From: a virus | Virus record (IMG/VR): IMGVR_UViG_3300023700_000899 | Span: 1-42,015 of that record | Length of the DNA: 42,015 nt | Reading direction: 5' to 3' (one strand) | In this document: positions 1 through 42,015 of the stretch, in pieces | Layout of the letters: the number at the start of each line of letters is the position of its first letter | Position numbering within the stretch: the stretch's first letter is position 1 | Translations under genes and position numbers: made by a program | The notes under the pieces: model-generated | The model's input: only the letters and a program-made list of their open reading frames with translations | Told to the model about the DNA's origin: nothing | Database searches by the model: none

Positions 1-1
1 G

Positions 2-544
2 GGCGAAGAAGAGGCCGCAAAGGTCTCTCGTCGTGCATCAGCACGAGGTACTGACCTCCATACTATATGTGAAAAGTACACATTGAACGATCCACACTAT
101 ACACGTGGAATGATGCCAAACATTATTGAACTGTTCACCAAGATTAGACCCATCATTGATGAGAACGTAGGAACGATCTATGCAAATGAGATTGCCCTAT
201 TCTCACATGAGTTGAAGACTGCTGGTCGAACTGATATGTTTTGTCAGTTTCAAGGGATCAACACGATCGTTGACTTTAAGACATCATCGCGCGTGAAGAA
301 GGAAGAGGACATCGAAGACTACTTCATTCAAGCAACAACATATGCAATGATGTTGGAGGAGATGTTCGAACACAAAATCGTCGTACCGCAATTGGCGATT
401 GTAATGACAGTTGCTGATCATGGTGAGCCTGGTTTATTGTTCGTCAAACAAACATACCCATATCGTTCTAAAGTACGCAAGCTATTCAACGAGTACCATG
501 AGAACAACCCAATGCCAAATTACAACAATCTGTTGACAGAATAA
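2..544 (+). CDS. PD-(D/E)XK exonuclease (RecB/Cas4-like), 5' end missing
   Basis: The frame is open from base 2, so the gene starts left of the window. The ATG at 83 is not the start, because conserved sequence (RGTDLH, a His helix typical of this family) lies before it. The visible 180 residues hold the nuclease core: Glu in YANEIAL, Asp in AGRTDM, the metal-binding strand IVDFKTS, and a Q-x3-Y helix (QATTY). Enzymes of this class cut or resect DNA ends in recombination and repair. A DNA ligase follows at 5933 on the same strand. The last codons contain the -35 box of the promoter for the next gene. Confidence 0.8.
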   Translation, partial: GEEEAAKVSRRASARGTDLHTICEKYTLNDPHYTRGMMPNIIELFTKIRPIIDENVGTIYANEIALFSHELKTAGRTDMFCQFQGINTIVDFKTSSRVKKEEDIEDYFIQATTYAMMLEEMFEHKIVVPQLAIVMTVADHGEPGLLFVKQTYPYRSKVRKLFNEYHENNPMPNYNNLLTE

Positions 545-561
545 TTTGGACAAAGTATAGT
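533..561 (+). promoter_or_regulatory. Sigma-70 promoter of the 614-778 gene
   Basis: TTGACA (533-538), a 17 base spacer and TATAGT (556-561) give five to six matches in each box. The -35 box lies inside the end of the exonuclease gene. The start site should be near 568, giving a leader of about 45 bases before the ATG at 614, with AAGGAA as ribosome site. Confidence 0.85.
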
Positions 562-613
562 GATGGTTATCCTTAGTTGGATATTTTGAAACTTTTATTA
601 TGAAGGAATGAGC

Positions 614-778
614 ATGTCAACTACAGTTGCTAAGAGTGAGAAGAAAGCCAAAGCATTTGAAATCTTTGAAGCAAACAAAGAGAAGAAGTCTAGCGATATC
701 GCACGACTGATTCAAGCAGAGCTTGGCATTACGCTCGCCAACGCACAGTACTACGTTACACGCGTTTTCAAGAAGTGA
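614..778 (+). CDS. Small protein (54 aa), stand-alone copy of the C-terminal domain of the 5403 gene
   Basis: Reads MSTTVAKSEKKAK and ends in a block with ITLANAQYYVTRVF. The C-terminal 46 residues of the 177-aa protein at 5403-5936 share this pattern (ALEIF, IA, EL, ITLSNAQYYVNRVF), with roughly half the positions identical by eye. The predicted fold is helical and could be a small DNA-binding or interaction domain; I do not recognise the family. The gene is a complete unit: consensus promoter 53 bases upstream and a strong terminator 6 bases after the stop, unlike the polycistronic genes around it. A separately expressed regulator is plausible but not shown. Confidence 0.8.
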   Translation: MSTTVAKSEKKAKAFEIFEANKEKKSSDIARLIQAELGITLANAQYYVTRVFKK

Positions 779-784
779 TGAGAA

Positions 785-811
785 GGTCCGGTGAAAGCCG
801 GACCATTTTTT
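785..811 (+). terminator. Rho-independent terminator after the 614-778 gene
   Basis: A perfect 7-bp stem GGTCCGG/CCGGACC (785-791 and 798-804) with a six-base loop is followed by ATTTTTT. It ends the monocistronic unit that starts at 533. The next start codon, ATG at 812, directly follows the T-run. Confidence 0.92.
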
Positions 812-1024
812 ATGAAGATTGTACTAGAATACAACATCCCCGAAGACCAATATGAAATTTGGTGTGCATATAATGCACAACACCTCCACAACACAATTAC
901 AGAGATCGAACAACGGTTGCGTGAAGTGCGTAAGTATAGCGCCGATCCCGTCAAGTCGATGAAAGCGATCGAAGACTCGATCAAAGAACTATACGCAATT
1001 GCTGGCCATCCTTTGAATGGCTGA
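812..1024 (+). CDS. Small helical protein, unknown function (70 aa)
   Basis: Begins MKIVLEYNIPEDQYEIW and continues with charged helices (HLHNTITEIEQRLREV). I place the start at ATG 812, directly after the terminator T-run; no Shine-Dalgarno sequence lies before it. An alternative GTG at 791 has AGAAGG upstream but would encode six extra residues from the terminator stem. Followed after 11 bases by the 1036 gene. Function not recognised. Confidence 0.65.
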   Translation: MKIVLEYNIPEDQYEIWCAYNAQHLHNTITEIEQRLREVRKYSADPVKSMKAIEDSIKELYAIAGHPLNG

Positions 1025-1035
1025 GGAAGAATGCT

Positions 1036-1320
1036 ATGAGCTACGCATCCATTGAAAAAACAATAACAGTCGATATTGACGCTGACGATATCACTGAAAT
1101 TAATAAACATGGTGAGATATCTAAAGATGTTTATGTCGATATCGACCTATGTGACTTTGATGATGATGATATTCGTACTGAATACTTCGAGCGGTTTGAT
1201 ACTGCTATCGAAGAGAGTGATTGGAAACAATTATACGAACAACGTCGATCGTTGCCTGTTGAGGACTTTTTGAAGATCATCGATAATATCATTATGAACA
1301 ACACAGGTCGAATCTTATGA
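1036..1320 (+). CDS. Acidic protein, unknown function (94 aa)
   Basis: Very acidic (runs such as CDFDDDD and VDIDADD). A GAGGAAG ribosome site sits 6 bases before the ATG. The stop overlaps the start of the AAA+ ATPase by 4 bases (ATGA), so the two are probably translationally coupled. I do not recognise it; a role as partner of the ATPase is only suggested by the overlap. Confidence 0.75.
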   Translation: MSYASIEKTITVDIDADDITEINKHGEISKDVYVDIDLCDFDDDDIRTEYFERFDTAIEESDWKQLYEQRRSLPVEDFLKIIDNIIMNNTGRIL

Positions 1321-2471
1321 GCTATAGTTATAGCGACGTCCCGTCAGTCCTAAGACGATTGATGGGCAGAAGTGGTCGCCGGCGGTCGCGCTCGACCATA
1401 GCTAGACGCAATCGACAGCGAGTGCTCAAAAAATGGTCTTGGGATGTAAACGACATGGATAAGAGAAAAATGGAACAAAGTAGTAAAGACGTCTTCTTGG
1501 GCGCATCAGATGTATCAGACTTTATCGTCAGCGAATTGCATTTCCTGCGCAATGAAGAAAAGCTCGAGACATACCACCGTGAAGTGACGGTACTTGCTCA
1601 CCGCACTGAGTGGGCAGCATTCATGTTGTCGGGTGATCGTGTTTACCGCATCGTTCAAATGTCTGGCACTAGTGGCATCTTGGTCGACGATCAGAACATT
1701 TCGTGGATCTCATACGACATCCAATCGGCATCCATTGTTCTTCGTTTGAATGGTGACAAGAAACGCGTGCTTGAATGGTACGATGCAATCGTTGAACAAT
1801 TCGAGGAAGTGACTAACACAATCGAGTGGATGTATAGCACTGATGGTCAAAGCATCGAAGTGCCGATCCGTGGCGACCGTAAGCCAATCGAAGAGATGTA
1901 TCCGTTCCTCGGCGATCGCTCGTTGCCTGAGTACTACTCAGACTTCTTGGAGTCTTCTGCATCGATCTTGTTGTTGATCGGGCCTCCAGGTACTGGTAAG
2001 ACTACGTTCATTCGTGGTCTGTTGCAGCACGCAGATACAAGCGCAATGGTGACGTATGATGCTGGCATCCTGGCAAAGGATTATATCTTTGCCCAGTTCA
2101 TCGAGGGTGATAAGAACATCATGGTGATTGAGGATGCTGATAACTTCTTGGGTGCTCGTTCAGATGGCAACGACATGATGCATAAGTTCTTGAATGTCGG
2201 TGATGGTTTGGTTACTACCAAGGGCAAGAAGTTGATCTTCTCTACTAACTTGCCATCTATCAAAGACGTCGATTCAGCGCTGATTCGTCCAGGTCGTTGT
2301 TTCGACATCTTGCACTTCGGCCAACTCAATGAAGCACAAGCACAAAAGCTCGCTGATAAGTTGGAAGTCAAGCTCGAAATCAAAGACGATGGTAAGTACA
2401 GCGTCGCTGACATCTTCCATAAGCAAGTGGAAGCTCCTAAGGCTCCTAAGCGTAAATTAGGGTTCGTATGA
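1317..2471 (+). CDS. AAA+ ATPase (384 aa)
   Basis: A C-terminal AAA+ module is clear: Walker A GPPGTGKT (222-229), Walker B IMVIEDAD (268-275), sensor-1-like FSTN (308-311) and an arginine-finger-type IRPGR (323-327). The layout resembles Bcs1-type and other phage AAA ATPases that remodel a protein partner. The N-terminal ~200 residues are phage-specific; residues 18-35 are Arg-rich (RRRSRS) and may bind nucleic acid or a partner. It overlaps both neighbours by 4 bases and probably works with one of the small adjacent products. The substrate cannot be told from sequence. Confidence 0.85.
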   Translation: MSYSYSDVPSVLRRLMGRSGRRRSRSTIARRNRQRVLKKWSWDVNDMDKRKMEQSSKDVFLGASDVSDFIVSELHFLRNEEKLETYHREVTVLAHRTEWAAFMLSGDRVYRIVQMSGTSGILVDDQNISWISYDIQSASIVLRLNGDKKRVLEWYDAIVEQFEEVTNTIEWMYSTDGQSIEVPIRGDRKPIEEMYPFLGDRSLPEYYSDFLESSASILLLIGPPGTGKTTFIRGLLQHADTSAMVTYDAGILAKDYIFAQFIEGDKNIMVIEDADNFLGARSDGNDMMHKFLNVGDGLVTTKGKKLIFSTNLPSIKDVDSALIRPGRCFDILHFGQLNEAQAQKLADKLEVKLEIKDDGKYSVADIFHKQVEAPKAPKRKLGFV

Positions 2472-2635
2472 TTAGCGCGACTGGCTGGACAATCATCCTC
2501 CAAGAGGATGCTGACGGCGAATTGATTCTTCCGCTCCCTCCTGAGTTGCTCGAGCAAACGGGATGGGTTGAGGGTGATACTATTATTTGGAATTTGCAGG
2601 AAGATGGAAGCGTCTTCTTGTCTAAAAAGCAATGA
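2468..2635 (+). CDS. Small beta-rich protein, possibly AbrB-like (55 aa)
   Basis: Reads MISATGWTIILQED and then ILPLPPELLEQTGW..GDTIIW....GSVFLSK. The order 'strand, LP.ELL, GW.EGD, strand, strand' resembles the swapped-hairpin AbrB/MazE-type fold, usually DNA-binding; this is a weak fold guess. It starts in the ATGA overlap with the ATPase stop and overlaps the next start by 4 bases. Confidence 0.75.
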   Translation: MISATGWTIILQEDADGELILPLPPELLEQTGWVEGDTIIWNLQEDGSVFLSKKQ

Positions 2636-2841
2636 CAGAAGATATTTTGAAGCAGGTGTTTGATGTGATCAAACAAGCTCGCTGCAATAAGTCCGTATAC
2701 ACTACACATGATCAAAGCATCATGCTCAGTGTCAAGGAAGAATTACTCAGCACGCTAAAACAAAAATGGCCGCAAGAAGCGGCCAAATTAGATACTAGTG
2801 TGAGCTCGCTGACTATCAGTGGTCGCCCAACCAGCTCTTAA
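2632..2841 (+). CDS. Small protein, unknown function (69 aa)
   Basis: Starts in an ATGA overlap with the upstream stop and is mainly helical (ILKQVFDVIKQA). It is the last gene of the rightward run from 812 and converges with the minus-strand gene at 2816-3139, overlapping its 3' end by 26 bases. The minus-strand terminator lies inside it. Confidence 0.65.
   Translation: MTEDILKQVFDVIKQARCNKSVYTTHDQSIMLSVKEELLSTLKQKWPQEAAKLDTSVSSLTISGRPTSS
2762..2785 (-). terminator. Terminator for the minus-strand gene 2816-3139
   Basis: On the minus strand TGGCCGC/GCGGCCA (7 bp, five-base loop) is followed by ATTTTTG. It lies 30 bases past the stop of the minus-strand gene and inside the convergent plus-strand gene. 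On the plus strand the hairpin has no T-run, so it should act only leftward. Confidence 0.75.
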
Positions 2842-3139
2842 AAGACTTCAACGGAGTTACTTCTTCGTTGGTCTTTTTCTTCTTGGACTTGTCGTTGCTG
2901 TGGATCCAAGAAGAAAATGCCTTTGTGCGGCCCCACTTATTACCTTGAGGTAATTTGGTTTTAGTACGAGTTTCTTGTCCAGTATTCTTGTTGATAGACC
3001 AATGCAATCCCTTTGCATTCTTGTGGCCTTCTTGAGACATCGCAATTTGTAGCTTTTCAGCATGGGTGTGCTTGTGGCCTTGGAAATTCGACTTTCCAGC
3101 CATAGTCTTTGAGATCTTTTTGCGTGTTGCTAAATCCAT
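2816..3139 (-). CDS. Small basic protein with NUMOD3-like repeats (107 aa)
   Basis: The N-terminus (RKKISKTMAGKSNFQGHKH, then a second run EKLQIAMSQEGHKNAKG) resembles NUMOD3 modules, the short DNA-binding repeats on homing endonucleases. The rest is Lys-rich (KSKKKKTNEE) with a conserved-looking GNKWGRTKAF. No nuclease domain is present, so it could be a stand-alone DNA-binding protein or a relic of a homing gene. It is an isolated minus-strand gene with its own terminator. Confidence 0.7.
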   Translation of the reverse strand: MDLATRKKISKTMAGKSNFQGHKHTHAEKLQIAMSQEGHKNAKGLHWSINKNTGQETRTKTKLPQGNKWGRTKAFSSWIHSNDKSKKKKTNEEVTPLKSFKSWLGDH

Positions 3140-3158
3140 TGTATTTGTCCAATAGTTG

Positions 3159-3186
3159 TTGTCAGTTATCCTATATTTAGTATAAT
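3159..3186 (+). promoter_or_regulatory. Sigma-70 promoter directly abutting the 3194 gene
   Basis: TTGTCA (3159-3164), 16 base spacer, TATAAT (3181-3186). Only seven bases separate the -10 box from the ATG at 3194, so transcription should start at or next to the start codon. No Shine-Dalgarno sequence is present, which predicts a leaderless mRNA. Confidence 0.8.
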
Positions 3187-3193
3187 TCAGACT

Positions 3194-3940
3194 ATGGAAA
3201 TTGCATCATCATTACTTCAAGCAGCTTTTGCCACACTCGCGGCTACTACTGTAACTGTAACGGATACTGATTCATATCAGTTTAATCCTAGCATGTCGCA
3301 GGTCGAGGGGTGTAAACGAGCAGAAGAAAAGACCAAAGTCCGCCTAATCCAGAAGGTATATGGTCAGGATTTTGGATCTGATTCTACAATGACCTGTCGG
3401 GAAACTGATAAGCATCAGTGCTCATCTTTAACTAATATGTATGAGAATTCGCGTGGATATATCCAAGCGATCAAATCGCGCACAGAAAAGGTTGAGGGTT
3501 GGACATGTACAGTCAGCATCACTGCAGAAGTCAATGTAATTAAGAAAACCAAATCGAACATCGATGCATCAGCACAACTCGATCGTGTTGTGTACTTGCC
3601 GACAGATGCGGCAGATATTACAGTGAAGACCAACACCAAGGGATTGGTTAGTGTATTCCAGTATGATCCAGTCGAAGATGTAGTAACTAAGGTATTCCCA
3701 GCAGGTCGAGGAGGCCGCACATGGACATACTTTGACCAGCCGCTCAACGTCCGGGTGTCGTTGCAAGGTCTGCAAGAGCGGGACATGCCATATTACTTCT
3801 TTATCACCGTCACCGATGTACCCATCGACATGCTAGACCAATATCGTTTGCACAATTTCTACCAGATGTGGGATAATCAGCCAAACAAAGACAAATCTCT
3901 TGTTCGTAAATCGTTTAACATTGCTAGGAGCAAACTGTGA
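3194..3940 (+). CDS. Exported DUF4384-like protein (248 aa)
   Basis: The N-terminus is hydrophobic (LLQAAFATLAATTVTV) but has no positive n-region, so export is likely rather than certain. Four Cys lie between residues 39 and 76, suggesting disulfides. The C-terminal half (VVYLPTDAADITVKT, SVFQYDP, VFPAGR, LNVRVSL) follows the pattern of DUF4384, a beta-rich domain of bacterial envelope proteins. The stop overlaps the start of the LPP20-like lipoprotein, and such domains are often found together in bacteria. The ATG directly follows the -10 box. The pair may act on the host envelope, for example in superinfection exclusion; that is inference. Confidence 0.7.
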   Translation: MEIASSLLQAAFATLAATTVTVTDTDSYQFNPSMSQVEGCKRAEEKTKVRLIQKVYGQDFGSDSTMTCRETDKHQCSSLTNMYENSRGYIQAIKSRTEKVEGWTCTVSITAEVNVIKKTKSNIDASAQLDRVVYLPTDAADITVKTNTKGLVSVFQYDPVEDVVTKVFPAGRGGRTWTYFDQPLNVRVSLQGLQERDMPYYFFITVTDVPIDMLDQYRLHNFYQMWDNQPNKDKSLVRKSFNIARSKL

Positions 3941-4629
3941 AGAAAATTTTATCATGCCTCGCCCTGATCGCATTAGTCGGTTGTTCATCGACTGGTGTTA
4001 AAATTGCAGAAGGCAATAAGACAATCGAAACTACCAAACCACCGACAGTCGACATGCCAGCGTGGTATCTCGAAGTGCCTCGTGAGGATGGTGCGATCTA
4101 TGCAACAGCGACTGAGACATCCACAGACTTGCAGTTCAGCATTGATCGTGCACTGATGTCCGCTAAGCGCGAGATTGCATTCAAGCTCGAGAATGAAGTT
4201 TCTCAAAAGTTCCGCGACTACACTGCTGAGACTGGCAGCGGCGAATCAGAAACAATCACCAAAGACACGGAGCGCCTGACAATTTCCAATTCGAAGTTCG
4301 TCAACCTCGTTGGCGTCGAACGTATGCGTACTCATGTTGTACGTGAGGGTAACCGCTACCGTGCATTCGTGATGGTTCGTTATGGTCTGGACGCGTCTAA
4401 CCGCATCCATGCAAACTACATGGCCAAGCATCGCCAACGTGATGCCCGCGAGCGTCTGGACAAATTTGAGGAAGAACTGAAATCCGAAAAGAATGGAACC
4501 CAGCCTACTAAGACCGATACCAGCACGACGCTGCTTGGTCCTCAGATCCAAGACACAGCTGTGCGATCGCAAGTGCAGCGTGTGTATAACGATCCTAATG
4601 CTGTTGTAATTCGTGATACGGTGCGCTAA
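3937..4629 (+). CDS. LPP20-family-like lipoprotein (230 aa)
   Basis: A short signal peptide ends in a lipobox LVGC (Cys16), so it should be lipidated. After a linker, MPAWYLEVP..DGAIYATATETSTDLQFSIDRA and AKREIAFKLE match the LPP20 pattern ('P.WY..P', 'Y A.......D.Q.A...A...AR..'). LPP20 proteins include outer-membrane lipoproteins linked to flagella. The C-terminus has a charged helix (RERLDKFEEELKSEK). It overlaps the DUF4384-like gene by 4 bases and the next start by 1, forming an envelope operon from the 3159 promoter. Confidence 0.8.
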   Translation: MKKILSCLALIALVGCSSTGVKIAEGNKTIETTKPPTVDMPAWYLEVPREDGAIYATATETSTDLQFSIDRALMSAKREIAFKLENEVSQKFRDYTAETGSGESETITKDTERLTISNSKFVNLVGVERMRTHVVREGNRYRAFVMVRYGLDASNRIHANYMAKHRQRDARERLDKFEEELKSEKNGTQPTKTDTSTTLLGPQIQDTAVRSQVQRVYNDPNAVVIRDTVR

Positions 4630-4778
4630 TGGTTAAAGAGTTTCATTTTTACTTAGACGCATGGTGGTACTGCAAAGAGCATCGCATTCGAACCAACCTG
4701 ATCCAGCGCTACGACTGGCGTAGATGGATCGTGGTAGTTCCAAAGAAACGAAAGAAGCCAAATGCAAAGCGGGTTTGA
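4629..4778 (+). CDS. Small basic protein, unknown function (49 aa)
   Basis: Starts in the TAATG overlap with the lipoprotein stop. Trp- and Arg-rich (DAWWYC, YDWRRWIVVVPKKRKK) with a strongly basic C-terminus. It overlaps the next start by 17 bases. No recognised family. Confidence 0.6.
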   Translation: MVKEFHFYLDAWWYCKEHRIRTNLIQRYDWRRWIVVVPKKRKKPNAKRV

Positions 4779-4929
4779 AGACTGGGCACGCACATGCATT
4801 AATGAGCTAGTCATCAACACCAACTTGTCGACTAGCCAAATTCGTGAATTGTTTTTGAACGCCTTTCCAGAATATGATTATGTGATGGAAGAGGCTTTGA
4901 TGGAGAGTGGACATGCTTTGGGAAATTAA
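4762..4929 (+). CDS. Small acidic helical protein (55 aa)
   Basis: Reads MQSGFEDWARTCINEL with later LSTSQIRELFLNAFPEYDYVMEE. It overlaps the genes on both sides by 17 bases. Not recognised. Confidence 0.6.
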   Translation: MQSGFEDWARTCINELVINTNLSTSQIRELFLNAFPEYDYVMEEALMESGHALGN

Positions 4930-5362
4930 GACCGCTGAAAAGAAGAATGCATTTCAACGTACATACTTCGACGTCCCTGCTGGACAGCCTGGTGCGGGCA
5001 AGCGATTCGCTATGGACGAGTGGTATCGCTGGGGATGGTGTACTGTGCGGACCGACGTGGAGCCAAAGGCAGACGGCGACGATCCGCATGAGAATCCACT
5101 CGATCTAGGCGACTTCGAACTCGAAGACAATAACATGGATGATGGTTGTTCTCTGTCGTTTGATTTTCCAGAGTCGGAGAATTGGACTGAAGAAGAGATT
5201 GAATACATCGAGCGTTTGTGGGAACAAGATGGTTGGCTTGCGTTCGAGGAGAATGGTATCGAAGCTGGTGACTGTGATATCCACTACTACGGACCACTCG
5301 AAGTGACGTGCATCGACGCGACGCCAGAAAAACCAAAAGCCAAAGGCACTTGGCCATTCTAA
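4913..5362 (+). CDS. Acidic protein, unknown function (149 aa)
   Basis: The start at ATG 4913 is chosen for a GGAG site 7 bases upstream. The protein is strongly acidic in its middle and aromatic (DEWYRWGW; later EYIERLWEQDGW). No domain recognised. It ends just before the promoter for the 5403-7273 pair, and its last codons overlap the -35 box. Confidence 0.7.
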   Translation: MLWEIKTAEKKNAFQRTYFDVPAGQPGAGKRFAMDEWYRWGWCTVRTDVEPKADGDDPHENPLDLGDFELEDNNMDDGCSLSFDFPESENWTEEEIEYIERLWEQDGWLAFEENGIEAGDCDIHYYGPLEVTCIDATPEKPKAKGTWPF

Positions 5363-5378
5363 GTTTTTGTTGTATAAT
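5350..5378 (+). promoter_or_regulatory. Sigma-70 promoter for 5403 gene and DNA ligase
   Basis: TTGGCC (5350-5355), 17 base spacer, TATAAT (5373-5378). The last part of the spacer and the -10 (GTTTTTGTTGTATAATC) are almost repeated in the promoter at 7268-7295. Confidence 0.8.
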
Positions 5379-5402
5379 CGTCGGATTGAATAAGGAGAAA
5401 CA

Positions 5403-5936
5403 ATGATCGATGCAGTTTATGTTCTTGAGAAAATGGGCCTCAAGCCTGGGATGTCAGTGTCTCGTGCAATCACATCGGTTGGCGTGAAGATTAATGACAG
5501 CTCAGATCAGTTGAAAGCTGCAAACCGAATCATTGTTTCTCTTGGCGCAAAGCCAGTCAGCAATGCAGTAATGGCTGACATCTACGCCAAAGCGTTGATC
5601 GAACAAGCCGTTCTTCATGGCGAAAATTATGAAGCTGAAGCTGCATCTGCAGTCGCAAGTGCAAAGTACCTCAAGATCGAGCAGACAATGCCCTACGTGC
5701 TTGCTGGTAGTGGTGAAAGTACCACGCCAGTGTATGGTACGCCAATTGCAAGTGGCACTAAGAAGCCAAAACAAACGAATGACAAGAAGACTCAAGCTCT
5801 TGAAATCTTCAATCGCGAGACCGGTAAGGGGTTGACAAATTCTGTGATTGCGCAGACAATTGCTACTGAGTTGGATATCACATTGTCCAACGCTCAATAT
5901 TACGTCAACCGTGTCTTTGCAAGGTACTCCAAATGA
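5403..5936 (+). CDS. Two-domain protein sharing its C-terminal domain with the 614 gene (177 aa)
   Basis: Residues 1-100 are helical (VYVLEKMGLKPGMSVSRAI). A Gly/Ser/Thr linker (about 103-125) leads to residues 130-177, which match the 54-aa protein at 614-778 (ALEIF, ITLSNAQYYVNRVF). It has a good promoter and AAGGAG site, and its stop overlaps the DNA ligase start by 4 bases, so it is co-translated with the ligase. A nucleic-acid-binding role is suggested by context only. Confidence 0.75.
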   Translation: MIDAVYVLEKMGLKPGMSVSRAITSVGVKINDSSDQLKAANRIIVSLGAKPVSNAVMADIYAKALIEQAVLHGENYEAEAASAVASAKYLKIEQTMPYVLAGSGESTTPVYGTPIASGTKKPKQTNDKKTQALEIFNRETGKGLTNSVIAQTIATELDITLSNAQYYVNRVFARYSK

Positions 5937-7273
5937 AAATTCTCGACATCCTCAACACACTCGCTTCAGACAACGGTCGCAATTTCAAGATCGATTACTT
6001 GACGAAGCATAAGGACAACCTCCTGCTCACTCAAGTGGTGTTCTTGGCACTCGATACATACACACAATTTTTCATTCGCAAGATCCCTGCATACACACGT
6101 GGCCCCGACACTGCGAATCTGAAGTGGGCTCTTGATAAACTGTGTGATCTTTCTGCTCGTACAGTGACAGGCAATGCTGCAATCGCTCATCTTGTGAAGA
6201 TCTTGGAATCTCTTGAACCAGATGATGCTCAGGTAGTAGAGCGCATCATCGAGAAGGATCTGAAGTGTGGTGTGGCAGCATCCACTGTCAATAAGGTGTG
6301 GCCTAACTTGGTCCACGAATACCCATGTATGCTTGCTAGTCCATATGAGGAAAAGCTAGTCAACAAGATTCAGTTTCCTGCATATGCGCAATTGAAAATG
6401 GACGGGATGCGATTCAATGCCATCGTCAAAAATGGCAAATGTGAGTTCCGCAGTCGTAATGGTAAATTGATCGACATCCCGTCCGACCTATTCCAGCAAC
6501 CATTCCTCAATATGCACGAGTACTGGGGTACCGATATGGTATTCGATGGTGAGTTGCTTGTTGTTGATGTCGCTGGCAAGCCGCTCGATCGCAAGACCGG
6601 CAATGGCATCTTGAACAAAGCTGTTAAGGGTACGATGTCTGAAGAAGAAGCCGTCAGTGTTCGTGCAACATTGTGGGATGCACTTCCTGTCGAGAACTTT
6701 GCAGTTGGTGTGTATAAAGAACAGTACATCGATCGTATCGCTAAGCTGTCCAATGCATTGTCGCATATGCGCAACCAGTCACCTTTTGGTCATTTAGTTG
6801 CGTTGGTGAACCATACAGAGGTTCATACTCCTGAAGATGCTACGCGTTTGTTCCTTCAATATCTCAAAAAAGGTGAGGAAGGAATCATCTTGAAAGATCG
6901 CTTTGGTATTTGGGAAGATAAGCGCGCCAAGCATCAGATCAAATATAAGGGTGTGTTTGAGTGCGATTTGGTATGTGTTGGCTGGGATGAGGGCACTGGC
7001 CAGAACATGGGTCGCCTTGGTGCGTTGCAGCTGGCTTCGTCGTGTGGTAAGCTGACCGTCGGTGTTGGTACTGGCCTTACTGAAGAAGACCGAATCAATA
7101 TTGGCCGCGATGTGATCGGTAAGGTCGTTGCTGTCGAATTCAACGCAATCATTGACGACAAGAAAAAGGACACTAAGTCGCTATTTCTTCCAGTGTTTTT
7201 AGAAGTGCGTGAGGACAAGACCACTGCTGATGCGCTAGAAGACATCCAAACATTCAGTCCAAAGATGTTGTAA
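5933..7273 (+). CDS. lig: ATP-dependent DNA ligase (T4 gp30-like, 446 aa)
   Basis: Seals nicks in DNA with ATP through an enzyme-adenylate. The adenylated-lysine motif is in AQLKMDGMRF (K-x-D-G, about residue 159), followed by EFRSRNGK (motif Ia/II region), VFDGELLV (motif III), EEGIILK (motif IV) and KHQIKYK (motif V). An N-terminal helical domain and a C-terminal OB-fold region complete the gene 30 layout; the length is close to T4's ligase. It works in phage replication and repair, probably with the exonuclease at the left edge. It overlaps 5403 by 4 bases. Confidence 0.93.
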   Translation: MKILDILNTLASDNGRNFKIDYLTKHKDNLLLTQVVFLALDTYTQFFIRKIPAYTRGPDTANLKWALDKLCDLSARTVTGNAAIAHLVKILESLEPDDAQVVERIIEKDLKCGVAASTVNKVWPNLVHEYPCMLASPYEEKLVNKIQFPAYAQLKMDGMRFNAIVKNGKCEFRSRNGKLIDIPSDLFQQPFLNMHEYWGTDMVFDGELLVVDVAGKPLDRKTGNGILNKAVKGTMSEEEAVSVRATLWDALPVENFAVGVYKEQYIDRIAKLSNALSHMRNQSPFGHLVALVNHTEVHTPEDATRLFLQYLKKGEEGIILKDRFGIWEDKRAKHQIKYKGVFECDLVCVGWDEGTGQNMGRLGALQLASSCGKLTVGVGTGLTEEDRINIGRDVIGKVVAVEFNAIIDDKKKDTKSLFLPVFLEVREDKTTADALEDIQTFSPKML

Positions 7274-7295
7274 GTTTTCGTTTTTGTGGTATAAT
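7268..7295 (+). promoter_or_regulatory. Sigma-70 promoter for the 7319 gene
   Basis: TTGTAA (7268-7273, covering the ligase stop codon), 16 base spacer, TATAAT (7290-7295). GTTTTTGTGGTATAATC repeats the promoter at 5350-5378 with one change. A ribosome site (GAAAGGAAA) precedes ATG 7319. Confidence 0.8.
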
Positions 7296-7318
7296 CATCA
7301 CATCGAAAGGAAAACACA

Positions 7319-7819
7319 ATGTCTCATACACTGTTTAAAGTCTCTGGCCCTAATACGAAACTCGTATACTATGGCTATGCAAAAACTGGAAACGAACAAG
7401 CAACGTTCATGGGTGGTTGTTTGCGTACAGACAATGAAAAGCGTGGCGATGCTCGTTTGCTCGAAGCGAATGATAATGATGCTGCGTCTTTGGAATTCAC
7501 CATGCTCTGTGAGTATGAGGAAGAATTCGAAGCGTGGACTGCTCGCAACGACAATCGTGCTGCTGATGCATGTTCGATCACTGGTCCAACAATGTTTCCG
7601 ATCGAAAGCGCTCGCCGTGCTGCCAAAGAGTTCCCAGAAGTACTCAGCGCTTGGAAGCTTCGCATGAAACAAAAGGAAGCGAAGACTGCGTTGGAAGCAT
7701 ACCAGCTTGGTGCATATACGTTCCCTCAAATCAAAGAGTTGAACGCAAAGCATGCTGGTGTGATGAAGCAAATGGAAGTACTAACTCCGTTGGAGTTTGC
7801 GAACCTCTATGGAATTTAA
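7319..7819 (+). CDS. Unknown phage protein (166 aa)
   Basis: The N-terminus LFKVSGPNTKLVYYGYAKTG faintly resembles the two-strand start of a GIY-YIG fold, but the usual downstream Arg and Glu cannot be placed with confidence, so I do not call it a nuclease. The middle holds ARNDNRAADACSITGPTMFP and the C-terminus is helical. It has its own promoter and ribosome site. Confidence 0.75.
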   Translation: MSHTLFKVSGPNTKLVYYGYAKTGNEQATFMGGCLRTDNEKRGDARLLEANDNDAASLEFTMLCEYEEEFEAWTARNDNRAADACSITGPTMFPIESARRAAKEFPEVLSAWKLRMKQKEAKTALEAYQLGAYTFPQIKELNAKHAGVMKQMEVLTPLEFANLYGI

Positions 7820-7934
7820 GGAGTGGTTGGCGTCGCTGCAGCCACGCAGAGAACATACGCCAGGTGAAGATCTGGCAGATTCTATCGCATTGTTTGTGAT
7901 ATGTGGTCTGCTGTATTTGTGTATATTTCTATAA
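7809..7934 (+). CDS. Small single-span membrane protein (41 aa)
   Basis: Overlaps the previous gene by 11 bases. A charged N-terminus (MEFKEWLASLQPRREH) is followed by one C-terminal hydrophobic span (SIALFVICGLLYLCIFL). Function unknown. Confidence 0.6.
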   Translation: MEFKEWLASLQPRREHTPGEDLADSIALFVICGLLYLCIFL

Positions 7935-7943
7935 GGAATCTGT

Positions 7944-8231
7944 ATGTCAGGATGGCGTAAGAATCAAATCGCTGATCAAGTCAATAAGGACAATGTTGTT
8001 GACCTCGGCGCGGTGCTGAGAGCGAAGCTTGAGAAGGCTATTGAGGATGAGGAGCGCAAGAGTAAGACTCTTCGTCCAAAGTACATGACTAAACAACAAA
8101 TCATGGACATTCATCCTCTCGATGTGTATATGAATATACGCAATGGTGAGTGGGCAATCGAAGATTTTGTTGCCTGGGTGGTTGTTTGTGAAAATGCCGC
8201 ATACATTGCTGGCGCAGAGGATACATTATGA
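7944..8231 (+). CDS. Unknown protein (95 aa)
   Basis: Charged and helical in the first half (AVLRAKLEKAIEDEERK), ending in a mildly hydrophobic segment (FVAWVVVCENAAYIAGA). An AAGGAA site lies upstream. The stop overlaps the next start by 4 bases. Confidence 0.7.
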   Translation: MSGWRKNQIADQVNKDNVVDLGAVLRAKLEKAIEDEERKSKTLRPKYMTKQQIMDIHPLDVYMNIRNGEWAIEDFVAWVVVCENAAYIAGAEDTL

Positions 8232-8356
8232 AAACGTTCATCATCGGTACTGTGTTTGGTATTGTTCTGACTACTGTTGGATTCTCAGGCCTTGCTCGAA
8301 TCTTCGACAATGGTGTCGTCAAAGTCCAACAAGTAACTAAAGAAGCTGCACAATGA
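8228..8356 (+). CDS. Small membrane-anchored protein (42 aa)
   Basis: One N-terminal transmembrane segment (FIIGTVFGIVLTTVGFSGLA) followed by a short charged tail. Small proteins of this shape occur in other large phages. It overlaps both neighbours by 4 bases. Confidence 0.65.
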   Translation: MKTFIIGTVFGIVLTTVGFSGLARIFDNGVVKVQQVTKEAAQ

Positions 8357-8553
8357 AATCTGGAATTGATCTTGAATTGAGCCTGGAACAAACAGGCGTC
8401 ATCGTGGTGGAAGAACTGAAAGTGACTGTTGAAATCAACAGCACATATGAAGACCAACGATCGAAGGACATCGTCAAAGCAGCTGAGCTATTGCTCAGCT
8501 ATTACATGACGCCAGACGAACACCGAAAGTATTTGGAACAAAAATCCAGTTGA
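8353..8553 (+). CDS. Unknown protein (66 aa)
   Basis: A beta-strand-like first half (GVIVVEELKVTVEI) and a helical C-terminus. It overlaps the upstream stop by 4 bases and ends the run that started at the 7268 promoter. A perfect 8-bp inverted repeat (8481-8500) lies inside it, without a T-run. Confidence 0.7.
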   Translation: MKSGIDLELSLEQTGVIVVEELKVTVEINSTYEDQRSKDIVKAAELLLSYYMTPDEHRKYLEQKSS

Positions 8554-8578
8554 TTTTGTAGTTCGGATCCTATATAAT
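8550..8578 (+). promoter_or_regulatory. Sigma-70 promoter of the NMNAT/Nudix gene
   Basis: TTGATT (8550-8555), 17 base spacer, TATAAT (8573-8578). The expected start near 8585 gives a leader of about 48 bases that holds two inverted repeats. Confidence 0.82.
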
Positions 8579-8585
8579 TAACCCA

Positions 8586-8608
8586 CTGCTAGAGATAGAC
8601 TTTAGCAG
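8586..8608 (+). promoter_or_regulatory. 5'-terminal hairpin in the nadM leader
   Basis: CTGCTA (8586-8591) pairs with TAGCAG (8603-8608) across an 11-base loop at the predicted 5' end of the mRNA. Such a stem may protect the transcript from 5' decay. The stem is short, so this is tentative. Confidence 0.45.
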
Positions 8609-8615
8609 ACCAACT

Positions 8616-8634
8616 ATTCTAAGGAGCTTAGAAT
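8616..8634 (+). promoter_or_regulatory. Inverted repeat enclosing the Shine-Dalgarno sequence and start codon of nadM
   Basis: ATTCTAAG (8616-8623) is the exact reverse complement of CTTAGAAT (8627-8634), with a GAG loop. The ribosome site AAGGAG is in the stem and loop, and the first two bases of the ATG are in the other arm. When folded, translation initiation should be hindered; a binding protein or temperature could shift the balance. Confidence 0.6.
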
Positions 8635-9652
8635 GTCAAAAAAATACGACACTCTCGTCCTCATCGGACGCTTTCAACCATTCCATAACGCTCACCTTGA
8701 GATCATCAAGCGTAGCACTGCGCTCTGTAATAAACTGATTGTTATTACAGGCAGCGCAAAACAACCTCGCACATACAAGAATCCGTTCACTAGCTTTGAA
8801 CGTGAGATAATGATCAAGCGTGCAACTGCAGGTCTCGCGTTGACTATCAATGTCGTCGAAAACATCGACACAATCTACAACGACCAAGCGTGGGCCGTTC
8901 GCATCCAATCGATCGTGAATACTCTAGCATGCGATGGGGATAAGATCGGCATCATCGGTCACAAGAAAGATGACAGCTCATTTTACTTGGATATGTTCCC
9001 ACAATGGGGATATGAGAACGTCGAAGAGATCACACCACTGAGTGCTGTCAACATTCGCGACCTGTACTTCAAGCGCAACTGTAATCTCGAATTCATTCGC
9101 GGTGTGGTACCTCAAACCACTTTCGAAATCTTGCTGGACTTCAAGCAAAGCGAAGAGTATGAACAGATCATCCGCGAGCGTGAGTTTGTAGAGAACTACA
9201 AGAAGCAGTATGCATCACTCCCATATCCTCCAATCTTCAGTACTGCTGATGCTGTGGTGATCCAATCTGGTCACGTGCTAATGATTCGTCGTCGGGCTGA
9301 GCCTGGTAAGGGTTTGTGGGCGCTTCCTGGCGGATACGTCAATGCAAACACCGATAAGAGCGTTGAGGCTGCAATGCTCCGTGAGCTCCGTGAAGAGACA
9401 AAGATCAAAGTTCCTGAGCCAGTCCTACGCGGCAACATCGTCCGCAGCAAGGTGTTCGATGCCGTCGATCGTAGTCCTCGTGGCCGCATCATCACTCATG
9501 CATTCCACATTCAGTTGCCAGATGGCGAACTACCAAAGGTCAAAGGATCTGATGATGCTGAAAAGGCACGTTGGGTTCCAATTGCTGAAGTGAAGAGCGA
9601 AGACTGCTTCGAAGACCACTTTGAAATTCTCCAACACTTCTTGGGAGCTTAA
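8633..9652 (+). CDS. nadM: Bifunctional NMN adenylyltransferase / Nudix hydrolase (339 aa)
   Basis: The N-terminal nucleotidyltransferase domain carries GRFQPFHNAH (12-21) and the C-terminal NIRDL signature (about 140), and should make NAD+ from NMN and ATP. The C-terminal Nudix domain (about 205-339) has GG (233-234) and RELREE (250-255); fused NadM-type Nudix domains hydrolyse ADP-ribose. The Nudix box is atypical: the first Glu position is Lys and the final Gly of EETG is Lys. Vibriophage KVP40 has a characterised enzyme of this kind (NatV). Together with nadV at 12943 it completes nicotinamide to NMN to NAD+. It has its own promoter and a start codon inside an inverted repeat. Confidence 0.92.
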   Translation: MSKKYDTLVLIGRFQPFHNAHLEIIKRSTALCNKLIVITGSAKQPRTYKNPFTSFEREIMIKRATAGLALTINVVENIDTIYNDQAWAVRIQSIVNTLACDGDKIGIIGHKKDDSSFYLDMFPQWGYENVEEITPLSAVNIRDLYFKRNCNLEFIRGVVPQTTFEILLDFKQSEEYEQIIREREFVENYKKQYASLPYPPIFSTADAVVIQSGHVLMIRRRAEPGKGLWALPGGYVNANTDKSVEAAMLRELREETKIKVPEPVLRGNIVRSKVFDAVDRSPRGRIITHAFHIQLPDGELPKVKGSDDAEKARWVPIAEVKSEDCFEDHFEILQHFLGA

Positions 9653-9653
9653 A

Positions 9654-9806
9654 ATGTCAGACGGACTAGATCGTTCGGGGCTAGAATGGTTCAATGAACG
9701 TGGCTATTGGGTAATCCGAAAGGTCCCTAATACCAAAGACCAATTCTACGTTGCTAGTATAGCAATTCCACCAGACAATGTTCTGGAAATTTATGGGATA
9801 CTGTAA
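9654..9806 (+). CDS. Small protein, unknown function (50 aa)
   Basis: Starts at ATG 9654, one base after the nadM stop, with GGGAG upstream. Contains GLEWFNERGYWVIRK and ends in a hydrophobic strand. It probably depends on nadM for transcription. Not recognised. Confidence 0.65.
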   Translation: MSDGLDRSGLEWFNERGYWVIRKVPNTKDQFYVASIAIPPDNVLEIYGIL

Positions 9807-9973
9807 TGGGATGGACTGATTGGAATTGGATTAACGTCGCGCTTGTCTTCGTGAATGGAGCAGTGGCGTACATTTGTTTCACTGATGAGGATGTTGATCG
9901 TTCTTTCGGTGGTTGGGCAAACGTGGTTGCTAGTTCTATGAACGCTGCAATGATTGCAATAAAGGTTTTGTAA
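9806..9973 (+). CDS. Small membrane protein (55 aa)
   Basis: Starts in a TAATG overlap. One hydrophobic segment (VALVFVNGAVAYICF) and a second weaker one near the C-terminus. Trp-rich N-terminus (GWTDWNWINV). Function unknown. Confidence 0.65.
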   Translation: MGWTDWNWINVALVFVNGAVAYICFTDEDVDRSFGGWANVVASSMNAAMIAIKVL

Positions 9974-10167
9974 TGGTACGAATTATCGATGCAACACCAC
10001 ACCAGAGTGTGGTCAAGAAGAAAGTCTGCCGTCACTGTGGCGTGACGTTGGAGTATGTTCCCAATGACATTCAAGAACGACGAGTTACTGATTATGATGG
10101 CAGTAGCGAACTGTTCAAGTACATCGAATGTCCTGCTTGTAAAACACACGTTGATGTGAGGTACTAA
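9973..10167 (+). CDS. Zinc-ribbon-like protein (64 aa)
   Basis: Two CxxC knuckles, CRHC and CPAC, about 34 residues apart, suit binding of one zinc ion. Many phage proteins of this size bind nucleic acids or a larger partner. It starts in a TAATG overlap and directly precedes the radical SAM gene by one base. Confidence 0.7.
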   Translation: MVRIIDATPHQSVVKKKVCRHCGVTLEYVPNDIQERRVTDYDGSSELFKYIECPACKTHVDVRY

Positions 10168-10168
10168 T

Positions 10169-11113
10169 ATGTGGAAAAATGTAAACGTCTTTGAAGATGA
10201 AAAAGAGCACGTTAAGAAGTATGTTTTCGAGAAAGACGATATCGCTATCGAGTCCGTTCTTTATCGTTATCCTACTTACGATGAACGCACTGTTCTCTGT
10301 ATTAGTACCATGTGCGGATGCCCAATGGGTTGTCGCTTCTGTGGAACTGGTGATTATTTTGTTCGTAGTCTTACTGCGGATGAAATTGTAGGCCAAGCTG
10401 AATACATTCTCGAAACTCAAATCGGTGGTCTGAATCCTCGCGACATCAAGAAGCTGCAGATCATGGTGATGAGCATGGGCGAACCTGCTTTGAACAAAGC
10501 TCTGGAAGAAGCATTTGATCGTTTATATGCAAAGTACCCAAATGCAGCACTGCTGATCAGCTCAAGCGGTCCTAAGGTTAGCTACCAATGGATTATCGAA
10601 ATGAGCAAACGGATTCCGACTGTCGGTTTGCAATTCAGCATTCACGAGAGTACAGACGAAGCACGCGACAAGTTGATTCCATTTGATAAGAAGTTGAACC
10701 TGCAAGAGATTGCTGATGTTGGCGTTCGCTGGCACTTGGATACTGGCCGTAAGCCATATTTCAATTACTGTGCTCACGAAGGTAATGACAAGATCGAAGA
10801 CGTCCAACGACTACTCAAGTTGTACCACCCACGTATCTGGGAAGCGACTGTCTCTGTCATTTGCGAGCGTGATGCGCATGCTGAAGCAACGAACGACAAG
10901 CAACGCAACTTGGCTATTGAATTTGGTAACAAGCTGCTTGCCGAAGGATACAACGTCCGTGTGTTCGATCCAGCTGGTCAGGATACAATCGGTGGTGGTT
11001 GTGGCCAGTTGTGGTATGTTCAAGACTGGATGAAGGATCATCCTGAGCATGTCAAGCCATCTGTTGGTTGTGGTATGCAAAAGGTCCATACACCAAAAGA
11101 ATGGAACGTATGA
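10169..11113 (+). CDS. RlmN/Cfr-family radical SAM RNA methyltransferase (314 aa)
   Basis: RlmN methylates C2 of an adenine in 23S rRNA and tRNA; Cfr methylates C8. All family marks are here: LCIS with Cys44, the Fe-S cluster motif C-x3-C-x2-C (51, 55, 58), MSMGEP (101-106, family GMGEP), FSIHES..EARDKLIP (156-171), and GCGQL with Cys278, matching the methyl-carrying cysteine of RlmN. The N-terminal accessory domain of cellular RlmN (about 90 residues) is missing, so substrate choice may differ. It is the first gene of an overlapping run with ATP-grasp, macro and deoxyribosyltransferase-like genes. The target (host rRNA, tRNA or other RNA) is unknown. Confidence 0.9.
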   Translation: MWKNVNVFEDEKEHVKKYVFEKDDIAIESVLYRYPTYDERTVLCISTMCGCPMGCRFCGTGDYFVRSLTADEIVGQAEYILETQIGGLNPRDIKKLQIMVMSMGEPALNKALEEAFDRLYAKYPNAALLISSSGPKVSYQWIIEMSKRIPTVGLQFSIHESTDEARDKLIPFDKKLNLQEIADVGVRWHLDTGRKPYFNYCAHEGNDKIEDVQRLLKLYHPRIWEATVSVICERDAHAEATNDKQRNLAIEFGNKLLAEGYNVRVFDPAGQDTIGGGCGQLWYVQDWMKDHPEHVKPSVGCGMQKVHTPKEWNV

Positions 11114-11901
11114 AGTTTTTGATCCAATACAATCTAATGGCAGAGTCACAACTCGAAGCAGTTAAGTCTGCAGCTCTGCCATATCCTCACCAGTATGTTG
11201 GTGTGATTCCGTTTTCAAATGAGATCACAACAGCAGAAGGTGAAGAGATTGTTGGTACTGATTACATTCCATATGGGTCGACTCTGATGTCGACGATTGG
11301 TTTAGATTTGGGATGGAAGGGATTGTACTTCGATCTTGAGCAGTTCAATTACGAAGCTGCGGTCGCTAATCGGGATGATATGCTGAATGATGGTGCTATT
11401 ATGACAGTCGAAGAGACTATCGACTTCATGCGCGCCAGCACTCAAGAACAATGGTTCATCCGTCCTTCGCTCGATCTGAAGCATTTTGCTGGGCAGGTAA
11501 TTGAACGCATAGAGTGTGTGAAGTGGTTAACACAAGCACTCAGTTGTTCATCATCTGAGACGAAACGGATGTACAAAGACATGAAGATTGTCGTTGCAAC
11601 ACCACAAAACATTCAAGCCGAGTGGCGTTGGTTTGTGGTCGGAGGCAAAGTGGTTGATGGGTCAATGTACCGCTCACATGGTCAATTGATCAAACAGCAT
11701 GAGACTGATCCAAAAGTAATCGCTGAAGCACAAACGTTCGCCGACAAGTGGTCGCCAAACCGAAACGTCGTGATGGACTTGGCACTTGTTGATAATGAAT
11801 TGAAGGTAATTGAATTCAACTGTATCAACTGCAGTGGGTTCTACAATCACGATGTTCGTAAAATATTCGATGCACTGTATATGGAGAGTACAAAATGCTA
11901 A
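11110..11901 (+). CDS. ATP-grasp enzyme, R2K clade (DUF4343-like, 263 aa)
   Basis: The start ATG at 11110 overlaps the previous stop (ATGA). The C-terminal ATP-grasp half shows AEWRWFVVGGKVVDGSMYR, then VVMDLALVDNELKVIEFNCINCSGFY, where the paired acidic/Asn residues bind metal and ATP. R2K-clade members are mostly of viral or mobile origin and are predicted to join a carboxylate to an amine or similar group; no substrate is established that I know of. It overlaps the macro-domain gene by 7 bases. Confidence 0.8.
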   Translation: MKFLIQYNLMAESQLEAVKSAALPYPHQYVGVIPFSNEITTAEGEEIVGTDYIPYGSTLMSTIGLDLGWKGLYFDLEQFNYEAAVANRDDMLNDGAIMTVEETIDFMRASTQEQWFIRPSLDLKHFAGQVIERIECVKWLTQALSCSSSETKRMYKDMKIVVATPQNIQAEWRWFVVGGKVVDGSMYRSHGQLIKQHETDPKVIAEAQTFADKWSPNRNVVMDLALVDNELKVIEFNCINCSGFYNHDVRKIFDALYMESTKC

Positions 11902-12374
11902 AGCATGTAAAAGGTAACTTACTCGATCTAGCTGAGGCTGGTCATTTTGATGTGGTCGTTCAAGGCTGCAATTGCTTCAACGCAATGGGTGGAGGGATCG
12001 CACGTGAGATTCGTGAACGCTATCCTCACGTTGCTAAGGTAGACTCTAATACTGTCCGCGGCGCATACAATAAACTAGGCAACTGGACAAACGAACTGGT
12101 CATTCTCAAGAACGGCACAGTTTGCTTCGATGTCATTAATGCATACACTCAATACAACATGAGTACTGGTCAAGATGTATTTGAATATGCAGCGTTCGAA
12201 TTAATTCTCCAAAAGCTACTATACACATATGGGGACAAGCGGATCGGATTTCCATTCATCGGTATGGGTCTTGCCCGTGGCGATAAACAACGAATCATCG
12301 GACTGCTTGAATGGTTCGCTGATGAAATCGAGAAGCGTGGCGGTAGTGCGACGCTAGTGGAATTTCAACCATGA
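11895..12374 (+). CDS. Macro-domain protein (ADP-ribose binding/hydrolase, 159 aa)
   Basis: A compact macro domain spans the whole protein: KGNLLDL (6-12), VVQGCNCFNAMGGGIA (21-36), and PFIGMGLARGD near residues 119-129, the loops that hold ADP-ribose. Relatives remove ADP-ribose from proteins or nucleic acids or dephosphorylate ADP-ribose-1''-phosphate; the pattern is closest to the ALC1/TARG1/Poa1p type. It overlaps the ATP-grasp gene by 7 bases and the next gene by 4. Its position between two NAD-synthesis genes suggests handling of NAD breakdown products or reversal of host ADP-ribosylation. Confidence 0.88.
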   Translation: MLKHVKGNLLDLAEAGHFDVVVQGCNCFNAMGGGIAREIRERYPHVAKVDSNTVRGAYNKLGNWTNELVILKNGTVCFDVINAYTQYNMSTGQDVFEYAAFELILQKLLYTYGDKRIGFPFIGMGLARGDKQRIIGLLEWFADEIEKRGGSATLVEFQP

Positions 12375-12868
12375 ACATGATCAAATCCCCAAACGAGTAC
12401 ACCACTCGCAATAAATTCTCAATCTTCCTTGCTGGGTCGATTGAGATGGGTATGGCGGTAGATTGGCAACAGTCGATTGCCGATGCGCTATACGACATTG
12501 ATGGAGTACAGCTATTGAATCCACGACGTGATGATTGGGATTCTAGCTGGGCGCAGACAATCGAGAATCCACAATTCGCTGAGCAAGTGAGATGGGAGCT
12601 GACAGCGCTCGAGAAATCTGACTTGATCATCTATTACTTTGCACCAGGTACGCAAAGTCCAATCTCGTTGCTTGAGTTGGGGCTCTATGCAAACCACACG
12701 AAGAACATCTGGGTATGTTGTCCAGAAGGATTCTGGCGTAAGGGCAATATCGAGATCGTATGTCAACGATACATGATTCCGTTCTTCGATGATTTTGACC
12801 ACATGGTGGACGATCTGAGGTACTATCTTCCGATTTGGACGGAAGATGACTACGAGCAGTTGACATAA
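12371..12868 (+). CDS. Nucleoside 2-deoxyribosyltransferase-like protein (165 aa)
   Basis: The fold pattern is a flavodoxin-like N-glycosidase: IFLAGSIEMG (17-26), LLNPRRDDWD (48-57), QVRWELTALEKSDLIIYYF (about 71-89) and SLLELGLY, where Glu is the likely nucleophile. Relatives swap or hydrolyse bases of deoxynucleosides. In this setting an NAD-related or modified-nucleotide substrate is also possible. It is the last gene of the four-gene overlapping block; its last codons contain the -35 box of nadV. Confidence 0.82.
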   Translation: MNMIKSPNEYTTRNKFSIFLAGSIEMGMAVDWQQSIADALYDIDGVQLLNPRRDDWDSSWAQTIENPQFAEQVRWELTALEKSDLIIYYFAPGTQSPISLLELGLYANHTKNIWVCCPEGFWRKGNIEIVCQRYMIPFFDDFDHMVDDLRYYLPIWTEDDYEQLT

Positions 12869-12888
12869 CAATGGGGTTATGCTATACT
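12860..12888 (+). promoter_or_regulatory. Strong sigma-70 promoter of nadV
   Basis: A perfect -35 TTGACA (12860-12865), 17 base spacer, TATACT (12883-12888) with an extended -10 TG. It is the best promoter in the window. The -35 box overlaps the end of the previous gene. Confidence 0.92.
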
Positions 12889-12898
12889 GCAATCAAGC

Positions 12899-12917
12899 CC
12901 TCGCGATAGACGCGAGG
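12899..12917 (+). promoter_or_regulatory. 5'-terminal hairpin in the nadV leader
   Basis: CCTCGCG (12899-12905) pairs with CGCGAGG (12911-12917) across ATAGA, near the predicted 5' end of the mRNA. Only four T follow, so it is more likely an mRNA-stabilising leader stem than a terminator. Confidence 0.65.
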
Positions 12918-12927
12918 CATTTTAACT

Positions 12928-12942
12928 GTTAAGGAGATTAAC
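12928..12942 (+). promoter_or_regulatory. Short inverted repeat with the nadV Shine-Dalgarno sequence in its loop
   Basis: GTTAA (12928-12932) and TTAAC (12938-12942) flank GGAGA, so the ribosome site sits in the loop directly before ATG 12943. The stem is only 5 bp and AT-rich; it is recorded because nadM has a matching arrangement. Confidence 0.4.
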
Positions 12943-14340
12943 ATGAAACTGAGCAAAAATATCTTATTGAACACAGACAGCTACAAAGTGTCAATGTGGA
13001 AGCAATACCCTGTTGGAACAACTGGCGTATTTTCTTACATCGAATCGCGTGGCGGTCGATACGATCAAACAGTGATGTTTGGTCTGCAAGCGTTCATCAA
13101 GGAGTACTTACTTGACCCCATTACACAGTCCGACATCGATATCGCCGAAGAGATTCTTCTCGCACACGGAGAGCCATTTAATCGTAGCGGCTGGCAGTAT
13201 ATCCTCGACAAGCACGACGGATATCTCCCCGTCATCATCCGAGCAGTCCCCGAGGGTACTGTGGTACCGGTTAAGAATGTCCTCGCAACCATCGAGAACA
13301 CAGATCCCAACGTACCGTGGCTGACTACATGGCTCGAGACTCCTTTGCTTCGTGCAATTTGGTATCCAACTACTGTGGCAACACAGAGCTGGTCGATTCG
13401 CAAAGTGATTTTGGATTATTTGGAGAAGACTGGTGACCCTGCTCTTATCGATTTTAAGTTACACGACTTTGGTGCTCGCGGTGTTAGTTCCCTTGAGTCC
13501 GCTGGCATTGGCGGCGCCGCGCACCTCGTTAATTTCATGGGTACCGATACTGTTACCGGTTTGTTGTATGCTCGTGAGTATTACAACGCTGGTATTAGTG
13601 GGTTTTCAATTCCTGCAGCCGAACACAGCACAATCACAAGCTGGGGTCGTGAAGGAGAAGTCGATGCCTACCGAAACATGCTTACAAATTTCGCTCGGCC
13701 CGGGTCCATTGTTGCAGTCGTTTCCGACAGCTACGATGTATTCAATGCCGCTAGCAAATTGTGGGGAGAAGAGCTCCGTCAGCAAGTGATTGATAGCGGT
13801 GCTACTGTCGTGATTCGTCCTGATAGTGGTGACCCTGTTGAAGTTAACCGCAAGTTGATTGAGATCTTAGGAGAAAAGTTTGGATACACTACAAACGCCA
13901 AAGGATTCAAAGTCCTCAATAATGTTCGCCTCATCCAGGGGGACGGTGTCAATGAGTTATCCATCCGCAGTATCCTTGGGGCACTCATGGCAATGGGATG
14001 GTCAGCAGATAACATTGCATTCGGTATGGGCGGTGCCTTGCTCCAGCAAGTCGACCGAGATACCCAGAAGTTCGCAATGAAGTGTTCTTCTGCCAAGATT
14101 AATGACGTATGGGTCGATGTACAAAAAGATCCAATCACTGATAGTGGTAAGAAGTCGAAGGCAGGCCGAGTTACTCTTTGGAAGAGTGGCGGCGAATGGA
14201 TCAGTAGCGTCGAAAAGCCAGCTGGCTGGCACGACAAGGCAACTGGTGAGTTCGTCGAAGTACTGGAAACAGTATACGCTAACGGAAAGTTGATTAACGA
14301 ATATACATTCGACAACATCCGAGCAAGAGCTCGCAAATAA
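12943..14340 (+). CDS. nadV: Nicotinamide phosphoribosyltransferase (NadV/NAMPT, 465 aa)
   Basis: Makes NMN from nicotinamide and PRPP, the first step of NAD+ salvage. Family motifs are intact: TDSYKVSMWKQYP (11-23), HDFGARG (174-180), GTDT (200-203), EHST with His228, matching the catalytic His of human NAMPT, and RPDSGDP (about 290). Length equals bacterial and human enzymes. KVP40 NadV is a characterised phage relative. With nadM it gives a two-step route that rebuilds NAD+ from nicotinamide, the product released by NAD-cleaving immune enzymes. It is transcribed from its own promoter and ended by a strong terminator. Confidence 0.95.
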   Translation: MKLSKNILLNTDSYKVSMWKQYPVGTTGVFSYIESRGGRYDQTVMFGLQAFIKEYLLDPITQSDIDIAEEILLAHGEPFNRSGWQYILDKHDGYLPVIIRAVPEGTVVPVKNVLATIENTDPNVPWLTTWLETPLLRAIWYPTTVATQSWSIRKVILDYLEKTGDPALIDFKLHDFGARGVSSLESAGIGGAAHLVNFMGTDTVTGLLYAREYYNAGISGFSIPAAEHSTITSWGREGEVDAYRNMLTNFARPGSIVAVVSDSYDVFNAASKLWGEELRQQVIDSGATVVIRPDSGDPVEVNRKLIEILGEKFGYTTNAKGFKVLNNVRLIQGDGVNELSIRSILGALMAMGWSADNIAFGMGGALLQQVDRDTQKFAMKCSSAKINDVWVDVQKDPITDSGKKSKAGRVTLWKSGGEWISSVEKPAGWHDKATGEFVEVLETVYANGKLINEYTFDNIRARARK

Positions 14341-14343
14341 GGG

Positions 14344-14366
14344 AAGGCCACTCCGGTGGCCTTTTT
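14344..14366 (+). terminator. Rho-independent terminator of nadV
   Basis: An 8-bp stem AAGGCCAC/GTGGCCTT (14344-14351, 14356-14363) with loop TCCG is followed by TTTTTCTTT, 3 bases after the nadV stop. With the 12860 promoter it makes nadV a single-gene transcript. Confidence 0.92.
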
Positions 14367-14379
14367 CTTTGGACTGTTG

Positions 14380-14385
14380 TATAAT
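14380..14385 (+). promoter_or_regulatory. -10 box of a promoter for the NYN-like gene
   Basis: TGTTGTATAATTGTTCC resembles the -10 regions at 5373 and 7290. No good -35 box lies 16-18 bases upstream, where the nadV terminator sits, so an activator or the -10 alone may drive it. Confidence 0.55.
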
Positions 14386-14412
14386 TGTTCCTATCAACTT
14401 AGGAATAACATC

Positions 14413-14877
14413 ATGTTCAAATGGCCTTGGAAACGCGAACGACGAATTGCTTTTATTGATGGTGACCAATCATTGCCAGAAGTACTCAGAGCATACAACA
14501 AACACATCGTCGGTACAAACACAGAAACGCACCTCGTGCGCCTAATAACACCACAAGCGAATGGCAGAAATAACGAGCCTCGTATTCTTCGCGACATCGT
14601 GGGGATCAACAAGATCTACCTTGGCGGATTCTCAACTGGCAAGGAAGTGACCGATAAGTTCATCGGTGCTTACATTCAGAAAGCAGTCACAGATGGGTAT
14701 ACCCATATCTCTGTTGTGTCTAGTGATTATGATTTCATCGATATCTTCAAGATGGCAGCGATGGTCGATGATCGTGCTAAAAAGTTGACGTTTCGAATGA
14801 TTGTCACTTCGCAGCGAAGCCCCAAGCTGAATGAAATGCCTGATCGTTTAATGAACATTGAAGTAGTGAGAGATTAA
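14413..14877 (+). CDS. NYN/PIN-like domain protein, putative RNase (154 aa)
   Basis: The start at ATG 14413 is supported by AGGA 8 bases upstream. Acidic residues fit a NYN/PIN-type metal centre: FIDGDQ (Asp16, Asp18), VTDKFI (Asp81) and SSDYDF (Asp105, Asp107), the last resembling the family SxDxDF. Such proteins usually cut RNA. It opens the RNA-processing region that runs to 19239. The first strand is preceded by a basic, Trp-containing tail (KWPWKRERR). Confidence 0.65.
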   Translation: MFKWPWKRERRIAFIDGDQSLPEVLRAYNKHIVGTNTETHLVRLITPQANGRNNEPRILRDIVGINKIYLGGFSTGKEVTDKFIGAYIQKAVTDGYTHISVVSSDYDFIDIFKMAAMVDDRAKKLTFRMIVTSQRSPKLNEMPDRLMNIEVVRD

Positions 14878-15072
14878 ATGGAATACACATTAGTAATTTG
14901 GACAGTCGTTGCTGCGTTCGGTACAGGAGCTGGCACATACAAGCCGCAAGAGTATCGCGATTGGCGACCGATAGCCGTTTTCAATAATGGTGGTGCTCAA
15001 TCGTTGCATCATTGTCACGCAGCTGCTGAACAATTGAAGCTGCAAAAATTTGAATGTATCAGAACCAAGTGA
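14878..15072 (+). CDS. Small exported Cys-pair protein, family member 1 (64 aa)
   Basis: A hydrophobic N-terminus (YTLVIWTVVAAFGTGA) is followed by a short domain with C-x-A-A-A and a C-terminal FECIR. Two other small proteins (38783 and 39165) have the same plan. It starts directly after the NYN gene stop. Confidence 0.6.
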   Translation: MEYTLVIWTVVAAFGTGAGTYKPQEYRDWRPIAVFNNGGAQSLHHCHAAAEQLKLQKFECIRTK

Positions 15073-15082
15073 AGGAAAGAAA

Positions 15083-16120
15083 ATGCGTAAACTTGCATCC
15101 ATTCGTCGCATTGACGAACTGAACCCTATTGAGGGTGCCGACAAAATTGAAGTGGCCACTGTTGGTGGTTGGAAGGTCGTGTGCCAAAAAGGTCTCTACG
15201 TGGTTGGCGATCTTGCTGTATACTTTGAAATCGATTCGTTTATCCCAACGGCCGTCGCTCCGTTCCTAACAAAGGAAGGTCACTATCCGAAGGTGTTTGA
15301 AAGAGTCGAGGGCGAACGTTTGAAGACAATCAAGCTGCGTGGCCAGTTGTCTCAAGGTTTGCTGATTCCGTTGAAAGAGATTGTGCCACTCTTCCCTGAT
15401 AGCGAGTTCGATGAAGGTCAGGAGCTGATGGAGTTCTTCCGAGAAGATGCCGACATGACTGAATTTCTCGGTATCCTGAAATGGGAGAAGGCAATTCCTG
15501 CTCAGCTCGCTGGTATTTCTCGTGGCAACTTTCCAACTTTGATTCCAAAGACTGACCAAGAGCGTGTGCAAAACTTGAAGAAAGAGATTGCTGCTGCTCA
15601 AGGACAAGTATACGAAGTAACGGAGAAGCTGGAAGGCTCTTCGATGACTTGCTATGTGATTGATGGTGAGTTCGGAGTGTGCTCCCGTAACCTCAACCTC
15701 AAGGAAACTGAGGGCAACTCATTCTGGATTGCAGCTCGCGACAATGACCTTGAGCAAAAGATGCTTGCTCGTCAGTATGACTTCGCAATCCAAGGTGAGT
15801 TGATTGGTCCTGGAGTTCAAGGTAACATCTACAAATTGACAAAGCCTGAGTTCTATGTGTTTGACATCTATGATGTTAAGGACGGCGAGTATATGAATCC
15901 AGCTGCACGTCGCCAACTGGTCGAGTCTCTTGGCCTGAAGCATGTGCCGATTCTGGACGATATGTATGTCCTTAACGATGATGTAGAACAACTGTTGACA
16001 TTGGCTGAAGGCAAGTCTAGAATGTTTGATACGGAACGAGAAGGCATCGTGTTCAAACAGAATGACGGTGGCATGACGTTCAAAGCGATCTCGAACAAGT
16101 ACCTATTGAACGAGAAGTGA
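15083..16120 (+). CDS. RNA ligase, DRB0094 (Rnl5-like) family (345 aa)
   Basis: Start at ATG 15083, with AAGGAAAG upstream. An N-terminal OB-like domain (about 1-120: IRRIDELNPIEGADKIEVA) precedes the nucleotidyltransferase domain. Motif I is EKLEGSS with Lys182; others are YVFDIYDV (258-265), EGIVFK (320-325) and FKAISNKYL (333-341). DRB0094-type ligases seal nicks carrying a 3'-OH RNA strand. A second ligase of the Rnl1 type is at 18352, so the phage can seal two kinds of RNA break. It is followed by a terminator. Confidence 0.88.
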   Translation: MRKLASIRRIDELNPIEGADKIEVATVGGWKVVCQKGLYVVGDLAVYFEIDSFIPTAVAPFLTKEGHYPKVFERVEGERLKTIKLRGQLSQGLLIPLKEIVPLFPDSEFDEGQELMEFFREDADMTEFLGILKWEKAIPAQLAGISRGNFPTLIPKTDQERVQNLKKEIAAAQGQVYEVTEKLEGSSMTCYVIDGEFGVCSRNLNLKETEGNSFWIAARDNDLEQKMLARQYDFAIQGELIGPGVQGNIYKLTKPEFYVFDIYDVKDGEYMNPAARRQLVESLGLKHVPILDDMYVLNDDVEQLLTLAEGKSRMFDTEREGIVFKQNDGGMTFKAISNKYLLNEK

Positions 16121-16140
16121 TTTAAGTTTTCTCCCCTTTG

Positions 16141-16165
16141 CGCCGGCTTGACCGGCGTTCTTTTT
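16141..16165 (+). terminator. Rho-independent terminator after the DRB0094-type ligase
   Basis: CGCCGG/CCGGCG (16141-16146, 16152-16157) with loop CTTGA, then TTCTTTTT. The next ATG follows the T-run at once, as at 811/812. Confidence 0.9.
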
Positions 16166-16519
16166 ATGAACAATCCACTAATATTCATCACAGATATGCT
16201 CGCTGCAGCAAAGAAGTCCTATCAGGCTGCTGTGGAAGAGCGCAAGAAGAGAGAGCATAACGCTGAGCGTAAGCGGATCGCCAAGCACTTCAACAACTAC
16301 TACACATACCGCCACCGTTTCGACACATCAAGCGACGAACGGCTGGACGGAACAGGGATGTGGGGCTTCACGCCAAAAAAAGGAAATGCGTGGATGTGTC
16401 CAACGTGCAATAAGATCCACTTGGCATCGAGCTGTAGTGCATTTTCCGGTCTGCAGTATCCACATTGCTGTGAGTATAGATCACACCACAGGCTATACAA
16501 CGACATCAGAACGCAATGA
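16166..16519 (+). CDS. Protein with a Cys-rich C-terminus (117 aa)
   Basis: Start placed at ATG 16166, right after the terminator; no Shine-Dalgarno sequence. A TTG at 16148 inside the stem is the alternative. The first half is a basic helix (VEERKKREHNAERKRIAKH). The second has MCPTCNKIH and SSCSAF...HCCEYR, possibly a zinc site. It overlaps the TOPRIM gene by 4 bases and may be its nucleic-acid-binding partner. Confidence 0.65.
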   Translation: MNNPLIFITDMLAAAKKSYQAAVEERKKREHNAERKRIAKHFNNYYTYRHRFDTSSDERLDGTGMWGFTPKKGNAWMCPTCNKIHLASSCSAFSGLQYPHCCEYRSHHRLYNDIRTQ

Positions 16520-17043
16520 CGCCGCTATCGGAACACCTCAAGCAACGACACTTGGACATCGATCTCCACCGTCCAGTGATAGACGAGGTGGATAGAATTG
16601 CTACGTTCTATTTGTGGAACCTTAGTGGTGCGCTGGTGGGGTTCCAACAATATCGTCCAGAGGGCGAAAAGAAGATCAACAATAACCCCAAAGAAGGCAA
16701 GTACTACACCTATAAGAAGCAACCTACGATTGCTGTATGGGGCGTAGAATCGCTTTACCTTTCCTCGCACGTTGTGTTTATTACGGAAGGTGTGTTTGAC
16801 GCTGCTAGGCTAACTGAACGAGGATATAGCGCGCTAGCAATGCTGACGAACAATCCAACTGCAGATTATCGTAACTGGTTGACGTTCTTGAATAGGACTG
16901 TCGTTGCAGTATGCGACAATGATAAAGCTGGTAGGAAATTAGCAGCGTTCGGTGATGTTGTAATTTTTACCGAAGATAAAGATCTTGGCGATAGTGATGA
17001 TGAATATGTCACTAATTTGCTATTGCCATATAAACTGTACTAA
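16516..17043 (+). CDS. Stand-alone TOPRIM-domain protein (175 aa)
   Basis: The TOPRIM core is visible: VFITEGVFDAARLTERGY with the catalytic-type Glu, and VVAVCDNDKAGRKLA with the D-x-D pair. The N-terminal part (residues 1-85; FYLWNLSGALVGFQQYRP, YYTYKKQ) resembles the region before TOPRIM in phage primases. No helicase or zinc domain is fused; the Cys-rich protein encoded just upstream could supply the latter. It may be a minimal primase piece or a nuclease. Confidence 0.75.
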   Translation: MTPLSEHLKQRHLDIDLHRPVIDEVDRIATFYLWNLSGALVGFQQYRPEGEKKINNNPKEGKYYTYKKQPTIAVWGVESLYLSSHVVFITEGVFDAARLTERGYSALAMLTNNPTADYRNWLTFLNRTVVAVCDNDKAGRKLAAFGDVVIFTEDKDLGDSDDEYVTNLLLPYKLY

Positions 17044-17057
17044 AGGATAATGTGATT

Positions 17058-17618
17058 ATGAAAACATTTATTACATCAGACATTCACTTCGGACATAAGA
17101 ACATTATGAGCTTTTGTCCAGTATCGCGTGCTCGCTTCAAGGGCGACGTGGACTATATGAACGCTCAGATCATCCAAGACTGGAATAACATGATTGGCCC
17201 AGACGACTTGGTGTACATCTTGGGTGACGTTGCATTCTGCTCATGGGAAAAGGCAGTTGGTTTCTTGCGTTCGATGAATGGTCGCAAGATTTTGATCAAG
17301 GGCAACCATGACAGCAAGCTCGTTAAGAGTCCAGAGTTCGTTGCCTGCTTCGAAAGCATTCACGACTACTTGACAATTACATATAACGGTACTCGGGTAT
17401 CGATGTTCCACTACCCGATCGCTGAGTGGGATCAGATGCACCGAGGTGCTGTCCACTTCTACGGTCACTTGCATGGTGGCACTAGCGGATTGGAAAAGTA
17501 CCGAGCAATCGATGTTGGTATGGATGGCAATATGTGCTACCCACACGACATGGATGTTGCTGTGGCAATGGCATTGAAGGGCGACATCAAAAAGCACCAC
17601 GACAAATATGGGAACTAA
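17058..17618 (+). CDS. Calcineurin-like metallophosphoesterase (186 aa)
   Basis: The start at ATG 17058 has AAAGGA upstream. Metal ligands are intact: SDIHFGH (7-13), LGDVAF, GNHD, FHYPIAEWD and YGHLHG. The family includes nucleotide phosphatases and RNA end-processing phosphodiesterases. It lies one base before a polynucleotide kinase-like gene and upstream of an RNA ligase, which suggests clearing 2',3'-cyclic or 3'-phosphate ends before ligation. That role is inferred from order. Confidence 0.85.
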   Translation: MKTFITSDIHFGHKNIMSFCPVSRARFKGDVDYMNAQIIQDWNNMIGPDDLVYILGDVAFCSWEKAVGFLRSMNGRKILIKGNHDSKLVKSPEFVACFESIHDYLTITYNGTRVSMFHYPIAEWDQMHRGAVHFYGHLHGGTSGLEKYRAIDVGMDGNMCYPHDMDVAVAMALKGDIKKHHDKYGN

Positions 17619-17619
17619 C

Positions 17620-18090
17620 ATGAGCAAATTGAAATGCATTCAATTGGTTGGCGTGCCTGGATCAGGAAAGTCAACATGGATCAAAACACAAACAATGATC
17701 GACAACTTCGTTGTTGCGTCTACTGATAACTTCGTTGAGCAGCATGCTGCTAAAGAAGGCAAGACGTATAATGAAGTGTTCAAGGACTACATGCCGATCG
17801 CTGTGAGGTTGATGGCAAACCAAGTGTTGATTGCGCAAGCGAACAACAAGAACATCATTTGGGATCAAACGTCAATGAGCGTTGCATCTCGTAAGAAGAA
17901 GTTCAACACAATTCCCAACTACGAACACATCGCTGTTGTGTTCCCCGTTCCTGGTGAGGAAGAGTTGGCACGTCGGTTGGCAAGCCGTCCAGGAAAGTTG
18001 ATTCCAGATCATGTTATGAAAAGCATGATTGACAGCTTCGAGATGCCGACTCTTGAAGAAGGGTTCACTGAAGTTCACGTTTTGCTGTAA
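17620..18090 (+). CDS. Polynucleotide kinase-like P-loop kinase (156 aa)
   Basis: Walker A GVPGSGKST (11-19), STDNF (about 36-40) in the place of the acceptor-site Asp of T4 Pnk, WDQTSMSVASRKKK and a lid region RRLASRPGK. It matches only the kinase half of T4 Pnk; the 3'-phosphatase domain is absent, and the metallophosphoesterase just upstream may take that role. It should phosphorylate 5'-OH ends of RNA or DNA. Confidence 0.82.
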   Translation: MSKLKCIQLVGVPGSGKSTWIKTQTMIDNFVVASTDNFVEQHAAKEGKTYNEVFKDYMPIAVRLMANQVLIAQANNKNIIWDQTSMSVASRKKKFNTIPNYEHIAVVFPVPGEEELARRLASRPGKLIPDHVMKSMIDSFEMPTLEEGFTEVHVLL

Positions 18091-18101
18091 GGAGTATCGA
18101 A

Positions 18102-18362
18102 ATGGTAGTATTTCCAAAAGAGTTCGTTGCGATTCGTTATCCAGGCTACTTCTGGCACACGGTCGAGAAGCGTTTGTACACAATCAAAGTGTCTGGTGAA
18201 CTCCGTCCATTGAAATTCTGCCGTGGTGGTACATTCTATGGCAAAACAATTGAGCCTGGTTATCGCGTAAGCGTTCAAGGTGTACGTAAGAAAGTATCGA
18301 TGTCCTATCTGGGCAGCATTGGCGACTCGTGGGTGCAACAAGAGATTCCATATGAAAGTTAA
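18102..18362 (+). CDS. Small beta-rich protein, unknown function (86 aa)
   Basis: A good AAGGAG site precedes the ATG. Sequence such as RYPGYFWHTVEKRLYTIKVSG and KVSMSYL suggests a small all-beta nucleic-acid-associated domain, but I cannot name it. It lies between kinase and ligase, overlapping the ligase start by 11 bases, so it may be an accessory factor of RNA repair. Confidence 0.7.
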   Translation: MVVFPKEFVAIRYPGYFWHTVEKRLYTIKVSGELRPLKFCRGGTFYGKTIEPGYRVSVQGVRKKVSMSYLGSIGDSWVQQEIPYES

Positions 18363-19239
18363 TTCAGAATCGTTAAAGAAGTTCGTTGAAGAAAATCCAA
18401 AGCTGGTCTCTCGTCGACCAGCCGGCGATGGCATTTACGTCCTGAAATACAAAAAGACTGTATTCTATGATGGTTTGTGGAACGATTACTTAGAAGAGTG
18501 TCGTGGTATGATTGTGGATGAAGATTACAACATCGTGTCATACCCATTCACGAAGGTATACAACTATGGCGTAGAAGCGAAGTCGCCTGTGTTGGATGGC
18601 AGCACGAAGATCAAGGCATACCGTAAAGTTAATGGCTTTATGGTCGCTGTAACGTGGCATAAAGACGATATCCTTGTGTCAACTACAGGATCGACGGACT
18701 CCGATTATGTAAAAATGGCTCGTGAGTTTATCGATCGTGATTTGGATCTATACCGTGCTTGGTGTAAGGAATATTCGACATACACATTCATGTTTGAGTG
18801 TGTCCATAAGGATGATCCGCACATCATTCCAGAAGTGGAAGGGATGTATTTGCTAGGACACCGTCCAAAGTTCTTTGGTTCGCCAATTGGTGTGTCTGAC
18901 GACATGCACAAGGCATTCAACTGCCATTCGGTTGAAGCAATTGAGTGTACGTTAGATACACTACGTTCGTTGGCTAAGACGGTGAGGCACGAAGGGTTCG
19001 TATTCTATACGTTGGACGGCATGATAGGCTCTAAGATCAAGAGTCCACATTACCTAGTGTCTAAGTTTGTTGCTCGTAATCCACGAACTGACAAATTGAT
19101 GCGTCCAGATGTGAAGAAGTCGCTCGATGAGGAGTATTATCCATTAATCGATGCCATCCAAGCGAACATCGATGCATATACTGCTATGGACGAACAGACG
19201 CGACTATCGTGGGTGAGGGAGTTTCTTTCAGCTCAATGA
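18352..19239 (+). CDS. T4 Rnl1-like RNA ligase (295 aa)
   Basis: Motif I is YRKVNGFM with Lys92; LEECRGMIVDED (48-59) matches the conserved Arg motif before it; MFECVH (147-152), EGFVFY (214-219) and SKIKSPHYL (227-235) match motifs III/IIIa, IV and V. It is shorter than T4 Rnl1 (374 aa), mostly at the C-terminus, where T4 Rnl1 has its tRNA-specificity domain. Rnl1 reseals tRNA cut by host anticodon nucleases after end healing by Pnk. Its 3' end overlaps the convergent minus-strand peptidase gene by 56 bases. Confidence 0.85.
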   Translation: MKVNSESLKKFVEENPKLVSRRPAGDGIYVLKYKKTVFYDGLWNDYLEECRGMIVDEDYNIVSYPFTKVYNYGVEAKSPVLDGSTKIKAYRKVNGFMVAVTWHKDDILVSTTGSTDSDYVKMAREFIDRDLDLYRAWCKEYSTYTFMFECVHKDDPHIIPEVEGMYLLGHRPKFFGSPIGVSDDMHKAFNCHSVEAIECTLDTLRSLAKTVRHEGFVFYTLDGMIGSKIKSPHYLVSKFVARNPRTDKLMRPDVKKSLDEEYYPLIDAIQANIDAYTAMDEQTRLSWVREFLSAQ

Positions 19240-19888
19240 GGATTCTTCTAGCAAGAGCGTTTCGCGATGCTTTGCTAGGGGAGCCAAGAATCACGATGAT
19301 GTGTTCGTTGGTCGTCATTGCGATACACCAACCTGCAGCATTAGTGAATCCAGTCTTTGACCCAGTAATATGGGTAAACTCCTTTAACAGAGCATAGTTG
19401 GTATTTTGAATGAGGGCCAGATGAGCCCTCTTTCCTTTGGGCTCTATAACTTGGACAGTGGGCGCTGCTGCCGCTCTTATTTCTGCATACTTGGTAGCAT
19501 GTGCTATTAGGACAGCGATGTCGACTGCTGTAGAAGTGTTCATGCCGAGCCCAGATGGATCGACGAACTTTGTATCATTCATTCCAAGCTGCTTTGCTTT
19601 GAAATTCATCAGATGGATGAATTGTGGTCTGCCATAGATTGCAGCCAGCTTCTCAGCGGATTTGTTGTTGCTTTGTACGAGCATCGTGTCGATTAAGTAG
19701 CGATCATCGATGCCAAGTTCGATTGCTATGATTGCCGTCATCAGCTTCGTGATACTAGCTAGCGGACGTTGTGATGATTCATCTTGCTTCGCTACTACCC
19801 GACTGTGCTTCATATCAAACACAAACACAGACTCCTTAGCGAACGCTGGTGCCGCAAGCAGCAATAGGATGAGTAGCAGTTTCTTCAT
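19184..19888 (-). CDS. Exported peptidase S11 / D,D-carboxypeptidase-like enzyme (234 aa)
   Basis: A signal peptide (MKKLLLILLLLAAPAFA) and the penicillin-binding-protein triad are present: SITK (45-48), SNN (73-75) and KTG (178-180). In PBP5-type enzymes the SxN motif lies about 66 residues after the Ser; here it is 28, so a segment between them is missing. The PBP5 C-terminal domain and membrane anchor are also absent. It should act on peptidoglycan peptides in the periplasm, as a lysis aid or cell-wall modifier. It is the last gene of the minus-strand late-type group. Confidence 0.88.
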   Translation of the reverse strand: MKKLLLILLLLAAPAFAKESVFVFDMKHSRVVAKQDESSQRPLASITKLMTAIIAIELGIDDRYLIDTMLVQSNNKSAEKLAAIYGRPQFIHLMNFKAKQLGMNDTKFVDPSGLGMNTSTAVDIAVLIAHATKYAEIRAAAAPTVQVIEPKGKRAHLALIQNTNYALLKEFTHITGSKTGFTNAAGWCIAMTTNEHIIVILGSPSKASRNALARRILIELKETPSPTIVASVRP

Positions 19889-19896
19889 ATATTAGT

Positions 19897-19947
19897 ACCC
19901 CGTTTATGTCCTCCCACCTGGCGTAGTGGGATGTAGTAGGACGGGGT
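19897..19947 (-). promoter_or_regulatory. Two-stem leader structure before the peptidase gene
   Basis: ACCCCGT (19897-19903) pairs with ACGGGGT (19941-19947) and TCCCAC (19912-19917) with GTGGGA (19926-19931), nested with an 8-base apical loop. In mRNA sense it ends 8 bases before the start codon, and the only G-rich candidate ribosome site lies inside the outer stem. It may restrain translation. Confidence 0.5.
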
Positions 19948-19964
19948 CACTCCTTTACCACTTA

Positions 19965-19991
19965 TAACGATAACGTCCTAAGGTAGTGGTA
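19965..19991. other. 23S-rRNA / I-CeuI-site-like sequence at the end of the GIY-YIG gene
   Basis: The plus strand reads TAACGATAACG, then TCCTAAGGTAG, then TGGTA. The I-CeuI site in 23S rRNA, from memory, is TAACTATAACG G TCCTAAGGTAG CGAA. The two agree except for one base in the first block, one missing G, and differences after TAG. The GIY-YIG stop codon lies inside it. It may be flanking DNA carried by a homing gene, or chance. Confidence 0.4.
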
Positions 19992-20568
19992 ATTGTTTGT
20001 TCTTTCGGTTCTTCGATTCTTTATGAGAAACAGGAACATACGCCCATGTATGTATGGGTCCAGTTTTATCCATCGAGTCATATTCAGTTTTCGGAATGCG
20101 ACTGCTGTTTCCATCGACGTCGGTCACGCTAACTGTGCCAGATGTTTGCTTAAAGTCCCAACGGGGATGCTTAGAATGCTCAGCTCTGCGCTCAGCTGTC
20201 CAATATGCTTTATTGAAGTCGCTGTGAGCTTGTTTTCTTTGCTCATCCCACACAGGAGTAGGAGGTTCGCCGCGCAGCACTTTATTTGCAAGTATGCCGC
20301 CAGAATCTATACCTTTCCGCCCATATCGTAGAATATAATATTCTTCTCTATTATATGCTAGTCGTTCATCGTCGATATCAGACTCAAGTTCTACAATACG
20401 CGGCTCATTCCCAGCAGCACATAAATTGCGTATCTTCAGATGCTTGTCTACATTATCAGTAGTTTCGATGGTTTCTCGTAGATGCTTGAATTTCCGGTCA
20501 CCCCTACCCTTTCCGATGTAAAATGGTAGGTCGGTATTCGGATCGATGTAAGCGTATATGTAGTACAT
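19978..20568 (-). CDS. GIY-YIG homing-type endonuclease (196 aa)
   Basis: The catalytic domain opens the protein: YYIYAYIDP then FYIGKGRGDR, with the Tyr pair and Arg of the family; EEYYILRYG supplies the conserved Glu region. The rest is basic with WDEQRKQAHSDFNKAYW, resembling modular DNA-binding segments. I place the start at ATG 20568 because the domain begins there; a TTG at 20619 would add 17 residues but has no ribosome site. It sits between a fibre-like and a peptidase gene, typical of a free-standing homing gene in phage late regions. Confidence 0.85.
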   Translation of the reverse strand: MYYIYAYIDPNTDLPFYIGKGRGDRKFKHLRETIETTDNVDKHLKIRNLCAAGNEPRIVELESDIDDERLAYNREEYYILRYGRKGIDSGGILANKVLRGEPPTPVWDEQRKQAHSDFNKAYWTAERRAEHSKHPRWDFKQTSGTVSVTDVDGNSSRIPKTEYDSMDKTGPIHTWAYVPVSHKESKNRKNKQLPLP

Positions 20569-20573
20569 GCCTT

Positions 20574-20581
20574 TATTTATA
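20574..20581 (-). promoter_or_regulatory. T4-late-type promoter octamer before the GIY-YIG gene
   Basis: TATAAATA on the minus strand is the exact T4 late -10 element, 5 bases before ATG 20568. About one exact copy per 42 kb is expected by chance, so only its position supports it. Confidence 0.4.
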
Positions 20582-20608
20582 AAACACCAATCTTCAAGGT
20601 AGGTGTGT

Positions 20609-22273
20609 TTATAGTGCAATCTGCGACACAGTCATAATTACAGACGGAATTGCAGGACAGAAGGCAGTTGCTGCAGGAGCCGTTATGAACGCTCCAAGGT
20701 CACTGACAGCCCACATAAGCTCAAAGTAATCGTTGGTGTTCATCGATACTTGGAAGTTCCAAGATGGAACCTTATACTCTTCGTTACCTGTAATGGTGAG
20801 TCTCGATGCTGTGTTGGGAATATCAGCGCCATTCTTTCTCGCCCATATGTATATTTCCTTTTTAGATGCTGTTTGCGAGGTAACTTGCAATGAAAACTTA
20901 TAGTCGTAGAATCCAGACGCTTCTGCTACTATTCTCGTTTCATTGATGATGTGGTGTCCATTAGAGATGTCAGGAGTGCGCATCTTCACAGCATATGGAG
21001 TGTTTATTACGGCTGCTGTCTGGCTGAGTACATCTAAGAAAGTTCCATAATACAAACGTGGATATATCGTTGGGCGAACCAGTAATATACCATCCCCACT
21101 ACCTACATGGAGTACAGCAGCAATGCTTACTACTATATTTGGTGCATATGGTTTGACCTTTGTTAGTTTGCCAGCCATAGTCGGGTGGACGTAGAGCAAG
21201 TCGCCCTTTACCCACACCTCTCCAACGCTCGAGCCAGTCGTATCCATATCATGGACTTTACCGTTCCATGTAGCACGACCAGTGGTATTGTTTGGTAAAT
21301 CGTTTGTCAATACGCCAACAGTATACAATCCATGCACAGTACCGTTAGCGATGTGTGGGACTACGATCGGTTCGTGTGCATTAGCTTCATATACGCCAGC
21401 AAACCTAACAACAGTACCATTAGGCATAGTATTACCGCTCTCGTTGCGGACGCGTATGTAGTGCTCCAGACCTGTTTGTAATGTGGATCCATCAGCGTGG
21501 TGAATGTCCAAACAATCCTCATCAGGATTCCAAGCAACTTGACCTGCAACAAGACTGACGTCTGGTCCTATAGTATTGTATCTTGTTGTCTTGATTGGTC
21601 CTATATCTTCGGTGAACTGTACTTTCTTAGTCGCAGCGTCATATTCCAATACCCAGTTATCATTTGTGGTATTCATTGTGCCACGATTAACATCATCGAG
21701 ATAGCGGAATAGTACCTCACCGCCGCCAGGGCCAGCCATGCTGATCTTGCTTACCCAGCCTTCAAGCAACTTTAACTTGTTTTGGATTGCCTGGATGTCT
21801 CTTCCTGTAGCAGCGGGTTCTGGTTGTATGAACATCGAAGGTGCAGTTGTGTCTGTCAGTCTCTTTGCTGCCGCTGCTGCTAGCGTTGAGGTTTCTGGTG
21901 GAGCTAGTATAGCTGACTTCTCGACCAACTCATCGAACTGTTGATCCTCAACCACTTCTTCAGTTATAGTCACTTGTCGATCATCGGATTCCGGCTTTAT
22001 GGATTCAATATGTTCTAGGACATTAGTGAAGCGGTCGAGCAGTGCCTGCTCTTCTTCTGTTTTCTTCTTGTCTTCTGCGACGAGCTTATTGATGTCCTTA
22101 GCGAGGTCTGTGAACAGCGATTTGAACGCATTCTTACGTTCTTCTTGCATTGCAAGCTGTCTATCCTCTTTCAGCTGCTCTGCAGCGATTTGGTCATAGA
22201 TTGACTGCTCAGTTTGTACACCGAGCTTTTCATTCATCTTGACTATTAATCGTAATTCTTTTAGCTTATTCAT
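20609..22273 (-). CDS. Virion fibre/decoration-like structural protein (554 aa)
   Basis: Residues 1-130 are charged and heptad-like, a probable coiled coil (EQLKEDRQLAMQEERKNAF). A Pro/Ala-rich linker and a second helix (about 175-190) lead to Gly-rich beta repeats. The last ~150 residues (TFLDVLSQTAAVINTPYAV, ISNG, YIWARKNGADIPNT, WNFQVSMNTNDYFELMW) follow the C1q/TNF-like jelly-roll seen at the tips of many phage fibres and structural proteins. It probably forms a trimer on the virion. It is the only clear structural gene here and reads against the early genes. Confidence 0.75.
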   Translation of the reverse strand: MNKLKELRLIVKMNEKLGVQTEQSIYDQIAAEQLKEDRQLAMQEERKNAFKSLFTDLAKDINKLVAEDKKKTEEEQALLDRFTNVLEHIESIKPESDDRQVTITEEVVEDQQFDELVEKSAILAPPETSTLAAAAAKRLTDTTAPSMFIQPEPAATGRDIQAIQNKLKLLEGWVSKISMAGPGGGEVLFRYLDDVNRGTMNTTNDNWVLEYDAATKKVQFTEDIGPIKTTRYNTIGPDVSLVAGQVAWNPDEDCLDIHHADGSTLQTGLEHYIRVRNESGNTMPNGTVVRFAGVYEANAHEPIVVPHIANGTVHGLYTVGVLTNDLPNNTTGRATWNGKVHDMDTTGSSVGEVWVKGDLLYVHPTMAGKLTKVKPYAPNIVVSIAAVLHVGSGDGILLVRPTIYPRLYYGTFLDVLSQTAAVINTPYAVKMRTPDISNGHHIINETRIVAEASGFYDYKFSLQVTSQTASKKEIYIWARKNGADIPNTASRLTITGNEEYKVPSWNFQVSMNTNDYFELMWAVSDLGAFITAPAATAFCPAIPSVIMTVSQIAL

Positions 22274-22279
22274 AGCAAT

Positions 22280-22287
22280 TATTTATC
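22280..22287 (-). promoter_or_regulatory. T4-late-like octamer before the fibre gene
   Basis: GATAAATA on the minus strand (one change from TATAAATA) lies 6 bases before ATG 22273, as for the GIY-YIG gene. It fits late expression of a structural gene. Confidence 0.4.
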
Positions 22288-22289
22288 TG

Positions 22290-22318
22290 TTGCCAAACAC
22301 ACTGGTCTACGATACAAT
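22290..22318 (+). promoter_or_regulatory. Sigma-70 promoter of the envelope cassette
   Basis: TTGCCA (22290-22295), 17 base spacer, TACAAT (22313-22318). It lies in the 75-base divergent gap between the fibre gene and the 22349 gene. No later promoter or terminator is clear until past 26184, so the cassette may be one transcript. Confidence 0.75.
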
Positions 22319-22348
22319 TATTCCCATCACTAAATCAAGGAGTTTTCA

Positions 22349-22723
22349 ATGTTTTTTTTCAATTGCCGCGCAGAGCTTGATCAAGCGTTGTACGAAAACA
22401 AATGTCTTAAAGAGAAGGTCGAGCGCCTCGAGAACCGAATCATCCAGATCAATAAAGATCTCGCTGATGCTGAGAAGGCTGATGTCGCCTCATCGACGTT
22501 CACGATCGATTTCAACAAGATGGATGTGTTCTCAATCGAACGCCACATCAAGGGCGACAAAGCTGTGACTATCGTTGGTCACTTCTTACAAGAGCCTGTC
22601 AAAGTAAACAACGACGTCTTCACGTTGAATAAAATCACACGCGAATGGAATTTGTCGTGCAGCCAAGAACAGCACGAGCGCTTGGTCAAAGACTTCGCTG
22701 AATTCAAGAAGAAGCAAAAATGA
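22349..22723 (+). CDS. Coiled-coil protein, first gene of the envelope cassette (124 aa)
   Basis: Residues 8-40 form a leucine-rich coiled coil (CLKEKVERLENRIIQINKDL). The rest is a small mixed domain (FTIDFNKMDVF, VTIVGHFLQEPVKV). AAGGAG precedes the ATG. It is cytoplasmic by appearance and its stop overlaps the next start. Confidence 0.75.
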   Translation: MFFFNCRAELDQALYENKCLKEKVERLENRIIQINKDLADAEKADVASSTFTIDFNKMDVFSIERHIKGDKAVTIVGHFLQEPVKVNNDVFTLNKITREWNLSCSQEQHERLVKDFAEFKKKQK

Positions 22724-22896
22724 TTAGAATGATCCTGACCTTCGTGGTCCTGTTTGGTTGTTTCTTCTTCGGAATCAACGCAGTACGCCACATGAGTGGC
22801 AAAGACCAACTTGAGTTGGCAAAGCTGATTGCATACAGTACAATGTGCTCTGTGCTTACGGTAATGGTCCTTATCGGATTCGTTATCTTGTTTTAA
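22720..22896 (+). CDS. Small two-span membrane protein (58 aa)
   Basis: Two hydrophobic segments (MILTFVVLFGCFFFGI and MCSVLTVMVLIGFVILF) flank a short charged loop (MSGKDQLELAK). Starts in an ATGA overlap. Confidence 0.7.
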   Translation: MIRMILTFVVLFGCFFFGINAVRHMSGKDQLELAKLIAYSTMCSVLTVMVLIGFVILF

Positions 22897-22915
22897 CAAC
22901 CTTAAAAGGTACTTT

Positions 22916-23101
22916 ATGAAAATCTTGGCTCTGATTCTCGCTGCAGCAGCATTGACTGCTTGTGGTAAGATTGATCGCACGATCGCTAGCTTTACTGGCG
23001 ATGCATCGAAGACGTGCGTTGACGGTGTTACGTATCTCCAGTTCACATCTGGTGCTGCTCCTCAATACACAATTGACGGCAAACTTGTTTCTTGCAAATG
23101 A
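22916..23101 (+). CDS. Small lipoprotein (61 aa)
   Basis: The signal peptide ends in lipobox LTAC (Cys16). The mature part is about 45 residues with two further Cys. Its stop lies 11 bases before the start of the SPFH lipoprotein. Confidence 0.75.
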   Translation: MKILALILAAAALTACGKIDRTIASFTGDASKTCVDGVTYLQFTSGAAPQYTIDGKLVSCK

Positions 23102-23112
23102 AAGGCAATCAA

Positions 23113-23904
23113 ATGAAACGACTGTTTATCTTGGCTACGATTTTGTTCGGGGTCTTCCTGACAGGTTGTACTCGAATTGAATCTGGTACTGTCGGCTTGC
23201 GAGTCGATATGTCACGACAAATCCAAGGGGTTGAATTGCAACCTGGTTCTTGGAATCAAACTCTGATCGGTAGCGTGCTTGAATTCCAAGTTCGTTCGAT
23301 CCCTACTGGTTGGGAAAATCTGCGACCACAAACTGCTGATAACTCAACTCTGAAAGACTTCGATATCAATATCATCTATGAAGTCAATCCAGCTTCAGTG
23401 TCTGAATTGTGGACAAATCAATCACGTTCATTCCACACATACGAACATGGTGACTGGATGCTGATGCGCAACTATATGTCTCAAGCATTGAACTCTGCTA
23501 CTGCAAAAGCAGTACGTAAGTACAAAGCGCTGGAAGTTGCTGACCGTCGCAGCGATATCGAAAAAGATGTCCACGATATCTTGATGGATATGCTGAAAGA
23601 AGAAAAGCTCGAAAAGGCTTTGACTGTCAGCCAAGTCCGTGTGACGAATGCTACACCAGCAGACGACATCGTCGCATCCGCTAACGCTGCAGTTCGTGCT
23701 CAGAACGATCTGCGAACAAAGCAAATTGAAGTTGATATTGCGAAGCAAGAAGCTATCCGTATCCAAACTTTGAACAGCAACTCACAAGCTATTCCATACA
23801 TGAACGCAATGGCTCAGATGGAAATCGCTAAAGCTATTCGCGAAGGTAAGGTTAACACAGTCGTCATCCCTCAAGACTTCAAAGGTCTTGTGAACGTCAA
23901 GTAA
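23113..23904 (+). CDS. SPFH/band-7 (prohibitin-like) lipoprotein (263 aa)
   Basis: Start at ATG 23113 because the signal peptide begins there and AAAGG lies 7 bases upstream. Lipobox LTGC (Cys19). The mature part opens IESGTVGLRVDMSRQI, as SPFH/prohibitin domains do ('G.VGV.V'), then FDINIIYEVNPASVSELW, and a long C-terminal helix (about 175-230: NAAVRAQNDLRTKQIEVDIAKQEAIR). SPFH proteins build large ring or cage scaffolds on membranes and hold proteases or stabilise lipid domains. Its lipid anchor places it on the periplasmic side. The next gene is PspA-like, a linkage also seen in bacterial membrane-stress loci. Confidence 0.85.
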   Translation: MKRLFILATILFGVFLTGCTRIESGTVGLRVDMSRQIQGVELQPGSWNQTLIGSVLEFQVRSIPTGWENLRPQTADNSTLKDFDINIIYEVNPASVSELWTNQSRSFHTYEHGDWMLMRNYMSQALNSATAKAVRKYKALEVADRRSDIEKDVHDILMDMLKEEKLEKALTVSQVRVTNATPADDIVASANAAVRAQNDLRTKQIEVDIAKQEAIRIQTLNSNSQAIPYMNAMAQMEIAKAIREGKVNTVVIPQDFKGLVNVK

Positions 23905-23921
23905 ACAACAACGAGGTCGAT

Positions 23922-24656
23922 ATGAATCAAAATGTATTCCGTGCGGTATTTGGTCTGGGGGCAGTTGCAATTCTTGCAATCCTTGCTCCAATCATCTGGG
24001 CCGCGGCAAGCGCTGGCGTTGGACTGATTGCACTCGGTGTTATCGGCCTCGTTGGTATGGGCTTCATCCAAGCAATCCCATTGTTTGGACAGAAGATCGA
24101 AAACCGAATCCTTAAAGCTCGCAAGGCTGAGGCTCGTGAGAATCCAATCGAACAGTTGCAAAACTTCTTGCGCCAAAAGGCTCAACAAGTTGCAGACTTC
24201 AAGACTGCAGTGACGTCGATTAACGCTCAGATCAAATCGTTGCAAGACATGGTTGCGCAACGTAAGAAGGAACGTCCTAGTTATGATGCATCTGCGCAAG
24301 AGAAGTCAATCCAAGCGATGATCGAAGCGTACAATGCATTGAAACAAAAGTACATCAACGCCGAAAACGCTCTTGCTGAATTGAAAATTGCAATTCAAGA
24401 CAAGGAATTTGAATGGAAGTTTAGCCAAGCTGGCCAAGCAGCAATGCAAAGCCTGAGTGCTTCGTCTGGTAAGGACTTGATGGAAGCGATGTTGGCTGAC
24501 GAAGCATTGAGCTCTGTAACATCCAACTTCAACCAAGTGTTTGCTGAGTTGGAAATGGAAGCGCAAAATCTGACCAGCGCAAAGCAACTGAGCTTTGATT
24601 CTGGAATGACAATTGATGTCTCTGCAATTAACTTGACTACAAAGGTGCCAGCATGA
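23922..24656 (+). CDS. PspA/ESCRT-III-like membrane coiled-coil protein (244 aa)
   Basis: Two adjacent hydrophobic segments (about 9-30 and 32-53) precede a long coiled-coil region (70-215: NPIEQLQNFLRQKAQQVADF, SINAQIKSLQDMVAQRKKE, AQEKSIQAMIEAYNALKQKY) and a short C-terminal tail. The helix spacing and NPIEQL start resemble PspA/Vipp1, which coat and remodel stressed membranes. True PspA has an amphipathic helix instead of transmembrane spans, so this is a membrane-anchored variant or a look-alike. It directly follows the SPFH gene. Confidence 0.65.
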   Translation: MNQNVFRAVFGLGAVAILAILAPIIWAAASAGVGLIALGVIGLVGMGFIQAIPLFGQKIENRILKARKAEARENPIEQLQNFLRQKAQQVADFKTAVTSINAQIKSLQDMVAQRKKERPSYDASAQEKSIQAMIEAYNALKQKYINAENALAELKIAIQDKEFEWKFSQAGQAAMQSLSASSGKDLMEAMLADEALSSVTSNFNQVFAELEMEAQNLTSAKQLSFDSGMTIDVSAINLTTKVPA

Positions 24657-24937
24657 AAGTATTGAAACCATTCTTGGTATTCTGGTTGATGGTTGCTCTG
24701 TCGATCGCTGCATTCGCAAAAGGTGGTGGCGGCGGTGGAGGCCACGGCGGAGGCGGTGGCCATGCAAGCAGCGGTCATGCTAGTAGCAGCCACGCGACAT
24801 CTACTGCAAAGGCGGCACCTGCACCCGTGGTGGCTCCAGTCGTAGTACAACCAGCCCGTCCAACTCCGGTTGTCGTTCCACCAGCACGTGGTGGACAATC
24901 GGAAGAAGAAAAACGCAAGAAGCAACAAGCAAAGTAA
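24653..24937 (+). CDS. Exported Gly/His-rich and Pro-rich protein (94 aa)
   Basis: A signal peptide (VFWLMVALSIAAFA) is followed by a Gly/His tract (GGGGGGGHGGGGGH), a Ser/His/Ala stretch, and a Pro/Val stretch (PAPVVAPVVVQPARPTPVVV), ending in a basic tail (EEEKRKKQQAK). It looks disordered and may bind metal through His or adhere to the wall. Overlaps the PspA-like stop by 4 bases. Confidence 0.75.
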   Translation: MKVLKPFLVFWLMVALSIAAFAKGGGGGGGHGGGGGHASSGHASSSHATSTAKAAPAPVVAPVVVQPARPTPVVVPPARGGQSEEEKRKKQQAK

Positions 24938-24946
24938 AGGTGTAGC

Positions 24947-25081
24947 ATGGACTTCTATAAAGTGTTAAAATATGCGCTGTCGGTAGTGTTCATCATTATC
25001 GTCGGCCTAGCGATGGTAAGCGTCGATGATGGCGCATCGCAACCAGTTTCTCAACAACCTCAAACCAAGTTCAACTTCTAA
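24947..25081 (+). CDS. Small membrane-anchored protein (44 aa)
   Basis: One transmembrane span (LSVVFIIIVGLAMV) followed by a short Gln-rich tail (SQPVSQQPQ) on the likely periplasmic side. An AAAGG site precedes it. Confidence 0.7.
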   Translation: MDFYKVLKYALSVVFIIIVGLAMVSVDDGASQPVSQQPQTKFNF

Positions 25082-25090
25082 GGAACAAAC

Positions 25091-26011
25091 ATGAAAAAGT
25101 ATGTAATTGCAACATTGCTCGCTTTGAGCACACTTGGTGCATATGCCGCACCAGCCAACGACGCTCCTGCCGCTGATTGCGAAGGTGTTAAGTTCGCGAC
25201 CGGTCCTAAGGGCAAAGGCTACTCCACTCTGTATGCAGACTTGAATAAGCTGCTTGGTGGCAAGGTCGCGATGTGTGAATTGAACACAACTGGTGGTCTG
25301 GACAACTTGAACGCATTGTCGACCAAAGATGCTGACATCGGCATCGTTCAAATCGATACATGGAACGACATGAAGAATGGCGACGAGAACATCGCCAACC
25401 TGCAAGCAGTGATGCCATTGAATAGCAACTACTTGCACATCGTTACATCAGTTAATGGTATCCAAGGCGAAAAGAAATTCGGCTTGATCAAAGGCGATGT
25501 CAAGATGATCAACCGCTTCAGCGATCTTCGCGGTCAACGAGTAGCAGTTGTTGGTTCTGCCCAATTGCTTGGCCGTAAGCTCGAGAAATCTGTTGGCTAT
25601 GGCATGCAATTCATCGACTCTAAGTCTGATGCAGAAGCATTCGACATGGTCCGCAAAGGTCAAGTTGCGGCAGCAATGACAGTTAGCGGCTGGCCTTCTG
25701 GCACTGTTAAGCAATTGAGCCAAGCTGATGGTCTGACTCTGGTGCCATTTGATGCTCCTATCGGTGAGCCATACAAAGTGAAAGCGTTGAACTACAAGAA
25801 CATCGCTGTGTATAACAACAACTCACTAGCAATCCCCAACGTGTTGGTTTCTCGTTCATTCTCTGGTCAACGTGCAGCAAATGTTGCAGCAATCCAAGCT
25901 GGCATCGTACGTAACCTGACTGAGCTGAAAGAAGGCAACTACCAACCAGCTTGGAACGAAGTCAACCCGAATGCAGCCATCAACGGTATGGCTAAGTTCA
26001 AAGCAAAGTAA
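25091..26011 (+). CDS. Periplasmic TAXI/TRAP-type solute-binding protein (306 aa)
   Basis: A cleavable signal peptide (MKKYVIATLLALSTLGAYA) precedes a type II periplasmic binding fold. FATGPKGKGYSTLYADLNKLL, CELNTTGGLDNLNALSTKDADIGIVQ and LRGQRVAVVG follow the TAXI pattern ('TG..GG.Y', 'T.GS..NL..L..G.AD...VQ'). Such proteins deliver small organic solutes to TRAP permeases. No permease gene is in the window, so it is an orphan: it may feed a host TRAP system, bind a signal, or protect the envelope. It closes the cassette that starts at 22349. Confidence 0.8.
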   Translation: MKKYVIATLLALSTLGAYAAPANDAPAADCEGVKFATGPKGKGYSTLYADLNKLLGGKVAMCELNTTGGLDNLNALSTKDADIGIVQIDTWNDMKNGDENIANLQAVMPLNSNYLHIVTSVNGIQGEKKFGLIKGDVKMINRFSDLRGQRVAVVGSAQLLGRKLEKSVGYGMQFIDSKSDAEAFDMVRKGQVAAAMTVSGWPSGTVKQLSQADGLTLVPFDAPIGEPYKVKALNYKNIAVYNNNSLAIPNVLVSRSFSGQRAANVAAIQAGIVRNLTELKEGNYQPAWNEVNPNAAINGMAKFKAK

Positions 26012-26064
26012 GATAACCCCCGCAGTGTGCGTAAGGGCAACGTCAATAAGTCCCTTCCGATAAT

Positions 26065-26184
26065 ATGCAAGAAATCTTAATCTCAATTGGTCTGATCACG
26101 TTTGCAATCGTATTCGTGATTTCCGCATATAAGTCAGTCGCTAAGCTGACTGAACAACACAACCAAAGCACAAGAGCAGAATAA
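26065..26184 (+). CDS. Small membrane protein (39 aa)
   Basis: One transmembrane helix (ILISIGLITFAIVFVISAY) and a short polar tail. Its stop is one base before the nucleotidyltransferase gene. The 53 bases before it hold no convincing promoter. Confidence 0.6.
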   Translation: MQEILISIGLITFAIVFVISAYKSVAKLTEQHNQSTRAE

Positions 26185-26185
26185 C

Positions 26186-27142
26186 ATGGAACAAAAAGTG
26201 AAACGTGGCTTCAAGCGCAAGACGATCGAACAAACAATCCGCAACAAAATGAAGGGTTGGTTCGCATCGATTGACGATATCGAGTTGCGCGATGAATTGA
26301 AGAAGCACTACATCGTCACTGGTGGCGCAATCACTTCGATGTTGCTTGGTGATTTGCCTAACGACTACGATGTGTATATCGATAATGTCGACACAGCAGC
26401 AAAGCTCGCAAACTACTACGTCAGCCGTTTGCCGTCGTCTGACAACGAATGCACGAAGACTCCAATCGTTTCTGTTCCACCAGAAGGTGGTCGTGTCGAG
26501 ATTAAGGTCCAATCTGCTGGCATTGCTGGTGAAGAAATCGACCAAGATGGATATGAGTACTTCGAGATGTATCCAGACGCGACTAGTCGCACCATGGCAT
26601 ACTTGGAAGGCGCTGCAGCGAAGAGTACAGGCAAATACACTGCACTTGCAATCACGACAAACGCAATCACGTTGTCTGACCAAGTTCAAGTGATCTTGCG
26701 GTTCGTTGGTCCTGCAAATGAGATCCACAAGAACTATGACTTTGTCCACACGACAAACTACTTCACTGAAGGAGAAGGTGTTGTGTTCCAACAGGACGCA
26801 TTGGAATCTATCCTTGCTCGTGAATTGAAGTATGTTGGTAGCCGCTATCCAATCTGCTCGTTGTTCCGTATCAAGAAGTTCATCAAGCGTGGTTGGACAA
26901 TCACTGCTGGTGAAATGTTGAAGATCGCATATGATATTGCAAAGCTCGACCTCAACAATCCAGTCGTTCTCCAAGATCAATTGACTGGCGTTGATGCTGC
27001 ATACTTCAACCAGATCCTTCGATTGATCAAAGAAGAGAACAAACCGATCGAACGTACATACTTGTTCGAATTGATTAACCGTGTATTCGATGAAGATGAC
27101 GACATCGATGCAGCTGCAGAAGGAACGACAGATGTTCAATAA
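26186..27142 (+). CDS. Pol-beta-fold nucleotidyltransferase (318 aa)
   Basis: VTGGAITSMLLGDLPNDYDVYI (about 44-65) is the GG...D-x-D core of the poly(A) polymerase/CCA-adding class; VEIKVQ (about 100) may give the third acidic residue. The C-terminal half (RYPICSLFRIKKFIKRGWTI) could bind RNA as in those enzymes. It may add nucleotides to RNA 3' ends, fitting the RNA repair genes at 15-19 kb, or act on a protein or small molecule. Confidence 0.75.
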   Translation: MEQKVKRGFKRKTIEQTIRNKMKGWFASIDDIELRDELKKHYIVTGGAITSMLLGDLPNDYDVYIDNVDTAAKLANYYVSRLPSSDNECTKTPIVSVPPEGGRVEIKVQSAGIAGEEIDQDGYEYFEMYPDATSRTMAYLEGAAAKSTGKYTALAITTNAITLSDQVQVILRFVGPANEIHKNYDFVHTTNYFTEGEGVVFQQDALESILARELKYVGSRYPICSLFRIKKFIKRGWTITAGEMLKIAYDIAKLDLNNPVVLQDQLTGVDAAYFNQILRLIKEENKPIERTYLFELINRVFDEDDDIDAAAEGTTDVQ

Positions 27143-27605
27143 GAATCTAGCCCCGATCGTCGACTTGATGATCAATTCATTAGGCGAGCATAGTGATCAG
27201 TTCCGTGCTCAATTTGGTCGCGATCAATACTCGTCGTTCATCCGTGAATATCGGACGATCGATCTCCGCGTGCCTCGTCAAACGGGCAAGTCGACAATCC
27301 TAATCAACAAGATGGTGGAGCAGTCATCTATTATGTTCGTTCATAACGCTGCGGCTCGTGAACGTCTGCGTCCGTTCGAACATATTTGGGGAAGCAATGT
27401 CCATGCTCGTCCAGAGTTGGATTACCTCGATCGCATCCGAGCGAAGTATTATTCTAGACTTGAACTGCAGTTTGAATGTTTGATGGTAGATGAACCTGCC
27501 TTCTACACTAAAGCGCAGGAAAGCAACTTGAACGAATTCATCGACTTCTTACACGGCCGTCAATTGGTCACAGATAACTTTTACGTATTGAAGCTCGGCA
27601 CATGA
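27132..27605 (+). CDS. P-loop NTPase (157 aa)
   Basis: The start at ATG 27132 has AGGA upstream and overlaps the previous gene by 11 bases. RVPRQTGKST is a Walker A motif of the SF1/SF2 or terminase type, and CLMVDEPAFY fits Walker B. It is much shorter than a helicase or terminase, so only the nucleotide-binding core is present. Confidence 0.75.
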   Translation: MFNKNLAPIVDLMINSLGEHSDQFRAQFGRDQYSSFIREYRTIDLRVPRQTGKSTILINKMVEQSSIMFVHNAAARERLRPFEHIWGSNVHARPELDYLDRIRAKYYSRLELQFECLMVDEPAFYTKAQESNLNEFIDFLHGRQLVTDNFYVLKLGT

Positions 27606-27883
27606 ACATTTCCTTAGACTACGACAACACATATACACGTGATCCTGTGATGTGGGATGCGATCGTCGATATGATGAAGCGATATGGTCATACTGTGTAT
27701 GTTGTCACGATGCGCTATCCGAGCGAAGGTGCAGAGGTAGAGAAGTATCTTGCCGATAAGGTCGAGCGAATCATCTACACATCACGCAAAGGTAAAATGG
27801 ACTATGTCCAGCAACAGTTGCTGTCTATCGACATTTGGATTGATGATATGCCTTGGTTCATTGTTAATGACGCGAAGTGTTAA
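27602..27883 (+). CDS. Small HAD-superfamily phosphatase-like protein (93 aa)
   Basis: Motif I is SLDYDNTYT (D-x-D), motif II threonine is in VVTMRYP, and the acidic motif IV is WIDDMPW. At 93 residues it is a minimal HAD core without a cap. It overlaps the ATPase by 4 bases. Substrate unknown. Confidence 0.78.
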   Translation: MNISLDYDNTYTRDPVMWDAIVDMMKRYGHTVYVVTMRYPSEGAEVEKYLADKVERIIYTSRKGKMDYVQQQLLSIDIWIDDMPWFIVNDAKC

Positions 27884-28170
27884 TGAAGTATTATTACTAC
27901 TGTAATTGCTGGGACTTCAATGCTGAGGATATCAACATCGATGACTGCTACGACATCGAGCATGATAAGTGCGAAGATGAGTGGGAGTATGAGTGGCTGG
28001 TAGAGAAGTGTGCTGAAGACTATCATAGTAACCATGATGGGTGGGAACATCGGTCATGGCCCAATGGTACTCTTCCATTCTTCTTATTTGATAGCGAAAT
28101 GAACTTGATTGGTGTGTATAATGTTGCGCTCGAATTCGAGCCATCATTTGCAGCATGGAAACAAAAATGA
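27883..28170 (+). CDS. Acidic Cys/Tyr-rich protein (95 aa)
   Basis: Starts in a TAATG overlap. Rich in Asp, Glu, Tyr and Cys (MKYYYYCNCWDF, DIEHDKCEDEWEYEW). Could chelate metal; no family recognised. Confidence 0.65.
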   Translation: MKYYYYCNCWDFNAEDINIDDCYDIEHDKCEDEWEYEWLVEKCAEDYHSNHDGWEHRSWPNGTLPFFLFDSEMNLIGVYNVALEFEPSFAAWKQK

Positions 28171-28388
28171 AAACACGATTGTTAGAAAAGTGGAATGCAA
28201 TCCCAGCTCATCTGAAGCTGTGGACAGTATTACTAGCTCAGATCTGGTTCTGGCCACAGTGCTACGACCAACACATGCCCGGAGGTATTGGTATTTCATT
28301 ATTCATTACTAACTGCATATTCGTAATTGCCAATGTGATCAAATTGGTAAATTCATACGATGAGCCTGTGAAAGACAATCGTTGGTAA
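28167..28388 (+). CDS. Membrane protein (73 aa)
   Basis: Start at ATG 28167 (ATGA overlap) rather than 28155, because GGAA lies before it. Two hydrophobic segments (LWTVLLAQIWFWP and ISLFITNCIFVIANVI). Function unknown. Confidence 0.6.
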   Translation: MKTRLLEKWNAIPAHLKLWTVLLAQIWFWPQCYDQHMPGGIGISLFITNCIFVIANVIKLVNSYDEPVKDNRW

Positions 28389-28389
28389 T

Positions 28390-28749
28390 ATGAAAGCATT
28401 CTTACATGGAAAGATTCATGCCAAGAAGTACGGTGGGCATCCAGACGATTACGCAGACATCGATGACTTCATCGACTCGACCAAACAAGCAGTTGCTGAT
28501 GTTAGACATCGAGCAATCCTACACTCAGCTTTTGGGTGCTTTCTTGTTGAACGAATGTTTGGACGAACTCGTATTAACTCAGAGGGTAAGGAATACTCCC
28601 CCCGAGATGTGGCTGAGGACCACATTCAGCAAGACCTAGGTTTCATTCCATCGATGGAGCAGTACTTAAATTGTATGAGTATTGAGCCATGGATGTCGGG
28701 AACGATGAAAAAGAACAACACACGCAAACACATTTCACTTGAGGACTAA
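28390..28749 (+). CDS. DUF6915-like protein (119 aa)
   Basis: The motif string HPDDYADIDDFIDSTK, RHRAILHSAFG, EDHIQQDLGFIPSM, PWMSG matches a small phage/bacterial family I know as DUF6915. The many His and Asp suggest a metal site, but no activity is known to me. Confidence 0.75.
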   Translation: MKAFLHGKIHAKKYGGHPDDYADIDDFIDSTKQAVADVRHRAILHSAFGCFLVERMFGRTRINSEGKEYSPRDVAEDHIQQDLGFIPSMEQYLNCMSIEPWMSGTMKKNNTRKHISLED

Positions 28750-28751
28750 AC

Positions 28752-29168
28752 ATGAACACAATCATTCCAGCTGGCTATCGCATCGAATGTACTACATGGG
28801 AAAATGACGCCGACGTCTATCGAACGAATTACGCAGAGGGGTTGACGAAAGAAGAAGCCAAGCTCACCGTCGACTTACTGTTGTTGCTAGACGATGAGCA
28901 CGGCAATATGTACGAGCCATCTGAAACTGAGCTTGACAACTTTGCAGACGCTATCAAGAAAGTGCTCGCCAAGCATGCTGACCATGCTGACCTTGGGGAT
29001 CTGGACCTGGACAACAATGATGAGGTCACTGACTTCTTCCATGAGTATACGTACGATCTTACTGGTAGCAGCGAGCACTACTATACGCGCGTGTTGGACT
29101 CTTTCAAAGTCAACTACATTCCACAACAAATCGAGATGCTCGATGTAACAGGAGAATTTGGTGTCTAA
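28752..29168 (+). CDS. Acidic protein, unknown function (138 aa)
   Basis: Strongly acidic, with a short internal repeat AKHADHADLGDLDLD. It has helical and strand segments but no motif I know. It overlaps the next gene's GTG start by 8 bases. Confidence 0.7.
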   Translation: MNTIIPAGYRIECTTWENDADVYRTNYAEGLTKEEAKLTVDLLLLLDDEHGNMYEPSETELDNFADAIKKVLAKHADHADLGDLDLDNNDEVTDFFHEYTYDLTGSSEHYYTRVLDSFKVNYIPQQIEMLDVTGEFGV

Positions 29169-29400
29169 GATTACAAACGAACAACTGAAGAAGCTCGATG
29201 ATGCATACATTAACATCATGATGAGTGCTGAACTTGGCTGGGAAGTTACCATTGGAGGTAATGGCTACAATTCACACGAAGCTGCTGGGGTGATCAGTGG
29301 CGTATATGACCTTCTTGGATTAACAGAGCCGGAATATTCCGAAGAACAATTGAAACAATTCGTCATTGATTGTGGCGAAGATCCAGATGATTATCTTTAA
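29161..29400 (+). CDS. Unknown acidic protein (79 aa)
   Basis: The start is most likely GTG 29161, 6 bases after AGGAG; the TTG at 29158 is too close. Sequence includes ITNEQLKKLDDAYINIMMSA and ends EDPDDYL. Confidence 0.65.
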   Translation: MSKITNEQLKKLDDAYINIMMSAELGWEVTIGGNGYNSHEAAGVISGVYDLLGLTEPEYSEEQLKQFVIDCGEDPDDYL

Positions 29401-29415
29401 ACTGAAAGGCAAACT

Positions 29416-29922
29416 ATGAGCGACCTCCAAACAGCATTCGACAAATTGATCGAAGAACAAAACGAATTGACCAAGCGTTTCCAAGAAACAGCACAAAGTC
29501 TGTTCAAGGAAACAACGAAAGAATTCTTTGCGAAGAACCCAGGCGTCACTGCAGTCATATGGACACAATATACGCCATACTTCAATGATGGCGAGGCCTG
29601 TGAATTCAACGTGAACGAACCATACTACACGAACGCTACTGCTGAGCAATTCGAAGATATCAGCAACTGGGGTGAATATGAGGGCGACGATGAAACAGTG
29701 TGGTCTGAAACAGATTGGATCTTGTGTAGTGAATCTGACTACAGCAAAGAGCGTCGTGGCAACATGAAATTGGAAGGCATTGACCCAGCGACAATCCAGC
29801 ACTTCTCAAAGATGATCCAATCGTCTGAAATGGAAGACGTGATGGAAGCTATGTTTGGCGATCACGTGCGAATCGTTGCTACACGCGAAGGCTTCGAAGT
29901 CGACGACTACAGCCACGATTGA
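29416..29922 (+). CDS. Unknown protein with N-terminal coiled coil (168 aa)
   Basis: Residues 3-40 form a charged helix (FDKLIEEQNELTKRFQETAQ). The rest is acidic and aromatic (WTQYTPYF, ISNWGEYEGDDETVW). An AAAGG site is upstream. The stop lies in the -35 box of the next promoter. Confidence 0.72.
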   Translation: MSDLQTAFDKLIEEQNELTKRFQETAQSLFKETTKEFFAKNPGVTAVIWTQYTPYFNDGEACEFNVNEPYYTNATAEQFEDISNWGEYEGDDETVWSETDWILCSESDYSKERRGNMKLEGIDPATIQHFSKMIQSSEMEDVMEAMFGDHVRIVATREGFEVDDYSHD

Positions 29923-29947
29923 TATTTTGGCTGGACAGTAGTATACT
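29919..29947 (+). promoter_or_regulatory. Sigma-70 promoter abutting the 29954 gene
   Basis: TTGATA (29919-29924), 17 base spacer, TATACT (29942-29947). The ATG at 29954 begins 6 bases after the -10, with no ribosome site, predicting a leaderless mRNA as at 3194. Confidence 0.82.
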
Positions 29948-29953
29948 CGGCGT

Positions 29954-30226
29954 ATGAAAACATTTCACCGCGAAACAATTGAACAAGGCACGATGCTGAC
30001 ACCAGCACGTATTGGCTTCCATAAGATCATGGACCGATACGTTGAGGATTGTCCAGTTGGATATGTCCTTGCCATTCGTCTTCCTATCAACCGATGGAAG
30101 ACTTGGTATTGTGCTGAAACGCACCAAGAGAAGCAGGGAATGGCTGAGTATACTGCATACTTCATTTACTACAAATGGCCTCGGAAACTTGTACGTAAGG
30201 TATACTGGGAGCCAGTGAGTGTGTGA
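29954..30226 (+). CDS. Unknown protein, predicted leaderless (90 aa)
   Basis: Begins MKTFHRETIEQGTML and contains YVLAIRLPINRWKTWYC and YKWPRKLVRKVYW, so it is basic and aromatic at the C-terminus. Transcription should start at or near its ATG. Overlaps the next gene by 8 bases. Confidence 0.7.
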   Translation: MKTFHRETIEQGTMLTPARIGFHKIMDRYVEDCPVGYVLAIRLPINRWKTWYCAETHQEKQGMAEYTAYFIYYKWPRKLVRKVYWEPVSV

Positions 30227-30371
30227 ACCATTTGTTGATGATATGGGTAGTTTGATCTATCCGTACACTCTAGGTGTAGGGACATTTCGTTCGCGATTGT
30301 TCTTCCACCGATCACTAGAAGGTGCTTGCTCGATGGCAACTGCTTATATGTTGGAATTTGGAAATGACTAA
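30219..30371 (+). CDS. Small protein with GTG start (50 aa)
   Basis: GTG at 30219 lies 7 bases after GGGAG and overlaps the previous stop; ATG 30243 is an internal alternative. Sequence MCEPFVDDMGSLIYPYTLG continues to MLEFGND. It fills the gap before the HAD gene and overlaps it by 8 bases. Not recognised. Confidence 0.5.
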   Translation: MCEPFVDDMGSLIYPYTLGVGTFRSRLFFHRSLEGACSMATAYMLEFGND

Positions 30372-30888
30372 AAGAATTTTCGTTGATATGGATGGAGTGT
30401 TGACGAACTTCACCCTCCGCTATACAGAACGATTTGGTATCACGCCGGCCGAAGTGCGCAAGTCCGCTGACCGCAAGCTATACTCCAAGTATTGGAATCA
30501 GTTTGTCGATGGACAAGAATTTGCAACACTTGACAGCTTTCCGGGCGTCAACGATATGCTCAACTTTATCCGCGAGCAGCGCGATAAGCACAAAGCACAA
30601 GTAATGATTCTCACATCGAGTGGTGGGTATGAGCGCCACACTGATGTGCAAGAGCAAAAGCTGGCTTGGCTGAAAAAGCATGGAATTGAATTTCCAGCCA
30701 TTGTTGTGCCTGGCCGTGGATTTAAGTCAGGCTTTGCAAGTCCGACGTCATTCATTATTGATGATACCGCTGATGTTATTATGAACTTCCTTGCAAAGGG
30801 CGGCCATGGCGTGTTGCATACCACGACCGAGAAATGGAACACATGCTACACGCTCGAGCGTTGGATTGAAAGCACACATGGACAATGA
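30364..30888 (+). CDS. 5'(3')-deoxyribonucleotidase-like HAD phosphatase (174 aa)
   Basis: Motif I is FVDMDGVLTNF (D-x-D-G), motif II ILTSSGG, and the acidic motif FIIDDTAD. This is the pattern of the NT5C family, which dephosphorylates (deoxy)nucleoside monophosphates. It could tune nucleotide pools during infection. The start at ATG 30364 overlaps the small gene before it; it overlaps the next gene by 11 bases. Confidence 0.82.
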   Translation: MTKRIFVDMDGVLTNFTLRYTERFGITPAEVRKSADRKLYSKYWNQFVDGQEFATLDSFPGVNDMLNFIREQRDKHKAQVMILTSSGGYERHTDVQEQKLAWLKKHGIEFPAIVVPGRGFKSGFASPTSFIIDDTADVIMNFLAKGGHGVLHTTTEKWNTCYTLERWIESTHGQ

Positions 30889-31312
30889 TAATTTCGATGA
30901 GAATGGCCACTTCGCAGTCAACCTCGAAGAGATTGCTTCGGGCAAACACCTACTCGCGATTACAAGGCTAACAGCTATGGAAATCAAAACAGATGGCTAT
31001 CTCACCGTTGGTCGTTTCTTACAACAGCTATCGGACCACGATCTGCAAGAGATTATGAACATTTGCGAAAAGGCAGATGATGAAAGCAATGATAAGATTG
31101 GTGACATCTTATTGATCGCTGAAATGCTTGCTAGCGCCGAAGGACTCGAACCTGGTGACGTTACTAGCATCACTAGACGAATGAACGCATTTATTATGCT
31201 GTTGACGATTGAGTCGTTGCATCGCAGAGGTCTTGTGAAGGCATACCACAATAATATGTCACTCGGCGATGATGCTGGTGATAAGATTATCGTTGAAAGA
31301 ATTGACAAATGA
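30878..31312 (+). CDS. Unknown helical protein (144 aa)
   Basis: An all-helical, acidic protein (FLQQLSDHDLQEIMNICEKADDE, LLIAEMLASAEGL). It overlaps both neighbours. Function unknown. Confidence 0.7.
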   Translation: MDNDNFDENGHFAVNLEEIASGKHLLAITRLTAMEIKTDGYLTVGRFLQQLSDHDLQEIMNICEKADDESNDKIGDILLIAEMLASAEGLEPGDVTSITRRMNAFIMLLTIESLHRRGLVKAYHNNMSLGDDAGDKIIVERIDK

Positions 31313-31536
31313 GCATTCTTGAATTCCTCAATAGAGCAGTCGCGTTCTTAGGATCGATACTGCCCTACATGCTCGGCACGTTCTTACTGATGGTCGTGTG
31401 GGGATATGTATCGCAAGACGACTATGACGATGACTATGTTACATTTACTGTGTCGTGTAAGGCAGTAATGAACGACATGGACCACTACCCAATTTACATT
31501 TTAAACTATTGCATGGATCAAAGGAGCGAGCGATGA
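31309..31536 (+). CDS. Membrane protein (75 aa)
   Basis: One or two hydrophobic stretches (AVAFLGSILPYMLGTFLLMV) followed by an acidic loop (DDYDDDYV). Overlaps both neighbours by 4 bases. Confidence 0.65.
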   Translation: MSILEFLNRAVAFLGSILPYMLGTFLLMVVWGYVSQDDYDDDYVTFTVSCKAVMNDMDHYPIYILNYCMDQRSER

Positions 31537-31811
31537 GTAACGCATGGAACTATATGGTAGATCATTTGTCAGGTGATCTCGATTTCCTCAAGGAAAAAGA
31601 TGAGAAGTATGTTGCGGACGCAATGTCGATTCTTGTAGAGAATGTGTTACTCCATCCTGAGTCGATTATTACATACCATCCAACACAATGGGGTAAGACA
31701 GCATTGACGTATGATCAATTTGCAGCTCAGTTCTACCCGAACTTGTCTGGTGAAGAGTTAGACGGCGTTTGTAAGCCACAATATCAAATGTACTTGGAAG
31801 GATTGCAATGA
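31533..31811 (+). CDS. Unknown protein (92 aa)
   Basis: Start at ATG 31533 with AAAGGAGCG before it. Helical with YHPTQWGKTALTYDQFAAQF. Not recognised. Confidence 0.7.
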   Translation: MSNAWNYMVDHLSGDLDFLKEKDEKYVADAMSILVENVLLHPESIITYHPTQWGKTALTYDQFAAQFYPNLSGEELDGVCKPQYQMYLEGLQ

Positions 31812-32167
31812 GCATTCTAGCACAAGCAGCAATAAAGACAGCTAAAGAAGTTGGGATGGGATTGTTGTTATTCGCGTTCATAGCAATGTTCTTGTTGTTG
31901 GCAGCATTTGCTCCATTATATGCAGCTGTTCTTTTAATTGTGGTACTGATATCAGGAGTATTCTATGGCAACTACCAAATCGCCCGCCGCGAAAAAGAGC
32001 TTGAAGAAGCCCGCACCAAAACCAAGCTCGACTACAAAGAGCTCGTCAAGCGCATCGAAGAAAACAACAACATCTTCCAGTCCGGTAGCTCGCCCAAAGC
32101 CGGCAGTGAAGTCAAAATCACCTGCACCGGTGGTTGTTCCGGATGTGGAGATAAGTCCACCAGTTGA
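31808..32167 (+). CDS. Membrane protein with Cys-rich tail, overlapping the next gene by 203 bases (119 aa)
   Basis: Residues 18-50 are hydrophobic (MGLLLFAFIAMFLLLAAF and AVLLIVVLISGVF), then comes a charged helix (ARREKELEEARTKTKLDYKELVKRIEE) and a Cys-rich end (CTGGCSGCG). The part after residue 52 shares its DNA with the next gene in another frame. Both halves look like real protein: the helix follows the membrane span naturally and codons end mostly in C. Confidence 0.65.
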   Translation: MSILAQAAIKTAKEVGMGLLLFAFIAMFLLLAAFAPLYAAVLLIVVLISGVFYGNYQIARREKELEEARTKTKLDYKELVKRIEENNNIFQSGSSPKAGSEVKITCTGGCSGCGDKSTS

Positions 32168-32324
32168 CAAATCTGGTAAATGGACGTATCGTTGCAACGA
32201 CGAACTCGTTACTGAGGATACGTTCAACTCGATTATGAAAGACCACGAAGCGTGGGTGATCGAGCAAGCAAATGCAGCCAAAGCTGCTGACCTTCCTGAA
32301 AAGAAAACAAGGAAAAAGAAATGA
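31965..32324 (+). CDS. Lys/Ser/Pro-rich protein encoded partly over the previous gene (119 aa)
   Basis: AGGAG lies 6 bases before ATG 31965. Residues 1-66 are histone-H1-like (KSPAAKKSLKKPAPKPSS) and overlap the membrane-protein gene in another frame. The C-terminal part, outside the overlap, is a small domain (SGKWTYRCNDELVTEDTFNS) with a basic end (EKKTRKKK). The tail probably binds nucleic acid or acidic proteins. Confidence 0.75.
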   Translation: MATTKSPAAKKSLKKPAPKPSSTTKSSSSASKKTTTSSSPVARPKPAVKSKSPAPVVVPDVEISPPVDKSGKWTYRCNDELVTEDTFNSIMKDHEAWVIEQANAAKAADLPEKKTRKKK

Positions 32325-32563
32325 AGAGTTTGTATACAGTGCGTGTATCATATGACTATGTTGTCGCTGCTGATGGTGTAGATGAGGCATATGCTATCGG
32401 TCAGAGCTGCATTAAAGAGGCGTTGTATGATATGCCAATCAACGATGTTGATGTTGATGTCCTCGAAGGTGTGCACGCACACGGTTGGGATAACGAATGC
32501 ATTCCATATGGTGGTGATGGCAACACTCGCACAGGTGAATATTTGAAGGAGCAAGTAAAATGA
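32321..32563 (+). CDS. Unknown protein (80 aa)
   Basis: Begins SLYTVRVSYDYVVAADGVDEAYAIG, an alternating strand-helix pattern, with an acidic middle (INDVDVDVLEG). Overlaps both neighbours by 4 bases. Confidence 0.68.
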   Translation: MKSLYTVRVSYDYVVAADGVDEAYAIGQSCIKEALYDMPINDVDVDVLEGVHAHGWDNECIPYGGDGNTRTGEYLKEQVK

Positions 32564-32865
32564 AATCTATTACTATTATTTTTGGAACGATCGCTTTTGT
32601 CGTTGCAAGCATTCTCTTCCGCGCATGGGCACTGACTGTATTGTGGGCATGGTTCCTCGTACCGCTTGGTATGGTTGCGTTGTCAATCTCGAGCGCAATC
32701 GGCATTTCGATCATCGTCGGCATGTTCACTCAGCATCTCGCAAAAGAATCGAAGGATGAGAAGGCAAAAGACACATATGAATTGATCGGCGATATTGCTG
32801 GTCGTGCAATCGGTGCACCCTTGCTGTCATTGTTCTTTGGTTGGATTGTAACTCTGTTCATGTAA
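32560..32865 (+). CDS. Multi-span membrane protein (101 aa)
   Basis: Three to four hydrophobic segments (ITIIFGTIAFVVASILF, LTVLWAWFLVPLGMVAL, LLSLFFGWIVTLF) and one charged loop (AKESKDEKAKD). Function unknown. Confidence 0.72.
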   Translation: MKSITIIFGTIAFVVASILFRAWALTVLWAWFLVPLGMVALSISSAIGISIIVGMFTQHLAKESKDEKAKDTYELIGDIAGRAIGAPLLSLFFGWIVTLFM

Positions 32866-32866
32866 T

Positions 32867-33076
32867 ATGTGTGAATGTTCTGTCTGCAAGTATAGCAAAC
32901 TGGTTAGACCAATGCTATTGCAACTCGACGAAGAACAACGGCAGTTCTTCGAACAGATGTATGAATCATTGATCGAGACTCAATACGATCTCGACTACTA
33001 CAAAGCAATCGTCGATGGTTCGTGGCCGATGGCAGATGAAATTATCGCACGTAAACGTAGGAAAGAAACTGAATGA
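32867..33076 (+). CDS. Small protein with N-terminal C-x-C-x2-C motif (69 aa)
   Basis: Starts MCECSVCKYSK, which could bind metal, then a helical body (QLDEEQRQFFEQMYESLIE). A C-terminal basic stretch (ARKRRK). It overlaps the SLOG gene by 4 bases. Confidence 0.68.
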   Translation: MCECSVCKYSKLVRPMLLQLDEEQRQFFEQMYESLIETQYDLDYYKAIVDGSWPMADEIIARKRRKETE

Positions 33077-33588
33077 AAGTAATTATTGCAGGCGGACGCG
33101 ATGTGTTTGACTTTGATGCTGTAAGCGAAGCAGTAAAGAAGTCAAACTATGTGATTTCTGAGGTTGTATCAGGTGGCGCTCAGGGCGCTGACCATCTCGG
33201 TGAGATCTATGCTGCTGAAAATAATATCCCAGTTAAGGTATTTCCTGCCAACTGGGATAAGCATGGCCGCTCAGCTGGGCCGATTCGCAATGGCGAGATG
33301 GCCGAGTATGCCGATGCACTGATCGCAATTTGGGATGGCCAGTCTCGTGGCACGAAGAATATGATTGAACAGGCGACTGAAAAGGGGTTGCAGGTCTACG
33401 TCTATCCTGTATCCAAGCCTCGGTGGTTTGTTGGTGTGACTGCAGACAATAGAACGTACATCCAAGACGAAGACTTCAAGCATGACGCTAGATTATACGT
33501 CGATGGAGACTTCTACACTGGCAAGCAAAAGATGGCATACGTCAGAATGATATGTGAGATATTAAATGAACACAACGATAGAAAGTGA
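33073..33588 (+). CDS. SLOG-family protein (DUF2493/YspA-like, 171 aa)
   Basis: The Rossmann-like SLOG core is clear: VIIAGGRDVFDFD (3-15), EVVSGGAQGADHLGE (30-44), FPANWDKHGRSAGPIRNGEMAEYADALIAIWDG, and RGTKNMI. This pattern binds nucleotide-type ligands; SLOG proteins are predicted sensors or processors of NAD- or ADP-ribose-derived molecules. The C-terminal ~60 residues are an added domain (YIQDEDFKHDARLYVDGDFY). It may belong with the NAD block despite the 19 kb distance. Confidence 0.85.
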   Translation: MKVIIAGGRDVFDFDAVSEAVKKSNYVISEVVSGGAQGADHLGEIYAAENNIPVKVFPANWDKHGRSAGPIRNGEMAEYADALIAIWDGQSRGTKNMIEQATEKGLQVYVYPVSKPRWFVGVTADNRTYIQDEDFKHDARLYVDGDFYTGKQKMAYVRMICEILNEHNDRK

Positions 33589-33739
33589 CTTGACAGTCGT
33601 CGATAAGGCGGCATTTGAAGTTGCGATTATGCAAGCGATGGTGCTTTCAGTGCAGAACCTTGCACGCCAGGTTGAGCAGTTGACTATACGTGTCGAGCGC
33701 CTAGAAGGAAATGATGATGGAAAAGATATTTCGCAGTAA
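33566..33739 (+). CDS. Small coiled-coil protein (57 aa)
   Basis: A heptad-like helix (VLSVQNLARQVEQLTIRVERLE) dominates. It overlaps the SLOG gene by 23 bases and the following gene by 23 bases in different frames. Confidence 0.6.
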   Translation: MNTTIESDLTVVDKAAFEVAIMQAMVLSVQNLARQVEQLTIRVERLEGNDDGKDISQ

Positions 33740-34469
33740 GTGGGCTAAGCTAACAATCAGTCGCTATATGCACTGGACCATCAAGTATGAAGTGCCTTCT
33801 GATGATTGTGATTCGTGGGAATGGGACAATGAGCGACCACACGGCCAACGTGCAATTCATCGCGCATGGATTATCATTGGCATTGGACGTTTGTTTTTCC
33901 AACTGTACTTGTGGAAGGTAACACCATTCGAAGGCAGCTGGGATGGTGATAATACGAAGCAATATGGCATTACATACTTCGAACGATCGCTCCATGTTCA
34001 TTGGGGCCGCACTAAGGTTTATTGGTTGCCTTGGGATTGGAAGATCGTCCGTCACGACTTGCTTCATATGGATGGCAGTCTCTACTATCGCAACTCATAC
34101 CCAATCAAGAAAAGATCATATTCTTGGTATGAAGTATTGGAGATGAAAGAATCACCATTCCCTAGGTCGGATGTTCAAACACAAGTTGCAGATTACGTTG
34201 AACTCACTCACTACACTAAGGATGGTCGCAAGCAAGTAGCAATGATCCGACTCGTTGGTGAAGAGCGCGAATGGAGATGGCGTTGGTTTAGCTGGCTGCC
34301 GTGGCCAAGACAAATCAGTCGAGTTGTCGATTGTTCATCTGACGTTGAGCTCGGCGAAAGGGCTGGCTCATGGAAGGGTGGGATGATGGGTTGGAGTGCT
34401 CCCTTAGAAAAGGGACAGTCTTTGAGAGAAGCATTCTATGCATGGTACAGGAAGTGGGACGGCCGATGA
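33717..34469 (+). CDS. Trp-rich protein, unknown function (250 aa)
   Basis: ATG 33717 is chosen from three consecutive ATGs because AAGGA lies 7 bases before it. I count 21 Trp in 250 residues, many in clusters (YWLPWDWK; EWRWRWFSWLPWP). The first half includes HWTIKYEVP and HRAWIIIGIGRLFFQLYLW. The family is not known to me; Trp clusters suggest carbohydrate or membrane-surface binding. Confidence 0.75.
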   Translation: MEKIFRSKWAKLTISRYMHWTIKYEVPSDDCDSWEWDNERPHGQRAIHRAWIIIGIGRLFFQLYLWKVTPFEGSWDGDNTKQYGITYFERSLHVHWGRTKVYWLPWDWKIVRHDLLHMDGSLYYRNSYPIKKRSYSWYEVLEMKESPFPRSDVQTQVADYVELTHYTKDGRKQVAMIRLVGEEREWRWRWFSWLPWPRQISRVVDCSSDVELGERAGSWKGGMMGWSAPLEKGQSLREAFYAWYRKWDGR

Positions 34470-34852
34470 AACTGGATAAAGAAGGGAACCGAGCATTCTG
34501 GATGGATGTATATCCAGATGGTTGGACTGCCGAGCGCCTCGAAAATGAAATGCATGATTATATGCAGCTGCTTGACGGATTGGATGTGTTGTATATGCAC
34601 ATTACTAATGGTCAGTGCTCAAAGCCGATGACAAGCAAGTCCGTCGTAATGGCTCTACACGATGATGCTGTTACAGAAACAGTTGACCAAGCAATCAAAG
34701 ACCACTTCGATGATCGCTATGGATTCAACGAAGACCTGCGTAAGTTGACTGTCTCTGTGTTATCGGAGAAAGTAACAGCGCTTAAAGGTAAGAATGGAAC
34801 TGAGTTTACCCAAGCTCAGTTGTGTAAGATTATTGACTTATTGGATGTGTGA
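34466..34852 (+). CDS. Unknown protein (128 aa)
   Basis: Start at ATG 34466 in an ATGA overlap. Mixed alpha/beta with FWMDVYPDGWTAERLENEM and a helical C-terminus. Not recognised. Confidence 0.7.
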   Translation: MKLDKEGNRAFWMDVYPDGWTAERLENEMHDYMQLLDGLDVLYMHITNGQCSKPMTSKSVVMALHDDAVTETVDQAIKDHFDDRYGFNEDLRKLTVSVLSEKVTALKGKNGTEFTQAQLCKIIDLLDV

Positions 34853-34853
34853 T

Positions 34854-35078
34854 ATGAACAAGACTCAAAAACGTGTAGTTAAAGTGCTCGAGCGAATGAT
34901 CGATCTCGCTAAAGAGAATGAGGATGACGCAGATATGTTCAGCGAAGAGCTTGAGTATATGCTCGACGGCATCGCAGAGAATGATGGCTTTGGTACTGAG
35001 CGTACAACAGATCCACGAGGCGACTTCCGCGACTATGGTGGTTGGTCTATGACTCGTGTCCAAGGGGTGGATAAGTGA
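34854..35078 (+). CDS. Unknown acidic protein (74 aa)
   Basis: Start at ATG 34854. A helical N-terminus (RVVKVLERMIDLAKENEDDADMF) and a Gly-rich tail. Overlaps the next gene's GTG by 4 bases. Confidence 0.65.
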   Translation: MNKTQKRVVKVLERMIDLAKENEDDADMFSEELEYMLDGIAENDGFGTERTTDPRGDFRDYGGWSMTRVQGVDK

Positions 35079-35263
35079 GAGAAAACTATAGTCTCAACTT
35101 TTCAGAGCGCAATGATGATGGCGACACAATGATGGACGTCAACATTTCGTTCGAGAATCCAGCAAACGAGTATGAGATTGGCGAAAAGGTCAATACATGG
35201 CTTCGTGCCATTGGCCAATATCGCTTGCGTGTAACTGTTATGCCACCAGAGGAAGCAAAATGA
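35075..35263 (+). CDS. Unknown protein with GTG start (62 aa)
   Basis: GTG 35075 lies in a GTGA overlap with AAGGGG upstream. Beta-rich (MMDVNISFENP, YRLRVTVMPPEE). Not recognised. Confidence 0.62.
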   Translation: MRENYSLNFSERNDDGDTMMDVNISFENPANEYEIGEKVNTWLRAIGQYRLRVTVMPPEEAK

Positions 35264-35520
35264 GTATCAGTTGGGAAGTTGAAGAACTTGCAGCAGTAAT
35301 GACTGGTGCAAAAGATGATGATGCTGTTGAAAAGGTAATCAACGAAGGTACTGCCGACGAACGTCTGTATAACAAATACGAAGTTACATTGGAACAGTTC
35401 GAACACATCGTTGAAGATTTAATGAAGTTCGTTCCCAAACTAACATCCCCACTCACAAAGAAGCAGTACCATGCTTTGATGTGGAATGACTCCGCAATTG
35501 TTAAGGTAGAAGCAAAATGA
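35260..35520 (+). CDS. Unknown acidic protein (86 aa)
   Basis: Start at ATG 35260 in an ATGA overlap, with GAGG upstream. Helical (WEVEELAAVMTGAKDDDAVEK, FEHIVEDLMKFV). Not recognised. Confidence 0.68.
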   Translation: MSISWEVEELAAVMTGAKDDDAVEKVINEGTADERLYNKYEVTLEQFEHIVEDLMKFVPKLTSPLTKKQYHALMWNDSAIVKVEAK

Positions 35521-35813
35521 AACACAAAGTCCGCGTCACGATGCATTATGTGATTGAAGTAGAATTCAACCCATCACAAGATATGCAAGAAACACTCAAA
35601 GAATTTAACGAGTGTATGTTCTCATGTGAGAGTGAAGAAGAACTCGCAAAGTTTACTGCTACGCAAGTAGCTCGTAATGGTGGCAGCGGCTTTGTTGAGG
35701 GTGTTGGCAAATGTGGTGAAGCGTATTGGGATACGTTCGCCGATGATCCTGCTCCTGATGCGCTGGTCAGCATCGAAGTTGAAGAAGTAGAATCGGAGAT
35801 TGTAAATGAATGA
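35517..35813 (+). CDS. Unknown acidic protein (98 aa)
   Basis: A beta start (KVRVTMHYVIEVEF), a helix, three Cys, and an acidic tail (VSIEVEEVESEIV). Overlaps both neighbours. Confidence 0.68.
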   Translation: MKHKVRVTMHYVIEVEFNPSQDMQETLKEFNECMFSCESEEELAKFTATQVARNGGSGFVEGVGKCGEAYWDTFADDPAPDALVSIEVEEVESEIVNE

Positions 35814-36171
35814 TACTCTACTATTAGTCACGTTGCTTTTCACTAAGCATTTCATCGTTGACTTCCCGTTGCAGGGACCATTTCAGTGGATGAATAAGGG
35901 GACGTATATGCACCCAGGCGGGTTGTTACATGCCGCCCTGCACGGACTTACTACGATGTTGTGTTTCTGGTGGTATGCGCCGTTAGCATGCGTCTGGCTC
36001 GGCTTCTTTGATGTATTGATTCACTACCACATTGACTGGGCTAAGATGAATCTCAATGCGTGGTATGGTTGGAAGCCAGATAACAGTGAGAAGTTTTGGT
36101 GGTTGCTCGGCCTTGACCAGTACCTCCATGCACTGACATATATTGGTTTGGTTGCATTGGTGACAGCATGA
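35806..36171 (+). CDS. DUF3307 membrane protein (121 aa)
   Basis: KHFIVDFPLQGPFQW, HAALHG, DVLIHYHIDWAKM and LDQYLHALTYIGLVAL follow the DUF3307 pattern: an integral membrane protein with conserved Asp and His along three to four helices. Activity is not known to me. Confidence 0.82.
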   Translation: MNDTLLLVTLLFTKHFIVDFPLQGPFQWMNKGTYMHPGGLLHAALHGLTTMLCFWWYAPLACVWLGFFDVLIHYHIDWAKMNLNAWYGWKPDNSEKFWWLLGLDQYLHALTYIGLVALVTA

Positions 36172-36425
36172 AGTATTTGATTATCATCGCTGCGCTATTG
36201 ATGACAGCGTGCGTCGATCGCAAGGACACGAACACAATCGAAGTTAGTGGCAAGCAGCCATCATGGCAGAATGCTGCAACTGAATATAAGTGCACATCTG
36301 ATCAGATGAATAAGGTAGAGATAGAACATAAGTTCTGCAAAGAGAATACATCATTCTTTTCGAGCTACTGCTACAATAGTGCGATCGTTCGTAATTGTGT
36401 AAAGATCGTAGGAGATACAAAATGA
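36168..36425 (+). CDS. Small lipoprotein (85 aa)
   Basis: Signal peptide ending in lipobox MTAC (Cys15). The mature part has four more Cys (KCTSDQ, FCKEN, YCYN, NCVK), likely two disulfides in the periplasm. Overlaps the DUF3307 stop by 4 bases. Confidence 0.75.
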   Translation: MKYLIIIAALLMTACVDRKDTNTIEVSGKQPSWQNAATEYKCTSDQMNKVEIEHKFCKENTSFFSSYCYNSAIVRNCVKIVGDTK

Positions 36426-36661
36426 GTAGTTTTACAGGCAAGACGCTAGACGAAGCAATCGAAGCAGGAATTGCTTATTGTGATGAGTATGGTACAATCG
36501 ACTTTGATGGTATGAATTGTGCTGATGCTTGGGACGAAGGTGAGGATTGTATGGGTTGGGACGGCGTTGACCGCCGTTGTGATTGTGGCAATCGACGGGT
36601 GTACTGGGCATCATACCAACAACCAGATGGCACGTTCGTTGTATATGGAGAAGCATACTAA
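36422..36661 (+). CDS. Small Cys/Trp-containing protein (79 aa)
   Basis: Start at ATG 36422. Contains NCADAWDEGEDCMGWDG and RRCDCG, possibly metal-binding. The stop overlaps the next start (TAATG). Confidence 0.65.
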   Translation: MSSFTGKTLDEAIEAGIAYCDEYGTIDFDGMNCADAWDEGEDCMGWDGVDRRCDCGNRRVYWASYQQPDGTFVVYGEAY

Positions 36662-37008
36662 TGAAAAAACATTGTGAAGAGTTTCGACTGACAGAACAGC
36701 ACATCAAGCTGCTACAGCAAATGTATTGTGCATTCTACCACAGCGCATATGATGGTGCGCCTGCAATAGACGTTAAACGTCCCTATGGCAATTCGTTCGT
36801 CGCTGGTGATGTTAATGACATCGTGTTCCAAGAAGAATGGGACGAAGATGATGATATGCCTGAAGAGTTGTACGAGCGCTGTATGGCTCTTCATAAAGAG
36901 ACTGGCAAGGCATTGCAGATCTGTCTATCGACAGTATCATTTAAACCTGGATTGTATGGACGACCAACATCATACGACACACAAACGTGGGAGTGGATTT
37001 CAGAATGA
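36661..37008 (+). CDS. Unknown protein (115 aa)
   Basis: Helical N-terminus (EFRLTEQHIKLLQQMYCAFY) and an acidic stretch EEWDEDDDMPEEL. Conserved-looking SAYDGAPAIDVKRPYG. Not recognised. Confidence 0.7.
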   Translation: MKKHCEEFRLTEQHIKLLQQMYCAFYHSAYDGAPAIDVKRPYGNSFVAGDVNDIVFQEEWDEDDDMPEELYERCMALHKETGKALQICLSTVSFKPGLYGRPTSYDTQTWEWISE

Positions 37009-37256
37009 CAGTCACACATACAGACCTCGGGAAATTACAAGATCAATTCAATAGACTGCAAGACACCATCGATATGATCGTGCTAACGGTAGCAGGCCAA
37101 GGCGAACATCACGAATTCAACCAACTCGTGAAGCAATCATCCAAGCGCCAACTCATTCGGCGTGACTATCAACGAGCCGCTCACAAGCACGTAGAGCTCC
37201 GATCAGCATTGGCTGAATTAGAAGCAGACTATCCTAACTTGAAGAAACTGCCATGA
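37005..37256 (+). CDS. Small coiled-coil protein (83 aa)
   Basis: Start at ATG 37005. Two helices (LQDQFNRLQDTIDMIVLTV and AHKHVELRSALAELEADY) suggest a helical hairpin. Overlaps both neighbours by 4 bases. Confidence 0.65.
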   Translation: MTVTHTDLGKLQDQFNRLQDTIDMIVLTVAGQGEHHEFNQLVKQSSKRQLIRRDYQRAAHKHVELRSALAELEADYPNLKKLP

Positions 37257-37660
37257 AATGCGATAATACAGATGTGGCATCGGTCGGATTGCAGCCAAGT
37301 GGTCGCACATATACAGCTGAATGCTTGAAAGAAGCAGTTGATAAGATCAATGCTGGGTCGGGCGAGCTGCTAGGATCATTCCAAGGGGTCGAGGAACCGC
37401 TTATTCTTGAACGAGCAACGCACATCTGTCGCAACTTTACATTCAAGGACGGGTACATTAAGTGTGATGTTGAAATTCTCAACACGCCGGATGGCGAGCA
37501 CCTGAAGATGATACTAGAAGACGGCCGCGTACCGATGAAGATGAACGTATCTGGAAGAGGGTATGTTGATGAAAATGGCATCGTGTCTGATTTTGAAATT
37601 TTATATGTGAATGCGGGGTTGTCTGATGGACCAGTATCAGAACGTATTGACGCTAATTGA
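37253..37660 (+). CDS. Protein with prohead-protease-like segment (135 aa)
   Basis: ATHICRNFTFKDGYIKC, DVEILNTPDGEHLKMIL and MNVSGRGYVDENGIVSDFEI resemble the core of phage prohead proteases: a His, 'ILNTP.G..L...LE.G', then 'S.RG'. A His/Ser pair could be catalytic, but the protein is small and lies among early genes, so the match may only reflect the fold. Low certainty. Confidence 0.6.
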   Translation: MKCDNTDVASVGLQPSGRTYTAECLKEAVDKINAGSGELLGSFQGVEEPLILERATHICRNFTFKDGYIKCDVEILNTPDGEHLKMILEDGRVPMKMNVSGRGYVDENGIVSDFEILYVNAGLSDGPVSERIDAN

Positions 37661-37976
37661 TAAGCGAATTGCAGAGAAGCAAGCTATCATGGATAGCATG
37701 GCACCTTCCGGTAAGGAAGGTTTTGCTATTTTAAACTTCATGCTTAGCATGTATATCGTTGAGATGACAGAAGTCAAAGACCAACTGATTGAAGCAGCTA
37801 AAATGGCTCCAGTTGTATGCAAGGATGATGACGGACACACATACGAAGTGCCGTCCTTCCTTGTTGTCAGATTCAATCAACTGATGGATGATATCTGGAA
37901 TTCAGAACCACGATCAGACGAACGATATGATGCCTACGACAGGCTAACAGAGGAGTTTGGTCAGTATCAACGATAG
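37626..37976 (+). CDS. Unknown helical protein (116 aa)
   Basis: Start at ATG 37626, overlapping the previous gene by 35 bases. Helical (NVLTLIDKRIAEKQAIMDSM, IVEMTEVKDQLIEAAKM). Not recognised. Confidence 0.68.
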   Translation: MDQYQNVLTLIDKRIAEKQAIMDSMAPSGKEGFAILNFMLSMYIVEMTEVKDQLIEAAKMAPVVCKDDDGHTYEVPSFLVVRFNQLMDDIWNSEPRSDERYDAYDRLTEEFGQYQR

Positions 37977-37984
37977 GAGTTGCT

Positions 37985-38218
37985 ATGGCGACCAAGAAAA
38001 AGCAAGCGAAGAAATTTACCTATGGTGTTGGACACTACTGGGAAGGTGAAAGCGGCTCAGTGGGATTGTATGCCTATGGTAACGATCTATTCCACGGTAC
38101 GATGGAACAAGCGCGCAGTTTCCGCGAGTACATACGAGAGTGTGAAGTCCGAGACAAGAAAAAGAAAGCCGATCGTCGCGATTGGCGTATCTTCCAACTG
38201 GTCGAGGTTCCAGAATGA
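37985..38218 (+). CDS. Small basic protein (77 aa)
   Basis: N-terminus KKKQAKKFTYGVGHYWEG and a basic helix (RECEVRDKKKKADRRDW). AGGAG is upstream. Possibly nucleic-acid-associated. Confidence 0.68.
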   Translation: MATKKKQAKKFTYGVGHYWEGESGSVGLYAYGNDLFHGTMEQARSFREYIRECEVRDKKKKADRRDWRIFQLVEVPE

Positions 38219-38559
38219 CCGAAAACGAAGAACGCTACTTGTGGTTGCGTGACAACAGGTCTCGATATCACGACGCGCCATATGTGCTGAATCAACGAAA
38301 GTCGGTTCTATATGCAATGGCACGCTTACGTGATGAGGAGTTAGACATTGCACTCGATCACGACATCTTCGACAACAAGTTGCAAGAGCTTCACGATGCA
38401 AATGAAATCGTCGAGCGTGGGTTGCTGCCTGAAGGCGCATCGCGTTGGGATTTTGAAGGTCCGTATGTTGAAGCGCTGATAAAGCTAACTCACCAGGAGT
38501 TGGGTTGGAGTGATGAGCGAGTAGCAAGGATAATGCCAGATGAAAGGTATGGAGTATGA
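38215..38559 (+). CDS. Unknown protein (114 aa)
   Basis: Start at ATG 38215 in an ATGA overlap. Helical and acidic (MARLRDEELDIALDHDIFDN). Not recognised. Confidence 0.7.
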   Translation: MTENEERYLWLRDNRSRYHDAPYVLNQRKSVLYAMARLRDEELDIALDHDIFDNKLQELHDANEIVERGLLPEGASRWDFEGPYVEALIKLTHQELGWSDERVARIMPDERYGV

Positions 38560-38783
38560 GTAAGGTAACAAATTCGTATTGGTTCAATTGCAGTAGCCGC
38601 ACGATCGGTATCATCGAAGTCGAAACCGAATATGATGGATTGAAGTACTACATCGGCATTCCGAAGCGTGAAGGTGGTTCTCAGAAAGACGATGAGCTTG
38701 AGATTTCTGAATGGGGATCTACGTTCCCTAAGGCAGCAGCTCAGACGTTGTTCTATGGTGCACCCTTGAAGGAATCAACATAA
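38556..38783 (+). CDS. Unknown beta-rich protein (75 aa)
   Basis: Strand-rich (RTIGIIEVETEYDGLKYYIGIP) with a conserved-looking ISEWGSTFPKAA. Its stop overlaps the next start (TAATG). Confidence 0.66.
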   Translation: MSKVTNSYWFNCSSRTIGIIEVETEYDGLKYYIGIPKREGGSQKDDELEISEWGSTFPKAAAQTLFYGAPLKEST

Positions 38784-38950
38784 TGTGGTATTACTTAATC
38801 ATAATCCAGCTGACTGCAAACGCACATGCTATTGCATCAAACCTTGGTGAGTATAAGGGCAAAGAAGCATGCATGGCTGCAGCTACAGCAGTCACTCAAT
38901 CATCCAACAACTTGAATGGCAAGGCTCTTTGTGTGCCTAAGGGAAGCTGA
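38783..38950 (+). CDS. Small exported Cys-pair protein, family member 2 (55 aa)
   Basis: A signal-peptide-like N-terminus (WYYLIIIQLTANAHA) precedes EACMAAATAV and ALCVPKG. The two Cys are 20 residues apart and probably form a disulfide. The same plan is found at 14878 and 39165. Confidence 0.65.
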   Translation: MWYYLIIIQLTANAHAIASNLGEYKGKEACMAAATAVTQSSNNLNGKALCVPKGS

Positions 38951-39168
38951 TGAAATTCTTTGCAATGGCACATAGCGATGGCTCGTTCCATGCTGTCTAT
39001 AAGATTCCTGGCAGCGAGATGTTGTCGAGCGTCGCTCGTTGTTTGACACTTCGCGCAGCTCAAGAGATTGCAAGGGAAGAGAACAGAGCTCGGCCAGAAA
39101 CCAAGTACGTCGATCCATACGATCGAGCGATTCCGAAAGGATTCTATACAGATGAGGATGCAGCATGA
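38950..39168 (+). CDS. Unknown protein (72 aa)
   Basis: Contains MAHSDGSFHAVYKIPG and a helix LRAAQEIAREENRARPE. It lies between two members of the exported Cys-pair family and overlaps both. Confidence 0.65.
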   Translation: MKFFAMAHSDGSFHAVYKIPGSEMLSSVARCLTLRAAQEIAREENRARPETKYVDPYDRAIPKGFYTDEDAA

Positions 39169-39341
39169 CTGAGTGGATTTTGTTTGTAATGATGTGTACA
39201 CGTGGTTGTGCACCACAGTATGCTGTTGTATATCCGTCCAAGGCTGCATGCGAGCAAGCTGCCAAGCCGACTGTCAACAACTGGACAAGCTCGACATCTG
39301 TATATTGTGTACCGAGAGTATTGTTGGAGGATAAGCGATGA
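39165..39341 (+). CDS. Small exported Cys-pair protein, family member 3 (58 aa)
   Basis: A hydrophobic start (EWILFVMMC), then YAVVYPSKAACEQAA and VYCVPR. It resembles the 38783 protein in order and spacing (ACxxAA ... CVP), so the two are probably duplicates with one gene between them. Confidence 0.65.
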   Translation: MTEWILFVMMCTRGCAPQYAVVYPSKAACEQAAKPTVNNWTSSTSVYCVPRVLLEDKR

Positions 39342-39430
39342 GAGCAGGATTTATATTTGCTGTGTCTAACTTTGCCGTAGGTGCATTGTTTGCTGTGATT
39401 GTGTTGCTGCTGAAGAAAGCATTCGCATGA
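39338..39430 (+). CDS. Very small membrane protein (30 aa)
   Basis: A single hydrophobic helix (IFAVSNFAVGALFAVIVLLL) with a short basic end. ATGA overlaps at both ends support translation. Confidence 0.55.
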   Translation: MRAGFIFAVSNFAVGALFAVIVLLLKKAFA

Positions 39431-39603
39431 ATGAAGAAGACTTGGTCTATCGCCTAAGAAAGCGTGCTGAGATTAGAAGACAAATCCCTGGACGCAAAAG
39501 CGTAGAAGAAGGGACACCCGACCGCATTGCTAATATTTTAGAAGAAGCTGCGGACGAGATTGAACAATTAAGAAAGAAATTAGATGGCAACACCCAGTCC
39601 TAA
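39427..39603 (+). CDS. Small charged helical protein (58 aa)
   Basis: Highly charged (YRLRKRAEIRRQIPGRKS; ILEEAADEIEQLRKKL). It overlaps the next gene by 20 bases. May be a coiled-coil adaptor. Confidence 0.6.
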   Translation: MNEEDLVYRLRKRAEIRRQIPGRKSVEEGTPDRIANILEEAADEIEQLRKKLDGNTQS

Positions 39604-40048
39604 GATTACAAAAGAGATGCGCGAGCAGTGGCGAGTAGAGCACGAACGTAAGCGTGCTGCTGAGAAAGTAATTGTCGATACGTTGCTTGCTAAAGGCGAC
39701 TTCACTGACGATGATGGATACCCATCGGATGATGCGCTAACGATCGTTGAGTTGTGGCCATGGGAAGATGAAAAAGGTTGGTTCTCTTTCATCGAAAGCA
39801 TTTGGTGGATGAAGAGCTGGGGGTTCAACGAAGGTTGGGCTACCCATGATTGGGACGAGACGAAAGAAGTATACATCTACGAGATCTCTACTGCTGGATG
39901 GTCTGGTAATGAGAGCGTAATCCGATCAATGCAAAAGAATGATATGCTATGGAACACAACATGGGTTCAGAGTCGACGTGGTGGACACTTTATTTTCGAA
40001 TTAAGAGACGAATTGAGGAACAAGAATGGATCGGAACAAAGCCAATGA
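39584..40048 (+). CDS. Unknown Trp-rich protein (154 aa)
   Basis: A charged helix (EMREQWRVEHERKRAAEKVI) precedes an acidic, Trp-rich part (VELWPWEDEKGWFSF, WWMKSWGFNEGWATHDWDE). Not recognised. Confidence 0.7.
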   Translation: MATPSPKITKEMREQWRVEHERKRAAEKVIVDTLLAKGDFTDDDGYPSDDALTIVELWPWEDEKGWFSFIESIWWMKSWGFNEGWATHDWDETKEVYIYEISTAGWSGNESVIRSMQKNDMLWNTTWVQSRRGGHFIFELRDELRNKNGSEQSQ

Positions 40049-40515
40049 GTGAAGTTTTTAACTGGAGAGAGTTTGTTGGGTTGCAGCCACTCCCTGCACA
40101 GGCAGGAATGTGTTTCTATATGGAAGCACGAGTGGACGGCGTTGTGCAAGATGAGCCTGCTGCCAACCAAATCACACTTAGCGTTCTCAAGTGTGCGATT
40201 GAATGCACAATGACCGAACAAGAGGTCAGCGAAAAGGTCGAAGATATGCTTCAACAATTTCCGATCGCTCGGAGCAGGTTCGATGGTCCAGAAGAGAACA
40301 AAGAACAAGCACACAAGATCGAAATTCAAATGCACAGCAACAACGTCGCTCGTCAAACACGTCGTGGATTTGCTGACAAGCAGCATGGTAATACACATCT
40401 GTATGTCGGTACATCGCCAATGGATGCTCCTATCATTGTTGCTCAGTTCGAAGATAAATTTGGTATCTTTAAGCATCCCAAATTTGATAACTATGGATTC
40501 AATTTCAAGCCATGA
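40045..40515 (+). CDS. Unknown protein (156 aa)
   Basis: Start at ATG 40045 in an ATGA overlap. Mixed fold with WREFVGLQPLPAQAGMCFY and QHGNTHLYVGTSPMDAPIIV. Overlaps the PTH2-like gene by 4 bases. Confidence 0.7.
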   Translation: MSEVFNWREFVGLQPLPAQAGMCFYMEARVDGVVQDEPAANQITLSVLKCAIECTMTEQEVSEKVEDMLQQFPIARSRFDGPEENKEQAHKIEIQMHSNNVARQTRRGFADKQHGNTHLYVGTSPMDAPIIVAQFEDKFGIFKHPKFDNYGFNFKP

Positions 40516-40814
40516 GAATGTACATCGCAATTAAAGAACATCTGCCGATTGGCCACGTTCTTAATACTGCTGCACACGCAGGGCTTGCTTGTTACCTGAA
40601 GTATAAGCACTTGCCTGATATGCAGATCTGGGCAATGAAGAGCTTTAAGAAAGTAACATGCTCTGTTACTGATGAAGAGTTCGAAGAACTGAAGGCAATT
40701 CCAAACCATGTTGTTCTAACTGAAAGCAAATTGGATAATATGGAGACAGCTATTGTATTGGCTCCTCGTCCTGAGTGGCCATCTAACGTAAAAACATTGA
40801 GGTTATGGAAATGA
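40512..40814 (+). CDS. PTH2-like (peptidyl-tRNA hydrolase II fold) protein (100 aa)
   Basis: MYIAIKEHLPIGHVLNTAAHAGLACYL matches the PTH2 start ('R.DL..G....A.HA'), followed by KSFKKVTCSVTDEEFEELK and an ETAIVLAPRPEWP stretch where PTH2 has its 'T..aigP' end. Real PTH2 frees tRNA from dropped-off peptides. The usual Lys near the start and the D-A-G-R/T segment are altered (LTESKLDN), so activity is uncertain; the related DUF2000 group is an alternative. Confidence 0.68.
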   Translation: MRMYIAIKEHLPIGHVLNTAAHAGLACYLKYKHLPDMQIWAMKSFKKVTCSVTDEEFEELKAIPNHVVLTESKLDNMETAIVLAPRPEWPSNVKTLRLWK

Positions 40815-41218
40815 TGACAATCAAATTAAACAAGTCGTGGCACTTCTGGTTGGCCAACTTTGGCGACAAGCGCATCTACGCCGAATGCACTACCAACATT
40901 TGCGAATATACGCGTGCCGTATTGATCGGTACATTCTGGGCATTCGTGTCGCTGTTCTTTGCTTGCATCTTTGGTGGCTGGATCGTCGCCTCATTGATCA
41001 ACATCATTCAGTGGGTGTTCATGGGTGTTGAGATCGAAAAGTACACCATTATGTTTATTGGTGTTGTGTTGTTGTTTAGCGGTGCCATCGCAATCTTTGC
41101 ATTCAAGGAATGGCTATCAAACCGACCTAAGAAGGACACGCCACCAACGTTTGTCGGTGCTGCATATCGCAAGTTCAAAGATAGCACTTGCTTCCGCGTC
41201 GAGTTCAATCAGGAGTAA
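40811..41218 (+). CDS. Membrane protein (135 aa)
   Basis: ATG 40811 is preferred among three close ATGs, as GAGG lies 8 bases upstream and it gives an ATGA overlap. Two clear membrane segments (VLIGTFWAFVSLFFACIFGGW and YTIMFIGVVLLFSGAIAIF) with a cytoplasmic-type tail. Function unknown. Confidence 0.72.
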   Translation: MMTIKLNKSWHFWLANFGDKRIYAECTTNICEYTRAVLIGTFWAFVSLFFACIFGGWIVASLINIIQWVFMGVEIEKYTIMFIGVVLLFSGAIAIFAFKEWLSNRPKKDTPPTFVGAAYRKFKDSTCFRVEFNQE

Positions 41219-41221
41219 TGT

Positions 41222-41422
41222 ATGTCAACGATCGAGATCTTGAGCAAGGTAATGTTGACGGAAGCAGCATGGTTGTTCTTCCTTTCATTCATTGCAGCAA
41301 TGATGTATAAAGATACATCCCAACAACCTCGTTGGTTTTACCGTCTCGGTGTTGGTAGTATCTTTGCAATGCTAGCTACACTTCTTGGCGCAGCGTTCTA
41401 TACAATCTGGTGTTTGGTATAA
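41222..41422 (+). CDS. Membrane protein (66 aa)
   Basis: Two hydrophobic segments (AAWLFFLSFIAAMM and VGSIFAMLATLLGAAFYTI) around a short polar loop. Its stop overlaps the next start (TAATG). Confidence 0.7.
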   Translation: MSTIEILSKVMLTEAAWLFFLSFIAAMMYKDTSQQPRWFYRLGVGSIFAMLATLLGAAFYTIWCLV

Positions 41423-41814
41423 TGTTTGATCGAGTACAAGTAACGCACCTCACGCCTCCCGGCTATCAGTATGTCAATGTGACGGAGAAGCGTGCGCCTA
41501 CTGATGAGTCTGTCCGTCTTCTGAAAGAGATGGAACAGAAGGCACGCGATAACATTATTGCGTCGATCGAGCTCGACTCTAACTTAGTGAAGGGTCGAGT
41601 GTTTGTGATGAAAGAATGGTTGTCTGGTAAGAACAACTTCGCTGTGTTGATGGACATCAATGGCAAGCGCGTTGAAATCAAAGTATCGACCGATGAGTAT
41701 GAATCTGTGGAATCACAAATGCAACGGATCTACGAAGAAATCGGCAAACGAATCGCCGTCGAAGTGATGCCAGCCGTATTTGATGAAGCAAAGAAAGCTG
41801 CATTGTTCAAATGA
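41422..41814 (+). CDS. Unknown protein (130 aa)
   Basis: Start at ATG 41422. The second half is strand-rich (GRVFVMKEW, FAVLMDINGKRVEIKVS) and ends in a long helix (QMQRIYEEIGKRIAVEVM). Not recognised. Confidence 0.7.
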   Translation: MFDRVQVTHLTPPGYQYVNVTEKRAPTDESVRLLKEMEQKARDNIIASIELDSNLVKGRVFVMKEWLSGKNNFAVLMDINGKRVEIKVSTDEYESVESQMQRIYEEIGKRIAVEVMPAVFDEAKKAALFK

Positions 41815-42005
41815 CACCAGAGATGATCAGTTCGATTGTTAACAAGGCAAGTAGCATCGCTACAAACCATGCGATGCACGGAACACCATTGGCTGCTATG
41901 GCATGGATTCCTCCTCGCACACCGACTGACGACCCAGAAGGAATGTTTGCTATTAAGTATGCCGAACCATTTTCAGCTGCAGATACACCACCATGGCTAA
42001 AATAA
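41811..42005 (+). CDS. Unknown protein (64 aa)
   Basis: Contains MISSIVNKASSIATNHAM and a Pro-rich middle (WIPPRTPTDDPEG). ATGA overlap upstream; overlaps the last partial gene by 13 bases. Confidence 0.62.
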   Translation: MTPEMISSIVNKASSIATNHAMHGTPLAAMAWIPPRTPTDDPEGMFAIKYAEPFSAADTPPWLK

Positions 42006-42015
42006 GTTTAAAAGA
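41993..42015 (+). CDS. Start of a gene cut by the window end
   Basis: ATG 41993 begins MAKISLK and runs off the right edge. The overlap with the previous stop fits the local gene packing. Too short to identify. Confidence 0.4.

Follow-up and report, generated by a model that had tools for sequence, protein, structure and literature searches.

A phage gene trio encoding a membrane coiled-coil protein, a micropeptide and a TAXI-type solute-binding protein, and its kinase-linked bacterial counterpart

The action of solute-binding proteins (SBPs) on kinases is an established principle, as exemplified by the TorT/TorS, LuxP/LuxQ and XylFII/LytS pairs (PMC6321045). Among the SBPs of TAXI-TRAP systems, such as VcGluP and TtGluBP, the glutamate contacts that matter most in VcGluP are those of Tyr45 and Gln93 (PMC11574862). 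TAXI SBPs lacking a TRAP permease can be linked to GltS, as in the case of BP0403, which is lipid-anchored and coupled to gltS (PMC12344293). The SPFH/Band 7 proteins, the group that includes HflK/HflC, are not new to phages: they are known from the T4-like phages 44RR, Aeh1 and RB43 (PMC1524935), and peptides of an SPFH protein, gp200, were recovered by proteomics from the Vi01-like phage Sajous1 (PMC10892097). In the literature that we searched, we found no description of phage TAXI proteins, of a phage trio with a kinase-linked bacterial counterpart of the kind presented below, or of a bacterial two-component system with the coiled coil and micropeptide in question.

The stretch of DNA analyzed here (hereinafter the window) covers 42 kb of a virus record and is a fragment from a large phage, which also codes for a DNA ligase, two RNA ligases, the NAD salvage proteins NAMPT and NadM-Nudix, and a homologue of the CBASS inhibitor Acb3. 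From position 22349 on, all genes lie on the plus strand with intergenic gaps of at most 54 nt, and the block of adjacent genes that had been predicted in this region (22349–26184) is real (Table 1). It comprises two modules, A and B, which probably form one transcription unit. The promoter-like site is well placed as a putative common promoter of the block, but the scan returned fewer such sites (4) than did shuffled sequences (7.1). Comparison with the equivalent genes of a second phage (G001) yields dN/dS values for the SBP, the TM-hairpin coiled-coil protein (CC) and the SPFH protein of about 0.02, 0.03 and 0.06, respectively, and these low values support the block genes being real. The exported Gly/His-rich protein was likewise confirmed as an ORF. 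The idea that every product of the block is membrane-bound, lipid-anchored or periplasmic had to be given up, since the product of its first gene has no evident TM segment or signal; hence, the block does not consist of envelope proteins only. Two small TM ORFs, of 44 and 39 aa, had earlier been overlooked; the DNA of the latter is conserved in G001, that match being made in a shifted frame. The phrog_4400 gene that follows is also found at another locus (L004), there without the trio, and is probably separate from the block.

Table 1. Features of the block and its flanks in the window
Feature	Coordinates	Strand	Remarks
Promoter-like site TTGCCA-17-TACAAT	22290..22318	+	Consensus match only; 5′ of block
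124-aa coiled-coil protein, without TM	22349..22723	+	Precedes the 58-aa/SPFH pair in 7 loci
58-aa two-TM (two-helix) protein	22720..22896	+	Conserved partner directly 5′ of SPFH
61-aa small lipoprotein	22916..23101	+	phrog_7772, E=1.9e-13
263-aa SPFH/Band 7 lipoprotein, module A	23113..23904	+	Band_7 E=1.8e-14
244-aa TM-hairpin + coiled-coil protein (CC), module B	23922..24656	+	phrog_27316
94-aa exported Gly/His-rich protein	24653..24937	+	Inside module B, this lineage only
44-aa single-TM micropeptide, module B	24947..25081	+	Periplasmic Pro/Gln tail, C-terminal TKFNF
306-aa exported TAXI-type SBP, module B	25091..26011	+	phrog_6856
39-aa single-TM ORF	26065..26184	+	Between SBP and next gene
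318-aa phrog_4400 protein	26186..27142	+	3′ of block

Module A centers on a genuine SPFH lipoprotein, as the original prediction had it: the protein scores 54.7 bits against the Pfam Band_7 model (curated cut-off 23.6), matches the PHROG_200 'lipoprotein' family (E=2.9e-30) and displays an LTGC lipobox. The lipobox pattern is present in 66 of 73 full-length SPFH homologues, with a CTRI site recognizable by eye in five more; indeed, CTRI follows the lipobox in most of them. Thus, while sharing the Band_7 domain, a coiled-coil tail and the PHROG_200 lipoprotein family membership with the previously described phage SPFH lipoproteins, the window protein differs from HflK/HflC in having a lipoprotein signal rather than a TM anchor. 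It differs further in possessing a conserved two-TM partner, which is encoded directly 5′ of the SPFH gene in 58 of 77 SPFH loci and is exactly 58 aa long in 49 of these 58. Module A recurs across many phages, mostly without the trio. The intact combination of A and B is seen in the window and in G001, its nearest relative. Between these two, dS amounts to 1.38 for the SPFH gene and 0.88 for the Gly/His gene as against 0.08–0.35 for the other block genes and 0.08–0.26 for most flanking genes; the SPFH and Gly/His genes thus have a different history, having been exchanged by recombination.

Module B consists of the trio of CC, micropeptide and SBP. Relatives of the CC and SBP genes, arranged in the same order, are present in 23 viral records, those of Achromobacter phage Motura and of the Vibrio phages RYC and Va1 being among them. 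In GenBank phages, such relatives first emerged at weak E-values, and profile searches then confirmed them. DNA-level searches of GenBank phages with the block recovered nothing, nor did tblastn searches of these phages with the window CC and SBP at a threshold of 1e-5. At least 17 of the 23 viral records code for a TM micropeptide between CC and SBP, these peptides being too short for strong homology statistics, and in G005, G007 and G008 only the micropeptide–SBP pair was detected. In G007, this pair follows and adjoins the lysis-inhibition genes rIIA/rIIB (PHROG match 1e-129). A general linkage to rIIA was rejected, as it was seen only there; a search for rII in the window, G001 and G006 was negative. 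The distance matrices of CC and SBP are strongly correlated (Mantel r=0.77 across 27 loci and 0.72 across the 17 phage loci, p=0.0001). In one locus (L113), CC is followed by a single ORF combining an N-terminal TM segment, an SBP_bac_3 domain and LysM, i.e., an SBP of a different class that is membrane-anchored in one chain and constitutes a natural replacement. This arrangement supports, if it does not prove, a membrane-tethered SBP with the micropeptide as its anchor. Further, in five loci the trio has NAMPT/NAPRTase genes as neighbors at up to about 7 kb, a proximity that might also reflect chance or synteny. The SPFH, CC and SBP genes do form one block, which G001 carries intact, and their linkage is no one-off, since an SPFH gene recurs at four of ten bacterial trio loci (see below). 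In most phages, however, SPFH and the trio are separate: Motura and RYC, whose genomes are complete, code for the trio and have no Band_7 gene.

The SBP, whose earlier identification as such stands, is recognized by PF16868 (NMT1_3) with 45.1 bits against a cut-off of 27 (E=1.3e-11). It also matches the TRAP_TAXI model TIGR02122 of NCBIfam (E=3.9e-16), although with 58.8 bits it falls below the cut-off of 84.35. A profile of the family retrieves solved TAXI structures with E-values of 1.9e-16 to 7.6e-10. The position of VcGluP Tyr45 is occupied by Tyr in 28 of 31 SBPs and by Phe in the other three, and that of Gln93 by Gln in 27 of 31, with the window protein conserving Tyr and Gln, respectively; hence, a pocket is retained. 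At the Glu125 position, the window clade has Asn, making specificity for glutamate itself unsure. The predicted ligand is small and probably glutamate-like. Thus, the protein resembles the TAXI-TRAP SBPs in its profile, its length of about 306 aa and most of the glutamate-contact positions, but departs from them in being phage-encoded without a TRAP membrane subunit, in its sub-threshold TIGR02122 score and in the Asn at the Glu125 position. It shares with BP0403 the lack of a TRAP permease and a predicted attachment to the membrane, but here the putative anchor is a separate TM micropeptide and no gltS was recognized.

The CC protein was originally taken to be PspA-like. A membrane coiled coil is indeed present, comprising an N-terminal hydrophobic hairpin, a positive flank after it and then a long coiled coil, but its identity as PspA is rejected on sequence: PspA_IM30 (PF04012) gives no Pfam match to it at E≤0.1, and hhalign against E. 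coli PspA and YjfJ returns 1.6%. Moreover, a search of the whole record with PspA_IM30 finds nothing at E≤10, whereas 12 of 14 control genomes match. The AlphaFold model of CC, built from 19 sequences, is of low confidence (pLDDT 62.5), and Foldseek searches with it place Vipp1/PspA filaments among 592 non-significant matches (best E=0.075). In this low-confidence model, CC resembles the ESCRT-III-like PspA/Vipp1 proteins in that short helices come after a long helical hairpin, but it differs in lacking a sequence-profile match and in its N-terminal TM hairpin, which PspA lacks.

The strongest link of the block is to bacterial two-component sensing, a connection that the original prediction had not considered. 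Scanning bacterial genomes with CC pointed to four beta-proteobacterial MAGs, and together with paralogues and a survey of 301 genomes of one family this brought the total to ten trio loci, distributed over seven genomes of beta-proteobacteria. The trio is rare, being present in 4 of the 301 surveyed genomes, and its neighbors are chromosomal rather than phage genes. The CC and micropeptide genes share a 4-bp overlap in all ten loci. Nine of the loci have a histidine kinase and a response regulator adjoining the trio; at the tenth, the contig ends. In L132–L135 and L137/L146, the kinase displays a Cache-PAS-HisKA-HATPase architecture with a REC-GerE regulator downstream, while L142 combines a HisKA_3 kinase with REC-GerE; in L145, L147 and L150, the kinase–regulator pair is divergent. 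No DctM or GltS-like gene was recognized beside these trios. A Band_7 gene is found on the same strand within 6 kb at four of the ten loci (L143, L144/L150, L133/L148, L146), as against an expectation of 0.06 (Poisson P ~6e-7, the loci being related and not independent). In the CC and SBP trees, the window clade and all but one of the ten bacterial sequences lie together, with the other phage lineages falling outside. Hence, the bacterial trio parallels TorT/TorS, LuxP/LuxQ and XylFII/LytS in that a protein of the SBP fold adjoins a membrane sensor kinase and a regulator, but adds to them the TM-hairpin coiled coil and the micropeptide. The phage trio differs from these pairs in having neither kinase nor regulator: REC and HisKA domains are lacking in nine of the ten phage records searched, including that of the window, and the hybrid kinase of the tenth (G009) is encoded at a great distance from the trio. 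DctM is absent from all ten of these records, several of which are fragments while those of Motura, RYC and Va1 are complete.

Given these parallels, we posit that module B might be a kinase-less sensory front end at the inner membrane, lying beside SPFH module A and biasing host envelope signaling, a proposal that we hold to be evenly poised between right and wrong. The TAXI-type SBP would bind a small, probably glutamate-like ligand in the periplasm, the single-pass micropeptide would tether it to the inner membrane, and the TM-hairpin CC would relay its state to the cytoplasmic side of the membrane. The trio of beta-proteobacteria might thereby inform the Cache/PAS histidine kinase and its LuxR-type regulator, much as TorT informs TorS and LuxP informs LuxQ. 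Phages would have retained the front end and dispensed with kinase, regulator and permease, its likeliest use being to bias or occupy host envelope signaling during infection or, alternatively, to serve another phage output. In module A, the 58-aa two-TM protein would accompany an SPFH lipoprotein facing the periplasm, which may organize the membrane patch. Joint action of SPFH and trio is uncertain, as most phages show no linkage between the two and the exchange of the SPFH gene took place separately. Kinase adjacency need not mean physical coupling, the genes being divergent in three loci, and the rarity of the trio in bacteria implies that most hosts may have no cognate kinase.

We weighed this sensory front end against other roles for the same genes. 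The phage SBP might supply a transporter of the host, be it TRAP, GltS or another, with glutamate or an acid related to it, for synthesis during infection. The ligand-contact residues kept in the SBPs, the precedent of permease-less TAXI SBPs linked to GltS and the presence of other metabolic genes, such as NAMPT/NAPRTase, in these large phages are all consistent with such nutrient scavenging. We consider it unlikely in view of the uniform absence of DctM from the ten phage records and the company of the bacterial trios, which is that of a kinase and regulator rather than of a recognizable transporter; it also leaves unexplained the CC, the micropeptide and the TM/LysM-held SBP of L113.

Protection of the envelope, as originally envisaged, would have the SPFH protein and the membrane coiled coil stabilize the inner membrane, exclude superinfecting phages or tune the timing of lysis. 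In its favor are the genuine SPFH lipoprotein, the TM hairpin of CC, the weak fold matches of that protein to Vipp1, none of them significant, and the position of the micropeptide–SBP pair of G007 next to rIIA/rIIB. Against it, CC fails the PspA sequence tests, rII was found in neither the window nor G001 or G006, and no link to holins or exclusion genes was found. For superinfection block, resistance to abortive systems or delay of lysis, we found no direct evidence, PADLOC returning only weak coiled-coil matches; this role, too, strikes us as improbable. Finally, the block might be a loose cluster of morons, i.e., envelope genes acquired independently and adjacent by chance, in keeping with the separability of modules A and B in most phages and the distinct histories of the SPFH and Gly/His genes relative to their neighbors. 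The conserved order and strong co-evolution of module B, along with the recurrence of the SPFH–trio linkage in bacteria far above chance (in related loci), render this very doubtful.

The notable finding is thus a conserved phage trio with a kinase-linked bacterial counterpart. It is a real possibility, if somewhat short of an even one, that several large-phage lineages carry a bacterial sensing device in a form lacking the kinase, which they might use for capturing or jamming host envelope two-component signaling or as a stand-alone periplasmic sensor of conditions outside the inner membrane. Apart from those involved in lysis and exclusion, few phage proteins are known to have a periplasmic role. 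If the proposal is true, lytic phages would read or rewrite the envelope signals of their hosts via a dedicated periplasmic receptor. In bacteria, the same trio marks a two-component system with an added coiled coil and micropeptide, and it offers a testable set of parts, namely ligand, tether, coiled coil and kinase.

The window codes for two enzymes of NAD salvage, NadM-Nudix and NAMPT, and the trio, comprising a TM-hairpin coiled-coil protein (CC), a TM micropeptide and a TAXI-type solute-binding protein (SBP), is also found with NAMPT or NAPRTase at most about 7 kb away in the loci L013, L105, L114, L116 and L118. Further window genes specify a homologue of the CBASS inhibitor Acb3 (PF25187, E=3.1e-29) and, on the minus strand, a D-Ala-D-Ala carboxypeptidase-like Peptidase_S11 protein.

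In the beta-proteobacterial locus L147, the trio adjoins a second, TM-anchored TAXI-like SBP of 404 aa, which belongs to a divergent operon together with its own kinase and regulator. Separately, a hybrid histidine kinase is encoded by the 260 kb viral contig G009. As for SPFH neighbours, a pseudopilin-like ORF lies a short way after the SPFH gene in viral record G002, and an N-methylation-motif ORF adjoins the SPFH ORF of the T4-like phage 44RR (PMC1524935).

In viral record G007, rIIA and rIIB precede a micropeptide-SBP pair; in Achromobacter phage Motura, homospermidine synthase and glutathionylspermidine synthase lie downstream of the trio. In phage locus L113, CC is followed by one protein combining TM, SBP_bac_3 and LysM; this pair is a natural SBP swap.

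Coordinates of the features discussed
Source	Position	Feature
Window	8633-9652	NadM-Nudix
Window	12943-14340	NAMPT
Window	19184-19888 (-)	Peptidase_S11
Window	33711-34469	Acb3 homologue
L147	3459-7522	Second TAXI-like SBP beside trio
G009	250288-253061	Hybrid histidine kinase
G002, L018	7704-9315	SPFH, then pseudopilin-like ORF (9067)
G007, L013	11448-17231	Consecutive genes: exported Gly-rich protein, rIIA, rIIB, micropeptide, SBP
Motura, L107	7734-10559	3' of trio: homospermidine synthase, small lipoprotein, glutathionylspermidine synthase
L113	5001-6871	CC, TM/SBP_bac_3/LysM protein
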